39,716 nt of DNA from Desulfonatronospira sp. (GTDB taxonomy: Bacteria > Desulfobacterota > Desulfovibrionia > Desulfovibrionales > Desulfonatronovibrionaceae), in assembly GCA_003551155.1 (NCBI GenBank), contig PUMA01000083.1, positions 1 through 39,716 of the forward strand, read 5' to 3'. Below are positions 1 to 39,716 of the stretch, piece by piece. The notes beneath the pieces are model-generated. The model saw only the letters and a program-made list of their open reading frames with translations. It searched no databases and was not told the DNA's origin. A program made the translations under genes and the position numbers. Positions within the stretch are counted from its first letter, which is position 1; each line of letters begins with the position of its first letter.

Positions 1-56
1 ACTCAAAATCCCGCGGGGGCGACCCCATGAGGGTTCGAGTCCCTCCCCCGGCACCA
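1..56 (+). tRNA. tRNA-Leu (anticodon CAA), 3' part
   Basis: This is the 3' portion of a class II tRNA cut by the window edge. The anticodon loop reads CTCAAAA, which gives anticodon CAA (Leu). A long variable arm follows, with GGGG pairing CCCC. The T arm is GAGGG / TTCGAGT / CCCTC at 29-45. The 3' acceptor strand CCCCGGC is at 46-52, the discriminator A is at 53 and the encoded CCA is at 54-56. The long variable arm excludes most tRNA types other than Leu, Ser, Tyr and Sec. The 5' half lies outside the window. Confidence 0.93.
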
Positions 57-64
57 TCCGCCTG

Positions 65-111
65 AAAGGGATATGCCTGGACTGCCAAGAGGATCGGGCG
101 TATCCCTTTTT
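65..111 (+). terminator. Rho-independent terminator after tRNA-Leu
   Basis: AAAGGGATA (65-73) pairs with TATCCCTTT (101-109). The stem extends inward through a T-G wobble and GCC/GGC (75-77 with 97-99). The 3' arm runs into a T tract at 107-111. It lies 9 bases after the tRNA CCA end and ends before the next gene. Confidence 0.85.
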
Positions 112-152
112 GCTTTCAAAGCATGCTTAAAAAGTTCTTAAGGAGATCAGGC

Positions 153-1469
153 ATGAAGAACAGATCGGAAAAAGACATGATCATAAGCAGGATGAACAGC
201 GTTCAGGCTACAATCGGCATTATCGGGCTCGGGTATGTTGGATTGCCTCTGGCACTGCGCTACATTCAGGTGGGCTATAAAGTCCTGGGTCTGGACATTG
301 ATCCCCACAAGACCAGACAGCTCATGTCCGGAAAAAGCTATATCCGGCATATTCCAGAGGGGCTCATCGCCCAAGGAGTTGCTGAGGGCCTGCTGCAGGC
401 AACCACTGATTTTTCCAGGGCTGGGGAGGCTGACGCTCTCATTCTGTGCGTACCTACACCTCTGGACAGGCACAGGGAGCCGGATCTGAGTTTTGTTGTG
501 TCATCTCTGGAGGAGATCCTGCCTCACTTGAGAGCGGCCCAGGTCATATCCCTGGAATCCACCCCCTATCCCGGAACAACAGAAGAAGAAATCAAGACGC
601 GTCTTGAAAAGGCCGGCTGGACAGTGGGCAAAGATATTTTCCTGGTTTATTCCCCAGAGCGGGAGGATCCGGGCAATCCCAGATACAATACTCGAAGCAT
701 TCCCAAGATCTGCGGAGGAACTACTCCTGCCTGCCTGGAAGCGGGACTGGCCCTGTACGGAAAGGTCATTGACCGTTTGGTGCCGGTTTCTTCAACCCGC
801 ACAGCAGAGGCAGTCAAGCTTATGGAGAATATATTCAGAAGTGTAAATATTGCTCTGGTAAATGAAATGAAGATAGCTTTCATGAAAATGGATATCGACA
901 TCTTTGAAGTGGTCCGGGCCGCGTCTACAAAACCTTTCGGATTCATGCCCTTTTATCCCGGCCCTGGTCTTGGCGGTCATTGTATACCCATTGATCCCTT
1001 TTACCTGACCTGGAAGGCCAGAGAGTATGATGTGGCCACGAGGTTCATAGAGCTGGCCGGAGAGATCAATACATCCATGCCGTATTTTGTTGTTCAGCGG
1101 GTTATGGAAGTGTTGAACGAACAGGGCAAGGCCCTTAAGAAATCCAGGATCATGCTTCTGGGCCTTGCTTATAAGGCAGGGGTTGACGATGATCGTGAAT
1201 CCCCTACTTACAAAATTATGCAGATCCTTGAAGACAGGGGTGCAGATGTTACTTATAATGATCCTTTTGTGCCAGTAATAAGACCGTCCAGGGAATATGC
1301 CCACTTTGCAGGGCGAAAGTCCATGCCTGTTTTCGGGGATTATGATCTTTATATCCTTTGTACTGCTCACCACCAGTACAACGATATTCATCCTGAAATG
1401 CTGGGCTGTCCTGTTCTGGATACCCGGGGCTTTTTTCAGGATTTACCCGGCAAGGTTTTCCGGGCGTAA
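153..1469 (+). CDS. wbpA: UDP-N-acetylglucosamine 6-dehydrogenase-like nucleotide-sugar dehydrogenase
   Basis: An NAD-dependent enzyme of the UDP-glucose/GDP-mannose dehydrogenase family that oxidises the C6 hydroxyl of a nucleotide sugar to a uronic acid for surface polysaccharide. The N-terminal Rossmann fold shows IGIIGLGYVGLPLA. The central part has ESTPYPGTTEEE and YSPEREDPGN, typical of the WbpA/UDP-GlcNAc branch. GPGLGGHCIPIDPFYL carries the catalytic Cys. The C-terminal UDP-binding domain follows (LLGLAYKAGVDDDRESP). Length (438 aa) fits the family. I chose ATG 153 because AAGGAGA lies 6 bases upstream; an in-frame ATG at 123 has no such site and would lie close to the terminator. It stands alone after the tRNA with no other polysaccharide gene nearby. 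Substrate (UDP-GlcNAc versus UDP-Glc or GDP-Man) is inferred from motif style only. Confidence 0.88.
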   Translation: MKNRSEKDMIISRMNSVQATIGIIGLGYVGLPLALRYIQVGYKVLGLDIDPHKTRQLMSGKSYIRHIPEGLIAQGVAEGLLQATTDFSRAGEADALILCVPTPLDRHREPDLSFVVSSLEEILPHLRAAQVISLESTPYPGTTEEEIKTRLEKAGWTVGKDIFLVYSPEREDPGNPRYNTRSIPKICGGTTPACLEAGLALYGKVIDRLVPVSSTRTAEAVKLMENIFRSVNIALVNEMKIAFMKMDIDIFEVVRAASTKPFGFMPFYPGPGLGGHCIPIDPFYLTWKAREYDVATRFIELAGEINTSMPYFVVQRVMEVLNEQGKALKKSRIMLLGLAYKAGVDDDRESPTYKIMQILEDRGADVTYNDPFVPVIRPSREYAHFAGRKSMPVFGDYDLYILCTAHHQYNDIHPEMLGCPVLDTRGFFQDLPGKVFRA

Positions 1470-1535
1470 AAGTTTCTGTTTAAAATGACAGGCACACCAA
1501 AACCAGGCTTAATCATTATCAAGCTGGAGGAGGTC

Positions 1536-2111
1536 ATGGATCAGCCGGAAGATGAGATAAAACCTTCCACGATTCGCATCAGGGAGATGGGCATAGACGA
1601 TCTGGCTCCGGTCTATCATATCGGTGAAGAGGTGTTTACTGCTGAGTATTCCACCAGTCTGTACCGTACCTGGGACGAATATGAAATAATCAGTCTTTTC
1701 AGTACGGACAGTGAATTATGTCTGGTGGCTGAGATGGATGAGCATATTGTGGGCTTTGCCCTGGCCACTACTGTTGAAAAGCCCAGGTCCGCCTGGAAAT
1801 ACGGGTACCTGACATGGCTTGGAGTGCGCAAGAACCTGCAGCATGCAGGAATAGGCCAGCGACTGTTCAAGGAAATTGTCAGGCGCATGGAGCAGGACGG
1901 TGTGCGCATGGTCATAGTTGATACCGCTGCGGACAATACTGCGGCCATACGTTTTTTTCAGAAGCAGGGATTCGACGACATGACCGAACATGTTTTCCTG
2001 AGCATGAACCTTAGCCGTAAAGGACGCGGCAGGAAAACCAAGAGAAGCAAGGCCGGCAGGAAATCCATTGTTCAGAAGAAAAAGACTCCCAAAAAACGCT
2101 GGGTGGAGTAG
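1536..2111 (+). CDS. GNAT-family N-acetyltransferase with basic C-terminal tail
   Basis: A RimI-like GNAT acetyltransferase that would transfer acetyl from acetyl-CoA to an amine or a protein N-terminus. The acetyl-CoA loop is QHAGIG in a conserved strand-helix (about residues 96-112), and the following AADNTAAIRFFQKQGF is the usual GNAT motif. Start ATG 1536 was chosen over the in-frame ATG 1485 because GGAGGAGG lies directly upstream (1526-1533). The protein is 191 aa. After the fold ends (about residue 160) there is a 31-residue tail with 16 Lys/Arg, unusual for a plain RimI. The tail could bind nucleic acid or the ribosome (inference). It lies 66 bp after the dehydrogenase, so co-transcription is possible. 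Confidence 0.85.
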   Translation: MDQPEDEIKPSTIRIREMGIDDLAPVYHIGEEVFTAEYSTSLYRTWDEYEIISLFSTDSELCLVAEMDEHIVGFALATTVEKPRSAWKYGYLTWLGVRKNLQHAGIGQRLFKEIVRRMEQDGVRMVIVDTAADNTAAIRFFQKQGFDDMTEHVFLSMNLSRKGRGRKTKRSKAGRKSIVQKKKTPKKRWVE

Positions 2112-2281
2112 GGTCTTGGAGAAGTCACAACCTGTCTGTATCAAAGCGTCTCTTTGCTTTATCTGGCACCGGGATTATGCAGTACAGGGTGTTACATCTC
2201 CAGCTTAAACTGAGAATAGACAAGAGACTCAGGACAATAATTCATGTTGGCCGGTCTTTTTAATGAGAGGATGAGCAAGAT

Positions 2282-3439
2282 ATGCGGATCAATCCAGAGA
2301 TGCACGCAAGAGTGGAAAAAGCCCTGAAAGAGATCAATCCCCAGCGGCTTCTTTCGGTTCTGGTGGACATGATAGATATATACTCTCCCTCGGGCAAGGA
2401 AAAAGATATCCAGCTGTACCTGGAAGAATATCTGAGCCGTGAAGGATTGAAGGTGGACCGGGAAGAAGTAGAGGAAGACCGATTCAATCTGCATCTGACC
2501 ATGGGCCGGGGAGAACCACTGCTATACCTGGTTGGGCACGTGGACACAGTGGCTGACTGGGATTTTGATGAAGAAGGACCTTATGAACAAAGTGGAATCA
2601 TCCGCGGGCTCGGCAGTGCGGATATGAAGGGGGGGTGTGCCGCCATGGTGGAGGCCTGGCTTGCACTGGTCCGGGCTTTTGAACCGCATGATCGTCCTTC
2701 AATCGGCCTGGCCCTGGTGGTCGGGGAAGAAGAAAGCGGTGACGGCAGCGAGGTTTTTCTGGAAAAAAGTCATCCTTCCTGGGTAGTGGTGGGAGAGCCT
2801 ACCAGCCTGTCAGTCTGTTATGCCCATTACGGCTATCTGGAAGCCTGCCTTGAGACAACCGGCAGGAAAAGCCATTCCTCTCTTCCTGAATTGGGACACA
2901 ATGCTGTGGAATCCATGCTCAAGGTGCTTCTTCATCTGGGCAGACATGAACTTTTTCAGCAGGGCCGTTCGGATCTTGTGTACTCCATCCGGGAAATGAG
3001 TTCATCCAGAGCCGGTTTTGTTGTGCCGGACAGATGTGAAACCTGGATTGACTTTCACCTCCCCCCTGGAATGGATCCCAGGGAGCTGAAAACCCTGATC
3101 AGGCAAAGAGCAATGGATGCCCATGAATTTATTGCCGATCTGAATCTGGAGGTCAGTTTTCAGACTTCTTACAGTGGCTATGATCTGGGACAGGATAATG
3201 AGATGTCCGGATTGCTGAGACCGGTTTATGAATATCTGGGAGTGCCCTACTATGAGAATGTTTTCCGGTCTCATTCAGATGGCAACCTGTTTTACGGCGC
3301 CGGTGTAAAACCTGTTATTCTGGGACCTGGTTCCCTGGAGACAGCTCATACCCAGGATGAACATACCACTCTTGCAGAAGTCACCAGCGCGGCCCGTATT
3401 TATACGGCTTTGTGCTCCAGCCTGGACCTGCGCCAATAG
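2282..3439 (+). CDS. M20-family metallohydrolase (ArgE/DapE/ACY1 type)
   Basis: A probable dinuclear zinc amidohydrolase or peptidase. Ligand motifs appear in family order: GHVDTV (His86, Asp88), GSADMKGG (bridging Asp), GEEESGDG (general-base Glu and metal Glu), GEPT and, near the C-terminus, ETAHTQDEHTTL (metal His). A dimerisation/lid insertion sits in the middle (about residues 185-290). Length 385 aa is normal for ArgE, DapE and carboxypeptidase G2 relatives. The ATG at 2282 follows a purine-rich GAGAGGATGAG leader. No arginine or lysine biosynthesis gene is adjacent, so the substrate cannot be named from context. Acetylornithine, succinyl-diaminopimelate or a dipeptide are all possible. 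Confidence 0.85.
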   Translation: MRINPEMHARVEKALKEINPQRLLSVLVDMIDIYSPSGKEKDIQLYLEEYLSREGLKVDREEVEEDRFNLHLTMGRGEPLLYLVGHVDTVADWDFDEEGPYEQSGIIRGLGSADMKGGCAAMVEAWLALVRAFEPHDRPSIGLALVVGEEESGDGSEVFLEKSHPSWVVVGEPTSLSVCYAHYGYLEACLETTGRKSHSSLPELGHNAVESMLKVLLHLGRHELFQQGRSDLVYSIREMSSSRAGFVVPDRCETWIDFHLPPGMDPRELKTLIRQRAMDAHEFIADLNLEVSFQTSYSGYDLGQDNEMSGLLRPVYEYLGVPYYENVFRSHSDGNLFYGAGVKPVILGPGSLETAHTQDEHTTLAEVTSAARIYTALCSSLDLRQ

Positions 3440-3573
3440 GGCATCGACACTGCTCCCGGCCAGGTTCTTTCGGTCCTAATAACCAAAATGCAGTAATCTG
3501 CTGACCAGTGTTGTTTTTGGCCTGTTGTTCATTTGCTTCCTTAATACATACTTTATTCTGTGATAAAAAGTTC

Positions 3574-3600
3574 TGGACAATTTTTTAGCTTTATTATAAT
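3574..3600 (+). promoter_or_regulatory. Putative promoter of the Rrf2 regulator gene
   Basis: An AT-rich stretch before the Rrf2 gene has TGGACA (3574-3579) and a perfect TATAAT (3595-3600), separated by 15 bases, which is short of the usual 17. ATAATC repeats follow at once and could be part of an autoregulatory site. Confidence 0.45.
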
Positions 3601-3664
3601 CATAATCATACTTAATGAGTAGAGAATGCTGGATCATGGTATTTCAACCAAAGAGGGAGCCCGT

Positions 3665-4084
3665 ATGAAACTATCCACAACCATTCGTTATGGAACCAGG
3701 CTGATGCTGGATATGGCAGAAAATCAGGGAAACGGTCCCATCCGCATCAAAACCATTGCCAAAAGACAGGGCATCTCTGAAAAGTATCTGGAAAAGATAG
3801 TTCGTCTCCTGCGCAAGGCCGGTCTGGTGGATGGACTCCGTGGTCCTGGCGGAGGGTATGTTCTGTCTTCTCCACCGGAGCAAATTACTCTGGGAGCAAT
3901 CCTTGAGGCAGTGCACGGCAGGGTGGAGCTCTGTCCCTGCCTGGGTGAACCGGAAAAGTGTGAAAAGCACCTTTACTGTAAGACCAGGATGGTCTGGAAT
4001 GATATCAACCGGGAGGTTTCTGCCAGGCTGCATAAAACAACCCTGGCTGACCTAAGAGACTCGTCCTGTCCTGTACATCAGTAG
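3665..4084 (+). CDS. Rrf2-family transcriptional regulator, probable Fe-S sensor
   Basis: A winged-helix regulator of the Rrf2 family, which includes IscR, NsrR and RsrR. The N-terminal winged helix reads LSTTIRYGTRLMLDMA, then ISEKYLEKIVRLLRKAGLV and the wing RGPGGGY. The C-terminal half has Cys90, Cys92, Cys99 and Cys105; the C92-x6-C99-x5-C105 spacing resembles the three cluster ligands of IscR. Start ATG 3665 has GAGGGAG 5 bases upstream; the in-frame ATG 3626 lacks a ribosome-binding site. It has its own promoter-like region and is followed by a long non-coding stretch before the DUF362/polyferredoxin genes, which are natural target candidates (inference). No isc or suf genes are adjacent. 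Confidence 0.88.
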   Translation: MKLSTTIRYGTRLMLDMAENQGNGPIRIKTIAKRQGISEKYLEKIVRLLRKAGLVDGLRGPGGGYVLSSPPEQITLGAILEAVHGRVELCPCLGEPEKCEKHLYCKTRMVWNDINREVSARLHKTTLADLRDSSCPVHQ

Positions 4085-4273
4085 TAACGCGGTTGTTCCG
4101 GTCAGTATGGCCTGTAATTTACTTAACCAGGAACATGCTCTTTCCGGGGGAATTTTCTGCCTGGTCGGGCCTAAACAGGCCCGGCAGGTATTCCTGATTG
4201 CCGGTTTTGGTCCCCGGCTTCGCTTTACTGGCTGCAAACTGGTTTTATCCGGAAACGGTTCTTTTCCTTTTGG

Positions 4274-4302
4274 CTGCGTCAATCTGTACAATTCTGCGTC
4301 AA
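4274..4302 (+). repeat. Direct repeat CTGCGTCAA x2, 20-bp period
   Basis: CTGCGTCAA occurs at 4274-4282 and again at 4294-4302. The 20-bp period places both copies on the same face of the helix, as in tandem regulator sites. No regulator can be assigned. Confidence 0.5.
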
Positions 4303-4386
4303 CGTATTAAGATATGCCTCCTCATAATTGCTTGATTTCCTTGCCAAAAAACTCCTGGTTTCAGGAAAGAAAACCGGTAGTTTCAG

Positions 4387-4413
4387 CATCCGGAAATAAA
4401 GAATTTTCGGATG
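4387..4413 (+). other. Strong hairpin in intergenic region
   Basis: CATCCGGAAAT (4387-4397) pairs with ATTTTCGGATG (4403-4413) over 11 positions with one G-T wobble and a 5-base loop. No T tract follows, so it is not a standard terminator. It may be part of a leader or small RNA together with the hairpin at 4440-4455. Confidence 0.5.
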
Positions 4414-4439
4414 GAAACATACTAAGGCGTGAAAGGTCC

Positions 4440-4455
4440 CCGGGTCTGAACCCGG
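4440..4455 (+). other. Second hairpin, nested stem
   Basis: CCGGGT (4440-4445), loop CTGA and ACCCGG (4450-4455) form a perfect 6-bp stem. GAAAG (4431-4435) and CTTTC (4460-4464) can pair outside it across a 4x4 internal loop, giving a two-level stem. Confidence 0.45.
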
Positions 4456-4658
4456 CAGGCTTTCTCTGCGGTTTCTATAACCTGACCGGTTCAATGAGGG
4501 CTTTTACTTGCTTTGTGTTTAAGACATTGATCCTTTCCTTTCGGTGTGGTCCTTTCAGGATTTGCTGTTCAATCCTAATGTAGCCTGATCTGTTTTGCTG
4601 GCCTTGAAACTGGTGAACTCTTCGGGATTTCCAGCCATAAAAAAATTGCTTTATTGAA

Positions 4659-4679
4659 TATAATTATTAATGTTAATAA
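4659..4679 (+). promoter_or_regulatory. -10 element and palindromic operator before DUF362 gene
   Basis: A perfect TATAAT (4659-4664) touches a palindrome TTATTAA-TG-TTAATAA (4664-4679, 7-bp arms, 2-bp spacer). A protein bound there would cover the transcription start. No good -35 hexamer is visible. The Rrf2 regulator upstream is a possible binder (inference). Confidence 0.5.
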
Positions 4680-4749
4680 AAATTCAGGCCCTGATGCCCT
4701 GGACTATTAACTGTAGAATATTGAATGGTGTTCACTTGAAGGAGCTGAC

Positions 4750-5727
4750 ATGAGCAAAAAAAAGACAGTATTTGATAAAAATCCATTGTTTTCCAGGTCG
4801 TTTATGTCCCGCAGGGAATTTTTAAAAGCCCAGGGCGGGATTGCTGTTTTCATGGCGGCTTCAGGCGTGGGAATTATGAACTGGCCTGAAAAAGCCAGGG
4901 CAGAAGACTATCCCGATATAGCTCTGTCCACGGGCGTTCCTGATCAAGCTACAAGGACTTCAGTTGAACTTCTTGGCGGAATGTCATCTTTTGTAAATTC
5001 AGGAGACAGGGTGGTTATAAAGCCCAACATGAGTTTTGCGCATACTCCGGACAGGGCTACCAACACTCACCCGGAAGTGGTCAGGGCCCTGGCCCAAATG
5101 TGTGTGCAGGCCGGAGCCTCCAGGGTTTTAGTTTTGGACAACACCCTGCACTCTGCAGAACGCTGCCTGGAGCTGTCCGGTATCAGGCAGGCGTGTTCCG
5201 GTATCTCCGGGACCGAGGTACTGGCATTGAGTTCCGCCCGTTTTTTTCAGGAGGTGGAACTTCCCGGGGCCCTGAACTTTCGCCGCACAGATATCATGCG
5301 GCAGGTTCTGCAAGCGGATGTGCTGATAGCCGCACCAGTGGCCAAGTCACATTCAGCCACAGGGGTCAGCCTGTCCATGAAGGGAATGATGGGCCTGATT
5401 CGCAACCGTGGAGTAATGCACAGCCGTTACAACCTCAATGAAGCCATTGTGGATCTGTGCACCTTCTTAAGGGCGGATCTTACAGTTGTGGATGCTTCAC
5501 GGGTTCTGTCCAGTCATGGCCCTCATGGTCCAGGTGAAGTTATTCGGGGCGATATTGTTCTGGCCTCCAGGGATATGGTGGCTGCCGATGCCAAAACAGT
5601 GGATCTTTTCCCCTGGTACGGCAGGAGCATCAGACCCGAACAGGTGGCACATATCCGCATAGCGCACGAGAGAGGACTGGGCAGGATGGATATTGAAAAT
5701 CTGGATATCCGGACGGTTGAGGCCTGA
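4750..5727 (+). CDS. DUF362 protein with twin-arginine signal
   Basis: A DUF362-domain protein predicted to be exported folded. The N-terminus has a Tat motif SRREFLK (Arg21, Arg22), a hydrophobic stretch (about 30-43) and a cleavage-like KARA-E near residue 51. The DUF362 body shows VVIKPNMSF, THPEVVRALAQM, VAKSHSATGVSLSMKGMMG and DASRVLSSHGPHGPG. DUF362 domains are often found with ferredoxin domains; their biochemical role is not established. Start ATG 4750 follows GAAGGAG. The stop overlaps the next start by one base (TGATG), so the two proteins are made together. At 325 aa it has no cluster motif of its own and probably works outside the membrane with the polyferredoxin encoded next. Confidence 0.85.
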   Translation: MSKKKTVFDKNPLFSRSFMSRREFLKAQGGIAVFMAASGVGIMNWPEKARAEDYPDIALSTGVPDQATRTSVELLGGMSSFVNSGDRVVIKPNMSFAHTPDRATNTHPEVVRALAQMCVQAGASRVLVLDNTLHSAERCLELSGIRQACSGISGTEVLALSSARFFQEVELPGALNFRRTDIMRQVLQADVLIAAPVAKSHSATGVSLSMKGMMGLIRNRGVMHSRYNLNEAIVDLCTFLRADLTVVDASRVLSSHGPHGPGEVIRGDIVLASRDMVAADAKTVDLFPWYGRSIRPEQVAHIRIAHERGLGRMDIENLDIRTVEA

Positions 5728-7364
5728 TGAATTTTAAGCGCACGGTTCAGGCTGCAAGTCTTTTATTCTTTCTGGCCCTGCTTTTGCTTGCTGCTTTTCC
5801 CTTAAAAACCTGGTTCCCCACGGATTTCTTTCTGCGCCTTGACCCCCTGGTTTTTACCGGAACCCTCATCAGTTCCAGGGAATGGGTAAGCGCCCTGGCC
5901 CCTGGATTGATCATTATTCTGCTCACCCTGGTTCTGGGACGTTTTTTCTGTGCCTATATCTGCCCCATGGGCATCACTCTGGATATCAGCGACAGGGTGT
6001 TCAGGCCCAGGTACAATAACTCATTCTTGTCCCCGGAAAAAAGTCACGGACTGCGCAGGGTTAAATTCTGGATCCTTTTTTTCATCCTGGGTACGGCAAT
6101 TGTCGGGGTTTCCACGGTGTTTCTGGGATCTCCCCTGTCCCTGATCACCCGCTTTTATGGCCTGGTGATCTATCCTCTTGCAGTGCATATCCTCGACCTG
6201 GGGCTGGACAGTCTCTTTTTTTTCTATTCCGCTCTGGGACTGGAAAGACTTGCATATATAGAGTTTCAAACGCCCAGGTTTGCCACCCAGGTTTTTGTCC
6301 TGCTGTTTTTTGCTGCTGTTTTTTCTCTGGTGCTTCTTTCTCCCCGCTTCTGGTGCAGGTATCTTTGTCCTTCCGGTGCTGTTCTGGCCCTGTTCTCGGT
6401 TAGACCTTTGCTGCGCAGAACCGTCTCATCCAGCTGCACCGAGTGCGGTCTTTGTCAGAGCAAGTGCCCCATGCAGGCAATAGAGCCGGATCCGGCACGT
6501 ACAAGACACCAGGAATGCATTGTCTGCGAGGAATGCGTGCGCATTTGTCCTGAAAAAGCAATTACCTTTGCCCCCGGATTTCGACAAGCAGACCGGCCTG
6601 CTCCCTATTGGCCCCAGCGACGCAGGGTACTGGCTTCAGTGCTGGGCGGAATGGGGACCGCTCTTCTGCTGCAAACCGGGGTCAGGGAGGTACGCAGCGA
6701 TACAGCCCCTGGCAACCTGGCCTCAAAATTCCTGATCCGTCCTCCTGGAGCCCTGCTTGAGGAAGATTTTCTAGGCCGGTGCATCAGGTGCGGACAGTGC
6801 ATGAAGGCCTGCCCTACAAACCCTCTGCAGCCGGTCTGGTTTGAGTCCGGAATCCTGGGGCTGTTCAGCCCCAAAATTCTGCCCAGGCGCGGACCATGTG
6901 AGCCCTTGTGCAATATTTGCGGCCAGGTCTGTCCAACTGGTGCCATCAGATCCTTGCCTGTGCTGGAAAAAACCTGGGCCAGAATGGGCACTGCCCATGT
7001 ATTGCGGGAAAAATGCCTGGCCTGGGCCTGGGACAGGAAGTGTCTCGTTTGTTTCGAGGTCTGCCCCTATGCGGCCCTGGAGCTTCGCAGGGTACCTGAT
7101 ATTTCCATCCCGGTTCCCTTCGTGCTCCTGGACAAGTGCGCCGGGTGCGGAGCCTGCGAGTTCCACTGTCCGGTCCAGGCTGAATCAGCAGTTGTGGTGG
7201 AGCCCATGAATTCCCTGCGCCTGAACAAAGGATCCTACATTGAGGAGGGCAGAGCCCAGGGAATGTCTCTGGAAGCTGATCCTGACCGGGAAAGAGAGCC
7301 CCCCGAAGATATATTGACTGAAGAAGATTCTCCTGAAGCGCTTCCTCCAGGGTTTAACTATTGA
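5727..7364 (+). CDS. Membrane polyferredoxin, NapH/NapG-like fusion with six [4Fe-4S] motifs
   Basis: A 545-aa redox protein. The first part is NapH/NosR/CcoG-like: hydrophobic segments near 10-27, 55-72, 112-133 and 188-206, with the paired FCAYICPMG (Cys75, Cys79) and WCRYLCPSG (Cys210, Cys214). Then come ferredoxin motifs at Cys237/240/243/247 and Cys264/267/270/274. A second hydrophobic stretch preceded by RRRVLASVLGG (about 298-315) resembles a Tat-type signal anchor. Four more cluster motifs follow (Cys352-362, 391-402, 430-446, 471-481), as in NapG. It looks like NapH joined to NapG in one chain, carrying electrons from quinol or a membrane donor to an extracytoplasmic partner (inference). 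It is coupled to the DUF362 gene by a TGATG overlap. No nitrate or nitrous oxide reductase gene is near. The acidic C-terminal tail (about 515-540) is unassigned. Confidence 0.88.
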   Translation: MNFKRTVQAASLLFFLALLLLAAFPLKTWFPTDFFLRLDPLVFTGTLISSREWVSALAPGLIIILLTLVLGRFFCAYICPMGITLDISDRVFRPRYNNSFLSPEKSHGLRRVKFWILFFILGTAIVGVSTVFLGSPLSLITRFYGLVIYPLAVHILDLGLDSLFFFYSALGLERLAYIEFQTPRFATQVFVLLFFAAVFSLVLLSPRFWCRYLCPSGAVLALFSVRPLLRRTVSSSCTECGLCQSKCPMQAIEPDPARTRHQECIVCEECVRICPEKAITFAPGFRQADRPAPYWPQRRRVLASVLGGMGTALLLQTGVREVRSDTAPGNLASKFLIRPPGALLEEDFLGRCIRCGQCMKACPTNPLQPVWFESGILGLFSPKILPRRGPCEPLCNICGQVCPTGAIRSLPVLEKTWARMGTAHVLREKCLAWAWDRKCLVCFEVCPYAALELRRVPDISIPVPFVLLDKCAGCGACEFHCPVQAESAVVVEPMNSLRLNKGSYIEEGRAQGMSLEADPDREREPPEDILTEEDSPEALPPGFNY

Positions 7365-7629
7365 ACTAACTTCATTTTTTTTTGCCTTGGCACAAACCTT
7401 GTCCATCAGCAATTAAAATGGTACTTTTATTTCAAGTTTCTCGACGTTTTCTGTGGATTTATTATTATTATGGCAATACACTACATCTTTCCAGCTCCGG
7501 CATTCTGGATAAAGCACATTATTTCAACTGGATGTAAAATCCACACGTTGCGTCGAGGAACCAACCCTATTTTATCAGGCAATTATCTGCGGGTAATCTT
7601 CGGAAAAATCAAGTTTAAGGAGCAGCTGC

Positions 7630-8049
7630 ATGGAATTCAGGCAAGCGGGACAGAAGTGGTTCATCCGTATAGACAGGGGCGAAGAGGTACTGGAAACCCT
7701 TGCAGGCTTCTGCAGGCAGCAGGGGATATTTCTGGGCTCCATCAGCGGCATCGGCGCAGCCGGTCAGATTACTCTGGGTCTTTTTGAAACCGCAACCAAG
7801 ACCTACAAGTCCACTGAATTTCGAGGAGATTTTGAGATAACTTCTCTGGCCGGTAATGTGACCACCAAGAACAGTGAGATTTATCTGCACGTGCACGCCA
7901 CCGTTTCCAACAAGGACTGCCAGGCCTTTGGCGGGCACCTGAACATGGCGGTGATCAGCGGTACCTGCGAAGTGGTGGTGGACCAGGTCCAGGGCGGTAT
8001 AGAGAGAGAGTTCAATGAAGATGTAGGTCTTAATCTTATGAAGTTTTAA
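7630..8049 (+). CDS. PPC/DUF296 domain protein
   Basis: A 139-aa single-domain protein of the PPC (plants and prokaryotes conserved, DUF296) family. Visible signatures are GSISGIGAAGQITLGLF, the FEITSLAGNV strand, the conserved LHVHATVS with paired His, and QAFGGHL. Family members form trimers and bind metal through these histidines; plant homologues belong to AT-hook proteins, but this protein has no AT-hook and its bacterial role is unknown. AAGGAG at 7617-7622 supports ATG 7630. It ends 12 bases before aroC, so they are probably co-transcribed. Confidence 0.88.
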   Translation: MEFRQAGQKWFIRIDRGEEVLETLAGFCRQQGIFLGSISGIGAAGQITLGLFETATKTYKSTEFRGDFEITSLAGNVTTKNSEIYLHVHATVSNKDCQAFGGHLNMAVISGTCEVVVDQVQGGIEREFNEDVGLNLMKF

Positions 8050-8061
8050 CTGCTGTAGATC

Positions 8062-9117
8062 ATGAGCGGAGATTCTTTCGGACGCATATTCCGGGTAACA
8101 ACCTTTGGCGAGTCCCATGGCCCAGGCCTGGGGGGAGTGGTTCAGGGCTGCCCGCCCGGCATTCCCTTGAGCGAGGAAATGATCCAGAAGGAGCTGGATC
8201 TGAGAAAGCCCGGCCGGGGTCCTTCCTCCACCAGAAGAAAGGAAGAGGACCGGATACATATATTGTCCGGAGTGTTCGAGGGCAGAACCACCGGCACGGC
8301 CATAGGGTTTTATATTCCCAATCAGGATCAGCGCTCCAGGGACTATTCCGCTATCAGGGATCTCTACCGCCCAGGCCACGGAGATTTTACTTATGACGCC
8401 AAATTTGGAATCAGGGATCACCGGGGGGGAGGCAGATCCTCCGGCCGGGAAACGGTTTCCAGGGTGGCTGCCGGTGCGGTGGCCCAGGAATTTTTAAAAA
8501 CCCTGAAAATCCGGGTCACGGCCTATACTGTGGAGCTCGGGGGGGTGCCGGCCAGGACGGTCAACCCGGAAGCTGCCCAGGATAACTCCTTTGCCTCACC
8601 TGATCCTGATATACTTCCCAGTTGGGAGAATCTTGTTCAGGAGGTCAAGGCCCAGGGAGACAGTCTGGGAGGCATTGTTGAGGTTGTGGCTGATAATCTG
8701 CCTGCAGGCCTTGGCCAGCCGGTTTTTGACAAGCTGGATGCCAGATTGGCCTACGCCTTGATGGGCGTGGGAGCAGTCAAGGGGGTGGAAATCGGTTCCG
8801 GCTTTGCAGCCAGCAGGAGCAAGGGCAGCCAGAACAACGACCAGATGGGCAAAGAGGGATTTCTGTCCAACAATGCAGGGGGAGTACTGGCTGGGATTTC
8901 TTCCGGCCAGACCCTGGTGGTGCGTGCCGCGGTCAAGCCCATTCCTTCCATAGCCAGAACCCAGAAGACCATGACCCGGCATGGGACCGAGACGGAGATA
9001 AGCATCGGCGGACGCCACGACATCAGTGCCATACCGCGCATTGTACCTGTGCTCAAGGCCATGGTCATGCTGGTGCTGGCGGACATGGTGCTTCTGCAGC
9101 GTGCAGTCAAACCTTAA
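8062..9117 (+). CDS. aroC: Chorismate synthase
   Basis: The last enzyme of the shikimate pathway, converting EPSP to chorismate with reduced FMN in the cytoplasm. All signature blocks are present: GESHGPGLGGVV, RRKEEDRIHILSG, RPGHGDFTYDAKFG, DHRGGGRSSGRETVSRVAAG and the C-terminal RHDISAIPRIVPV. Length 351 aa is typical. It follows the DUF296 gene by 12 bases. The 3' end overlaps the convergent permease gene by 11 bp (9107-9117). No other aro gene is adjacent. Confidence 0.97.
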   Translation: MSGDSFGRIFRVTTFGESHGPGLGGVVQGCPPGIPLSEEMIQKELDLRKPGRGPSSTRRKEEDRIHILSGVFEGRTTGTAIGFYIPNQDQRSRDYSAIRDLYRPGHGDFTYDAKFGIRDHRGGGRSSGRETVSRVAAGAVAQEFLKTLKIRVTAYTVELGGVPARTVNPEAAQDNSFASPDPDILPSWENLVQEVKAQGDSLGGIVEVVADNLPAGLGQPVFDKLDARLAYALMGVGAVKGVEIGSGFAASRSKGSQNNDQMGKEGFLSNNAGGVLAGISSGQTLVVRAAVKPIPSIARTQKTMTRHGTETEISIGGRHDISAIPRIVPVLKAMVMLVLADMVLLQRAVKP

Positions 9118-10186
9118 ATCCTGCCCTCTTGCCCAGGGAATAAAGCATCAGCCCCATGAGCAGAGCAGCAGAGGTAAGGTATCCCCATCCCTTTTCTTCC
9201 TCCAGGGCCCTTGCTGCCCAGTTGGCAATATCCATGCCGGTCAGCACGTAAATCCAGTCAACCGTCAGGCCCATGACCAGGGCCGAGAAAACAATTGTCC
9301 CCAGGTATATCAGGGTGGTTCCAAGGCCTAAAAGACGGACCAGAATGGTGATGGTCACCAGATTGGTGGCCGGCCCTGCCAGGAGAAAGACCAGGGCAGC
9401 GCCCGGGCTCAGACCTTTGAGGGCCAGTGCAGCCACAACAGGGGTGGATGCTGTGGCGCAGACATAAAGGGGGGTAGCCAGGACCAGCATGATAACCAGA
9501 GGCAGCACGCCCCTGCCCAGGTGTTCTATTATGAAGTCCTGGGGGACAAAAAAGGAAATGATTCCGGCAAGAACAACGCCCAGCAAAAACCAGGGTCCAA
9601 TGTCCGGAAGCAGCCTGTTTAAAGAATATTTGAGCCCCGAAGTGACTCTCGTGCCTAAAGCGTCAGGTCCAGAAGAGATTTGATGGTTTTTCAGGGAGTC
9701 TGGCGTGCATGATTTTTCTGCCTCGGGTTTTGATTTCGGGGCCTTGCCGCTGTCGACGACCTTGCTTCTTCTGTCCGGAATAAAGTTCACCAGAAGGCCT
9801 GCCACTGTAGCGGTAATAAAGGCTGAAACCGGCCGGATAACGGTCATGAACGGATCAAGCAGGGCGTAGGTTACTGCTATGGAGTCCGCTCCGGTTTCAG
9901 GCGTGGATATGAGAAAGGCAGTTACTGGGCCTTTTCCTGCTCCCTGCTGGTACAGGCCCATGGCAGCAGGCACTACAGCGCAGGAGCAAAGGGGCAGAGG
10001 AATGCCGAACAGAGAAGCCTTGAGCACTGCTGTTGAGCTTTTTCCTCCCAGATGCCGGACAATAATTCTGTCAGGCACAAAGGCCTTGATCAGTCCGGCA
10101 GCCAGGAAGCCCAGGAGCATGAACGGGGATGAGGCCAGAAAAATGAGCCAGGATTCTAGAAATATGCTCCCCAGAGCTTGAAGCAT
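9107..10186 (-). CDS. ArsP/DUF318-type permease
   Basis: An integral membrane permease of about 359 aa with two similar halves. The family signature PLPLCSCAVVPAAM carries the CSC pair, and PETGADSIAVTYAL follows. The second half shows ATPLYVCATASTPVVAA and LLAGPATNLVTI. A hydrophilic loop (about 145-185) separates the halves. Relatives include organoarsenical exporter ArsP and the SO_0444-type transporters suggested to export Cu/Zn; the substrate here cannot be told. I prefer ATG at 10186, preceded by AAGGAG, to the in-frame TTG at 10243. No arsR-like gene is adjacent. It runs convergent to aroC. Confidence 0.85.
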   Translation of the reverse strand: MLQALGSIFLESWLIFLASSPFMLLGFLAAGLIKAFVPDRIIVRHLGGKSSTAVLKASLFGIPLPLCSCAVVPAAMGLYQQGAGKGPVTAFLISTPETGADSIAVTYALLDPFMTVIRPVSAFITATVAGLLVNFIPDRRSKVVDSGKAPKSKPEAEKSCTPDSLKNHQISSGPDALGTRVTSGLKYSLNRLLPDIGPWFLLGVVLAGIISFFVPQDFIIEHLGRGVLPLVIMLVLATPLYVCATASTPVVAALALKGLSPGAALVFLLAGPATNLVTITILVRLLGLGTTLIYLGTIVFSALVMGLTVDWIYVLTGMDIANWAARALEEEKGWGYLTSAALLMGLMLYSLGKRAGFKV

Positions 10187-10492
10187 GGATTTTCTCCTTC
10201 TTATGCTTGCTGGATCTTTAAATGGGTCAGGCCAGTCAGTCAAACCGGGCTCATGACTCCCTGAAGGTTTTTCGTTTGCCTGTCAGGGATTTTTGCATTA
10301 AACAGGCCATCTGATGTCCAGGGAGAAGAGAAGGCCTGTGTGAAGCTTTAAAGCTCATTGAAAACGCAAATGCTGCTGCCTGAAACAGACAGTGCAGGGC
10401 GGAAAGTCCGGACGTCGTGCTTCTGATCCTGTACAGGTTTTGCTTCAGGGGTCGTATTAGTCAACCATCAACCATCAACTATTAACAGGGAA
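10187..10492. other. Divergent intergenic region, permease/icd
   Basis: About 306 bp with no credible gene. It holds a 12-bp perfect palindrome AGCTTTAAAGCT (10344-10355), a possible regulator site, and degenerate 7-bp tandem repeats just before icd (10461-10488). No confident promoter hexamers were seen. Confidence 0.45.
10461..10488 (+). repeat. 7-bp tandem repeats before icd
   Basis: TCAACCA, TCAACCA, TCAACTA and TTAACAG follow each other without gaps and end 4 bases before the icd start codon. TTAACAG closely matches a unit (TTAACTG) of the heptamer block before hypA at 18639-18680. Confidence 0.65.
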
Positions 10493-11656
10493 ATGGAGAA
10501 TCAAGTGCGCAAGACCGTATATTTCATCGAGGGCGACGGAATAGGGCCGGAGATCTGGCAGGCTGCCCGCCCTGTTCTGGACAGGGCTCTGGAAACTGCC
10601 TACCAGGGAAAGCATGGAATTGAATGGGTGGAGCTGCTGGCCGGAGAAAAGGCCTTCAATGAACCCGGGGAGTATCTGCCGGAGAAGACCCTGGAGGCCC
10701 TGAGAAATGCTGAGCTGGCCATAAAAGGACCCCTGTCCACCCCTGTGAGTGGAGGCTTCCGCAGTCTCAATGGTACTCTGAGACAGGTACTGGATCTTTA
10801 TGCCTGCATCAGGCCTGTAAAGTATTACAAGGGGATAGAGTCTCCACTGAAAAGGCCTGAGCTGGTGGATATGGTGGTTTTCCGGGAAAACACCGAAGAT
10901 GTATATGCCGGGATAGAATGGGCCGCAAACAGTCCTGAGGCCAGAAAAGTGGCGGAATTTCTGCGCAATGAAATGCAGGCGGATATTGTCCCTGAAGCAG
11001 CCATCGGGATAAAGCCCATTACTGAAAAAGGCAGCAAAAGACTTATACGCAAGGCCATTGAGTATGCCCTGGATAAAAACAGGCCAAACGTTACCCTGGT
11101 GCACAAGGGCAATATCATGAAGTATACTGAAGGTGCTTTCAGAAACTGGGGCTATGAACTGGCTGAGCAGGAATTTTCCGGGCAGACAATCACCGAGGAT
11201 CAGTTCAGCGCCGGCCGGAAAGGATTGGTAATCAAGGACCGTATTGCTGATGCCATGTTTCAGCAGGTGCTGTTAAAGCCTGAACTGTACAGTGTTATTG
11301 CCACCACCAATCTGAACGGCGATTACCTTTCCGATGCCCTGGCTGCTCAAGTAGGCGGGCTGGGCCTGGCTCCCGGTGTGAACATGAGCGACACTCTTGC
11401 CTTTTTCGAAGCTACTCACGGTACTGCTCCCTCCTATGCCGGCAAGGATTTGGTCAATCCCGGCAGTCTCATTCTCAGCGGAGCAATGCTTCTGGAGCAC
11501 GCAGGATGGGAAAAGGCCTCGCAACTGGTTCACACAGCAGTGGAAAATGTGATTGTCAGCAAGAAGGTAACCCAGGACCTGGCCCGGCAGATCCAGGGAT
11601 CCACCCGGGTGGGATGCAGGGAATTCGGCGAACTGGTAGGCATGCATCTGGGATGA
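10493..11656 (+). CDS. icd: NADP-dependent isocitrate dehydrogenase
   Basis: Converts isocitrate to 2-oxoglutarate and CO2. It follows E. coli Icd closely: GDGIGPEIW, the substrate loop RSLNGTLRQVLDLYACIRP (Ser, Asn and Arg that bind isocitrate), FRENTEDVYAGIEW, HKGNIMKYTEGAF and ATHGTAPSYAGKDLVNPGS. In the cofactor pocket, residues matching E. coli Tyr345, Val351 and Arg395 are kept while Lys344 is Ser, so NADP is favoured but not certain. Length 387 aa is slightly shorter than the 416 aa of E. coli. The ribosome-binding site is weak (AGGG very close to ATG 10493). It stands alone and supplies 2-oxoglutarate for biosynthesis. Confidence 0.93.
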   Translation: MENQVRKTVYFIEGDGIGPEIWQAARPVLDRALETAYQGKHGIEWVELLAGEKAFNEPGEYLPEKTLEALRNAELAIKGPLSTPVSGGFRSLNGTLRQVLDLYACIRPVKYYKGIESPLKRPELVDMVVFRENTEDVYAGIEWAANSPEARKVAEFLRNEMQADIVPEAAIGIKPITEKGSKRLIRKAIEYALDKNRPNVTLVHKGNIMKYTEGAFRNWGYELAEQEFSGQTITEDQFSAGRKGLVIKDRIADAMFQQVLLKPELYSVIATTNLNGDYLSDALAAQVGGLGLAPGVNMSDTLAFFEATHGTAPSYAGKDLVNPGSLILSGAMLLEHAGWEKASQLVHTAVENVIVSKKVTQDLARQIQGSTRVGCREFGELVGMHLG

Positions 11657-11741
11657 AGCAGGTCCGAAATGATAAGCCTGATGCCGGAGAATAAGCCCGG
11701 ATAAAAAGAAATGGTGCCCGGCAAGGAAAGAACTGTTCAGA

Positions 11742-13280
11742 TCAATCTGTACAGTATCTTTTGGGGTTTATTTTGAATTTTTTGACCTTGTAGTTGATTA
11801 TGCGGTAGCTGACTCGAAGATCCCTGGCTGCCTGAAGCATGTTGCCCCGGGCCTTTTTCAGAGCGTCAATGATAAGTTCCTGTTCAAACCTGGCCACGGT
11901 TTCCACAAAGGGCAGCTCGTGGTCTGTAGCAGTGCTTTCGGCTGTTTGCAGGGTAGAGGGCAGGTGGTAGGTACGGATGACCTCCTCGTTGCATATGATG
12001 ACGGATCTTTCCAGGCAGTTTCTCAGTTCCCGGACATTGCCCGGCCAGTGGTACTGGATGAGCAGATCAATGGCCGGGGGGGAGATGCGTTTTATATTTT
12101 TTTCATATTCCCTGCAGAACAGCTGCAGGAAATGATCGGCCATGGGCAGGATGTCTTCACAGCGTTCGCGCAGGGCCGGGATGAAAATAGGAAAGACATT
12201 GATCCTGTAGTATAGATCTTCCCTGAACCTGCCCTGTTCAATGAGATTTTCCAGAGGCTGGTGAGTGGCGCATATGATGCGTACATTGACCCGGGTAGTC
12301 TTTTCTCCGCCCAGCCGCTGAATCTCGCCTTCCTGAATGGCCCGCAAAAGTTTGGCCTGGGCTTCTGCGCTGAGTTCCCCCACCTCATCCAGAAACAATG
12401 TCCCCTGATGGGCCAGTTCAAACCTGCCTTTCTTCTGCCCCATAGCTCCGGTGAAAGCGCCGCGTTCATATCCGAAAAGCTCGCTTTCAAGCAGCTCATT
12501 GGGCAGGGAAGCGCAATTGAGTTTGATGAACGGCTTGTCCTTCCTGGGACTGAGATTATGGATGGCTTCGGCCAGCAGTTCCTTGCCTGTCCCTGATTCT
12601 CCACGGATGAGCACTGTGGCCCGGCTGGCAGCCACCTGCATGATCTGATTCATGATCTGGTTCATGGCCTTGGAGGAGGAGATGAGCTTGTTCTGGGCCA
12701 TGCTTTGTCTGGCTATGTTCAGTTCCGCCGGGGTGAATTGAGGCTGTTCCTTTTGCCTGCTGACTTCTTCCTGGAGAAATGAAGTCTGTCTGGCGATGAA
12801 CATGCCCAGCACCTGCAGAAACCGGCAGTTGCTTTCCAGTTCGGGCAGATCCCGGAGTTCCATTTCAGCGTTCAGTACTCCCAGGATCTCAGGTTCGTTT
12901 TCCTGGCTCTGGCGTTTTATGGGTACGGATATGAATGACAGAGATGAAAGCTCTTCAGACGAGCGGTCAAAGGCCAGATTCAAAAAGTTGGGATCATCCT
13001 TCATCAGGGGGACAATCATGGGAGACTGTTCCTTGACCACCTGGCCGATAATCCCCTGACCGGGAGTGTAGGTATATTTGGGGGTCCTGGAATGCCCTAC
13101 ATAAAGGCTGAATTCAATGCTCTGGGTTTTGGGATCAAAAATGGCCAGGGACATGCGTTTATACCCCATCTTTTCTGTGGTGGACTCCAGGAGCTTTTCC
13201 AGTCCTTCGCGCAGCGGTCCCTGCCATCCATGATCCATGAGCAGCTTTTCCAGGACGATTAGGTACTTATTTTCATTCAT
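11742..13280 (-). CDS. NifA-like sigma-54-dependent activator (GAF-AAA+-Fis)
   Basis: An enhancer-binding activator for sigma-54 RNA polymerase. Domains in order: N-terminal GAF-type sensor (about 15-165), AAA+ ATPase with Walker A GESGTGKE, the sigma-54 contact loop GAFTGA, Walker B GTLFLDEVGE and the R-finger region FREDLYYRINVFPI, then a Fis-type helix-turn-helix (ALKKARGNMLQAARDLRVSY). All activating motifs are intact. I chose ATG 13280 (MNENKYL); an in-frame GTG at 13334 would add 18 residues. Neither has a strong ribosome-binding site. It is about 98 bp after iorB on the same strand, so it may control the ior operon or amino-acid fermentation genes elsewhere (inference). I saw no clear -24/-12 promoter in the window. 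Confidence 0.9.
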   Translation of the reverse strand: MNENKYLIVLEKLLMDHGWQGPLREGLEKLLESTTEKMGYKRMSLAIFDPKTQSIEFSLYVGHSRTPKYTYTPGQGIIGQVVKEQSPMIVPLMKDDPNFLNLAFDRSSEELSSLSFISVPIKRQSQENEPEILGVLNAEMELRDLPELESNCRFLQVLGMFIARQTSFLQEEVSRQKEQPQFTPAELNIARQSMAQNKLISSSKAMNQIMNQIMQVAASRATVLIRGESGTGKELLAEAIHNLSPRKDKPFIKLNCASLPNELLESELFGYERGAFTGAMGQKKGRFELAHQGTLFLDEVGELSAEAQAKLLRAIQEGEIQRLGGEKTTRVNVRIICATHQPLENLIEQGRFREDLYYRINVFPIFIPALRERCEDILPMADHFLQLFCREYEKNIKRISPPAIDLLIQYHWPGNVRELRNCLERSVIICNEEVIRTYHLPSTLQTAESTATDHELPFVETVARFEQELIIDALKKARGNMLQAARDLRVSYRIINYKVKKFKINPKRYCTD

Positions 13281-13377
13281 AATTCCAAATTGTTGTATTA
13301 AGCAATTTTTTCCGGCTGAAATGCAAAAAGACACAAGGCTACAAAAATATTGCTCCAGGCACTCAAATCTTTTCTTT

Positions 13378-13989
13378 TCATGTCTGAGTCCGGGTCAGTC
13401 CTGCAGTCATAAATTCAGCTCCCAGCCTGGCCGCATGCATATTGACCTCCACCAGCCCGGGAGGAAGTCTTTTTTCAATGCTGTGCAGAAAGTCATTCAC
13501 ATCAAGAGGCAGAAAACCTCCGGAAAAAAATGCTCCAAGAAGTACAGTATTGGCGGTCTGAACTACTTCTGTCCTCCTGGCCAGTTCCATGCAGGGCACA
13601 AATAATGATTTATCAGTGCATTCTTTTATGCCCTGTTTGATTTCTTCCAGAGCCGGATAACTCTCTTTTCCCATGGATACGGACAACGTGGGAATGGGAA
13701 AGTCGCTGGAAATGATCATCCCGCCCGGACGCAAATAGGGCAGAGCGCGAAGGGTTTCCACAGGCTCGAATCCCAAAAGGATGTCTGCTTCCCCCAGAGA
13801 AATCTTGGGGCTCATATATCCTCCCAGAAGGACAAAGGAGTGAACAACACCGCCTCGTTGGGCCATGCCGTGAATTTCCCCCGCGGTAACCTCCAGGCCT
13901 TTATCCAGGGCTGTTTCCGCCAGGAGTCTGGTGGCTGTGAGTGTACCCTGGCCTCCCACGCCGGAAAAGAAGATGCGCAAAGGTTCCAT
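13378..13989 (-). CDS. iorB: Indolepyruvate:ferredoxin oxidoreductase, beta (gamma-domain) subunit
   Basis: The small subunit of the 2-oxoacid:ferredoxin oxidoreductase that oxidatively decarboxylates aryl-pyruvates from aromatic amino acids to aryl-acetyl-CoA, giving reduced ferredoxin. Signatures are FFSGVGGQGTLTATRLLAE, GEIHGMAQRGGVVHS and ADILLGFEPVETLRALPYL. Length 203 aa is usual for IorB. The start has AGGAG 7 bases upstream, inside the end of iorA, and only 3 bases separate the genes, so the subunits are co-translated. Confidence 0.93.
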   Translation of the reverse strand: MEPLRIFFSGVGGQGTLTATRLLAETALDKGLEVTAGEIHGMAQRGGVVHSFVLLGGYMSPKISLGEADILLGFEPVETLRALPYLRPGGMIISSDFPIPTLSVSMGKESYPALEEIKQGIKECTDKSLFVPCMELARRTEVVQTANTVLLGAFFSGGFLPLDVNDFLHSIEKRLPPGLVEVNMHAARLGAEFMTAGLTRTQT

Positions 13990-13992
13990 GAA

Positions 13993-15825
13993 TCAACTCC
14001 TGGTCTCGGGTTTGATGCTGGGACAAAGCTGGACACAGACCATGCACCCGGCGCAATGCACCCGGCTGATGCGGACCTGTTCATCTTCCAGGTAAAATGC
14101 AGGACAGGCCAGGGTGTGCAGGCAGTCCAGAGCGGCCTGGTCCGAAATCTCCACCCTGGCTTTTTTGCTTCTTTTCTGGCCCAGAATTCTCCTGGCGAAA
14201 AGAGGACAGGGCTCATCTGCGATTAGCACCCTGACTCCGGACATATCTTTCAGTTCTTCCAGGGCCTTAGTCAGGGCCTTTTGATTCAGAGCCTTGACTC
14301 TGCGTATCTGTTCCACTCCTGCGGCCCTGACCAGCGGTTCGATTTCAATGCGTCCCGGTCTGCGGTCAAAAATGGACTGGTCCACTCCTGGATGCGGCTG
14401 ATGTCCGGTCATGGCCGTGGTCCTGTTGTCCAGAATGACCAGGAGCAGGTTGTGATCGTTATAAACAGCATTGATAAGTCCGGTTATGCCGGAATGAAAA
14501 AATGTTGAATCACCGATAAAGGCCACGACAGGTTCTTTCACCGCCTTGGACATTCCGCAGCCTGCCGATACTGACGAACCCATGCACAGAAGAAAGTCAG
14601 CTGTTTTCAGTGGAGGAAGCATGCCCAGAGTATAGCAGCCTATATCCGAGGAATAAACAGCCTCATCCCCGAAAATCTTGCGAACCCGGACATAAACAGA
14701 ACGATGCGGACATCCGGCGCAAAGATTGGGAGGCCGGCCGGGAAGATTCCGGCTTTCCACTGAGCACAGGTTCTCTTCCGGCGGGTTGAGTTCCAGCAGG
14801 CCATGCAGAGCCCTGGATACCGCTGAGGTGGAATATTCATCCCAGAGGGGCAGATTCTGATCCTTGCCCTGAATCAGGGTTTGCAGTCTCATTTTCTGGC
14901 AGATAAGCCTGACTTCGTTTTCCACTATGGGTTCCAGTTCCTCCAGGACCAGGACCCGGTCCAGACCCTGGAGAAAATCTGCCACCAGCTTATAAGGAAA
15001 TGGATAGCCAAGGCCCAGTTCCAGCACTTTGACCTGCATCTCAGGATGCAGTGTCAATACATCCTGCAGGTAGGCCCTGGATACTCCGGAAGCGATCACC
15101 CCGGCGGTTCCGCTTCCATGAATCCGGTTCCATGCGGTATAGTTTATCTCATCCCTGATTTTTTCCAGGTTGGCGAGCAGGGCTCTGTGTCTAACCCGCC
15201 CCACTGCCGGTACTGAAACGTAACGCTGAGGGTTTTTTTCGAAAGTCCCCTGGATCTTGGCAGGAGTCAGGGGGCCGAAAACTACAGGACCGCGCATGTG
15301 GTTGATCCGGGTGGTGGTTCGAAGCATTACCGGCTGTTGCCACCTGGCTGAGAGTTCAAAGGCTTCCCGGGTCATGTCCTTGCATTCCTGGGCCGTAGAC
15401 GGCTCCAGGCAGGGCAGTCCGGCCAGACGTACATAATATCGATTGTCCTGTTCATTCTGGCTGGAGTGGCAGCCGGGATCATCAGCGCACAGAATGACCA
15501 GCCCTCCGGGGGTGCCGATGTGGGCCAGGGTCATGAGAGGGGCTGCAGCCACATTTACACCCACGTGCTTCATGGTCACCAGGCTGGGAACGCCTCCCAG
15601 GGCTGCACCTCCGGCTACCTCCATGGCCACTTTTTCATTAATTGAGTATTCAAAATGAAAGCTTCCCCGGTTGGAAAGACGAAAAAAAGTATCCGGAACC
15701 TCTGATGAAGGTGTGCCCGGATAACAGGACACAAGGCCTACTCCAGCCTCCAGAGCACCCCTGACTATTGCTTCATTGCCCAGCAGCAGAGCCTTTGTTC
15801 CGGAATCAGGATCCAAAAGATTCAT
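13993..15825 (-). CDS. iorA: Indolepyruvate:ferredoxin oxidoreductase, alpha subunit
   Basis: The large thiamine-diphosphate subunit (610 aa). The N-terminal pyrimidine-binding domain has GLVSCYPGTPSSEVPD. The C-terminal TPP domain has NLCAGCPHRSVYV, SSDIGCYTLGMLPP and FIGDSTFFHSGITGLINAVYN (GDS...N Mg/TPP motif). The ferredoxin end is unusual. The second motif CAGCMVCVQLCP is intact, but the first keeps only C-x5-CPA (LDCLHTLACPA); the expected first two cysteines are Asp and Ala. In two-cluster ferredoxin folds this leaves one complete cluster. The chain also stops soon after the last motif. The start has GGGAG 8 bases upstream, within the TPR gene. Confidence 0.93.
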   Translation of the reverse strand: MNLLDPDSGTKALLLGNEAIVRGALEAGVGLVSCYPGTPSSEVPDTFFRLSNRGSFHFEYSINEKVAMEVAGGAALGGVPSLVTMKHVGVNVAAAPLMTLAHIGTPGGLVILCADDPGCHSSQNEQDNRYYVRLAGLPCLEPSTAQECKDMTREAFELSARWQQPVMLRTTTRINHMRGPVVFGPLTPAKIQGTFEKNPQRYVSVPAVGRVRHRALLANLEKIRDEINYTAWNRIHGSGTAGVIASGVSRAYLQDVLTLHPEMQVKVLELGLGYPFPYKLVADFLQGLDRVLVLEELEPIVENEVRLICQKMRLQTLIQGKDQNLPLWDEYSTSAVSRALHGLLELNPPEENLCSVESRNLPGRPPNLCAGCPHRSVYVRVRKIFGDEAVYSSDIGCYTLGMLPPLKTADFLLCMGSSVSAGCGMSKAVKEPVVAFIGDSTFFHSGITGLINAVYNDHNLLLVILDNRTTAMTGHQPHPGVDQSIFDRRPGRIEIEPLVRAAGVEQIRRVKALNQKALTKALEELKDMSGVRVLIADEPCPLFARRILGQKRSKKARVEISDQAALDCLHTLACPAFYLEDEQVRISRVHCAGCMVCVQLCPSIKPETRS

Positions 15826-15829
15826 AAGT

Positions 15830-16498
15830 TCAACTCCCTTTTTCCTCGATCATTTGACGCAGAGAATCCATCTTGTAGCGGATAAACCCGGGATCAGTGG
15901 CGTGCGTTTCCTGCTTGAGCCTTTCATATGCCTCCAGGGCCCGGGAATAGTTTCCTGCCTGTTCAGCCACATAGGCCAGCTTGGTATAATACTGGTTCCT
16001 GAACTCCCGGGGAATTTCCTCTTCCGCTTTTTCCAGTACCTCAAGGGATCTTCCGGATTCGTTCATGAGCTCTAAGGCCTTGGCTTGTCCCAGCACCGCC
16101 ACAGGTCTCAAGGCTTTATCCTTTTCACCCAGCCTGTTGAAGGCGTCTGCCGCCTTTTCATATCTGCCCTTATCCATATAGATACGGGTCAGTTCCAGAA
16201 GGGCACCGCCCTGCATGGCCTTTGGAGCCGTGTCCAGAAAAGTCTCCAGGGCAGAAACTCTGTCTTCAGTGTCATCAATGGCCAGGATCCTGTTCATTTC
16301 ATCCAGAGCCTGCTGCTTTGTTCTTTCCTGGAAAAAAGTATATCCGGAATAGACTGCAGCCAATACCAGCACTGTAACTATTACTAAAATTATGGTGTTC
16401 TGGTGTTCCTGGATCTTATGCAGGAGAGGATGGGCGGACTCGTCCGCTTCGCTCATAATCCTGTCCAGAAATCCCTTTTTCTTACCGGGATCAGCCAT
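15830..16498 (-). CDS. TPR-repeat single-pass membrane protein
   Basis: A 222-aa protein with a cytoplasmic N-terminus, one membrane segment (about residues 34-54, IILVIVTVLVLAAVYSGY) and an outer helical-repeat domain with TPR-like units such as ALLELTRIYMDKGRYEKAADAF and AYVAEQAGNYSRALEAY. The plan is that of YfgM/ancillary SecYEG translocon TPR proteins, known as periplasmic chaperone helpers in E. coli. GGAGGG precedes ATG 16498. It ends 4 bases before iorA and carries the iorA ribosome-binding site, so it is translated with iorAB; why is unclear. Confidence 0.82.
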   Translation of the reverse strand: MADPGKKKGFLDRIMSEADESAHPLLHKIQEHQNTIILVIVTVLVLAAVYSGYTFFQERTKQQALDEMNRILAIDDTEDRVSALETFLDTAPKAMQGGALLELTRIYMDKGRYEKAADAFNRLGEKDKALRPVAVLGQAKALELMNESGRSLEVLEKAEEEIPREFRNQYYTKLAYVAEQAGNYSRALEAYERLKQETHATDPGFIRYKMDSLRQMIEEKGS

Positions 16499-16577
16499 AG
16501 TCCCTCCAGTATTTTAGATGGCGGATCATTGTTTTCAGTTTGACAGGTATTTTTTATCAGACCAGGGACTTAATTGT

Positions 16578-17465
16578 TTAAATAACTACTTCCGGTTTCT
16601 GGTTGGCCATTTCCGGTCTCTGAGCTCCGGCCAGGCGGTCCAGGATGGACTCAATGGCTTGAGCAGCCGGGCTTTGGGGATGGGTTTTAACGTAAACATA
16701 ACCCTCGTCACCTGAGCGGACTATTTCAGGATCAATGGGTATCCTGCCCAAAAAATCAACACCCATTTCTCCGGCCAGGGCCTCTCCGCCGCCCGAACTG
16801 AAAATATCCAGATGTTCCTTGCAGTTATGACATACATAACTGCTCATGTTCTCCACTATTCCCCTGATGGGAGTATTCATTTCTCGGCAAAAGGTGATGG
16901 AACGGCGAACATCATCCACAGCCAGAGCCTGAGGAGTGGTAATGATGAGCGCGCCCGAGTTTTCACCCAGAAGCTGAAGAACAGACATGGGCTCATCTCC
17001 AGTGCCGGGAGGACAATCAACAATCAGGTAGTCCAGGTCTCCCCAGGCCACGTCCTGGAGGAACTGGCGGATCAGTCCCATTTTCAGAGGTCCCCTCCAG
17101 ATAACCGCCTCCTGATTATCAGGCAGCATAAAACCCAGGGACATGACCCACAGGTTTCTGCTCCAGGGCAAAGGTTCCAGAAAATCTTTTTCCATGTGGG
17201 GCTTTTCACTGGTCAGGCTCAACAGTCTGGGAACGCTGGGACCATGGACATCCACGTCCAGAAGGCCCACCTGATATCCCCTGAGGCTCAGGGCCGCTGC
17301 CAGATTTGCAGCAATGGTGCTTTTGCCGACCCCTCCCTTGCCGCTCATAACTACGAGTTTGTTTTTAATTCTGTTCATCTGCCTGTTCATCTTTGCATCC
17401 CTGTCCTGTTTTTCCGGGCCTTTGCTCCCGGGACAGGAAGGCGCCATTTTCAGGTCTTTCATCAT
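16578..17465 (-). CDS. mrp: Mrp/NBP35-family Fe-S cluster carrier ATPase
   Basis: A cytoplasmic P-loop ATPase of the Mrp/ApbC/NBP35 group that carries or inserts [4Fe-4S] clusters. Seen: deviant Walker A SGKGGVGKST (41-50), DVDVHGPSVPRLL, GLPxx-type switch region, VDCPPGTGDEP and the cluster-binding CHNC in VENMSSYVCHNCKEH. The N-terminus has one extra Cys (residue 11) but no NBP35 four-Cys domain. Length is 295 aa. AGGAGG precedes ATGATG; the second ATG (17462) has better spacing. It lies between hypB and the TPR gene with 115-bp and 79-bp gaps, so it may have its own promoter. Its role fits an organism with many Fe-S enzymes. Confidence 0.92.
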   Translation of the reverse strand: MMKDLKMAPSCPGSKGPEKQDRDAKMNRQMNRIKNKLVVMSGKGGVGKSTIAANLAAALSLRGYQVGLLDVDVHGPSVPRLLSLTSEKPHMEKDFLEPLPWSRNLWVMSLGFMLPDNQEAVIWRGPLKMGLIRQFLQDVAWGDLDYLIVDCPPGTGDEPMSVLQLLGENSGALIITTPQALAVDDVRRSITFCREMNTPIRGIVENMSSYVCHNCKEHLDIFSSGGGEALAGEMGVDFLGRIPIDPEIVRSGDEGYVYVKTHPQSPAAQAIESILDRLAGAQRPEMANQKPEVVI

Positions 17466-17580
17466 ATCCTCCTGATATGTTGAATGAGAGTTCAGTTTAT
17501 TTGCAATTTAAAGTATATGTTTTGATAACCTGTTAAAATCATATGGTAATAATATCTTCGGCAGTTGCCATGTATATTTT

Positions 17581-18240
17581 TCAGTCCTGTTTTTTTCTGT
17601 CCACTTCCCGTCTCAGCCATTCATGCCAGTCATCCAGCCCATCGTCGGTCCTGGCGGAAACAGGAAAGATGGTAATATCTTTGTTTAGGCTGCGGGCAAA
17701 ACCAGAGGCCTTGTCCACATCAAAATCCACATAGGGCAGAAGATCAGTCTTGTTCAACAGCATGACAGAGGATTCGGCAAAGATCAGAGGGTATTTCTCC
17801 GGCTTGTCATCGCCCTCCACCACGCTGAGAATGGTTACCTTGTGATCCTCGCCAACAGAAAATTCAGCAGGGCAGACAAGATTGCCCACGTTTTCCACAA
17901 ACAGGATATCCGAGCTATCCAGCTCCATCTGGGAAACTGCCTCCTGGATCATGGAAGCGTCAAGATGGCATCCACCCTGAGTATTGATCTGCAGCACCTG
18001 AGCTCCGGTGGCGGCAATCCGCATGGCGTCATTGCTGGTTTGGATATCCCCCTCTATTACGGCCATGTTGAATTCTTCTTTAAGCTGTACCAGTGTCTTT
18101 TCCAGTAAAGTGGTTTTTCCGGCTCCGGGGGAGCTCATGAGATTTATGACCAGAATCTTATTTTCCTTGAACATGGCCCGCAATTGATCGGATATGCGCT
18201 GATTTGCCTCCAGAATATTACGCAGGACCTTTATCTGCAT
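17581..18240 (-). CDS. hypB: Hydrogenase nickel-insertion GTPase HypB
   Basis: GTPase that delivers nickel to [NiFe]-hydrogenase with HypA. G1 is SSPGAGKTT (36-44), GDIQTSNDA and NKTDLL are further GTPase motifs, and QGGCHLDASM and NLVCPAEFSVGEDH carry the conserved metal-site Cys and His. The short N-terminus has neither a His-rich nickel store nor the CXXCGC motif. Length is 219 aa. It follows hypA by 20 bases. The other hyp genes and a hydrogenase are not in the window. Confidence 0.96.
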   Translation of the reverse strand: MQIKVLRNILEANQRISDQLRAMFKENKILVINLMSSPGAGKTTLLEKTLVQLKEEFNMAVIEGDIQTSNDAMRIAATGAQVLQINTQGGCHLDASMIQEAVSQMELDSSDILFVENVGNLVCPAEFSVGEDHKVTILSVVEGDDKPEKYPLIFAESSVMLLNKTDLLPYVDFDVDKASGFARSLNKDITIFPVSARTDDGLDDWHEWLRREVDRKKQD

Positions 18241-18260
18241 TTTTTGCCCCTGGTTCTTGT

Positions 18261-18611
18261 TTATTCTACTTCCAATTCTTCAACGAACATTTCTTTGCCC
18301 GAAATTATCTCGTGACCGAATTCAGCGCCGCAATGAGAGCAGGTCATGACAAACAGATCATCTCCCCCGGAAAATTCCCGAAAACATGAACGGCACTTTG
18401 CCCTGAGGGGAATTTCGCTGGTTTCCAGCACCGCACCTTCAAGATGTGTATTGTGAGTAAGGGCCTGGAAGGCTGTCTGGAGGGCCTCGGGCACTATGGC
18501 AGAAATACGGCCGTAGCTGATTTTTACCCGTACAAGCCTGTCCACACGGTTCCGAACCATCTCCTGCTCTATGATTCTGATCAGGCTTTGAGCAATGGAC
18601 ATTTCATGCAT
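18261..18611 (-). CDS. hypA: Hydrogenase nickel metallochaperone HypA
   Basis: Binds Ni(II) and hands it to HypB. The N-terminal MHEMSIAQSL supplies the nickel ligand His2. The zinc site has CRSC (about 74-77) and CSHC (about 91-94). Length is 116 aa. No good ribosome-binding site precedes ATG 18611, and a 42-bp heptamer repeat block lies just upstream. It starts the hypA-hypB pair. Confidence 0.96.
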   Translation of the reverse strand: MHEMSIAQSLIRIIEQEMVRNRVDRLVRVKISYGRISAIVPEALQTAFQALTHNTHLEGAVLETSEIPLRAKCRSCFREFSGGDDLFVMTCSHCGAEFGHEIISGKEMFVEELEVE

Positions 18612-18638
18612 GGCTGGGAATCGATCTGCTGTTTTCAG

Positions 18639-18680
18639 TTATCGGTTATCGGTTAACTGCTATCAGTTATCAGTTTATAG
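18639..18680 (+). repeat. Six degenerate 7-bp tandem repeats before hypA
   Basis: On the plus strand the units read TTATCGG, TTATCGG, TTAACTG, CTATCAG, TTATCAG and TTTATAG without gaps. The block lies in the 127-bp gap between malic enzyme and hypA, about 28 bases before the hypA start. It resembles the block before icd. Confidence 0.7.
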
Positions 18681-18738
18681 TGGATATGCACAAGGCCGTA
18701 AACAACAAAATCAGCTGCTATCAACTGACCCGTTAAAA

Positions 18739-20058
18739 TCACAGGTTTAAATTGTAAGAGCTGATGAACTCCCTGATGCGTTTTTGGGACTGGCGCAATC
18801 TGGTCCCCAGGGATTTTCTGTATTCATCAGGGTCGATGATTTTCCTGGCGGTCTTTGTATCCATTGCTGCCTGGGCCACAGCAGTGGCCTCCCACTCCAA
18901 GATCCTGGCATCCAGCGGCTTGGGGATAACGTAATCCGGGCCGAACTCCAGCTTTTTCAACCCGTATGCGTCAAGTATTTCATCAGGTACCGGCTCCTTG
19001 GCCAGATCAGCCAGGGCCCTTGCCGCGGCCAGCTTCATTTCTTCATTGATCCTGCGGGCGCGGACATCCAGTGCTCCGCGAAAGATAAAAGGAAAACCTG
19101 AAACATTGTTCACCTGGTTGGGAAAGTCGGATCGGCCGGTGCCCATGATGCATTCAGGGTCAGCTGCTTTGGCATCCGTGTAGGATATCTCCGGATCCGG
19201 ATTGGCCATGGCAAAAATAACAGCCGGTCTGGCCATGTTCCGGACCATGTCCGGCGAGAGCAGACCCTTTACTGAAAGGCCGATGAATACATCTGCTCCT
19301 TTTATAACCTCCTGCATGGCACCCGTATCCTTCTTCCGGGCGAACTGCAGCTTGTATTTGTTCAGATCCTTGCGGCCCCTGTGAATCAGGCCTCTTGAAT
19401 CATACATGAAGATATTTTCCTGCGGGAGCCCAAGGCTTGAATAAAATTTGCAGCAGGCTATGGCTGCTGCTCCGGCCCCGGAAACCACCATTTTCAGGTT
19501 TTCCATCTTTTTGCCGGTGATTTCCAGAGCGTTCAAAAGCCCGGCTCCGGAAATGATGGCTGTACCGTGCTGGTCGTCATGAAAAACCGGGATGTTCATC
19601 TCTTCTATAAGTGTTTCTTCTATCTGGAAACATTCCGGCGCCTTGATATCTTCCAGGTTTATCCCTCCGAAGGTCGGCTCCACCATCTTGACCCACTGGA
19701 TAAATTTTTCAGGATCGCTCTGGTTGATGTTTAAGTCATACACGTCTATATCTGCAAAGGCCTTGAACAATACCCCTTTGCCCTCCATGACCGGCTTTCC
19801 GGCCAGAGGGCCGATGTTGCCCAGACCCAGGACAGCGGTTCCGTTGGAGATAACCGCCACCAGGTTGCCTTTGTTGGTATAAGTGAATACCTGCTGGGCA
19901 TCCCGGGCGATCTCCAGGCAGGTCTGGGCAACCCCCGGGCTGTAAGCCATGGAAAGATGCTTCTGAGTGGCGCAGGGCTTGGACGGGACGACTTCCAATT
20001 TGCCCTTTCTGCCCATACTGTGGTATTCAAGCGCTTCTTGTACTGTGAAAAGGGACAT
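18739..20058 (-). CDS. Malic enzyme, short bacterial type
   Basis: Oxidatively decarboxylates malate to pyruvate with NAD(P). Motifs: [11 protein letters not shown] (catalytic Tyr), [20 protein letters not shown] (catalytic Lys), [10 protein letters not shown] (metal Asp) and the nucleotide fold [16 protein letters not shown]. Length 439 aa matches the single-domain form; there is no phosphotransacetylase extension. An AGAAGGAG stretch sits unusually far (about 17 bases) from the start, with AAAGG nearer. It is the first gene of the minus-strand run leading to hypAB and shares a divergent promoter region with folC. Cofactor choice cannot be read from the sequence with confidence. Confidence 0.93.
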
Positions 20059-20257
20059 TTGGTTGTAACCTTTTCTCCTTCTGTTTATGGAATGCTCCGG
20101 GATCGTATGTCCCGGGAAAACATGAGATCAACACATGGAATGAGCTGTAAAAGATTTTAAATGATAAAGTGTGTAATCTAAAATTAATTTTTTTAGTCAT
20201 AAACATAAAATTTTATCTCAATTATCATTCCGGATCAAGAAGATATTTTGAGCGCAA
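20059..20257. promoter_or_regulatory. Divergent AT-rich promoter region, malic enzyme/folC
   Basis: A 199-bp region, strongly AT-rich at 20160-20230, between divergent genes. It contains a 12-bp perfect palindrome ATAAAATTTTAT (20205-20216). Promoters for both sides probably lie here; exact hexamers are ambiguous. Confidence 0.5.
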
Positions 20258-21595
20258 ATGCATACATTTAATAACTTTAAGTCGTTGGAGAATTATCTGA
20301 CTCGCCTGGGACTGTTTCGCATGGAGCTTGGCCTGGGAAGGATGCAAAAAGCCCTGTCCCTTTTAAATATCCAGCCGGAACACCCGCACATGGTCCAGAT
20401 CATCGGTACCAACGGCAAAGGCTCCACTGCCTGTTTTCTGCAGAATATTGCTTTGAGGCACGGGGCTGTCACCGGTCTTTTTATCTCCCCCCACCTGGTC
20501 AGTGTTAAAGAGAGAATCAGGATATGCGCCAAGCCTGCTCCGGATGGGCACTGGCTGGATGCTGCAGAAGAAGTGCTTGCCAGGTGCAATGACCTGGGAC
20601 TTACCTATTTCGAGTTTCTAACCCTGGTCTGTGTTTTGATTTTCAAGCGGGCCGGGGTTGATCTGGCAATCATGGAGGCCGGCCTCGGAGGCAGACATGA
20701 CGCCACAACTGCTCTGGGTGCTGGAATGCAGATATTTACCGGCATCGACCTGGACCATACAGACGTATTGGGAAAAACCGTCCCGGAAATAGCCCGGGAC
20801 AAGGCCATGGCCGTACACAAGGGTTCAAAGGTTGTACTGGCGCACCAGGCGCATGTCCATGCTGAAACAGTGATAAAAAGCATCTGTTCCAGTGCAGGAG
20901 CAATGCTTTATCAGGGCAAAGATTTTTTTGTCCGGAAAGGCAGCAGGGTAATTTTCGCAAGGCAGCCTGATCTTTGTTTCGGTCCACAGAATCTGGGACT
21001 TGGCGGGGATTATCAGGTGCATAACGCCATGAGCGCAGTGCTGGCCTGGCAGCTTCTGGCTGAAGAAAGGAATGTCCGGTTGGATAGGGATAAGTGCCTG
21101 CAGGCCATGGAAGGAACTTTTTTTCCGGGGCGGATGCATGTGGTAAGCCGGGACCCCCAGATCATTCTGGACGGGGCCCACAACCCCGCAGCCCTGTCCG
21201 GATTGCTGAACTTCCTGAAGAAACAGGATATCAGCCTGAAAAGCATAGTCTTTACCTGTTTAAACGACAAGGAAATAGAACCCCTGGCAGAAATGATCAA
21301 ATATTCTTATGCAGCCAGGATCCTGGTTCCGGATATGGAATCCAGCCCCAGGAAGATCGACAGAAATTATTTGCTTTCTCTTCTGGGCCACAGGGCAGAG
21401 CCGTTGGATGATCTGCAGGGATTTTTCACCCGGTTGGGGTCCAGTGATGGTCCTGTGCTGGTGTGCGGTTCGCTGTATCTGCTGGGTTACATTTATTCTT
21501 TGTTCCCGCAGTGGCTGGATTCCGTTTATTCATTGACTCGAACAGTCCATGACCCCGCCATGCAGGCTGGGCAGTCTCTGGAGTCTGATATCTGA
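20258..21595 (+). CDS. folC: Folylpolyglutamate/dihydrofolate synthase
   Basis: Adds glutamate to dihydropteroate and folates with ATP. P-loop GTNGKGST, substrate loop LFISPHLVSVKERIRI, GLGGRHDATTAL, the metal-site FTGIDLDHTDVLG and the C-terminal ligase domain FPGRMHVVSRDPQIILDGAHNP identify it. Length 445 aa is usual. Only a weak site (GAGC) precedes ATG 20258. It is the first of a same-strand run; selA follows after 23 bases. Confidence 0.95.
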   Translation: MHTFNNFKSLENYLTRLGLFRMELGLGRMQKALSLLNIQPEHPHMVQIIGTNGKGSTACFLQNIALRHGAVTGLFISPHLVSVKERIRICAKPAPDGHWLDAAEEVLARCNDLGLTYFEFLTLVCVLIFKRAGVDLAIMEAGLGGRHDATTALGAGMQIFTGIDLDHTDVLGKTVPEIARDKAMAVHKGSKVVLAHQAHVHAETVIKSICSSAGAMLYQGKDFFVRKGSRVIFARQPDLCFGPQNLGLGGDYQVHNAMSAVLAWQLLAEERNVRLDRDKCLQAMEGTFFPGRMHVVSRDPQIILDGAHNPAALSGLLNFLKKQDISLKSIVFTCLNDKEIEPLAEMIKYSYAARILVPDMESSPRKIDRNYLLSLLGHRAEPLDDLQGFFTRLGSSDGPVLVCGSLYLLGYIYSLFPQWLDSVYSLTRTVHDPAMQAGQSLESDI

Positions 21596-21618
21596 CATCT
21601 CTGCGACAGGAGGAACAA

Positions 21619-23034
21619 TTGTCCGAACTATTTCGAAAACTGCCTTCAATGGATGCGGTACTGGGCCGTGTGGAAAAAGAACAGGACCTTGCCTCGCTGC
21701 CCAGAAACATGCTCAAGGATCTGGTCAACACCTTTCTGGATCTGTGCCGGGAAGAAATCCGCTCAGGCATTATTACCAGGGAAGACGCTCTGGATCTTAA
21801 AAATCTATGGCCCAGGCTCAGGATCTTTATCAAAGTTCAGGCACGTCCGCATTTCAGGCGGGTGATCAATGCCACAGGAGTGGTCATACATACCAATCTA
21901 GGGAGATCTATCCTGACAGAGGAGGCTTCCAGGGCTGTTACTTCTGCCTGCCTGCACTACTCAAATCTGGAGTTTTCCCTGCAGACCGGCCAAAGAGGAA
22001 GCAGATATTCACATGTGGAAGATCTGCTGTGCCGCATCTCAGGAGCTGAATCAGGGCTTGTGGTCAACAACAATGCAGCGGCAGTGCTTCTGACCCTGGA
22101 CACTCTGGTCAAAACCAGGGAAGTCATTGTTTCCCGGGGGCAACTGGTGGAAATCGGCGGCTCTTTCCGCATTCCCGATGTCATGGCCAAATCCGGAGCC
22201 CGTCTCAGAGAGGTAGGCGCCACCAACCGGACTCATCTTAAGGATTATGAACAGGCCATAGGCCCTGAAACCGGAGCCCTGCTCAAGGTGCACACCTCCA
22301 ATTACCGGATCATTGGTTTTTTTAAAGAGGTGAGCCTGGCAGATCTGGTAAAGCTGGGCCAGGAGCATGGATTGCCGGTTATCGAGGATATGGGCAGCGG
22401 CAATTTTTTTGACTTTCAGGCACACGGTTTTAGTTTTATGCCCGAGCCCACAGTACAGCAGGTGGTCAGGGACGGAGCCGCAGTGGTCTGCTTCAGCGGG
22501 GACAAGCTTCTGGGAGGACCTCAGGCCGGGATAATTCTCGGCAGTAAGCAATATATCGATCGCATCAAGAAAAATCCCTTAAACCGGGCCATGCGCATAG
22601 ACAAGATGACCCTGGCCGCCCTTGAAGCAACATTGAGGCTTTACCTGGATCCTGAACTGGCCAGGCAGAAAGTGCCCACGTTGCGCATGATCACCATGGG
22701 GGAAAAAGAACTCAAGAATAAGGCCCAGAGACTTAAAAACCGGATCAGACGCCACTTGGGAGGACAGGTCAGGTCAAAGGTTTTTCCAGCCTATTCCCGT
22801 GTGGGGGGCGGTGCTTTTCCGGAACAGGACCTGCCCACATATCTGGTGGGCCTTGAGTTCTCCAGTCTAACCTGTGATGAGATCAGGACAGCTCTTCTGC
22901 GCACTGATCCGCCCATGGTGGGACGGGTGGAAGAGGATTTTTTCTGTCTGGATCCCAGGACCATTGATGACTCGGAATTTACAATGGTAGTGGCGGCACT
23001 TAAGGAGGCTCTGCAGGAAGTGGATGACAGATAA
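21619..23034 (+). CDS. selA: L-seryl-tRNA(Sec) selenium transferase
   Basis: PLP enzyme that converts Ser-tRNA(Sec) to Sec-tRNA(Sec) with selenophosphate. RRVINATGVVIHTNLGRS, LQTGQRGSRYSHVE, EDMGSGNF and the PLP-lysine motif FSGDKLLGGPQAG are all present. Length 471 aa is close to the 463 aa of E. coli. The start is TTG at 21619, supported by AGGAGGAA about 5 bases upstream. It shows that the cell makes selenoproteins. selB follows two genes later; selD and tRNA-Sec are not in the window. Confidence 0.97.
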   Translation: MSELFRKLPSMDAVLGRVEKEQDLASLPRNMLKDLVNTFLDLCREEIRSGIITREDALDLKNLWPRLRIFIKVQARPHFRRVINATGVVIHTNLGRSILTEEASRAVTSACLHYSNLEFSLQTGQRGSRYSHVEDLLCRISGAESGLVVNNNAAAVLLTLDTLVKTREVIVSRGQLVEIGGSFRIPDVMAKSGARLREVGATNRTHLKDYEQAIGPETGALLKVHTSNYRIIGFFKEVSLADLVKLGQEHGLPVIEDMGSGNFFDFQAHGFSFMPEPTVQQVVRDGAAVVCFSGDKLLGGPQAGIILGSKQYIDRIKKNPLNRAMRIDKMTLAALEATLRLYLDPELARQKVPTLRMITMGEKELKNKAQRLKNRIRRHLGGQVRSKVFPAYSRVGGGAFPEQDLPTYLVGLEFSSLTCDEIRTALLRTDPPMVGRVEEDFFCLDPRTIDDSEFTMVVAALKEALQEVDDR

Positions 23035-23074
23035 CAGGCGACTGGATTCAGAACACAGACACAGGAGAGAGAAT

Positions 23075-24451
23075 ATGGAGTTCAAGCCCAGGAACTGCTG
23101 GCAGGTTTATAAAAGCAAAAAGCACCGGACAGCCATGGACAGGGTCGCTCATGAATATGTGCGTTTTCTGAGTGAATGCAAGACTGAGAGAGAAACAATT
23201 AACTGGGTGCGTTCCCAGGTCCTTGCCCGGGGTTTTGCAGAAGAATTTCATATGGACAGAGTGTTCAGAGTGCACAAAGACAAAAGCATATTCCTGGCCT
23301 GGAAGGGCAACAGACCCATGGCTCAGGGTGTGCGGCTCCTTGGGGCCCATGTGGACACTCCAAGACTGGATTTCAAACAAAGGCCGGTTTACGAGGAGTG
23401 CCAGATCAGTCTGGCCAAGACCCATTATTACGGGGGAATACGTAAGCACCAATGGCTGGCCAGGCCTCTTGCTCTGCACGGCACCGTGGTCAAGACCGAC
23501 GGAAGCAGGGTAAATGTTAGCATTGGTGAAGACGATAATGACCCCGTGTTTACCGTTGCTGATCTTCTGCCCCATCTGGCCTCCAAGCAGATTGAAAAGA
23601 GGCTGTCCCAGGCCTTTGAAGCTGAAAAACTGAATGTGATCCTGGGGCACGTGCCCCTGTCCGGCAAACCGGATGAAGAAAGAAACGGCAATGAAAAGAA
23701 GGCCGTCAAGAATGGTGTGTTGCGACTTTTGAACCGGAAGTTCGGTATTATTGAAGAAGACCTTTACAGTGCCGAGCTTCAGGCTGTACCTGCCGGTCCG
23801 GCCAGATTCGTAGGCCTGGATCAGGGTCTCATCGGAGGCTTCGGCCATGACGACCGGGCCTGTGTTTTTACCGGGCTCAATGCGTTTCTGGATGCGGAGC
23901 CGTCAGTACATTCCAGGGTGGCGGTTTTCTGGGATAAGGAGGAGATAGGCTCCGAAGGTTCCTGCGGGGCTAAATCCCTTTTTCTGGAATACTGTCTGGA
24001 AGAGCTTTTGGACGCCTGGGAGCCTGAAACCAGGCTTAGAACAATGTTTGCCAATACCAGAGCTCTGTCAGCCGACGTTCATGCAGCCATGGATCCAGAC
24101 TACCAGGATGTTCATGAAAAGCTCAATGCCTCCCTCCTGGGACATGGTCCAGTTTTCTGCAAGTTTACCGGCCACAGGGGCAAGGTGGGAGCCAATGACG
24201 CTCACGCCGAGTATATAGGCTGGCTGCGCAGAATATTGAACAGCGAAAAAATTCCCTGGCAAATGGCAGAAACAGGCAAGGTGGACATGGGGGGCGGTGG
24301 AACTGTGGCCAAGTTCCTGGCTGTCTACGGAATGGACATAATTGATTTCGGTCCTGGCGTGCTGGGAATGCACAGTCCGTTTGAAATTGTGAGCAAGGCG
24401 GACATATATGCCACATATCTGGCCTACTCCAGGTTTTTTTCAGCCGTTTAA
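23075..24451 (+). CDS. M18-family zinc aminopeptidase
   Basis: A probable aspartyl-type aminopeptidase of about 458 aa, the dodecameric M18 family. Metal and catalytic motifs: LLGAHVDTPRLD (His, Asp), GGFGHDDRACVFTGL, FWDKEEIGSEGSCGAKS (catalytic and metal Glu), LSADVHAAMDPDY and the final GMHSPFEI (metal His). The start at ATG 23075 has AGGAGAGA just upstream; the in-frame ATG 23024 would overlap selA. It sits between selA and selB with gaps of about 40 and 49 bases. A direct link to selenium metabolism is not known; it may simply ride in the operon. Confidence 0.92.
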   Translation: MEFKPRNCWQVYKSKKHRTAMDRVAHEYVRFLSECKTERETINWVRSQVLARGFAEEFHMDRVFRVHKDKSIFLAWKGNRPMAQGVRLLGAHVDTPRLDFKQRPVYEECQISLAKTHYYGGIRKHQWLARPLALHGTVVKTDGSRVNVSIGEDDNDPVFTVADLLPHLASKQIEKRLSQAFEAEKLNVILGHVPLSGKPDEERNGNEKKAVKNGVLRLLNRKFGIIEEDLYSAELQAVPAGPARFVGLDQGLIGGFGHDDRACVFTGLNAFLDAEPSVHSRVAVFWDKEEIGSEGSCGAKSLFLEYCLEELLDAWEPETRLRTMFANTRALSADVHAAMDPDYQDVHEKLNASLLGHGPVFCKFTGHRGKVGANDAHAEYIGWLRRILNSEKIPWQMAETGKVDMGGGGTVAKFLAVYGMDIIDFGPGVLGMHSPFEIVSKADIYATYLAYSRFFSAV

Positions 24452-24500
24452 AGGTTAAACAGCTGAAGGATTCAATAAAATGCGCAGTTGAGGAGGTAAA

Positions 24501-26408
24501 ATGCCTGTAATAATGGGCACTGCCGGACACATCGATCACGGCAAGACCACCCTGATCAAAGCCCTGACGGGTATTGAATGTGACCGTCTGGTGGAGGAGA
24601 AGAAACGCGGCATAACCATTGAACTGGGTTTTGCCTTCATGGACCTGGAAGCCGGAGTTCGCCTTGGAATCATTGACGTGCCCGGACATGAGCGATTCGT
24701 CAAGAATATGGTTTCCGGCGCATCAGGAATTGATTTCGTGCTTCTGGTTGTTGCCGCTGATGAGGGAATCATGCCCCAGACCAGGGAACACCTGGATGTC
24801 TGCACCCTGCTCGGGGTGGAAATCGGGCTGGTGGCCTTGACCAAGGTTGACATGGTCGATTCTGAATGGCTGGAGCTGGTCCTGGAAGATGTTTCAAATT
24901 ATCTGCAGAATACCTTCCTCAAAGATGCCCCCATCATACCTGTATCAGCGCATACCGGAGATGGAACAGATCAGCTGCTGGTGCATATCCGGAAAATGGC
25001 CCGGGAGTTCAAGCCCCATCGCCGTTCAGACCTTTTTCGTCTTCCCATGGACAGGATATTCACCATGCGCGGACACGGCACGGTCATTACCGGGACCACA
25101 GTATCCGGCAAGATCGCCGTTGGAGACGAGGTCATGGTTTATCCCCAGGAGATTACGTCCAGGGTCAGATCCTTGCAGGTGCACGGGGAACAGACCCGGG
25201 AAAGCCAGGCCGGAATGCGCACTGCAGTCAATCTGCACGGCCTGGAGGTTGAGGATCTGGAGAGGGGATTTGTGCTGGCCAGGCCTGGTACGCTTTTCCC
25301 ATCCAGGGTCTGGGATCTGGAGCTGACCTACCTCAAGTCCGCGCCCAGGCCTCTTAAACACCGCACTCAGGTACATTTCCACCACGGGGCCAAAGAAGTG
25401 CTGGCCCGGATTTATCTGCTGGATAGGGACAAGCTGGAGCCCGGGGATCGCTGCGTATGTCAGGTTCGCTTTGAAGATTCCATGGCCGGGGTTTACGGAG
25501 ACAGGTGCGTTATACGTTCTTATTCACCTCTTAGAACCATTGCCGGTGCCAGGATTATCAACCCCCTGGCCGGCAAGATCAAGCGCTTTTCACCACAGGT
25601 TGAGATCCTTGAGAGGCTGGCCGGGGCCCGGGCAGAGGAGCTGATCCAGGTACAGCTGGAACTTGCCGGAAGCAAGGGACTTTCCCTGGCCCAGCTGATA
25701 ATACTGACTGATCTGGAGAGCAGGGAATTGCAGAAAAAGTTGCAGGTAATGGGAGGCAAACAGGAAGTCTTTTTAGTGGACAAGGAAAATCGCATATATG
25801 TGGGCGGCAAAGCAATTTCGGATCTGGAACGGGGAATGCTGGAAGAATTGCAGAGTCTGCATCGTAAATTCCCCATGCGCCAGGGCATATCCAGGGGAGA
25901 GCTGGCAGGCAAATGGGCCAGGGAAATCCCTGAGAAGCTGTTCTTTTTTGTTCTGGACCGCCTTGTGCGCGGCGAAAGGATTATATCCGAACAGGAATTT
26001 TATCGCCTCCCTGAACACAGGGTTTCCCTGGCTGCGGATCAGGAGCAACTGAAGCAGAAGGTCGTCAGGACTTACCAGCAGGCCGGCATTCAACCTCCTA
26101 CAGTGAAGAAACTTCTGGAAGATCTGAACCTGGAAATGAAGGAAGCAGGCCCGGTTCTCCGTCTTCTGCAGGATGAAAAGGTCCTGGTGAAGATTAATGA
26201 GGATTTTTATTTTTCTGCCGGGGCTGTGGACCAACTTAAACAAAAAATCACCTCGTTTCTGCAGGAAAACGAGGAAATGGGTCCAGTGGAATTCAAGGAG
26301 CTCACAGGCCTGTCCCGCAAATTCGCCATACCTCTGATGGAATTCATGGATAAGGAAAAACTGACCATCAGGGTCGGGGATAGGCGCAAATTGCGCAGGA
26401 AGGCCTGA
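24501..26408 (+). CDS. selB: Selenocysteine-specific elongation factor SelB
   Basis: Brings Sec-tRNA(Sec) to in-frame UGA codons carrying a SECIS hairpin. The N-terminal EF-Tu-like GTPase shows [25 protein letters not shown] and TKVDMVD. Beta-barrel domains follow ([15 protein letters not shown]). The C-terminal winged-helix domains, which bind SECIS, occupy about residues 380-635. Length 635 aa is close to the 614 aa of E. coli. GAGGAGG precedes ATG 24501. Together with selA it makes the Sec-insertion pathway certain. Confidence 0.97.
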
Positions 26409-26421
26409 GAAGCGCCCCATT

Positions 26422-27339
26422 ATGTCAGAGACACAAAGAGATGTTTTAAACGAACTGGCCCTTGTAGGCCTGACCGCTGGAAGCCGGGCCAAGAAAAAGG
26501 AATGGGAGCTGGTGCTTATTGCCATGGGAGTTGATTATCAATGGCAGGAGGGCCGGCTGCTGGTGCCTTCATCGCAGGCACCCCGGGCGGTGGAAGAGAT
26601 CAGGCAGTATGAAAAGGAAGAAAAAGAGCTGGAGCATTATTTTCACTCGGCTGCACCCAAGAGGAAAAATGCCGTGGCTTCGGTTTTTATTCTTTCCCTG
26701 CTTCTGCTTTTTTTTACTGTAGTATACGAGGGGCTGGGCCAGATGGATTGGCAGTACCTGCCCTGGCTGGAACAGGGCAGTGCCAACGCGGCCAGGATCA
26801 TCCAGGAAGGAGAATGGTGGCGGACTGTGACCGCCCTTACCCTGCACGGTGATCCTGCTCATGTCCTGGGCAATGTAATCATTGGCGCTCCTTTTATTAT
26901 AGCTGTCTGTTCCCGCCTGGGCCTGGGCCTGGGATGGCTGCTGGTTATTCTGGCCGGAGCCCTGGGCAATTATGTAAATGCCTGGGTCATGTCTCCAGCT
27001 CACATCAGTATTGGTTTTTCCACCTCTGTTTTTGCAGCGGTAGGTATCATGTCCATCCATACCGTCAAAGACTCCAGGCTTTCTCTGGGCAATGCCTTTG
27101 TCCTGGGACTGGCCCTCCTGGCCATGCTGGGGGTGGGAGGAGAAAATACAGATTTGGGAGCGCATCTATTCGGATTAATTGCAGGATTCGCTTTTGGCCT
27201 TATCACTCTTAGGGTGGTTGAGCTGCAGGAAAGCTTTCGGAAAATCGACTTTCTTTTTGGGGCCACGGCCGGACTCCTGGTTGTGGAGTGCTGGATGATG
27301 GCCCTCTGGGGAGAAAGCCTGCTGGATGTTTTCAGATAA
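26422..27339 (+). CDS. Rhomboid-family intramembrane serine protease
   Basis: A 305-aa membrane protease. A cytoplasmic N-terminal region (1-82, charged linker EKEEKELEH) precedes six or more membrane segments. The rhomboid marks are LTLHGDPAHVLGN (His142, His147, Asn151) in TM2, the nucleophile Ser200 in ISIGFSTSVFAAVG and His248 in DLGAHLFGLIAG, giving a complete Ser-His dyad. The GFSTS motif differs from the common GASG. No clear ribosome-binding site precedes ATG 26422, 13 bases after selB, so translation may depend on coupling. Its stop overlaps the MATE start (TAATG). Substrate unknown. Confidence 0.88.
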   Translation: MSETQRDVLNELALVGLTAGSRAKKKEWELVLIAMGVDYQWQEGRLLVPSSQAPRAVEEIRQYEKEEKELEHYFHSAAPKRKNAVASVFILSLLLLFFTVVYEGLGQMDWQYLPWLEQGSANAARIIQEGEWWRTVTALTLHGDPAHVLGNVIIGAPFIIAVCSRLGLGLGWLLVILAGALGNYVNAWVMSPAHISIGFSTSVFAAVGIMSIHTVKDSRLSLGNAFVLGLALLAMLGVGGENTDLGAHLFGLIAGFAFGLITLRVVELQESFRKIDFLFGATAGLLVVECWMMALWGESLLDVFR

Positions 27340-28715
27340 TGCTCCGAAAAGACACCTACAAGACTATCTGGAGCCTCTCCTGGCCCCAGGTGTTGATGAT
27401 GTTCTTTCACTTCCTGATAGGCTTCGTGGATGTATGGGTAGCAGGTCGTCTGGGCAAGGACGTTCAGGCCTGCATGGGAATGATCACCCAGGCCCTGTTT
27501 TTCTTCCTGGTGGTGGCCATAGCCTTGGCCAACGGCAGCGTGGCCGCCATAAGCCAGGCTTTCGGTGCCGGTCTTATGCTGAGGGTTCGCCGGTATATCG
27601 GCCTGGGCCTGGAAATAGGCGTGGTTCTGGGCTTTGTCTTTCTGGCGGCGGGTCTTCTGCTGAAAGATCTGCTACTGGGTCTGCTGCAGGTGCCTGAGGA
27701 TATCGAGCACATTGCCGGGTATCTTCTCCAGGTTTTTTTATATATCCTGCCCGGGTATTATCTGCTGATCATATGCAACGCCTTTTTCAGGGCCCAGCAC
27801 AGGGGCATGATCCCCCTGTATTCCATGATGATTGTCACTGTGGTCAACACGCTGGGTGATTTTGCTCTGGGTCTCGGCTGGTGGGGATTTCCCAAGCTGG
27901 GATATAAAGGGCTGGCCTGGACCACCTTCGGAGCAGTACTGTGCGGAGTTGTTTTTAATCTCATCGTCCTGTACAGACACGGCTTTTTGCAGCGCAAGAG
28001 CTTTGCTCCCTGGCGCTGGGTAAAAAGGGCATGGCCTTACCTGTTCAAAGTGGCCTGGCCGGCAGGGCTCATGCAGGTGGTCTGGCATTCGGCATATCTG
28101 GTCCTGTTTGCCATCACCGCAGCTCTGCCCATGGGAAGCGTGACGGCCCTGGCAGGAATGAGCGCGGGACTAAGGGTGGAATCCCTGTTGTTCCTTCCAG
28201 GGGTGGCCTTCAACTTTACTGCTTCCATTCTGGTGGGCAACTATCTGGGACGGGGAGATGTGCAGGGAGCCAAGAGGATCGGTTACCAGGTCATGATCAT
28301 TGCCCTTGTTTCCGTTGGCCTGCTTACGGTGGCCCTGTGGCAGGTGATTGAACCTGTGGCAGCCTTTATTGCCCCGGATCCCGAAGTCACCCGGGAAACG
28401 GTAAATTACCTGAGGTTCAATATGGCTGCTATTCCCTTTCTCCTGGTGGCCATGGTGCTGGGTGGCGCTTTGACCGGGGCCGGGGCCACCCTGTATCAGA
28501 TGTTTGGAATGGGGGCAGCGTCATGGCTGATTCGGCTCCCCCTGGCTTATATGCTGGGCCATCTGGTCATGCAGCAGGCCACGGGAATCTGGATGGCCAT
28601 GTTTATTTCCATGGGCATGCAGGCCGGGATAATGTTATATTTATATCAATATACCAACTGGGCCAGATTTGCCCAGAGAAGAGGAAAAGTTTCCACCCAG
28701 CCCGTGTCCGGGTAG
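27339..28715 (+). CDS. MATE-family efflux transporter
   Basis: A multidrug/Na+ or H+ antiporter of the MATE family, 458 aa, with about 12 hydrophobic segments in two homologous halves. Typical sequences: WPQVLMMFFHFLIGFVDVWV, ANGSVAAISQAFGAG, YKGLAWTTFGAVLCG and FNFTASILVGNYLGRGD. ATG 27339 overlaps the rhomboid stop by one base, which fixes the start better than the in-frame ATG 27288. The drug or metabolite carried cannot be told. Confidence 0.9.
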   Translation: MLRKDTYKTIWSLSWPQVLMMFFHFLIGFVDVWVAGRLGKDVQACMGMITQALFFFLVVAIALANGSVAAISQAFGAGLMLRVRRYIGLGLEIGVVLGFVFLAAGLLLKDLLLGLLQVPEDIEHIAGYLLQVFLYILPGYYLLIICNAFFRAQHRGMIPLYSMMIVTVVNTLGDFALGLGWWGFPKLGYKGLAWTTFGAVLCGVVFNLIVLYRHGFLQRKSFAPWRWVKRAWPYLFKVAWPAGLMQVVWHSAYLVLFAITAALPMGSVTALAGMSAGLRVESLLFLPGVAFNFTASILVGNYLGRGDVQGAKRIGYQVMIIALVSVGLLTVALWQVIEPVAAFIAPDPEVTRETVNYLRFNMAAIPFLLVAMVLGGALTGAGATLYQMFGMGAASWLIRLPLAYMLGHLVMQQATGIWMAMFISMGMQAGIMLYLYQYTNWARFAQRRGKVSTQPVSG

Positions 28716-28785
28716 AAGCCTTCAGAGCTGGCCTTTGCATAGTTAATGAAAATATTGTTCCGGGAATACAGCCCAAGGAAAGATT

Positions 28786-29178
28786 ATGCTGTTCAAATTA
28801 TTTGCCGCATTTGTCATTTTGCCCATTGTGGAAATCTATGTACTGATCAAAATCGGAACCCATATCGGGGCCTTATGGACCATCTTCCTGGTTATAGCCA
28901 CAGCCTTTGTCGGGGCTCTTCTGGCCAAGATGCAGGGGTCTCAGACCATGTTCCGTCTCAGGACCAACCTGCAGCAGGGGGTTCCGCCTACGGACGATAT
29001 CCTGGATGCTTTTTTGATTTTTACCGCTGGCATTGTGTTTCTTACCCCGGGGTTTATCACCGACCTCATGGGGCTTTTTCTTCTGATCCCCCAGTCACGA
29101 AGGATTATCAAGGCCTGGCTGATCAAAAGGATTGATAGGTGGATGAGGCAAGGTAACGTGTACATTATCCGGCGGTAA
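28786..29178 (+). CDS. fxsA: FxsA-family membrane protein
   Basis: A 130-aa inner-membrane protein. The FxsA pattern is visible: LPIVEIYVLIKIGTHIGALWTI, ATAFVGALLAKMQG, a cytoplasmic linker, then FLTPGFITDLMGLFLLIP and a basic tail. In E. coli FxsA affects exclusion of phage T7 by F plasmid; its normal role is unknown. AAGGAAAG precedes the start. It is the last gene of the plus-strand run and overlaps the convergent Nudix gene by 14 bp. Confidence 0.88.
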   Translation: MLFKLFAAFVILPIVEIYVLIKIGTHIGALWTIFLVIATAFVGALLAKMQGSQTMFRLRTNLQQGVPPTDDILDAFLIFTAGIVFLTPGFITDLMGLFLLIPQSRRIIKAWLIKRIDRWMRQGNVYIIRR

Positions 29179-29647
29179 AGGAAACACCTTGCTCCTTTCC
29201 GGCAAGGTCCCTGAGCAGGGCCAGTGTCGTTGGACTGATATCAAGGCTCTCCATCTCATCCAGGCCGATCCAGCGAGCCTGCATGGCATCGGCACCGGCC
29301 AGGACCTCACCTCCCAGGTATTCGGCCCGTAGGTCCACAATAATGTAGTGGAAAAGGATTCTGCCCTGTTCATCGCGTTTGATCAGGTCAAATGTGAACA
29401 AAGGTTCTTTGGCTCTGATCCTGAGACCGGTTTCTTCCAGAACCTCGCGTTCGGCTGCTTCCTGCATGGTCTCTCCCAGCCTTATTTTGCCGCCGGGAAT
29501 GGACCATTGTCCCAGGGCAGGAGGAGTGCCTCTCTGGACCAGCAGGAAGCGTTTTTCGTGCATGACTACTGCCCCGACAGCCGCCCGGGGCAGGCGGGGG
29601 TAGGCGCCTGTTGATTGCAGGTCTTGGTTTTCGTGTATCTTGTCCAT
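29165..29647 (-). CDS. Nudix hydrolase (ADP-ribose pyrophosphatase-like)
   Basis: A 160-aa single-domain Nudix hydrolase that cleaves a nucleoside diphosphate linked to another group. The Nudix box is complete: G-x5-E-x7-REVLEETGL, beginning GGKIRLGETMQ (about 52-74). The preceding WSIPGGKI and the general form match ADP-ribose/NUDT-like enzymes, but the substrate is not set by the box. It converges on fxsA and faces the UbiD-family gene across a 138-bp AT-rich region. Confidence 0.88.
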   Translation of the reverse strand: MDKIHENQDLQSTGAYPRLPRAAVGAVVMHEKRFLLVQRGTPPALGQWSIPGGKIRLGETMQEAAEREVLEETGLRIRAKEPLFTFDLIKRDEQGRILFHYIIVDLRAEYLGGEVLAGADAMQARWIGLDEMESLDISPTTLALLRDLAGKEQGVSFTAG

Positions 29648-29785
29648 ATTTATAATTTTGCTGCAACAGGTTATAATATTTATATTTCAATTCCAAGTTT
29701 ATTCCTTGACCTTTAGCGGGCATTGGGCCAAGGTTCAAGCCTGAATTCCTCTGTTTTTCATTAATTAAAAATACTGGAGCTTGAC

Positions 29786-31627
29786 ATGGGCTATATGAAT
29801 ACGCGCCAATGCCTGGCTGACCTGGAAGCCAGAGGAGAACTGATCCGGATCAGCAGGGAAGTCGACCCCCATCTGGAGGTGGGCGCAATTCAGCGCCGGG
29901 TTTTCAAAAACAAAGGTCCGGCCCTGTTGTTCACCAACGTCAAAAAAACCACTTTTCCCATGGCCGGCAATATCTTCGGTACCACAAGGCGGGCCGAGTA
30001 CATCTTCAGGGATACCCTTCAGGCCCTGGACAAACTTTTCAAGCTCAAGATAGACCCACTGCTGTTTTTCAAAAAGCCCTGGAAGTATGCGGATGTATTA
30101 CCCCTTCTGGCCAGAGCACTGCCGGGTCGCAGCCTGAAAGGGCCGGTTTCAAAGGGTGTCACCAGCATTGACCGCCTGCCTGCTCTGGTTTCCTGGCCGC
30201 TGGACGGAGGTGCTTATGTAACCCTGCCCCAGGTATACTCCGAGAACCCTCAAAGGCCAGGCCTGATGCATTCCAATACAGGCATGTACCGGGTGCAGCT
30301 TACTGGCAATGATTTTGTCCTGAACCAGGAGTTGGGCCTGCACTATCAGATTCACAGAGGCATAGGCCATCATCACAAGCTTGCCCTGGAAAGAAAAGAG
30401 CCCCTGAGGGTCAATGTTTTTGTGGGGGGGCCTCCGGCCATGACTCTGGCTGCAGTCATGCCTCTCCCGGAAAATGTCCCAGAAGTGATCTTTGCAGGCG
30501 TGCTTGCGGGGCACAGGATCAAAATGGTCCGGGCTGCCAATGGTCTGCCCATGCCTGCTGAAGCGGATTTCTGTATTTCCGGTCATATAGTGCCGGACAA
30601 AGAACTCCCCGAAGGCCCCTTCGGGGACCATCTGGGTTATTACAGTCTGCGCCACGACTTTCCGGTGCTGCGTGTGGAAAAGGTACATCACCGTCTGGAT
30701 GCTGTCTGGCCTTTCACCACAGTAGGCCGTCCCCCCCAGGAAGATACTGTTTTCGGGACCCTGATCCACGAACTCACTGCCCAGCTTATACCTTCGGTGT
30801 TCAGCGGGGTGCGCCAGGTCCATGCAGTGGATGCCGCAGGAGTGCATCCCCTGCTTCTGGCCGTGGGCCGGGAGAGCTATGTGCCTTATGCCAGCGAAAG
30901 GCAGCCTCAGGAGCTGTTGACCAGTGCCATGAATCTTCTTGGCCAGAGTCAGACATCCCTGGCCAAGTACCTGATTATTGCCGCCGTAGAGGATGACCCT
31001 GGTCTGTCTGCCAGCAGGATTCCGCGTTTTCTGCAGCATGTGCTTCAAAGGCTGGACTTCACCAGGGACTTGCACTTTATTACCCGGACACCCATGGATA
31101 CCCTGGATTACTCCGGTATAAGCCTAAATCAGGGTTCAAAGCTGATCATGGCTGCTGCAGGCAGAATTAAAAGAAAGCTCGGAATGAAGCTGCCCAGAGA
31201 ACTTCCCTTGAGCAGTGATTTTGCAGAGCCAAGGTTCATGGCCCCGGGGATCATGGTCTTGCAGGGGCCTGAAAGTACCCAGAAAAGGGATACACACGAT
31301 CCGGAAATGGAGAGGCTGGGGGAAAGGCTCTATATGACTCCGGGCATGGAGAGATTTCCTCTGGTGGCGGTGGTGGACGACAGTGCATTTGTTTCGGCCT
31401 GCTGGGATAATTTTTTGTGGGCCGTATTCACCCGTTCGGACCCGGCTACGGATGTTTACGGCATGGGAGCTTTTGTCCGGTGCAGACACTGGGGTGCTGA
31501 AAAGGGCATAATCATCGATGCCCGTCTGAAAAAATACCATCCGCCTGTGCTGGAGGATGATCCGGAAGTGGAGAAGAGGGTGGACAGTCTGGGAGTAAGA
31601 GGAGGGCCTCTCTACGGGATCATTTAG
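29786..31627 (+). CDS. UbiD-family prenylated-FMN decarboxylase
   Basis: A 613-aa UbiD-fold enzyme, expected to need prenyl-FMN from a UbiX partner, to (de)carboxylate an aromatic or unsaturated acid. Family marks are the N-terminal LIRISREVDPHLEVGAI, FTNVKKTTFPMAGNIFGT, SNTGMYRVQLTGND, HHHKLALERKEPLRVNVF and the active-site PEGPFGDHLGYYS. At 613 aa it is longer than E. coli UbiD (497 aa). Roles in such anaerobes include menaquinone synthesis by the futalosine route or aromatic acid breakdown; no ubiX or mqn gene is adjacent, so the substrate is open. GGAG lies 7 bases before ATG 29786. Confidence 0.9.
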   Translation: MGYMNTRQCLADLEARGELIRISREVDPHLEVGAIQRRVFKNKGPALLFTNVKKTTFPMAGNIFGTTRRAEYIFRDTLQALDKLFKLKIDPLLFFKKPWKYADVLPLLARALPGRSLKGPVSKGVTSIDRLPALVSWPLDGGAYVTLPQVYSENPQRPGLMHSNTGMYRVQLTGNDFVLNQELGLHYQIHRGIGHHHKLALERKEPLRVNVFVGGPPAMTLAAVMPLPENVPEVIFAGVLAGHRIKMVRAANGLPMPAEADFCISGHIVPDKELPEGPFGDHLGYYSLRHDFPVLRVEKVHHRLDAVWPFTTVGRPPQEDTVFGTLIHELTAQLIPSVFSGVRQVHAVDAAGVHPLLLAVGRESYVPYASERQPQELLTSAMNLLGQSQTSLAKYLIIAAVEDDPGLSASRIPRFLQHVLQRLDFTRDLHFITRTPMDTLDYSGISLNQGSKLIMAAAGRIKRKLGMKLPRELPLSSDFAEPRFMAPGIMVLQGPESTQKRDTHDPEMERLGERLYMTPGMERFPLVAVVDDSAFVSACWDNFLWAVFTRSDPATDVYGMGAFVRCRHWGAEKGIIIDARLKKYHPPVLEDDPEVEKRVDSLGVRGGPLYGII

Positions 31628-31645
31628 GCAGCAGGAGGAAGATAT

Positions 31646-31680
31646 TGGCTGGGTGCCCGGGAAAGAGCCCAATCCAGCCA
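31646..31680 (+). other. Hairpin between UbiD-family and DJ-1 genes
   Basis: TGGCTGG (31646-31652) pairs with CCAGCCA (31674-31680) around a 21-base loop. No T tract follows, so it may be an mRNA end-protecting structure or a Rho-type site rather than an intrinsic terminator. Confidence 0.35.
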
Positions 31681-31726
31681 TATTCCCTGACCCGGCTTAA
31701 TGTGTATCACTCAAGGAGGTTTGTTT

Positions 31727-32314
31727 ATGGCGGCCAAGAAAATCCTCATGATTGTGGGGGATTATGTGGAGGATTATGAAGTAATGGTGCCCTTTCAGAT
31801 GCTGCTCATGGTGGGACACCAGGTGGAGGTTGTATGTCCCGGCAAAAAGTCCGGAGATCAGGTGCGCACGGCAGTACACGACTTTGACGGGGCCCAGACC
31901 TATTCGGAAAAACCAGGGCACAACTTTACCCTGAACGCTGATTTTGATCAGATAGTGCCCCAGGATTATCAGGGTCTGGTGATTCCCGGGGGCAGGTCTC
32001 CCGAGTACATTCGTCTCAATGACCGGGTTCTGGATATTGTCAGGCATTTTGACCAGGCCGGAAAGCCCGTGGCAGCCATTTGTCACGGGCAGCAGGGTCT
32101 TTTGGCTGCCGGAATGCTGGCCGGAAGAAAATGCACTGCCTACCCGGCACTCAAGCCTGATCTGGAGCGCAACGGCTGTACCTGGACTGATCCCGCTGAC
32201 ACCCTGTCCAATGCGGTTGTAGACGGCAACCTGGTGACTGCTCCTGCATGGCCTGCTCACCCGGAATGGATGTACAGGTTTTTGCAGCTTCTGGGCAGCA
32301 ATATCGAGCCATGA
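31727..32314 (+). CDS. DJ-1/PfpI-family protein
   Basis: A 195-aa class I glutamine-amidotransferase-like protein. It shows [20 protein letters not shown] with the conserved Glu, [17 protein letters not shown] and the nucleophile elbow [14 protein letters not shown] with its Cys. Members act as deglycases or chaperones or have unknown roles. Start ATG 31727 follows AAGGAGG with 7-base spacing; the in-frame ATG 31700 has none. A short gap after the UbiD-family gene suggests possible co-transcription. Confidence 0.9.
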
Positions 32315-32591
32315 ACCGGTTTTTTATCCTTATTGTCCGGAATGTTCAGCCCAATTAGCCATGGAGGCGAAGACGTATATATTTCTACCCCTGTTTCAGT
32401 TTGAAACAGCGTACACCAGGATAGTGAGACCCCGGCGTATTTTGGCTGCAGGATCTTATCCATGGTGAGAAAAAAACTTCTTGTTTCTTGGCTTAAAAGA
32501 CATTATTGCTCGAGCCTGATGGAAACTGATAATTTTTGTGTGGAGAAAAGTACCCGGACTTGTCAATATCAAAATCGCAGGAAGGATAAAA

Positions 32592-33671
32592 ATGATTAAA
32601 AGCAAAGCGGTTATCTTTTGGAGTTTTTGTTGTTTATTTGTCCTGGTTATGTTCGCCTGTTCCACTGATAATGGTCTTGATCCTGATGATGCAAGGAAAA
32701 AACCCCTTGAGCTGTCCATGGTTACTTTCTGGCCTGCTTCGCATCCCCAGGTGGCTGACGGGCACTTAACATGGATCCGGGAGGTGGAAGAAAGGACAGG
32801 AGGACAGGTGAAGATCAACCTGCACCCGGGAGAATCTCTGCTCGGAGCAAGAGAAATATTCAATGGAGTAGCTGCCGGTGTAGCTGATATTGGCAGTACC
32901 TGTCCATCCTATACACCGGGCATGTTTCCTCTGACCGAAGTCTTTGAGCTTCCCGGGTATCAGAATATTAATTCTGTTGCTGCTTCCATGACCGCACATG
33001 AAGGATACAAAAAGATACGGGAACAGCTTGGAATTGACGAGTTTTCTGAAGTAAAGATACTTATGTTCTGGGCGACAGGACCCGGAAACATTATGAGTAA
33101 ATTTCCGGTAAGGTCCCTTGAAGATGTGCAGCGACTGGAAATAAGAGCTGTGGGGGGAAGCACCGCTCCGGTGAGGGTTTTGGGAGCTGTTCCCCATGCC
33201 ATGCCCATGTCTGAATCATATCTGGCACTGGATCAGGGGCTGGTCAATTCAATTCTCGGGCCCAACGATATTCTGGAGGGCTTCAGGCTGGCTGAAGTTG
33301 TCAACAGCTTAACCAGAACTCCATTTCTGTACAACATGGTTTTTGTAAAGGTTATGAACAAAAAGTCCTGGGATGCTCTTCCGGCAGAGGTCCAGGCGGT
33401 TTTCGAGGAATTAAACGATGAGTTTGCCCTGACATACGGCAAGCTTTTTGCGGATGCTTCCAGGCAGGGGCTGGAGTTTGCAAAAGAGCAGCATGGCCTG
33501 GAGGTGATTGAGCTTTCCCCTGAAGAGGAACAAAGGTGGCTTGCCCATTTGACCCCGATAGTGGACAACTGGGTAAAGGAAAAGGAGGCCCAGAATCTGC
33601 CGGCGAGTGAGGCGGTGGCCATAGTCCGGGAACTGGATGAAAAATACTCTGTTGAATATGGCGAATACTAA
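32592..33671 (+). CDS. TRAP-type substrate-binding lipoprotein (DctP family)
   Basis: An extracytoplasmic solute-binding protein of TRAP transporters, 359 aa. The signal peptide ends in a lipobox-like VMFAC (Cys23), so it is probably membrane-anchored, unlike most free DctP proteins. The body has ELSMVTFWPASHPQV, GAREIFNGVAAGVADIG, the signature region DVQRLEIRAVGGSTAPV and GAVPHAMPMSESYLALDQG. AGGAAGG precedes ATG 32592, which was chosen over the in-frame ATG 32538. No DctQ or DctM membrane subunits are adjacent, so it is an orphan: it may share a transporter encoded elsewhere or act as a sensor-domain partner. Confidence 0.88.
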   Translation: MIKSKAVIFWSFCCLFVLVMFACSTDNGLDPDDARKKPLELSMVTFWPASHPQVADGHLTWIREVEERTGGQVKINLHPGESLLGAREIFNGVAAGVADIGSTCPSYTPGMFPLTEVFELPGYQNINSVAASMTAHEGYKKIREQLGIDEFSEVKILMFWATGPGNIMSKFPVRSLEDVQRLEIRAVGGSTAPVRVLGAVPHAMPMSESYLALDQGLVNSILGPNDILEGFRLAEVVNSLTRTPFLYNMVFVKVMNKKSWDALPAEVQAVFEELNDEFALTYGKLFADASRQGLEFAKEQHGLEVIELSPEEEQRWLAHLTPIVDNWVKEKEAQNLPASEAVAIVRELDEKYSVEYGEY

Positions 33672-33841
33672 TTTTTTATGTGAAAGATATTATCCAGAAC
33701 TTATTCCCCAAGCCCCGGTTATGAATGCCCTTAGGTTCAGACCAGGGGCTCAACATGCTGCTCTTGTCGGAAAGGGTTTGCGGTTTAAATAATACTTATC
33801 AGTTTAACTTTATTCTCTGTAACCACATAAGGAGGTATCTT

Positions 33842-34111
33842 ATGGCGGCACAGGCCTCAGACATCAAGAACAAGCTGAACCAGATTTATCCTGAAATCCA
33901 GCAGTACGGGGTAGGACTCGAAGTTGAGTTTGATGAGAGCAAAAAGGCATGGATGGCCACTTTCAAAAAAGACAGCCACCAGCTTTCCACCCATCTGGAA
34001 GAACAGGACGTGGATAACTGTTTACAGGGCAAGGAATGTTATCATTTCGGCATTCAGCTGGGACAGTTCATCCGCAATTATTGCGAGGGCGGAGAAGCTT
34101 GCAGGCTTTAA
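33842..34111 (+). CDS. Small protein with two CX5C pairs, function unknown
   Basis: An 89-aa protein that I do not recognise. AAGGAGG with correct spacing supports ATG 33842. It is soluble, has no signal peptide and its C-terminal third holds all four cysteines: Cys60-x5-Cys66 and Cys81-x5-Cys87, with His68 between them. This spacing suggests a metal or cluster site or two disulfides. A strong terminator follows. The preceding DctP gene is 170 bp away, so it is likely a single-gene transcript. Confidence 0.8.
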   Translation: MAAQASDIKNKLNQIYPEIQQYGVGLEVEFDESKKAWMATFKKDSHQLSTHLEEQDVDNCLQGKECYHFGIQLGQFIRNYCEGGEACRL

Positions 34112-34149
34112 AACAAGAGTTGTTTTACCCGACGAATACCAACCGCTGA

Positions 34150-34194
34150 TATATGCGCCAAAGTCCTGACCTCCCGGGGCTTTGGCGTATTTTG
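34150..34194 (+). terminator. Rho-independent terminator
   Basis: CGCCAAAG (34156-34163) pairs perfectly with CTTTGGCG (34180-34187). The 3' arm continues into TATTTTG. It ends the transcript of the four-cysteine protein. Confidence 0.75.
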
Positions 34195-34246
34195 TATCTG
34201 CCGGTCAGAACCTGGACCGGCATGGTAGTTTCAAGGAGAGGGCAGA

Positions 34247-34876
34247 ATGCAGGATTCGAATATTTCTGTCTGGTTGCAGTGGGCCAGGGAAATTCAGGCC
34301 ATCAGCCAGATCGGGCTCGTATTCAAAAAGAATCATCATGATGAGAAAAATTTTTCCCGGCTCCTGGAAATAGCTGCGGAAATGGCTGCCTATCATTCCA
34401 ATCTCGATTTTCAGGAGACCAGAGCTGACTTCCAGGAGCAGAAGGGCTATGCAACTGTCAAAGTTGATGTCCGGGGGGCGGTACTTGATCAAAAGCGTAT
34501 TCTCCTGGTCCAGGAGGTTCGTGACGGACGCTGGTGTCTGCCGGGCGGTTGGGCTGACGTAGGTGAAACCCCTTCCCGGATGGTGGCCAGGGAAGTTTTG
34601 GAAGAAAGCGGTTTCATAATTGAACCCCAAAGGCTGGTGGGCGTGTATGACGCCAACCGTGGCGGACGGCCGTTGTCTTTTTTCCATGCTTACAAGATTA
34701 TTTTTCTGTGCCGCATCACCGGCGGTGCAGCCCGGCCCAGCCAGGAAACCTCTGCTGTGGATTTTTTTGATTTTGACAGGATTCCTTCTCTTTCTTACCC
34801 CCGGACCATTCAACGTCACCTGGATGACATCCTGGCCCTTGTCAGCGATCCCAACAGGCCGGCCGTGTTTGATTAG
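34247..34876 (+). CDS. Nudix hydrolase with N-terminal extension domain
   Basis: A 209-aa protein. The N-terminal helical domain (1-62, WLQWAREIQAISQIGLVF) is of the type found before Nudix domains in YjhB-like ADP-ribose pyrophosphatase relatives. The Nudix domain starts near 67 (VRGAVLDQKRILLVQE), with the complete box G-x5-E-x7-REVLEESGF after CLPGGWADVGET. AAGGAGAGG precedes ATG 34247. It ends 12 bases before the MFS gene. Exact substrate unknown. Confidence 0.88.
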   Translation: MQDSNISVWLQWAREIQAISQIGLVFKKNHHDEKNFSRLLEIAAEMAAYHSNLDFQETRADFQEQKGYATVKVDVRGAVLDQKRILLVQEVRDGRWCLPGGWADVGETPSRMVAREVLEESGFIIEPQRLVGVYDANRGGRPLSFFHAYKIIFLCRITGGAARPSQETSAVDFFDFDRIPSLSYPRTIQRHLDDILALVSDPNRPAVFD

Positions 34877-34888
34877 CCGGAGCAATGC

Positions 34889-36220
34889 ATGAAGCTTGAA
34901 TCCCGGCAGGTGAGGCGGTTTATCGCTCCACTTTTATCTCTGACCATATTTTTTTCAGTTTTAAACGGGGTGATGTTCAATGTCGCAGTTCCGGACATAG
35001 CCCATGATTACGATATCTCGCCGGCCCTGGTAAGCTGGGTGGTCACAGCCTACATCGTGATCTTTGCTTTTGGGTCCGTGGTTTATGCCCGTCTTGGGGA
35101 CCGCTTTCATCTGCGGGACCTGATCACTGCAGGACTGGTTCTGTTTTGCACCGGCTCCCTGCTCGGTTTCTTTAGTGACTCCTATGCCATGCTTGTTGCC
35201 TCCCGCATGCTCCAGGCCAGTGGCGCTGCAGGCATTCCGGCCCTGTCCATGGTCCTGGCCACAGTATATGTGCCGGATAATATCAGGGGCAGCCTGCTGG
35301 GGGTTATTGCCTCCACAGTGGCTTTGGGACTGGGGGTAGGTCCCATTGCAGGTGGATTCATCGCTGGTTATCTGCACTGGAACTATCTTTTCCTGACCCC
35401 GCTGGTTCTGCTGCCGGTAATCTTTTTCCTGCGCAGGGCCCTCCCCCCTCAAGATGAACTCCGGCGGGAACCCTTTGATTTTCAGGGCGCCATCCTGATT
35501 GCCTCGGCCGTGGGCTGTCTGCTGGTAATGGTCAATATGCGCATGGGCCTGCTTGCCCTGGCGGTAGCTGCGCTGGGAGTGTTGTTTGCCAGGCGCATCA
35601 AGTCTGTTTCCTACCCTTTTGTCCACCCCGGTCTTTTTGTCAGTTCCGGCTACCGCCATGGCGTAGTGGTGGCCTTTCTGGTCATGGGCACTATTTTTGC
35701 CACCTTTTTTATGATGCCTTTGATGTTTCGGCATGTGTACGATATGGCCACAATGCAGATAGGTCTTTATCTTTTTCCGGGAGCCATGAGCGCTGCCCTG
35801 GCGGGTCTGGCGGCAGGGAGAGTGGTAGACCGCTGCGGTGCTGTTCCTGTGGTCAAGGCAGGGTTTCTTATCCTTCTTCTGGGGTTCGGGCTGATTATTT
35901 CAGCTGCCGGGCAGGGTCCTCTGCTCAGTTCGGCCAGCCTGGTGGCAGCCAATTCAGGGTTTACCATCATTCACTCCTCTCTGGCCGGAGCAGTTTCCAA
36001 AACACTGCCTCATGGCCGGGTTGGCATGGGTATGGGAGTTTTCAACCTGATTTTTTTTGTTTCCGGGGCCATGGGCACTGCCGCTGCAGGTATGTTTCTG
36101 GAAGTTCTTGGTCCTGCTTCTCCTGATTCCTACAGATTGATTTTTGCCGGATGTTTCGTTCTGGCAGCCGCAGCTCTGATGATTTTCAGGCATGGCTTCA
36201 GGGACGTATGCAGGCTTTGA
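34889..36220 (+). CDS. MFS transporter, DHA-type drug exporter-like
   Basis: A 443-aa major facilitator protein with 12-14 hydrophobic segments. It shows motif D1-like LNGVMFNVAVPDIAHDYD, motif A ARLGDRFHLRDLI, motif B SRMLQASGAAGIPALSMVLA and antiporter motif C GLGVGPIAGGFIAGY. Motif C indicates a proton antiporter. It probably shares a transcript with the Nudix gene. It ends 7 bases from the convergent epimerase gene. Confidence 0.9.
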   Translation: MKLESRQVRRFIAPLLSLTIFFSVLNGVMFNVAVPDIAHDYDISPALVSWVVTAYIVIFAFGSVVYARLGDRFHLRDLITAGLVLFCTGSLLGFFSDSYAMLVASRMLQASGAAGIPALSMVLATVYVPDNIRGSLLGVIASTVALGLGVGPIAGGFIAGYLHWNYLFLTPLVLLPVIFFLRRALPPQDELRREPFDFQGAILIASAVGCLLVMVNMRMGLLALAVAALGVLFARRIKSVSYPFVHPGLFVSSGYRHGVVVAFLVMGTIFATFFMMPLMFRHVYDMATMQIGLYLFPGAMSAALAGLAAGRVVDRCGAVPVVKAGFLILLLGFGLIISAAGQGPLLSSASLVAANSGFTIIHSSLAGAVSKTLPHGRVGMGMGVFNLIFFVSGAMGTAAAGMFLEVLGPASPDSYRLIFAGCFVLAAAALMIFRHGFRDVCRL

Positions 36221-36227
36221 TTAATGG

Positions 36228-37130
36228 CTATCTGGCTGCAATATCTGCAAGAGCCATCTCTATCTCGGGGAACTTGAATTCAAACCCTGCCTTTTGAAGT
36301 ATACCCGGCACGCAGCGCTGCCCTGTAAGAAGCATCTGCCCCACCTCTCCGTAAATAAGTTTCAGGGCCAGCCCGGGCACTCTGAACAGCGCCGGCCTGC
36401 CCAGCACTTTGGACATGGCCCTGGTAAAATCTGCATTGGTTATCTGCTGGGGGGCACAGATGTTCACCGGCCCGTGTATCTCGTTTTTTAAGCTCAAGAA
36501 ATGCAGGGCCCGGACAAGATCAAAGATATGCACCCAGGGAAACCACTGCCGACCGCTGCTCAGTTTTCCGCCCAGGCCCAGCCTGAATACCGGGAGCATT
36601 TTGGCCATGGCTCCGCCTCCCTGTCCCAGGACAGCTGGAAATCTGGATATTATCACGCGGTGCCCGAGTTTTTCAGCAGCCTGGGCCGACTCCTGCCACT
36701 GCACAGACACCCGGGCCAGGAAGTCAGTGCCCGGACCACTCTGCTCATCCACCTGCTCGTCTCCCCGGGGTCCGTAATATCCAACGGCATTGGCGCAGAT
36801 AAAGGTCCTGGGTTCCGTGTGTTTCATGGCTTCAACTACATTGTTGGTGGAATCCACCCGGCTGGACAGAATGAGCTGTTTGTTTTTTTCGGTCCACTTG
36901 GTCATGACGGGGAAACCCACCAGATTGATGATTATCTCTGACTCGTGGAGGGTTTCCTGCCATGTCCCTTTTTTCATGGGATCGCCCTTGATCAGTTTCA
37001 GGTTCTGGGATCTGGCTTTTATCCGGGATTCATCGCGGACCAGGGCTGTGACCTCCGCCCCCTGGTCCAGCAGGAAACTGATCAGGTAATTACCGATAAA
37101 ACCTGTGCCGCCGAGTATGTAATATTTCAT
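36228..37130 (-). CDS. TIGR01777-family NAD-dependent epimerase-like protein (SDR39U1/YfcH)
   Basis: An atypical short-chain dehydrogenase, about 300 aa, with the nucleotide loop ILGGTGFIGNYL, then NLVGFPVMTKWTEKNKQLI and the active-site YYGPRGDE. The C-terminal part has PWVHIFDLVRALHFL and VNICAPQQITNADFTRAM, typical of YfcH/SDR39U1. Their reaction is not established. ATG 37130 has AAGGAG 6 bases upstream; a longer ORF from 37175 would overlap the photolyase stop. It follows the photolyase gene by 19 bases, so the two are probably one operon. Confidence 0.9.
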   Translation of the reverse strand: MKYYILGGTGFIGNYLISFLLDQGAEVTALVRDESRIKARSQNLKLIKGDPMKKGTWQETLHESEIIINLVGFPVMTKWTEKNKQLILSSRVDSTNNVVEAMKHTEPRTFICANAVGYYGPRGDEQVDEQSGPGTDFLARVSVQWQESAQAAEKLGHRVIISRFPAVLGQGGGAMAKMLPVFRLGLGGKLSSGRQWFPWVHIFDLVRALHFLSLKNEIHGPVNICAPQQITNADFTRAMSKVLGRPALFRVPGLALKLIYGEVGQMLLTGQRCVPGILQKAGFEFKFPEIEMALADIAAR

Positions 37131-37149
37131 GTCCAGCTCCTTGATCCTG

Positions 37150-38496
37150 TCATGTCCATTTTTGAATGTATTCATTCACATTGAACTTGCGTCTGCAACC
37201 GTTAAAACTCATGTATCTCACTGTGCCGAAAATTTTTCTTTCTTTCCAGGGGCGGTCATGCAACCCTCCCATGGACCACATGATGCCGGTATATCCATTG
37301 GGATCGCGTCCATCAAGTTCATATTTGTCATTTAAATATATTCCCCGCTTAATAGCCTGTTCAGGCTCTTCACTCCATTCCAGTATTTTTTTGGCCCAGT
37401 ACATGCGCATGTAGCCGTGCATCTTGCCGCTTCGGATCATTTCATTCTGGGCTGCGTTCCATAATAGATCATGGGTTTGGGCCTGCTCAAGCTCCTTAAG
37501 ACCGTATAGATAATCCCTGTGGTCATGGCGGTGTTTGTCCAGGGTCTTTTGCGCCCAGGCCGGGAGGCCCTGGAAGCTGTCGTAATCGCCGTTGTAATGG
37601 CAGTAATTGTCAGAAAGCTCTCTTCTGACTATGAGTTCTTCCAGAAAGGTTTCCCTGGCTTCCATAGGTGCATCCCTGTGTTTTTTGACTCTGGCGGCTA
37701 CGGTCTGGGCGCTTATGTTCCCAAAATGCAGGTAGGGCGAAAGGTTGGAGAGAGTGTTCCTGTTGGGGTCGTTTTTTTTCTCCTTGTAGGCATGGAGTTT
37801 TTTATCAATAAAGCTTTTCAGGATTTCAAGCCCTGCAGAGGGGCCTGGCTTCAGCCAGTTTACCGTATGAATGGATCTGTCAATTTTCATGGACTTCAAC
37901 AGAGTATCAGGATCAAAATCGGATCCATGGTCGGAATTGAAGGGATGAGACTCAAGGGCCGGATATTTTTCCAGAAACTCATCCATTTTTTTGTGTATCC
38001 TGGGCCTTATGGTCCTGGCTGCGTACTCCTGCCTGGAGGATGCAGTCCAGCAGGGAACAATATTATGGGAGTCCACCACATGGACAGGCAGACCTGACTG
38101 TTTCATAACTTGCTGCTGCCATTGTTTCTTGATGCGCAGGGGGTCAAAATCCATGACCAGGAAGGAGGCTTTGTGTTTTTCAAGGTATGCGGGTATGGTT
38201 TTTACTGTTTTGCCCTGGACCAGGTCCAGAGGGATGTTCAGTGCTTCAGCCTGCCGGCGGCATTCTTTAAGCCCCTGAAGCATGAAGTCATACTGCCTGA
38301 GTCCTGCTTCCAGAAAGCCTTCTACCAGGCAGAACACGATCCGCAGCGGACCGGATGTCTGCAGGGCCAGGTCCTGGGCGTGAACCAGGGCCCAATTGTC
38401 GTGGATTCTCTGGTCCCTGCTCATCCAGTAAACAACCGGACCGGATCTTCCCGGGGCTGATCTAACTACCTGTATCCTTTCAGGGTGAACGCGCAT
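37150..38496 (-). CDS. phr: Class II CPD photolyase
   Basis: Repairs UV-made cyclobutane pyrimidine dimers using FAD and blue light. The class II marks are YWMSRDQRIHDNWAL at the start, LSPYLHFGNISAQTVA, ELIVRRELSDNYCHY, HGYMRMYWAKKILEW, PNGYTGIMWSMGGLHDRPW and VRYMSFNGCRRKF at the C-terminus. Length is 448 aa. A photolyase in a probable anaerobe implies light exposure in shallow water. Only a weak purine-rich leader precedes ATG 38496. Confidence 0.96.
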   Translation of the reverse strand: MRVHPERIQVVRSAPGRSGPVVYWMSRDQRIHDNWALVHAQDLALQTSGPLRIVFCLVEGFLEAGLRQYDFMLQGLKECRRQAEALNIPLDLVQGKTVKTIPAYLEKHKASFLVMDFDPLRIKKQWQQQVMKQSGLPVHVVDSHNIVPCWTASSRQEYAARTIRPRIHKKMDEFLEKYPALESHPFNSDHGSDFDPDTLLKSMKIDRSIHTVNWLKPGPSAGLEILKSFIDKKLHAYKEKKNDPNRNTLSNLSPYLHFGNISAQTVAARVKKHRDAPMEARETFLEELIVRRELSDNYCHYNGDYDSFQGLPAWAQKTLDKHRHDHRDYLYGLKELEQAQTHDLLWNAAQNEMIRSGKMHGYMRMYWAKKILEWSEEPEQAIKRGIYLNDKYELDGRDPNGYTGIMWSMGGLHDRPWKERKIFGTVRYMSFNGCRRKFNVNEYIQKWT

Positions 38497-38583
38497 TTTC
38501 TTTTCTCGAGGTTAAGAGGTGGCTGACAATAATATTTGCTTAAAATTAAATGCAGAAAGAATGCATCTTGATTCAACATAACG

Positions 38584-38598
38584 CCACGGCAACCGTGG
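38584..38598 (+). other. Inverted repeat before zinc-ribbon gene
   Basis: CCACGG-CAA-CCGTGG is a perfect 6-bp inverted repeat with a 3-base loop, 33 bases before the preferred zinc-ribbon start. It could be an operator or an mRNA hairpin. Confidence 0.4.
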
Positions 38599-38630
38599 AG
38601 GCATTAAAATGTGTTCAGGAAATTCAGATT

Positions 38631-38864
38631 ATGCTTACAATCAAGTGTTCGGGTTGTAAACGAAAGCTCTGGAAATACAGAAAAACAGGGCCCGGTCAGG
38701 TGCTGCGCTGTCACAAAAGCCGGATAACCAGAAAAATAGAGAGCCTGGAAAAAGATGGACGTATTATGTGTCCCTGCGGCCAGGTGGTGGGAATCGACCA
38801 GGGCGGATTCTATAAAATGATTTCCCGGGCCTTTATCTTTACCGGCACCAAGGATACCAGTTAA
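38631..38864 (+). CDS. Small zinc-ribbon protein
   Basis: A 77-aa basic protein with two cysteine knuckles: CSGC (near the N-terminus) and CPCG (about 46-49), plus a single Cys in VLRCHKSRI. This is the arrangement of a zinc ribbon. I chose ATG 38631 because AGGAA lies upstream and the first knuckle starts at once; an in-frame ATG at 38550 would add 27 residues without recognisable sequence. No function can be named. It is divergent from the photolyase gene. Confidence 0.7.
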   Translation: MLTIKCSGCKRKLWKYRKTGPGQVLRCHKSRITRKIESLEKDGRIMCPCGQVVGIDQGGFYKMISRAFIFTGTKDTS

Positions 38865-38885
38865 ACAGTCACCAGAACGCAGCTC

Positions 38886-38913
38886 AAGCAAAAATGATCA
38901 GCCTCACGGCTGA
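38886..38913 (-). terminator. Intrinsic terminator of the Crp/Fnr gene
   Basis: On the minus strand TCAGCC (38913-38908), loop GTGA and GGCTGA (38903-38898) form a 6-bp hairpin followed by TCATTTTTGC. The TGA stop of the Crp/Fnr gene is inside the hairpin region. Confidence 0.65.
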
Positions 38914-39584
38914 AGCCTGGTGCTTCCCCCGGCCAGGTCCTCAAGTCCCTGCACATCCAGGAGATTGACCTGCCTGCCTTTTATGTCGATGTACCCTTCC
39001 TCTTTCATTCTGCGGATCACCCGGGACAGGGTCTCGGGGACGGTTCCCAGATAACCGGCCAGCTGGGACTTATTCAGGTCCAGTTCGAACAGGTCCCGGC
39101 CCAGGTTGTCCCGGATCAGCAGGAGGTGCGCTGCCAGCCTGGCCGGAACCTCCTTGAGGCTCAGTTCCTCCACCTTGGCCACCATCTGTCTGAGGCGCAT
39201 GGACAAAAGGCCAAGCAGGTTAAGCCCAAGGTCCGGGTTTTCTGCAATAAGACGTCTAAACTGCGTGCGGGGGAAAAAGAGAAGTTTTGTTTCTTCCAGG
39301 CACAGGGCGTTGGCCGGGAAATTTTTCCCCGCGAACACGGCCACTTCGGCAAAGATCTCGCCTGGGCCGAAAATGTGCAGTATGTATTCCTTACCCAGAG
39401 GAGATGATTTGTAGATCTTAACCCTGCCCCGGACTATCCCGTAAAATCCTTCTCCGGGGTCGTTTTCCTGGAAAATTGTCTGGCCGGCCTGGTAAGTCTT
39501 TGTTCCGGCAATGGCGGCCAGGGCCTTCTGGTGCTCAGGGCTCAGGGAGGCAAAGACAGGGAAAATGTGCAGATCATAAGGCAT
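38904..39584 (-). CDS. Crp/Fnr-family transcriptional regulator (DNR/HcpR-like)
   Basis: A 226-aa regulator. The N-terminal cyclic-nucleotide-like beta barrel has FQENDPGEGFYGIVRGRVKIY and FGPGEIFAEVAVF. A long dimer helix follows. The C-terminal helix-turn-helix is LNKSQLAGYLGTVPETLSRV with the E-T-x-S-R recognition helix. It lacks the N-terminal cysteines of FNR, so it should not carry an Fnr-type cluster; DNR/HcpR relatives sense NO through haem. A perfect TTGAC-N4-GTCAA palindrome lies upstream, matching the family's site style. Divergent from a gene just outside the window, which may be its target. Confidence 0.88.
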   Translation of the reverse strand: MPYDLHIFPVFASLSPEHQKALAAIAGTKTYQAGQTIFQENDPGEGFYGIVRGRVKIYKSSPLGKEYILHIFGPGEIFAEVAVFAGKNFPANALCLEETKLLFFPRTQFRRLIAENPDLGLNLLGLLSMRLRQMVAKVEELSLKEVPARLAAHLLLIRDNLGRDLFELDLNKSQLAGYLGTVPETLSRVIRRMKEEGYIDIKGRQVNLLDVQGLEDLAGGSTRLQP

Positions 39585-39602
39585 AAAATGACCTGTGCAG
39601 TG

Positions 39603-39620
39603 ATAACGTTAAAGCGTTAT
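39603..39620. promoter_or_regulatory. Inverted repeat upstream of Crp/Fnr gene
   Basis: ATAACG (39603-39608) and CGTTAT (39615-39620) form a perfect inverted repeat with a 6-base spacer, 19 bases upstream of the regulator start codon. It could act in the leader of the regulator mRNA or as an operator. Confidence 0.45.
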
Positions 39621-39636
39621 TCTTATTTCCTTGTGT

Positions 39637-39650
39637 TTGACTTAAGTCAA
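39637..39650. promoter_or_regulatory. Crp/Fnr-type operator palindrome
   Basis: TTGACTTAAGTCAA is a perfect 14-bp palindrome with the TTGAC-N4-GTCAA form of Fnr/DNR sites. On the minus strand TTGACT can also serve as a -35 hexamer for the regulator gene, which would allow autorepression. A partial site TTGACTATCAA follows at 39676-39686. Confidence 0.65.
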
Positions 39651-39704
39651 GGCATAAAAAACGTAAAGTCTTATCTTGACTATCAAACAGGTTAAATTTC
39701 AAGT

Positions 39705-39712
39705 AAGGGAGG
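39705..39712 (+). promoter_or_regulatory. Ribosome-binding site of next gene (outside window)
   Basis: AAGGGAGG lies 4 bases before the window end. The start codon of a divergent plus-strand gene should follow just beyond the edge. Confidence 0.6.
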
Positions 39713-39716
39713 TTAA

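Follow-up and report, generated by a model that had tools for sequence, protein, structure and literature searches.

The window, as the whole analysed stretch is called here, is 39,716 nucleotides of a Desulfonatronospira sp. genome (Desulfobacterota; assembly GCA_003551155.1, contig PUMA01000083.1), and it carries two plus-strand open reading frames, at 4750-5727 and 5727-7364, that specify a Tat-signal DUF362 protein and a membrane polyferredoxin. At the junction, ...GAGGCCTGATGAATTTT..., the TGA stop codon of the first gene (5725-5727) overlaps the ATG start codon of the second (5727-5729) by a single A, so that the one-base stop/start overlap reported in the preliminary description was confirmed at 5725-5729. 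Upstream lies a gene for an Rrf2/IscR-type regulator (3626-4084, plus strand; Pfam Rrf2, E=1e-38), separated from the DUF362 gene by 665 bp. The gene cluster of this regulator (cluster 4) was also found upstream of the pair in six loci, several of them from the same family, and it is a possible candidate for control of the pair. Downstream are genes for a PCC-domain protein and then an aroC-like product. Genes for a reductase, cytochrome or dehydrogenase were absent from the flanks of the pair in the window, as had been noted earlier.

The DUF362 protein (325 aa) matched the PF04015 profile over its full length (E=4e-45; 154.8 bits against a gathering score of 24), and carries the twin-arginine motif SRREFLK at residues 20-26 (S20-R-R-E-F-L-K26; 4807-4827, plus strand), in which R21 and R22 were invariant in 77 homologues. 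It lacks a conserved cysteine cluster. Literature searches built on DUF362 recovered no functional study, in keeping with the earlier remark that the family has no settled function.

The NapH-NapG polyferredoxin

The polyferredoxin (545 aa; 5727-7364) is a NapH-NapG fusion with six [4Fe-4S] motifs and two membrane CxxxCP motifs, all encoded on the plus strand. NCBIfam profiles matched NapH in the first half (E=1e-23) and NapG in the second (residues 297-508; E=2e-32). The AlphaFold (AF2) model had a pLDDT of 91.6, and a Foldseek search with it returned ferredoxin pieces only. The membrane motifs, C75xxxC79P80 (5949-5966) and C210xxxC214P215 (6354-6371), are both invariant, and are followed by two cytoplasmic-side [4Fe-4S] motifs with conserved cysteines (C237-C247 and C264-C274; 6435-6548). 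An internal twin arginine, R298-R299 (6618-6623), conserved in at least 90% of sequences, is the predicted Tat signal of the NapG half and precedes the last membrane helix, which spans residues 298-316 in the AF2 model. Beyond this helix are four exported-side NapG-type motifs (C352-C362, C391-C402, C430-C446 and C471-C481; 6780-7169), the 16 cysteines of which were invariant in 71 sequences. Over the protein as a whole, the motif cysteines showed no variation among 15 homologues, and in the 71 each was either invariant or at least 90% conserved, which upholds the initial count of six cluster motifs distributed over NapH-like and NapG-like halves. This domain reading is also supported by an Omnitrophota locus (L124), in which the polyferredoxin is divided between two genes, one for a NapH-like protein and one for a NapG that carries a Tat signal itself.

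The architecture of the fusion is not new, as Tooke et al. in 2017 had already described a NapH-NapG fusion that contains an internal Tat motif and had tested its topology (PMC5449189). Their protein, Q1NSB0 of MLMS-1, requires both the Sec and Tat pathways, and reporter fusions showed that Tat exports the segment that follows the twin arginine (PMC5449189). Both proteins have a five-helix NapH-like half, a twin arginine within the chain just ahead of the last helix, and four NapG-type clusters on the side expected to be exported, and the polyferredoxin of the window is a member of this known family of dual Sec/Tat NapH-NapG fusions. The reporter results on this homologue make it likely that two of the ferredoxin clusters lie inside and four outside. 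The cluster counts differ, the authors of the earlier study giving seven, three of them cytoplasmic, against the six ferredoxin-type motifs plus two CxxxCP motifs of the window protein. A further difference is that the fusion in the window is tied to a DUF362 gene, whereas the 2017 study leaves DUF362 unmentioned and assigns Q1NSB0 no function (PMC5449189).

The two halves share their domain plan with NapGH, the quinol dehydrogenase of periplasmic nitrate reduction, and the NapG and NapH profile matches would suit an ordinary NapGH serving a nitrate or other reductase encoded elsewhere, with DUF362 as a passenger. However, the scores fall far below the respective cut-offs (112.3 against 269 for NapG, 81.5 against 234 for NapH), the protein is a single fused polypeptide with no nitrate reductase nearby, and among the neighbours of the pair no nap gene recurs, while DUF362 is the constant partner. 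This identity was rejected on scores and gene context, and we regard it as exceedingly improbable. A weak profile match linked the polyferredoxin to the NosR family, which similarly has CxxxCP motifs in the membrane and, after them, ferredoxin clusters on the cytoplasmic side, but the window protein has no matching N-terminal extracytoplasmic domain and possesses four additional exported clusters.

Conservation of the gene pair and its neighbours

DUF362 matches were present in 49 of 61 genomes of relatives, and close orthologues (at least 54% identity) were situated immediately 5' of the polyferredoxin gene wherever the contig continues; in one case a second DUF362 gene sits between the two. 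Scanning GTDB genomes yielded 80 named loci, which came from Desulfobacterota, Bacteroidota, KSB1, Zixibacteria, Spirochaetota, Armatimonadota, Latescibacterota, Pseudomonadota and other phyla. The polyferredoxin gene was adjacent to the DUF362 gene in 66 of the 80 (on the upstream side in one); several of the loci run into a contig end or are interrupted by a frame break. Gene-neighbour clustering found these two to be the only clusters common to the loci, with no third gene shared by all, and for half of the pairs (40/80) no gene of the same orientation lay within 150 bp of either end. Recurrence across so many phyla places the pairing far beyond chance, and the adjacency, the two sole common clusters and the many solitary pairs together indicate that the pair is a unit.

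The search across genomes proposed in the preliminary description therefore found a conserved pair, and one with no reductase common to its loci that might have been lost from the window. The suggestion of a self-contained, two-gene electron path was largely sustained. The lack of a known partner is not general, as some lineages add further proteins: genes for a Tat-motif protein of the aldo/keto-reductase family and for a DUF6599 protein are its neighbours at L109, L110, L067 and nine loci of Pseudomonadota. The former protein carries cysteine motifs of its own, and the recurrence of both in several lineages hints at carbonyl/hydroxyl chemistry.

These neighbours lend something to the idea of an electron path to an external acceptor in which DUF362 would be catalytic or accessory without any nickel-pincer chemistry, and in which the adjacent aldo/keto-reductase-family protein would be the terminal protein in some genomes. 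The conservation of the pair, mostly alone, is also in its favor. It is nevertheless quite improbable, as most genomes have no aldo/keto reductase gene beside the pair, and as it leaves unexplained the LarA fold and the lar operons considered below. The original proposal that DUF362 is the catalytic or accessory part survives in that it is likely to be the exported business end, while leaving the external acceptor unspecified no longer suffices now that nickel-pincer chemistry is indicated.

Fold and candidate cofactor residues of the DUF362 protein

The DUF362 protein probably folds like LarA (lactate racemase), judging from its AF2 model (pLDDT 92.8). When this was compared with the PDB by Foldseek, all 18 matches at E<=1e-3 were nickel-pincer nucleotide (NPN) enzymes of the LarA superfamily, the chains being lactate or malate racemases and their relatives. 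They occupied ranks 1-18, with E-values of 2.5e-7 to 3.6e-5 and TM-scores of 0.38-0.46 on the query; the next match stood at 1.1e-3. Sequence searches of the PDB with the protein or its profile found no chain, and the Lar_N profile (PF09861) did not match it, DUF362 being the only Pfam family found for this protein. The two families belong to a common Pfam clan, CL0471, which includes DUF362 and the LarA N-terminal family (PMC11770544).

A profile-profile comparison by hhalign of DUF362 (alignment A3) and LarA (alignment A6) paired LIAAPVAKSHSATGVSLSMKG with IILTGGVVYHFLAGYGGGPKY, although the match was weak (probability 2%, E=0.022) and was counted as supportive only. In this low-probability alignment H201 (5350-5352, plus strand; at least 90% conserved) aligned with a catalytic histidine of LarA (the H174 equivalent), and K211 (5380-5382, plus strand; invariant in 77 sequences) with the lysine of LarA that holds the pincer cofactor, the roles of the LarA residues being those given in PMC12611868. 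The spacing from histidine to lysine is 10 in both families (H201-x9-K211 in DUF362, H-x9-K in LarA). A further histidine, H224 (5419-5421, plus strand), likewise invariant in 77 sequences, is a candidate equivalent of the nickel-ligand histidine of LarA and may serve as a nickel ligand, to judge from its position 13 residues after K211, compared to 16 after the lysine in LarA. The first catalytic histidine of LarA had no clear counterpart.

Compared with the LarA superfamily (DUF2088, PF09861), then, the DUF362 protein is alike in predicted fold, Pfam clan, the spacing of the weakly aligned His and Lys and, in three lineages, linkage to larB, larC and larE in operons. It is unlike LarA in being exported (by prediction) via Tat, in its length (about 325 compared to about 430 aa), in aligning to PF04015 rather than PF09861, and in being paired with a membrane protein of electron transfer.

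Nickel-pincer genes and the proposed redox module

Three lineages have genes of nickel-pincer biosynthesis downstream of the pair and on its strand, and each lineage has its own gene order. Two genomes of the order to which the window belongs (L054/L278 and L055/L277) have DUF362-polyferredoxin-larE-larB-larC, four Pseudomonadota genomes (L261-L264) have DUF362-polyferredoxin-larC-larB-larE, and Competibacteraceae (L131/L273 and L132/L272) have DUF362-polyferredoxin-larC-(larE)-larB; in L131 larE lies elsewhere in the genome, outside the larC-larB run. Another Competibacteraceae locus, L271, starts at the polyferredoxin gene and continues with larC-larE-larB. In both L054 and L261, LarE, LarB and LarC passed the cut-offs of their NCBIfam models. 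On a rough estimate, chance alone would put two given genes within four genes of each other in about 0.2% of genomes. The DUF362 tree placed the three lar-linked lineages in three positions, at least two of which are forced by well-supported branches, and the window protein fell in a supported group with the lineage of L054 and L055. The differing gene orders suggest that the linkage probably arose more than once. LarA was not detected in two genomes that have such an operon (G046 and G056). This operon linkage is the strongest evidence for nickel-pincer chemistry, which is indicated by the fold, the residue pattern and the linkage to larB, larC and larE taken together.

The lar genes of the host genome are not linked to the pair. 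LarC is present, with both of its domains over cut-off, as are LarB (245.9 bits, cut-off 175) and a LarE-like protein (167 bits, cut-off 150), and a search for LarA gave no PF09861 match at E<=1e-15. This corresponds to the 'orphan NPN' pattern, in which genes for the cofactor occur without LarA and its user is unsolved (PMC11796402). The LarE-like gene adjoins one resembling methanogenesis marker 16, and its product may be a paralogue of LarE, a possibility that makes the lar evidence in the host less firm and also weakens the LarE count for the Desulfobacterota as a whole. LarE alone is in any case a weak marker in that phylum, where it was found in 264 of 297 genomes, some of the matches perhaps being paralogues. 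An association became clear only once LarA-positive genomes had been removed; among the 133 that remained, LarE was present in 66 of 67 genomes with DUF362 and in 48 of 66 without it. In 397 Pseudomonadota genomes LarC was detected in 27 of the 28 DUF362-positive genomes compared to 12 of the 369 others, but the positives seem to belong mostly to one clade, and these counts are not independent.

A further set comprised 27 genomes, outside the Desulfobacterota or divergent within it, that have a DUF362 relative, mostly together with the polyferredoxin. LarB and LarC occurred together in the same 17 and were both missing from the other ten, and LarE agreed with this division except in one fragmentary genome. 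The ten belong to Bacteroidota (FCB group), KSB1, Zixibacteria and one unassigned bacterium, and some are incomplete. Their DUF362 proteins retain K211, H201 and H224, and no DUF362 residue cleanly separated the lar-positive from the lar-negative genomes. These ten are the main evidence against the nickel-pincer interpretation; gene loss, a different cofactor or the incomplete genomes are possible explanations of them. They also speak for an alternative in which DUF362 does not use NPN and, once exported, serves the polyferredoxin as an electron carrier or in its docking or maturation, or else uses another nucleotide cofactor within a LarA-like fold, the lar linkage being incidental or historical. 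The unlinked lar genes in the lineage nearest the window would fit such a role, as would the absence from DUF362 of a conserved cysteine cluster of its own. We find it doubtful all the same, given the complete lar sets that stand beside the pair in three lineages and in different orders, the two lar-linked genomes without LarA, and a fold that matches LarA only.

Our preferred explanation, which we hold with slightly better than even confidence, is that DUF362 is an NPN-dependent, Tat-exported protein whose hydride or electron chemistry takes place outside the cytoplasm and which is wired by the NapHG polyferredoxin. The pair would then be an extracytoplasmic redox module. The cofactor, NPN, would be made in the cytoplasm by LarB, LarE and LarC and loaded there onto the DUF362 protein, which would then be exported in folded form. 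The Tat pathway exports proteins that are already folded and loaded with cofactor, which fits with cytoplasmic loading of NPN. Outside, the NPN carried by DUF362 would exchange hydride, in either direction, with a small organic substrate, a candidate being a 2-hydroxy acid/oxo acid or a related hydroxy/carbonyl compound, and the polyferredoxin would shuttle electrons between its four outer clusters and either the quinone pool or its two inner clusters. In known NPN enzymes the substrate and the cofactor exchange a hydride (PMC11851776, PMC12611868), and a mass adduct of about 450 Da is reported for one LarA homologue (PMC11851776). An extension from the hydride exchange, suggested by the four exported clusters beside DUF362, would be that a hydroxy/carbonyl compound undergoes net oxidation or reduction. 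What we infer from these observations is NPN binding by DUF362, a net redox reaction, its substrate and which way the electrons run.

The known NPN enzymes are all racemases or epimerases with a hidden redox step (PMC11851776, PMC12611868), and DUF362 could likewise be an exported racemase or epimerase, with the polyferredoxin standing outside the turnover and serving to re-reduce or re-activate an oxidation-prone cofactor or enzyme. The LarA-type fold and the lar operons apply equally to this alternative. It is unlikely, however, because known racemases need less than the six-cluster wire that has been retained next to DUF362 in many phyla, and no such wire accompanies the LarA systems in the literature examined.

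The component parts of the proposed redox module are known families, but as a combination, that of an exported protein of LarA fold, a NapHG wire and, in some lineages, an operon for the lar pathway, it matched, on genomic evidence only, no described system that we found. A wider proposal, that we put forward tentatively and with a little less than even confidence, is that DUF362 is a second, non-LarA family of NPN proteins, of which the Tat-exported, NapHG-wired branch would couple net redox chemistry to the electron-transport chain, while other branches would explain many of the genomes, such as those of cyanobacteria, that make the cofactor and lack LarA. One survey counted about 15% of genomes as making NPN without LarA (PMC11796402), so other proteins must use it, and the exported DUF362 protein is a concrete and testable candidate for this missing user. 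If true, this would be the first role for DUF362 and for the NapH-NapG fusion polyferredoxins, and would take nickel-pincer chemistry beyond racemases, where the redox step is hidden, into energy metabolism, where it would be open.

Composition of the DUF362-polyferredoxin loci

In several lineages (the Pseudomonadota loci L261-L269, and loci L109, L110 and L067), the DUF362-polyferredoxin pair was adjoined by genes for a Tat-motif aldo/keto-reductase-family protein, which in L261 carried cysteine motifs at its C-terminus, and for a DUF6599 protein. These two proteins may be additional components of the DUF362-polyferredoxin system. Tandem or near-tandem duplicates of the DUF362 gene preceded the polyferredoxin gene at three loci (L058, L080, and L085). 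In an Omnitrophota locus (L124:5106-6345) the polyferredoxin was divided into two proteins, a NapH-like protein of 222 aa that lacked ferredoxin clusters, and a NapG-like protein bearing a Tat motif of its own. The genome from which the window derives encoded another DUF362 protein on a separate contig (G000:C147:2-613, locus L071), truncated by the contig end and followed downstream by a fructose-bisphosphate-aldolase-like gene; no polyferredoxin match lay within the 8 kb examined there.

DUF362 and nickel-pincer nucleotide genes

Fourteen control genomes were examined for DUF362, LarA (lactate racemase), and the cofactor synthesis proteins LarB, LarC and LarE. DUF362 was present in Synechococcus, Thermotoga, Haloferax, Methanosarcina and Bacteroides, and the first four of these carried LarB, LarC and LarE. 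LarA was found only in Thermotoga and Methanosarcina, so that Synechococcus and Haloferax combine DUF362 and lar genes without LarA. In the window's own genome, a LarE-family protein was adjoined by a methanogenesis-marker-16-like protein (G000:C77, L276:3945-5982), and TIGR00268 matches in sulphate reducers may therefore include a non-NPN paralogue.

Putative selenocysteine genes

ORF translations revealed selA-like and selB-like genes in the window (21619-26408), and judging from these the organism probably makes selenocysteine.
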